Assembly: GCA_001805655.1 (NCBI GenBank)
Contig: MHGR01000091.1
Coordinates: 1-5,062 of the forward strand
Reading direction: 5' to 3'
Length of the DNA: 5,062 bases
Source of the DNA: Omnitrophica WOR_2 bacterium RIFCSPHIGHO2_02_FULL_52_10
GTDB lineage: Bacteria > Omnitrophota > Gorgyraeia > Zapsychrales > Zapsychraceae
The translations under genes and the position numbers were made by a program. Under the pieces are notes generated by a model. It saw only the letters and a list, made by a program, of their open reading frames with translations, ran no database searches and was not told where the DNA came from. Positions 1 through 5,062 of this stretch are shown in pieces. Numbering within the stretch: the stretch's first letter is position 1; every line of letters begins with the position of its first letter.

Positions 1-809
1 ATGTCCGTCTGCGCCGCGGCAAAAGTGCCATGGACATGAAGCGCTTCACTGTCATAGGTAACGCTGAGGTCCGCCGTGGAGAGGACACCGCCGGACAATT
101 CGACGAACAAAGGCGCATTGTGGGCAAGGGAGAGATAGCGGGCAAGATGGATATTGTTGAGCATGACCTGCGCGCTGAGATTTCTTGACATGAGGCTGTA
201 ATTGCCTTTGACCGAGGCGCTGGACTTCATATGCGGCGAGTCAACCGCGCCGACGAACCTGATTCCTTTGTTCAGCGAGAGCGTCGCATTGAGATTGATG
301 TTTTCAAAAGACTCGACAAACCCGCCTTCCTGCGTGCGGTCCACAAAAATAACCCTGCCGTTTTCCAGCGTGAATTTTCTTAACAGCAAAACCGGATATT
401 GCCGTTCCCCCAGCCGCTGCTCCAAGGTCAAGAGGTCGGAAAAATTCCATGTCCGGCTGTCCTGACGCTCGACGTAAATATACGGGTCTTTGATGCGGAT
501 GGCGGGGATGATCACGGCCTGGCGCCGGAAGACGGGCGCCAGCATGAGGTTAAAAGACAGCTGCTTGATCTTGATGAACGCCCTGGCGGGATCGTCCCTG
601 CGGGCGACGCCGATGTCATCGATCACAAACCCCTTGAGCAGCTTAAAATCCACGTTGCCGATATAAACTTTTCTCTGAAGGTACTTTTCCGCTTTGACCG
701 TGAGATATTGCTTGAACTGAATCGGCAGGAAGATTGTGTCGATGTAATAAAATACGGCAATCCCCAGCAGGGTGATGCTGAACAGCACAAAAGTGGCTTT
801 ACGATTCAT
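1..809 (-). CDS. AsmA-like envelope protein, N-terminal part (gene truncated by window edge)
   Basis: Reading leftward from the ATG at 809-807, the frame stays open for 269 codons and leaves the window without a stop. The protein begins with a positively charged tip (MNRK) and a hydrophobic segment at residues 6-22, a typical signal anchor. A long beta-rich region follows. Around residues 98-127 a stretch containing IRIKDPYIYVERQ and TWNFSDLL matches the AsmA pattern of a strand ending in 'P-x-hydrophobic' followed by 'W-N-F-x-D-L'. A second such strand lies near 145-157 (FTLENGRVIFVD). AsmA/TamB/DUF748-type proteins sit in the inner membrane, project into the periplasm, and are linked to lipid transport and outer-membrane assembly. 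An in-frame ATG also exists at 863-861, but it overlaps a possible -10 box and would put extra residues before the anchor, so 809 is preferred. Neither start has a clear Shine-Dalgarno. The family call is good; the exact subfamily is not resolved. Confidence 0.8.
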   Translation of the reverse strand, partial: MNRKATFVLFSITLLGIAVFYYIDTIFLPIQFKQYLTVKAEKYLQRKVYIGNVDFKLLKGFVIDDIGVARRDDPARAFIKIKQLSFNLMLAPVFRRQAVIIPAIRIKDPYIYVERQDSRTWNFSDLLTLEQRLGERQYPVLLLRKFTLENGRVIFVDRTQEGGFVESFENINLNATLSLNKGIRFVGAVDSPHMKSSASVKGNYSLMSRNLSAQVMLNNIHLARYLSLAHNAPLFVELSGGVLSTADLSVTYDSEALHVHGTFAAAQTD

Positions 810-863
810 TATTTTTATTATATAGGACTTTAAATGGCTATTCAATGTGATTCGTGACCCCAT

Positions 864-869
864 ATTATA
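864..869 (-). promoter_or_regulatory. Possible -10 box for the AsmA-like gene
   Basis: Read on the minus strand this is a perfect TATAAT, which would place transcription start near 857 and give a leader of about 48 nt before the ATG at 809. The region at the expected -35 position (887-892, TAATCT on the minus strand) is poor, so only half of the promoter is visible. AT-rich spacer sequence produces such hexamers by chance, hence the low confidence. Confidence 0.3.
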
Positions 870-921
870 GTGTTTTATAGATATTAAGATTAGTAGAATC
901 TGACCATTTGGGGCAAAAGTG

Positions 922-939
922 TAATTATTGCAATAATTA
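922..939. promoter_or_regulatory. 18-bp perfect palindrome, candidate operator
   Basis: The left half TAATTATTG is the exact reverse complement of the right half CAATAATTA, with no spacer. A continuous dyad of this length suits binding of a dimeric helix-turn-helix regulator. Its centre supplies the -35 element of the plus-strand promoter described next, which would suit repression by occlusion. No regulator gene is in the window, and I do not recognise it as the box of a named regulator. Chance is possible because the site is AT-rich. Confidence 0.45.
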
Positions 940-956
940 AGAGGAAATGATATACT
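928..956 (+). promoter_or_regulatory. Candidate sigma-70 promoter reading toward the stem-loop array and tRNA
   Basis: TTGCAA at 928-933 (4 of 6 to consensus) and TATACT at 951-956 (5 of 6) are separated by exactly 17 nt. Initiation near 963 would transcribe the inverted-repeat array and could run on into tRNA-Pro at 1510. No protein gene starts close downstream, so any product would be a non-coding or tRNA-precursor transcript. This is a sequence match only. Confidence 0.4.
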
Positions 957-1031
957 GGCCTCCTTCATGGGCAGGGTAGGCGGCGCGGGCGGAAAGATTT
1001 TATAGGAGAGACAGATTTTTCACTGCTATTT

Positions 1032-1056
1032 GCCCCCCGCATGAAGCGATGGGGGC
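1032..1056. repeat. GC-rich stem-loop, array copy a
   Basis: Arms GCCCCC (1032-1037) and GGGGGC (1051-1056) enclose a second small stem, CGC/GCG (1038-1040 and 1046-1048), with loop ATGAA. The loop resembles those of the copies at 1117-1143 and 1433-1459 (GCATGAA or GCATAAA, then CGAT). It is preceded by a short T-run (1016-1020) as the other copies are. No T-run follows the stem, so it is not a standard terminator. Confidence 0.7.
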
Positions 1057-1151
1057 GCCCTCAAGACAGCGGAGCTGGATTGAGGGTCGGATAAGTAAAC
1101 AGTGTTTTTTTCATTTGCCCCCTGGCATGAAACGATAGGGGGCGAGAAAAT
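1056..1151. repeat. 96-bp direct repeat, copy 1
   Basis: This segment recurs at 1372-1467 with the same length and 7 substitutions (about 93% identity). It contains, in order, a stem-loop with arms CCCTCAA/TTGAGGG (1058-1064 and 1080-1086) and inner arms CAGC/GCTG around a GGA loop; a linker ending in a run of seven T (1105-1111); and a second stem-loop with arms GCCCCCT/AGGGGGC (1117-1123 and 1137-1143), followed by GAGAAAAT. In the first stem-loop the inner and outer stems are separated by GA on both strands, a tandem G-A internal loop. The two copies lead into different hairpins on the right, so the repeat ends at the AAAAT. Confidence 0.9.
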
Positions 1152-1206
1152 TGATTTCGGTTTAGACTTATGGAGCGTTAGCGAACATAAGTCTTAGCCA
1201 AAATCA
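1152..1206 (+). repeat. CTTATG-family stem-loop, copy 1
   Basis: Outer arms TGATTT/AAATCA (1152-1157 and 1201-1206) and inner arms GACTTATG/CATAAGTC (1165-1172 and 1186-1193) are joined by a GG/CC pair flanked by a T-G wobble and a T-T mismatch. The apical part reads GA, then GC, a GTTA loop, GC, then GAA. The same layout with a different outer-stem sequence occurs at 1305-1373, and in reverse orientation at 1460-1510 and 1761-1802. Confidence 0.85.
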
Positions 1207-1207
1207 T

Positions 1208-1234
1208 ACTCAAAACAGCTTTGCTGTTTTGAGT
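1208..1234. repeat. Perfect 12-bp stem-loop, variant of the CCCTCAA hairpin
   Basis: Arms ACTCAAAACAGC (1208-1219) and GCTGTTTTGAGT (1223-1234) pair fully around a TTT loop. Position by position this aligns with the hairpins at 1058-1086 and 1374-1402 (shared CTCAA, CAGC, GCTG, TTGAG). The internal GA/GA of those copies is replaced here by Watson-Crick AA/TT. The sequence after it, up to the T-run at 1253-1258, also resembles the linker of the 96-bp repeat. The T-run is 18 nt past the stem, too far for a terminator. Confidence 0.85.
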
Positions 1235-1268
1235 GCCAAAGAAAATAAACAGTTTTTTGTTTATATGT

Positions 1269-1298
1269 CGCCCCTCAGCACCGCTGTGCTTCGGGGCG
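1269..1298 (-). repeat. GC-rich stem-loop, array copy c
   Basis: Outer arms CGCCCC/GGGGCG (1269-1274 and 1293-1298) and inner arms AGCAC/GTGCT (1277-1281 and 1286-1290) enclose a CGCT loop. The internal loop is TC on both strands, so on the minus strand it reads GA/GA, the same as in other hairpins of the array. It occupies the same relative place as the GCCCCC hairpins: after a CAGT plus T-run and before an AAAAT stretch and a CTTATG hairpin. Confidence 0.8.
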
Positions 1299-1304
1299 AA
1301 AATT

Positions 1305-1373
1305 CGATATCGGTTTAAACTTATGGAGCCTGCGGATTGGTAGGCGGAACGACATAAGTTTTAGCCGATATCG
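1305..1373 (+). repeat. CTTATG-family stem-loop, copy 2
   Basis: The 21-nt arms 1305-1325 and 1353-1373 are reverse complements except for one T-G wobble and one T-T mismatch. Those two defects sit at the same stem positions as in copy 1 (1152-1206). The outer stem here is CGATATC rather than TGATTT, and a G-C pair of copy 1 (1165/1193) is A-T here (1318/1360), so both arms changed together. The apical region begins with GA, carries GCCT/AGGC (1328-1331 and 1342-1345) and ends in GGAACGA. Confidence 0.85.
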
Positions 1374-1467
1374 CCCTCAAGACAGCGGAGCTGGGTTGAG
1401 GGTCGGACAAGCATATAGTGTTTTTTTTATTTGCCCCCTGGCATAAAACGATAGGGGGCGAGAAAAT
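1372..1467. repeat. 96-bp direct repeat, copy 2
   Basis: This is the partner of 1056-1151. It carries the CCCTCAA/TTGAGGG hairpin (1374-1402), whose internal loop is GA/GG here; a run of eight T (1421-1428); the GCCCCCT/AGGGGGC hairpin (1433-1439 and 1453-1459); and the final GAGAAAAT (1460-1467). That last stretch becomes the 5' arm of the next hairpin. Substitutions fall mainly in the linker, while all paired arms are kept. Confidence 0.9.
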
Positions 1468-1510
1468 CTAACACTTATGTCGCTTCGCTCCATAAGTGTA
1501 AAATTTTCTC
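1460..1510 (-). repeat. CTTATG-family stem-loop, copy 3, abutting the tRNA
   Basis: Outer arms GAGAAAAT/ATTTTCTC (1460-1467 and 1503-1510) and inner arms ACACTTATG/CATAAGTGT (1471-1479 and 1491-1499) are separated by a 3-nt internal loop on each side. The apex read on the minus strand is GA-GCGAAGC-GA, which includes GCGAAGC, a heptamer known to form an exceptionally stable DNA mini-hairpin. It is inverted relative to copies 1 and 2. The last base of the 3' arm, C1510, is also base 1 of the tRNA. Confidence 0.8.
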
Positions 1511-1583
1511 GGGGAGTAGCGCAGCTGGCTAGCGCACATGCTTTGGGAGCATGGGGTCGGGGGTTCAAATCCCCCCTCCCCGA
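1510..1583 (+). tRNA. tRNA-Pro (anticodon UGG)
   Basis: A full cloverleaf can be drawn. The acceptor stem is CGGGGAG (1510-1516) with CTCCCCG (1576-1582) and discriminator A1583. The D-arm is GCGC/GCGC (1519-1522 and 1532-1535). The anticodon stem is CATGC/GCATG (1537-1541 and 1549-1553) with loop TTTGGGA and anticodon TGG at 1544-1546. The T-arm is GGGGG/CCCCC (1559-1563 and 1571-1575) with loop TTCAAAT. The C1-G72 pair, UGG anticodon and G37 are typical of bacterial proline tRNAs. CCA is not encoded (TTT follows), so CCA-adding enzyme would be needed. It reads proline CCN codons, mainly CCA and CCG. Confidence 0.95.
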
Positions 1584-1716
1584 TTTAGAAGCGAGGAGTC
1601 CTCCATGGGAGGACGACGAGCTTAAATCGTACTCGGGCTTCAACACAAATAGAAAAGCCCGAGTGCGACCAAGATTTTTGAAAAGTGTTCGTGGGCCCAG
1701 GGTTCTCCTGCTCCGC
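1584..1716 (+). repeat. Post-tRNA structured repeat, copy 1
   Basis: The segment begins just after the tRNA discriminator base and recurs, diverged, 246 bp downstream. It holds hairpin 1 (arms GTCCTCC/GGAGGAC at 1598-1604 and 1608-1614, loop ATG) and hairpin 2 (14-bp stem, 1627-1640 with 1655-1668, including ACTCGGGC/GCCCGAGT). The shared words CCAAGAT, TTTGAAAA and GGGTTCTCC (1700-1708) follow. Reading frames through it are tRNA-linked shadows with no recognisable protein. I do not recognise the element. Confidence 0.75.
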
Positions 1717-1738
1717 TTCAAAACTTGCGTTTGGAAGC
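1715..1738. repeat. Small inverted repeat between the two post-tRNA repeats
   Basis: Arms GCTTC/GAAGC and AAAC/GTTT pair around a TTGC loop, with one A-G mismatch between the two stem parts (A1720 and G1733). It lies between the end of repeat copy 1 and the CTTATG hairpin at 1761. Confidence 0.5.
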
Positions 1739-1760
1739 TTCGCAGGACGGCGTCGCTCAG

Positions 1761-1802
1761 CAGACTTATGTTCGCCCGCTTGCAGCGGGCTCCATAAGTC
1801 TG
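1761..1802 (-). repeat. CTTATG-family stem-loop, copy 4
   Basis: Perfect outer arms CAGACTTATG (1761-1770) and CATAAGTCTG (1793-1802) enclose perfect inner arms GCCCGCT/AGCGGGC (1774-1780 and 1784-1790) with a TGC loop. On the minus strand the internal loop reads GA on one side and GAA on the other, as in copy 1. It occupies the place where the body of a second tRNA would lie if the tRNA plus its downstream repeat had been duplicated as one unit. Confidence 0.85.
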
Positions 1803-1807
1803 GAGCT

Positions 1808-1832
1808 CCTTGAAATCCCTGCTCCCCGACCA
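1808..1832 (+). pseudogene. Decayed tRNA 3' end with CCA
   Basis: Over 25 positions this aligns without gaps to the tRNA-Pro T-loop and acceptor 3' strand. It shares AAATCCC and CTCCCCGA, and ends in CCA where the intact tRNA has TTT. The T-stem 5' side and the rest of a tRNA are absent: the acceptor partner GGGGAG is not found upstream, where the CTTATG hairpin sits instead. It is best read as a tRNA tail left by a tandem duplication or by displacement on insertion at the tRNA 3' end. Confidence 0.55.
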
Positions 1833-1961
1833 AGAAGCGAGGGCGAGCACATGGTGCGAGCCCGAGCTTTGGTCGTACTCGAACTACAACCTATTTAGAA
1901 AAGTTCGAGTGCGACCAAGATATTTGAAAAATATTAGCAGCCATGGGTTCTCCCGCTTTTC
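1833..1961 (+). repeat. Post-tRNA structured repeat, copy 2
   Basis: This is the partner of 1584-1716. Hairpin 1 has outer arms GGGC/GCCC (1841-1844 and 1860-1863), inner arms GCAC/GTGC (1847-1850 and 1854-1857), loop ATG, and GA on both sides between the stems. Hairpin 2 is a 17-bp stem (1869-1885 with 1902-1918) with one T-G wobble. Its core ACTCGAAC/GTTCGAGT differs from copy 1 by two compensated base pairs. The tail words CCAAGAT, TTTGAAAA and GGGTTCTCC (1945-1953) are kept. Confidence 0.75.
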
Positions 1962-1981
1962 CGGAGTAGAGGCGACCCATT

Positions 1982-2010
1982 GTAGGGGCAGGTTTAAAAC
2001 CTGCCCCTAC
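1982..2010. repeat. REP-like 29-bp palindrome
   Basis: Arms GTAGGGGCAGGTTT (1982-1995) and AAACCTGCCCCTAC (1997-2010) are perfect reverse complements around a single A. Short intergenic palindromes of the type GTAGGGGC, G-rich, TTT, then its complement are dispersed in many unrelated bacterial genomes and resemble REP elements; this is from general familiarity. A TnpA_REP-type transposase is not in the window. No T-run follows, so it is not a rho-independent terminator. Confidence 0.8.
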
Positions 2011-2040
2011 CCACCATCAGTTAGACACGCTCTTTGGCCG

Positions 2041-2081
2041 GTAAAGTAAATTCAACATCGGGGTTAGTTTACTGTTATTAC
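2041..2081 (+). promoter_or_regulatory. Inverted repeat in the leader of the secretion operon
   Basis: Arms GTAA/TTAC (2041-2044 and 2078-2081), AGTAAA/TTTACT (2045-2050 and 2068-2073) and AAC/GTT (2054-2056 and 2063-2065) could form a bulged hairpin 52 nt upstream of the first gene. The role is unknown: operator, mRNA leader structure, or the end of another dispersed repeat. A convincing promoter for the operon was not found between 1962 and 2132. TAGACA (2022-2027) resembles a -35, but no good -10 lies at the right distance. Confidence 0.35.
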
Positions 2082-2120
2082 ATAAATGAACTAGTCAAGA
2101 CCACCGCATTACCCATTGAT

Positions 2121-2128
2121 GAGGGGGG
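2121..2128 (+). promoter_or_regulatory. Ribosome binding site that fixes the gspE start
   Basis: GAGGGGGG ends 4 nt before the ATG at 2133. The same frame is open further upstream to a TTG at 2034, but that stretch overlaps the leader inverted repeat, has no ribosome binding site and adds residues unlike the family. The ATG at 2133 gives the normal N-terminus. Confidence 0.7.
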
Positions 2129-2132
2129 AAAA

Positions 2133-3824
2133 ATGAGAATTGGAGAAGCCTTTCGCAGGGCCGGTTTAATCAGCTCTGACGCCCTGGAGTCCGCACTCAA
2201 GGAGCAGGAAAACAGCCACGACCGTTTAGGCGATATTTTCCTCCGCAACGGCCATGTGACCCAGAAAGACATGGCCCCTGTCCTCGCCGATTATTTTCAA
2301 ATCCCCTTCGTTAACCTCAAGGAAATCTACAAAGACCTGAAGCCGGAAATCATCGACCTGATATCCTCCGATCTGGCCAAGCGGTTTACCGCCATCCCCA
2401 TCGACCAAAAAGACGGCCAATTGACCATCGCGATTGCCGACCCTTTAAACCTGCAGGCGATAGACACCATCCGCTTAAGAACGGGGCTGAAAATTCAATG
2501 CGTCGTGGCCGTTGAGAGCGAAATTCAGGAAGCCGTTGAATATTGCTATCATCACCTGCCCCGCCTGAAGGAGAATATCGACAGCTTCATTGAGCTGGAA
2601 GTTCGGGAAAGCGCGGAATCGGATAAAGGGGGGGACGGCGGCGTTCAGTTCGGCGCGGACGACCAGCCGGTCGTGCAGTATGTCAAATCGTTGATCATTC
2701 AGGCCGTCAATAACCGGGCCAGCGACATTCATTTGCAGCCCAAGCAAAACAACACGGAGCTGCGCCTGCGCATCGACGGCATCCTTTACCATAATGATCC
2801 GCCCCCCAAGGCCATGCTGACGGCCATCAGCGCCCGCATAAAAATTCTTTCCGGTCTGGATATTGCCGAAAAACGCCTTCCGCAGGACGGCCGCTTCAGG
2901 GTCATGCTCGGCAGCACCCAGGTGGATATCCGCACGTCCTGCTTTCCCACCATTTACGGGGAAAGCGTTGTTCTGCGTATCCTGGACACCTCCGCCCCGC
3001 TGCTGGGGCTGGAACAGCTGGGCTTCAACGCGCGGGACCTGGAGCAATACCGGCGCATTGTCCGCTTTCCTTACGGCCTGGTCCTGGTGACGGGCCCGAC
3101 CGGCAGCGGCAAGACCACGACTTTGTACACGACGCTCAACGAAATCAAGTCAGCCGATAAAAATATCATCACTCTGGAAGACCCGGTGGAATACATGCTG
3201 CCGTTCATCCAGCAGTCGCAGGTCAATGCCGGCATCGGGTTTGATTTTGCCCGGGGATTGAGGTCCATTTTGCGCCAGGACCCGGACATCATCATGGTCG
3301 GCGAAATCCGCGACAAAGAGACCGCGGAAATCGCGATTCACGCCGCTTTGACCGGGCACTTGGTCTTTGCCACTTTGCATACCAATGACGCCGCCGGGGC
3401 GCCGGTGCGTTTGATTAACATGGGATTGGAGCCGTTTTTGATTACGTCGTCTCTGCTCGGTGTCGTGGCGCAGAGGCTGGTGCGGATCGTCTGCCACGAA
3501 TGCCGCGGGCACTATGAGGTGCCGAAGGCCGAGCTGGACAGGTTATCCCTGGACGCGAGCTATAAAAAACTTTGGAAAGGCGCGGGCTGCCCCAAATGCA
3601 TGAACAGCGGTTACAAAGGAAGAAAAGGGATTTATGAATTCCTGGTTCCCAATGAGAATCTCCGGAAATTGATTTTGAACAACAGTTCCAGCGAAGAAAT
3701 CCGCATGGCCGCCCAAAAGGCGGGCATGACGACGCTGCGCCAGGCCGGTCTGGACAAGCTCAAGAGCGGCGAAACGACGCTGGAAGAAATCTTGCGCATA
3801 ACCCAGGAGACCGAGGAGCATTAA
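2133..3824 (+). CDS. gspE: GspE/PilB-family assembly ATPase (type II secretion or type IV pilus)
   Basis: The 563-residue protein is a cytoplasmic hexameric ATPase that powers pseudopilus or pilus assembly by acting on the inner-membrane platform protein. The N-terminal MshEN/T2SSE_N domain spans residues 1-140, with two 24-residue motifs at 2-25 (RIG...G10-L-I...Q) and 31-54 (RLG...), separated by five residues. The N2 domain follows, with SDIHLQP (197-203) and RLRIDG (211-216). The motor domain has Walker A GPTGSGKTT (321-329, K327), an Asp box ITLEDPVEY (346-354), Walker B DPDIIMVGE (383-391, E391) and a His box ending HLVFATLHTND (409-419). A zinc tetracysteine is present (C454, C457, C486, C489), as in GspE/PilB assembly ATPases and lacking in PilT-type retraction motors. 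The gene is intact and 1 nt upstream of gspF. Length and MshEN fit PilB as well as GspE, so the choice between secretion and pilus is open. Confidence 0.95.
   Translation: MRIGEAFRRAGLISSDALESALKEQENSHDRLGDIFLRNGHVTQKDMAPVLADYFQIPFVNLKEIYKDLKPEIIDLISSDLAKRFTAIPIDQKDGQLTIAIADPLNLQAIDTIRLRTGLKIQCVVAVESEIQEAVEYCYHHLPRLKENIDSFIELEVRESAESDKGGDGGVQFGADDQPVVQYVKSLIIQAVNNRASDIHLQPKQNNTELRLRIDGILYHNDPPPKAMLTAISARIKILSGLDIAEKRLPQDGRFRVMLGSTQVDIRTSCFPTIYGESVVLRILDTSAPLLGLEQLGFNARDLEQYRRIVRFPYGLVLVTGPTGSGKTTTLYTTLNEIKSADKNIITLEDPVEYMLPFIQQSQVNAGIGFDFARGLRSILRQDPDIIMVGEIRDKETAEIAIHAALTGHLVFATLHTNDAAGAPVRLINMGLEPFLITSSLLGVVAQRLVRIVCHECRGHYEVPKAELDRLSLDASYKKLWKGAGCPKCMNSGYKGRKGIYEFLVPNENLRKLILNNSSSEEIRMAAQKAGMTTLRQAGLDKLKSGETTLEEILRITQETEEH
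3813..3818 (+). promoter_or_regulatory. Ribosome binding site supporting a TTG start for gspF
   Basis: GAGGAG lies within the last codons of the ATPase gene, 7 nt before the TTG at 3826. With only one base between the upstream stop (3822-3824) and this start, translation of the two genes is likely coupled. The next in-frame candidates downstream would cut into the conserved N-terminus. Confidence 0.7.
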
Positions 3825-3825
3825 A

Positions 3826-5046
3826 TTGGAATACCAATGCGCCGCCAAAACGAAGGACGGGAAACGCGTCAGCCGCCTGCTGACCGCTGAAAACCCTGCC
3901 GATGTCATCGCGCAGCTGCGCGGGGAGGGGCTGCTGCCGATCAAGATCAACAAAAAATCCGCTTCCAACGGCAAAACAAAAAGGAAATGGCCGGCGCTGG
4001 AAGCCGGCCGGGTCAAGCCGAAGGAATTGGCGGTGTTCACGCGGCAGCTCGGCGTCACGCTGACGGCGGGGCTGCTGTTGACCGAGGCCCTGGAGGCGAT
4101 TTCCGATGATTTGGAAAACGAATATTTCCGCAACATCATCCTCAAAATCAGGATGGACGTGCACTGCGGCACGGATTTATCGGCCGCCCTGGCGAAATAC
4201 CCCAAGATTTTTTCGCCGACCTACCGGGCCATCGTGAAGGTGGGCGAGGCCACGGGCAGGCTGTATAAAACGCTGACGAACCTCGCCAGGTACCTGGAGG
4301 ACACCGAGCGGCTGAAGGACAAAGTCAAGTCCGCCGTCCGCTATCCCCTGTTCGTGATGTGCTTCGCGGCTCTGGTCATGTTCATCATGGTCTTCTTTCT
4401 CATCCCGCAGTTCGCGGGCATGTTCAGCGACTTCCACGCCGAGCTGCCGCTCTTGACGCGCATGGTCGTGGCGTTCAGCAATTTTTGCGTGAGACATGTT
4501 GGGCTGTGCCTGGCGGGGCTGTCCGCCCTGTGGCTGGCCTATGTCTATCTCAAGCGCTACCGCAGGTTTCAGTATATCCTGGATTTTCTCAAGCTCAAGC
4601 TGCCGATTGTCGGCAAGAACATCATCCACAAGTCCCTGCTGTCCGCGTATTGCCGCACCCTGGGGTTCATGCTTTCCGCCGGGGTGAACCTGAAGACCTC
4701 GCTGGAGGTGACCTCGCAGGTGGTTGACCACCTGATCATGAGCCAGGCGATTGACCACATCAGCCGCCGGGTCGTGGCCGGCGGCACGCTGTCCGAAGAG
4801 ATGCGCCGGCAGAAGATTTTCACCGGCCTCTCCGCCAAGATGACCCATGTGGGGGAGCGCACCGGCCAGCTCAGCGACATGCTCGAGCGGACATCGCAGT
4901 ATTACGAAGATGAACTGGAAGTGACGCTGAACAATTTGACGGCCCTGCTTGAACCGGCGCTGATCATCTTTGTCGGCATCAACGTCCTGATTGTCGTTTT
5001 GGCGCTGTATCTGCCGATTTTCCATCTGTCGACGGCGATCAGGTAG
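3826..5046 (+). CDS. gspF: GspF/PilC-family inner-membrane platform protein
   Basis: The 406-residue polytopic protein forms the inner-membrane platform on which the ATPase acts to add pilin or pseudopilin subunits. The start is TTG, backed by a good ribosome binding site. The N-terminus (EYQCAAKTKDGK) is the usual beta-hairpin leader of the family. Two T2SSF domains are visible as an internal duplication: FTRQLGVTLTAG (71-82) with VGEATGR (139-145), and CRTLGFMLSAG (276-286) with VGERTGQ (342-348). Membrane segments lie near residues 175-196, 226-243 and 378-399. LLEPALI (374-380) is the conserved start of the last one. Length matches the usual 400 or so residues. It is co-transcribed with gspE at a 1-nt gap. 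In such operons a major pilin or pseudopilin gene often follows, but it lies outside the window. The sequence cannot decide between secretion and pilus. Confidence 0.95.
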   Translation: MEYQCAAKTKDGKRVSRLLTAENPADVIAQLRGEGLLPIKINKKSASNGKTKRKWPALEAGRVKPKELAVFTRQLGVTLTAGLLLTEALEAISDDLENEYFRNIILKIRMDVHCGTDLSAALAKYPKIFSPTYRAIVKVGEATGRLYKTLTNLARYLEDTERLKDKVKSAVRYPLFVMCFAALVMFIMVFFLIPQFAGMFSDFHAELPLLTRMVVAFSNFCVRHVGLCLAGLSALWLAYVYLKRYRRFQYILDFLKLKLPIVGKNIIHKSLLSAYCRTLGFMLSAGVNLKTSLEVTSQVVDHLIMSQAIDHISRRVVAGGTLSEEMRRQKIFTGLSAKMTHVGERTGQLSDMLERTSQYYEDELEVTLNNLTALLEPALIIFVGINVLIVVLALYLPIFHLSTAIR

Positions 5047-5062
5047 CCCACATTCAACCATG
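5047..5062 (+). other. Short tail after gspF ending in ATG
   Basis: Sixteen bases follow the TAG stop. The last three are ATG, which could open the next gene of the operon, but no ribosome binding site is visible before it and nothing downstream can be read. No terminator hairpin is present here, consistent with the operon continuing. Confidence 0.25.

Follow-up and report, generated by a model that had tools for sequence, protein, structure and literature searches.

Dispersed hairpins with GA steps in Omnitrophota genomes: possible mobile palindromes recognized as folded single-stranded DNA

The hairpins at the ends of IS200/IS605 elements and the attC sites of integrons are recognized as folded single-stranded DNA through unpaired landmark bases, while their sequence varies; the attC boxes read RYYYAAC and GTTRRRY. 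REP/BIME sequences of the GTAG and CGTC families are dispersed short palindromes whose stems change in pairs while certain unpaired letters are conserved, and NEMIS, ERIC, and RUP are listed as bacterial MITEs (both from PMC3733652). REPs often flank their tnpA_REP gene, according to PMC6006769. Furthermore, GNA and GNNA loops closed by two or more G-C pairs form extraordinarily stable DNA mini-hairpins (PMC4686876). A literature search returned no paper on repeats in Omnitrophota such as those reported here, but most subscription journals were outside its reach and the absence is therefore unproven.

The window is the whole 5,062-nucleotide stretch of an Omnitrophica WOR_2 genome that was analyzed, in which hairpins lie around a tRNA-Pro gene (Table 1). 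A motif scan located six merged GA/GA(A) sites between positions 1001 and 2000, compared with a mean of 0.02 and a maximum of 1 in 300 dinucleotide shuffles, and none in the remaining window. As these scans require an outer stem of 4 beside each step, the nested hairpin at 1589-1623 was missed. The first-pass annotation had assigned seven hairpins to a single architecture (stem, GA, stem, loop, stem, GA or GAA, stem). Folds and the motif scan recovered this order at six of the seven, while 1305-1373 fits on one side only; for each of the seven, RNA and DNA energy parameters predict one and the same fold. Their proposed union in one superfamily held for four, which are homologous according to a single covariance model (Table 1, R1 family); the other three have only the rule in common, their sequences being different. 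Beyond the window, the hairpin at 1058-1086 has two further copies on contig C48 (locus L031) and a relative in locus L079 with stem CAAC/GTTG and loop GAA. The hairpin at 1460-1510 likewise has a counterpart in L079, upstream of tRNA-Pro and with a compensatory change.

Table 1. Hairpins and tRNA gene in the window
Feature	Position	Strand	Structure	Basis	R1 model match
B-type hairpin	1058-1086	+	CCCTCAA-GA-CAGC-GGA-GCTG-GA-TTGAGGG; GNA triloop	folds, scan	
A-type hairpin	1152-1206	+	GA/GAA step, core 1164-1194; T.T mismatch lower down	folds, model	1147-1213, 56.8 bits
Hairpin at B position, second unit	1208-1234	+	perfect palindrome without GA step	folds	
C-type hairpin	1268-1299	-	GA/GA	folds, scan	
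A-type hairpin	1305-1373	+	5' GA opposite 7-nt 3' loop GGAACGA; partial fit	folds, model	1300-1380, 32.0 bits
Second B-type copy	1374-1402	+	copy of 1058-1086 with GA/GG; departs from rule		
Inverted A-type hairpin	1460-1510	-	GA/GA, core 1471-1499; tip GC-GAA-GC; abuts tRNA-Pro	folds, model	1452-1516, 39.6 bits
tRNA-Pro (TGG), preceded by hairpin array	1509-1584	+		ARAGORN, Rfam	
Nested hairpin	1589-1623	+	AAGC-GA-G-GA-GTCCTCC-ATG-GGAGGAC-GA-C-GA-GCTT; two serial GA/GA steps	by eye	
Hairpin	1761-1802	-	GA/GAA, 7-bp GC-rich tip	folds, model	1741-1818, 47.5 bits
Nested hairpin	1835-1869	+	two serial GA/GA steps; outer AAGC/GCTT, inner 1841-1863	folds, scan	

The covariance model matched 197 of the 285 Omnitrophota genomes searched; the further copies that the annotation had called for were present elsewhere in the host genome and across relatives. 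From the outside inward, the conserved fold consists of a variable stem of about 5 bp, GA/GA, a variable stem of about 4 bp, a 1x3 loop, a 9-bp stem with a CTTAYG core, GA/GAA, GC, and a loop that is mostly GNA or GNNA. In alignment A1 (74 of the 83 copies with 3- to 4-nt loops, with neither the copies that have long loops nor the genome of the window included), 97.8% of the stem cells were paired, whereas structures slid along the alignment gave 19 to 34%. Compensatory cells numbered 234, compared with 65.8 ± 6.3 in shuffles, and two-sided change was found at 13 of 20 pairs. This alignment omits L079, L097, L107, and L120, which have another lower stem, and five more copies from loci already represented (L121 twice, L160, L163, and L165). 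Stems that vary with pairing kept and GA nearly constant, as first described from the window, are thus borne out across the family. However, the upper GA/GAA step, the CTTAYG core, and the two tip G-C pairs were fixed by the discovery motif and are therefore conserved by construction in these 74 copies. Among 55 copies without the discovery motif, the GA letters were 89 to 100% conserved (the model that picked these copies had been trained on GA copies), while 20 of the 40 stem positions fell below 80%, with a minimum of 44%. Some stem letters, chiefly those of the CTTA..TAAG core, matched GA in conservation. The view that the internal loop rather than the stems is conserved is thus borne out only in part, as the CTTA..TAAG part of the stem is kept in sequence too.

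GA/GA was the commonest 2x2 internal loop at relatives' loci (107 of 393; the next commonest occurred 14 times and the reversed-sequence control gave 1) in 555 kb, made up of 80 loci fetched for carrying the motif. In 160 kb of the host genome taken without selection, only 3 of 90 such loops were GA/GA, so that the excess goes with the repeats.

Many dispersed palindromes were found in Omnitrophota, single, often as inverted dimers, and in clusters, as described for REP/BIME in PMC3733652. Unlike REP/BIME, they have no GTAG or CGTC foot and no linked RAYT was found; the hairpin is longer and multistep, with GA/GA(A), a GNA/GNNA tip, and G-T not clearly favored. Nearly all observed motif matches fall within one candidate phylum, which also sets them apart from REP/BIME. 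Like bacterial MITEs, the elements are short, have inverted ends, and adjoin genes, but each end is a folded hairpin whose sequence varies. Terminal inverted repeats of fixed sequence in common with a parent transposon, as in MITEs, were not found; the outer stems vary and no gene recurs. Indeed, the largest cluster of similar open reading frames within 1.5 kb of copies comprised six loci, and a recurrent flanking gene as partner was rejected, as none went beyond clusters of that size. The copies are intergenic as read from the sequence (uncounted). As at IS200/IS605 ends and attC sites, unpaired landmark bases are kept, and recognition as single-stranded DNA would be shared; in contrast to IS200/IS605, no Y1 gene is linked to the hairpins. 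The attC boxes were not seen in the main-family flank profile, which covers 28 nt before and 34 nt after the core in 136 copies (omitting L145 and L178, whose flanks have no lower stems). The tip, GC-GNA-GC or GC-GNNA-GC, is the motif of the d(GCGNAGC)-type DNA mini-hairpins (PMC4686876). That motif is chemical rather than a genomic element; in Omnitrophota it belongs to a repeat family and is joined there with GA steps in tandem.

We favor, at a probability of about 0.5, the reading that the repeat family of the 197 genomes, with four of the seven window hairpins, consists of nonautonomous mobile palindromes that an enzyme recognizes as folded single-stranded DNA. The elements are likely REP/MITE-like without a REP foot, and we infer that both recognition and movement involve the folded single strand. 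DNA exposed as a single strand during replication, repair, or transfer would fold into the hairpin, tandem sheared G.A pairs and the compact GNA/GNNA tip would make it rigid, and an enzyme would read it by shape, cut it, and copy the element to another site. With shape selected more strongly than sequence, paired drift of the outer stems would be tolerated and GA would be retained. More tentatively, the repeats may be phylum-wide transposable hairpins in which GA steps and GNA/GNNA tips form a DNA-only shape code for a non-Y1 enzyme; outer stems could then change completely and the copies would still be substrates. If right, one bacterial phylum would hold a large natural set of shape-selected DNA hairpins. 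Sequence data could then be used to test whether folds of single-stranded DNA are functional in the cell, and the set would supply substrates for finding a shape-reading DNA enzyme.

Neighboring copies no more than 350 nt apart (n = 49, from the multi-hit loci of a 92-locus search after L035 and L058 were dropped as repeats of L087 and L090) were convergent in 38 cases, tandem in 9, and divergent in 2. This mostly convergent geometry places a GA hairpin towards the 5' end of each DNA strand. Tandem arrays of hairpins also occur. In the window, the array 5' of tRNA-Pro probably represents a single mobile element of this kind (A-B-C-inverted A) whose inner units are repeated in tandem. An orthologous site between an acylphosphatase gene (PF00708) and tRNA-Pro is filled or empty depending on the species: the element is present in genome G069, and the site is empty in G145 and G125. 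Presence and absence at one site are as expected of a mobile element; loss instead of gain could be the cause. Model matches were found at 6 of the 20 sites fetched for this comparison, with stems that differ among them. No clear short target duplication was seen, and none was evident at the filled and empty tRNA-Pro site. Repeats of tRNA 5' parts were seen by eye beside some copies.

The copies could instead be RNA elements that have multiplied, serving mRNAs and tRNA-Pro precursors as leader, terminator, or processing hairpins, with selection on the RNA fold. Many follow a T-run or come before the AGGAGG(-ATG) of a neighboring gene (uncounted). Five genomes of the window's genus were searched, and in three of them the array lies just upstream of the seven tRNA-Pro genes fetched. 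A promoter-like site was found at 928-956 (one site, where shuffles give 1.5). However, G-T and A-C pairs stood at 16 to 12 in the stems of 74 hairpins (P = 0.57 against equality), compared with 55 to 4 in 108 tRNAs taken from the fetched loci (P = 1.3e-4, Fisher test), a yardstick kept after stem-quality filters, which lower its A-C count by selecting well-paired stems. In 138 model-found copies, the numbers were 39 and 29. G-U is thus not clearly in excess of A-C; for any repeat family, this comparison is a cheap way to distinguish structure at the DNA level from structure at the RNA level. Likewise, among the 136 copies, 55 of 62 four-base loops were GNNA (7 outside the rule), and the third base was a pyrimidine in 24 of these 55, hence not GNRA. 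Triloops were GNA in 17 of 21 cases, with 4 outside the rule, and 25 of 35 eleven-base loops had GA at both start and end. Moreover, in any transcript across a convergent pair, one of the two hairpins would carry UC/UUC, and Rfam 15 at the gathering score matched only tRNAs, not the hairpins, in the window and 19 loci. An RNA element is therefore unlikely. The signature looks like DNA, and the conserved form thus resembles folded single-stranded DNA; as the first-pass annotation suggested, this folded strand may be the functional or propagating form.

Neutral palindromes perfected by template switching during replication (quasipalindrome correction), with neither mobility nor recognition, would account for compensation that is fast, strictly Watson-Crick, and free of G-T intermediates, which matches the interspecies differences at one site. 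We consider this improbable, since correction would remove the GA steps, yet they persist, as does the T.T mismatch in 14 copies (found with a pattern that required T.T), and it does not account for the recurrence of one core at numerous unrelated loci. TTAG is the end sequence of the 14 T.T-type copies.

Canonical REP sequences moved by a RAYT (TnpA_REP, a Y1 HUH transposase) would likewise form dispersed palindromes, convergent dimers, and clusters, and Y1_Tnp was matched in 232 of the 285 genomes, including two matches in the window's genome. However, 47 Y1 neighborhoods (138.7 kb) held a single model match (38 bits, L211), close to chance density, and no tnpA_REP gene flanked by the repeats was found among them. 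The flank profile contains no GTAG or CGTC foot; its ends read TTAAATGAG and TCCC. By eye, Y1 occurs in about 165 of the 197 model-positive and 67 of the 88 model-negative genomes, while the hairpin-rich G232, G210, G226, and G262, some of them incomplete, have no Y1 match. A link to a Y1/TnpA_REP transposase, for which the first-pass annotation had suggested a search, is thus unsupported by neighborhoods or by presence over genomes, and canonical REPs appear quite improbable.

Finally, that the hairpins are the ends of a GIY-YIG nuclease element, with most copies deletion derivatives, is very improbable, as 70 GIY-YIG neighborhoods gave 7 model matches at E values up to 1, only two weak ones (23 and 16 bits) within 100 bases, 885 kb of hairpin loci held only 3 GIY-YIG matches (reduced query set), and GIY-YIG is present in 282 of the 285 genomes anyway. 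As a mobility gene it was suggested by L014, L133, and four GA/GA loci, but linkage to the model family is weak. In L133, a 95-codon GIY-YIG frame (PF01541, 62.8 bits; the domain has no ATG ahead of it) adjoins one model hairpin and, by eye, is enclosed by two convergent hairpins; GIY-YIG genes adjoin tRNA genes in L014 and L278 (by eye), and in 4 of the 70 loci (L267, L272, L280, and L301) generic GA/GA hairpins occur no more than about 65 bases from the GIY-YIG match. In a viral collection, one stretch was matched.

In a motif scan for the stem-GA-stem-loop-stem-GA(A)-stem arrangement, six merged sites were detected at positions 1001-2000 of the window (mean, 0.02 in 300 dinucleotide shuffles), while the same scan returned none in the rest of the window. 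The GA-step hairpin array near tRNA-Pro reported in the first-pass annotation is therefore borne out, but its claim of seven hairpins under one rule holds only in part, as the hairpin at 1305-1373 obeys the rule on one side only. A further copy (1374-1402) carries GA/GG. The proposed single superfamily was likewise narrowed: a covariance model built from the main hairpin family recognizes 1152-1206, 1305-1373, 1460-1510, and 1761-1802, whereas the rule is all that 1058-1086, 1269-1298, and 1841-1863 have in common with this family. All hairpins are confined to the ~800 bases surrounding tRNA-Pro on contig C91 of the 1.56-Mb, 76% complete genome. The tRNA-Pro 3′ end and following stretch recur 246 bases downstream (1564-1596 at 1810-1842, 82% identity; 1604-1689 at 1850-1935, 76% identity), the downstream duplicate being a copy of the tRNA tail that carries a separate nested GA hairpin.

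Genes and nested hairpins of the window
Feature	Position	Strand
DUF748/AsmA-like gene	3-968	minus
tRNA-Pro(TGG)	1509-1584	
Nested hairpin, two serial GA/GA steps	1589-1623	
Nested hairpin, two serial GA/GA steps	1835-1869	
T2SSE (PilB-type) ATPase gene	2133-3824	
T2SSF (PilC-type) gene	3826-5046	

When the core CTTATG-GAGC...GCGAA-CATAAG and the window DNA itself were used as queries, further copies emerged in the host genome. The pattern CTTAYGGAGCN{2,32}GCGAACRTAAG was present in 60 of 285 Omnitrophota genomes, and its reverse in none. The consensus fold of 74 aligned copies, TTAAT-GA-GGCC-A-CAACTTATG-GA-GC-loop-GC-GAA-CATAAGTTG-NNN-GGCC-GA-ATTAA, extends beyond that originally described. 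The search pattern covered neither the two lower stems of this fold nor the GA/GA step between them; 96% of the lower-stem cells were paired, and 9 of 9 pairs had changed on both sides. Covariation was confirmed statistically across the whole structure (234 compensatory cells, compared with 66 after shuffling), and pairing fell to 19 to 34% when the partners were slid. The covariance-model search of relatives that the first-pass annotation had called for gave matches in 197 of the 285 genomes, with per-genome copy numbers being minima because at most 17 matches were scored in each. At least 117 stretches from named genomes carried the core motif; among those listed, 110 belonged to Candidatus Omnitrophota, 4 had no assigned phylum, and Peregrinibacteriota, Planctomycetota, and Bacillota contributed 1 each. 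Three convergent hairpin pairs lie at 5218-7023 of a locus from the planctomycete Candidatus Scalindua rubra (L116), where they may reflect interphylum transfer.

The GA step had been described as constant while the stems vary. Among 55 copies lacking the discovery motif, the GA letters were 89 to 100% conserved and 20 of 40 stem positions fell below 80% (lowest, 44%), but the CTTA..TAAG core was conserved as strongly as GA. As the selecting model was trained on GA copies, this constancy supports the claim without proving it. In 555 kb around relatives, GA/GA accounted for 107 of 393 2x2 internal loops (next commonest, 14; reversed control, 1), compared with only 3 of 90 in unselected stretches of the window genome. 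By eye, a second mini-hairpin (GC-GAA-GC or GC-GTAA-GC type) enlarges the 1x3 internal loop at three loci (L392, L393, and L397); in copies from three genomes (G232, G236, and G226), it is the hairpin loop that is enlarged, by the palindrome CCTGCCTGCCGGCAGGCAGG or its relatives, a repeat nested inside a repeat. An unrelated palindrome obeying the same rule, TGTCATCCT-GA-GC-GAA-GC-GA-AGGATGACA, occurs ~1.2 kb from a Y1 match (L188, 235-263). Similar palindromes are widespread in other phyla, and the GA rule may therefore extend beyond the main family.

Three signs in the sequences point to DNA rather than RNA as the folded form. First, the wobble and mismatch letters in the variable stem pairs comprised 16 G-T and 12 A-C (39 and 29 in 138 model-found copies), whereas the corresponding stem counts for 108 tRNAs, filtered for well-paired stems, were 55 and 4 (P = 1.3e-4 for hairpins versus tRNAs). 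Second, GNNA formed 55 of 62 four-base loops and GNA 17 of 21 triloops; 24 GNNA loops have a pyrimidine as third base, as RNA GNRA loops would not. The hairpin tips match the loop type of the DNA mini-hairpins described in PMC4686876, in which a GNA or GNNA loop is closed by two or more G-C pairs; the two G-C pairs here were fixed by the search motif. Third, 25 of 35 eleven-base loops start and end with GA, repeating the rule internally (e.g., GA-GT-GAA-AC-GA).

Adjacent model matches up to 350 nt apart were mostly convergent (38 of 49; 9 tandem, 2 divergent), with a median convergent gap of 57 bases (maximum, 253) and, in many of the copies listed, an inverted repeat CCC...GGG between the paired hairpins. 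No recurrent neighbor gene was found among open reading frames within 1.5 kb of copies, which cluster across 6 loci at most. Matches adjoin tRNA-Pro in three of five genomes searched in the window's genus (G000, G326, and G327); G272 has a match on a fetched stretch without a tRNA, and none was found in G328. Seven of nine possible tRNA-Pro genes, covering all three anticodons, were fetched from these three genomes. By eye, all seven are preceded by a hairpin of type A (1152-1206 and 1305-1373 in the window), a hairpin in the B position (B type, 1058-1086), a GC-rich hairpin (C, 1268-1299), and an inverted A (1460-1510), a sample biased by its recovery through similarity to the array. Between the window and locus L079, the B stem changes from CAGC/GCTG to CAAC/GTTG and its loop from GGA to GAA, and the last A hairpin reads CTTATG/CATAAG versus CTTACG/CGTAAG. 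A T.T mismatch lower in A occurred in 14 copies retrieved with a pattern requiring it. We interpret the window array as a single convergent-pair element whose inner units are repeated in tandem; it likely arrived by insertion and was later duplicated along with the tRNA genes. At L381, an interrupted tRNA copy stands between the array and the intact gene.

Site turnover, by gain or loss, was observed between an acylphosphatase gene (PF00708) and tRNA-Pro: a hairpin-bearing insert of ~110 bases in G069 is absent from G145 and G125 of the same genus. A model match was present at 6 of 20 such sites fetched, and the stems differed among them; the remaining 14 had no match, and some of those 14 do not keep the same neighbors. 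Copies or inserts adjoin repeated tRNA 5′ parts (~12 to 45 nt, by eye) at L062, L134, L053, L055, L278, and L381, with the same junction, after AGCT or GGCT, at L053, L055, and L278. It is as if tRNA genes were a favored target.

A Y1/TnpA_REP-type transposase, among the enzymes that the first-pass annotation had proposed searching for, is not supported as the mover: Y1 genes are common (232 of 285 genomes), yet 47 Y1 neighborhoods (138.7 kb) held one model match, approximately background density. The family combines a conserved fold, a DNA-type signature, dispersal, and turnover of sites, and is best explained as a nonautonomous mobile palindrome. We infer that the hairpin, folded as single-stranded DNA, would be recognized by its shape and move as a single strand. 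GIY-YIG genes, present in 282 of 285 genomes, are weakly linked to the hairpins; at L133, two convergent hairpins (the left one by eye) have a GIY-YIG frame between them. On contig C63 of G000 (L014, around 1248-1720), a GIY-YIG-like frame seen by eye has a degenerate tRNA-Asp-like copy on one side and an intact tRNA-Asp on the other, after which come GA hairpins and a further copy of a tRNA tail.
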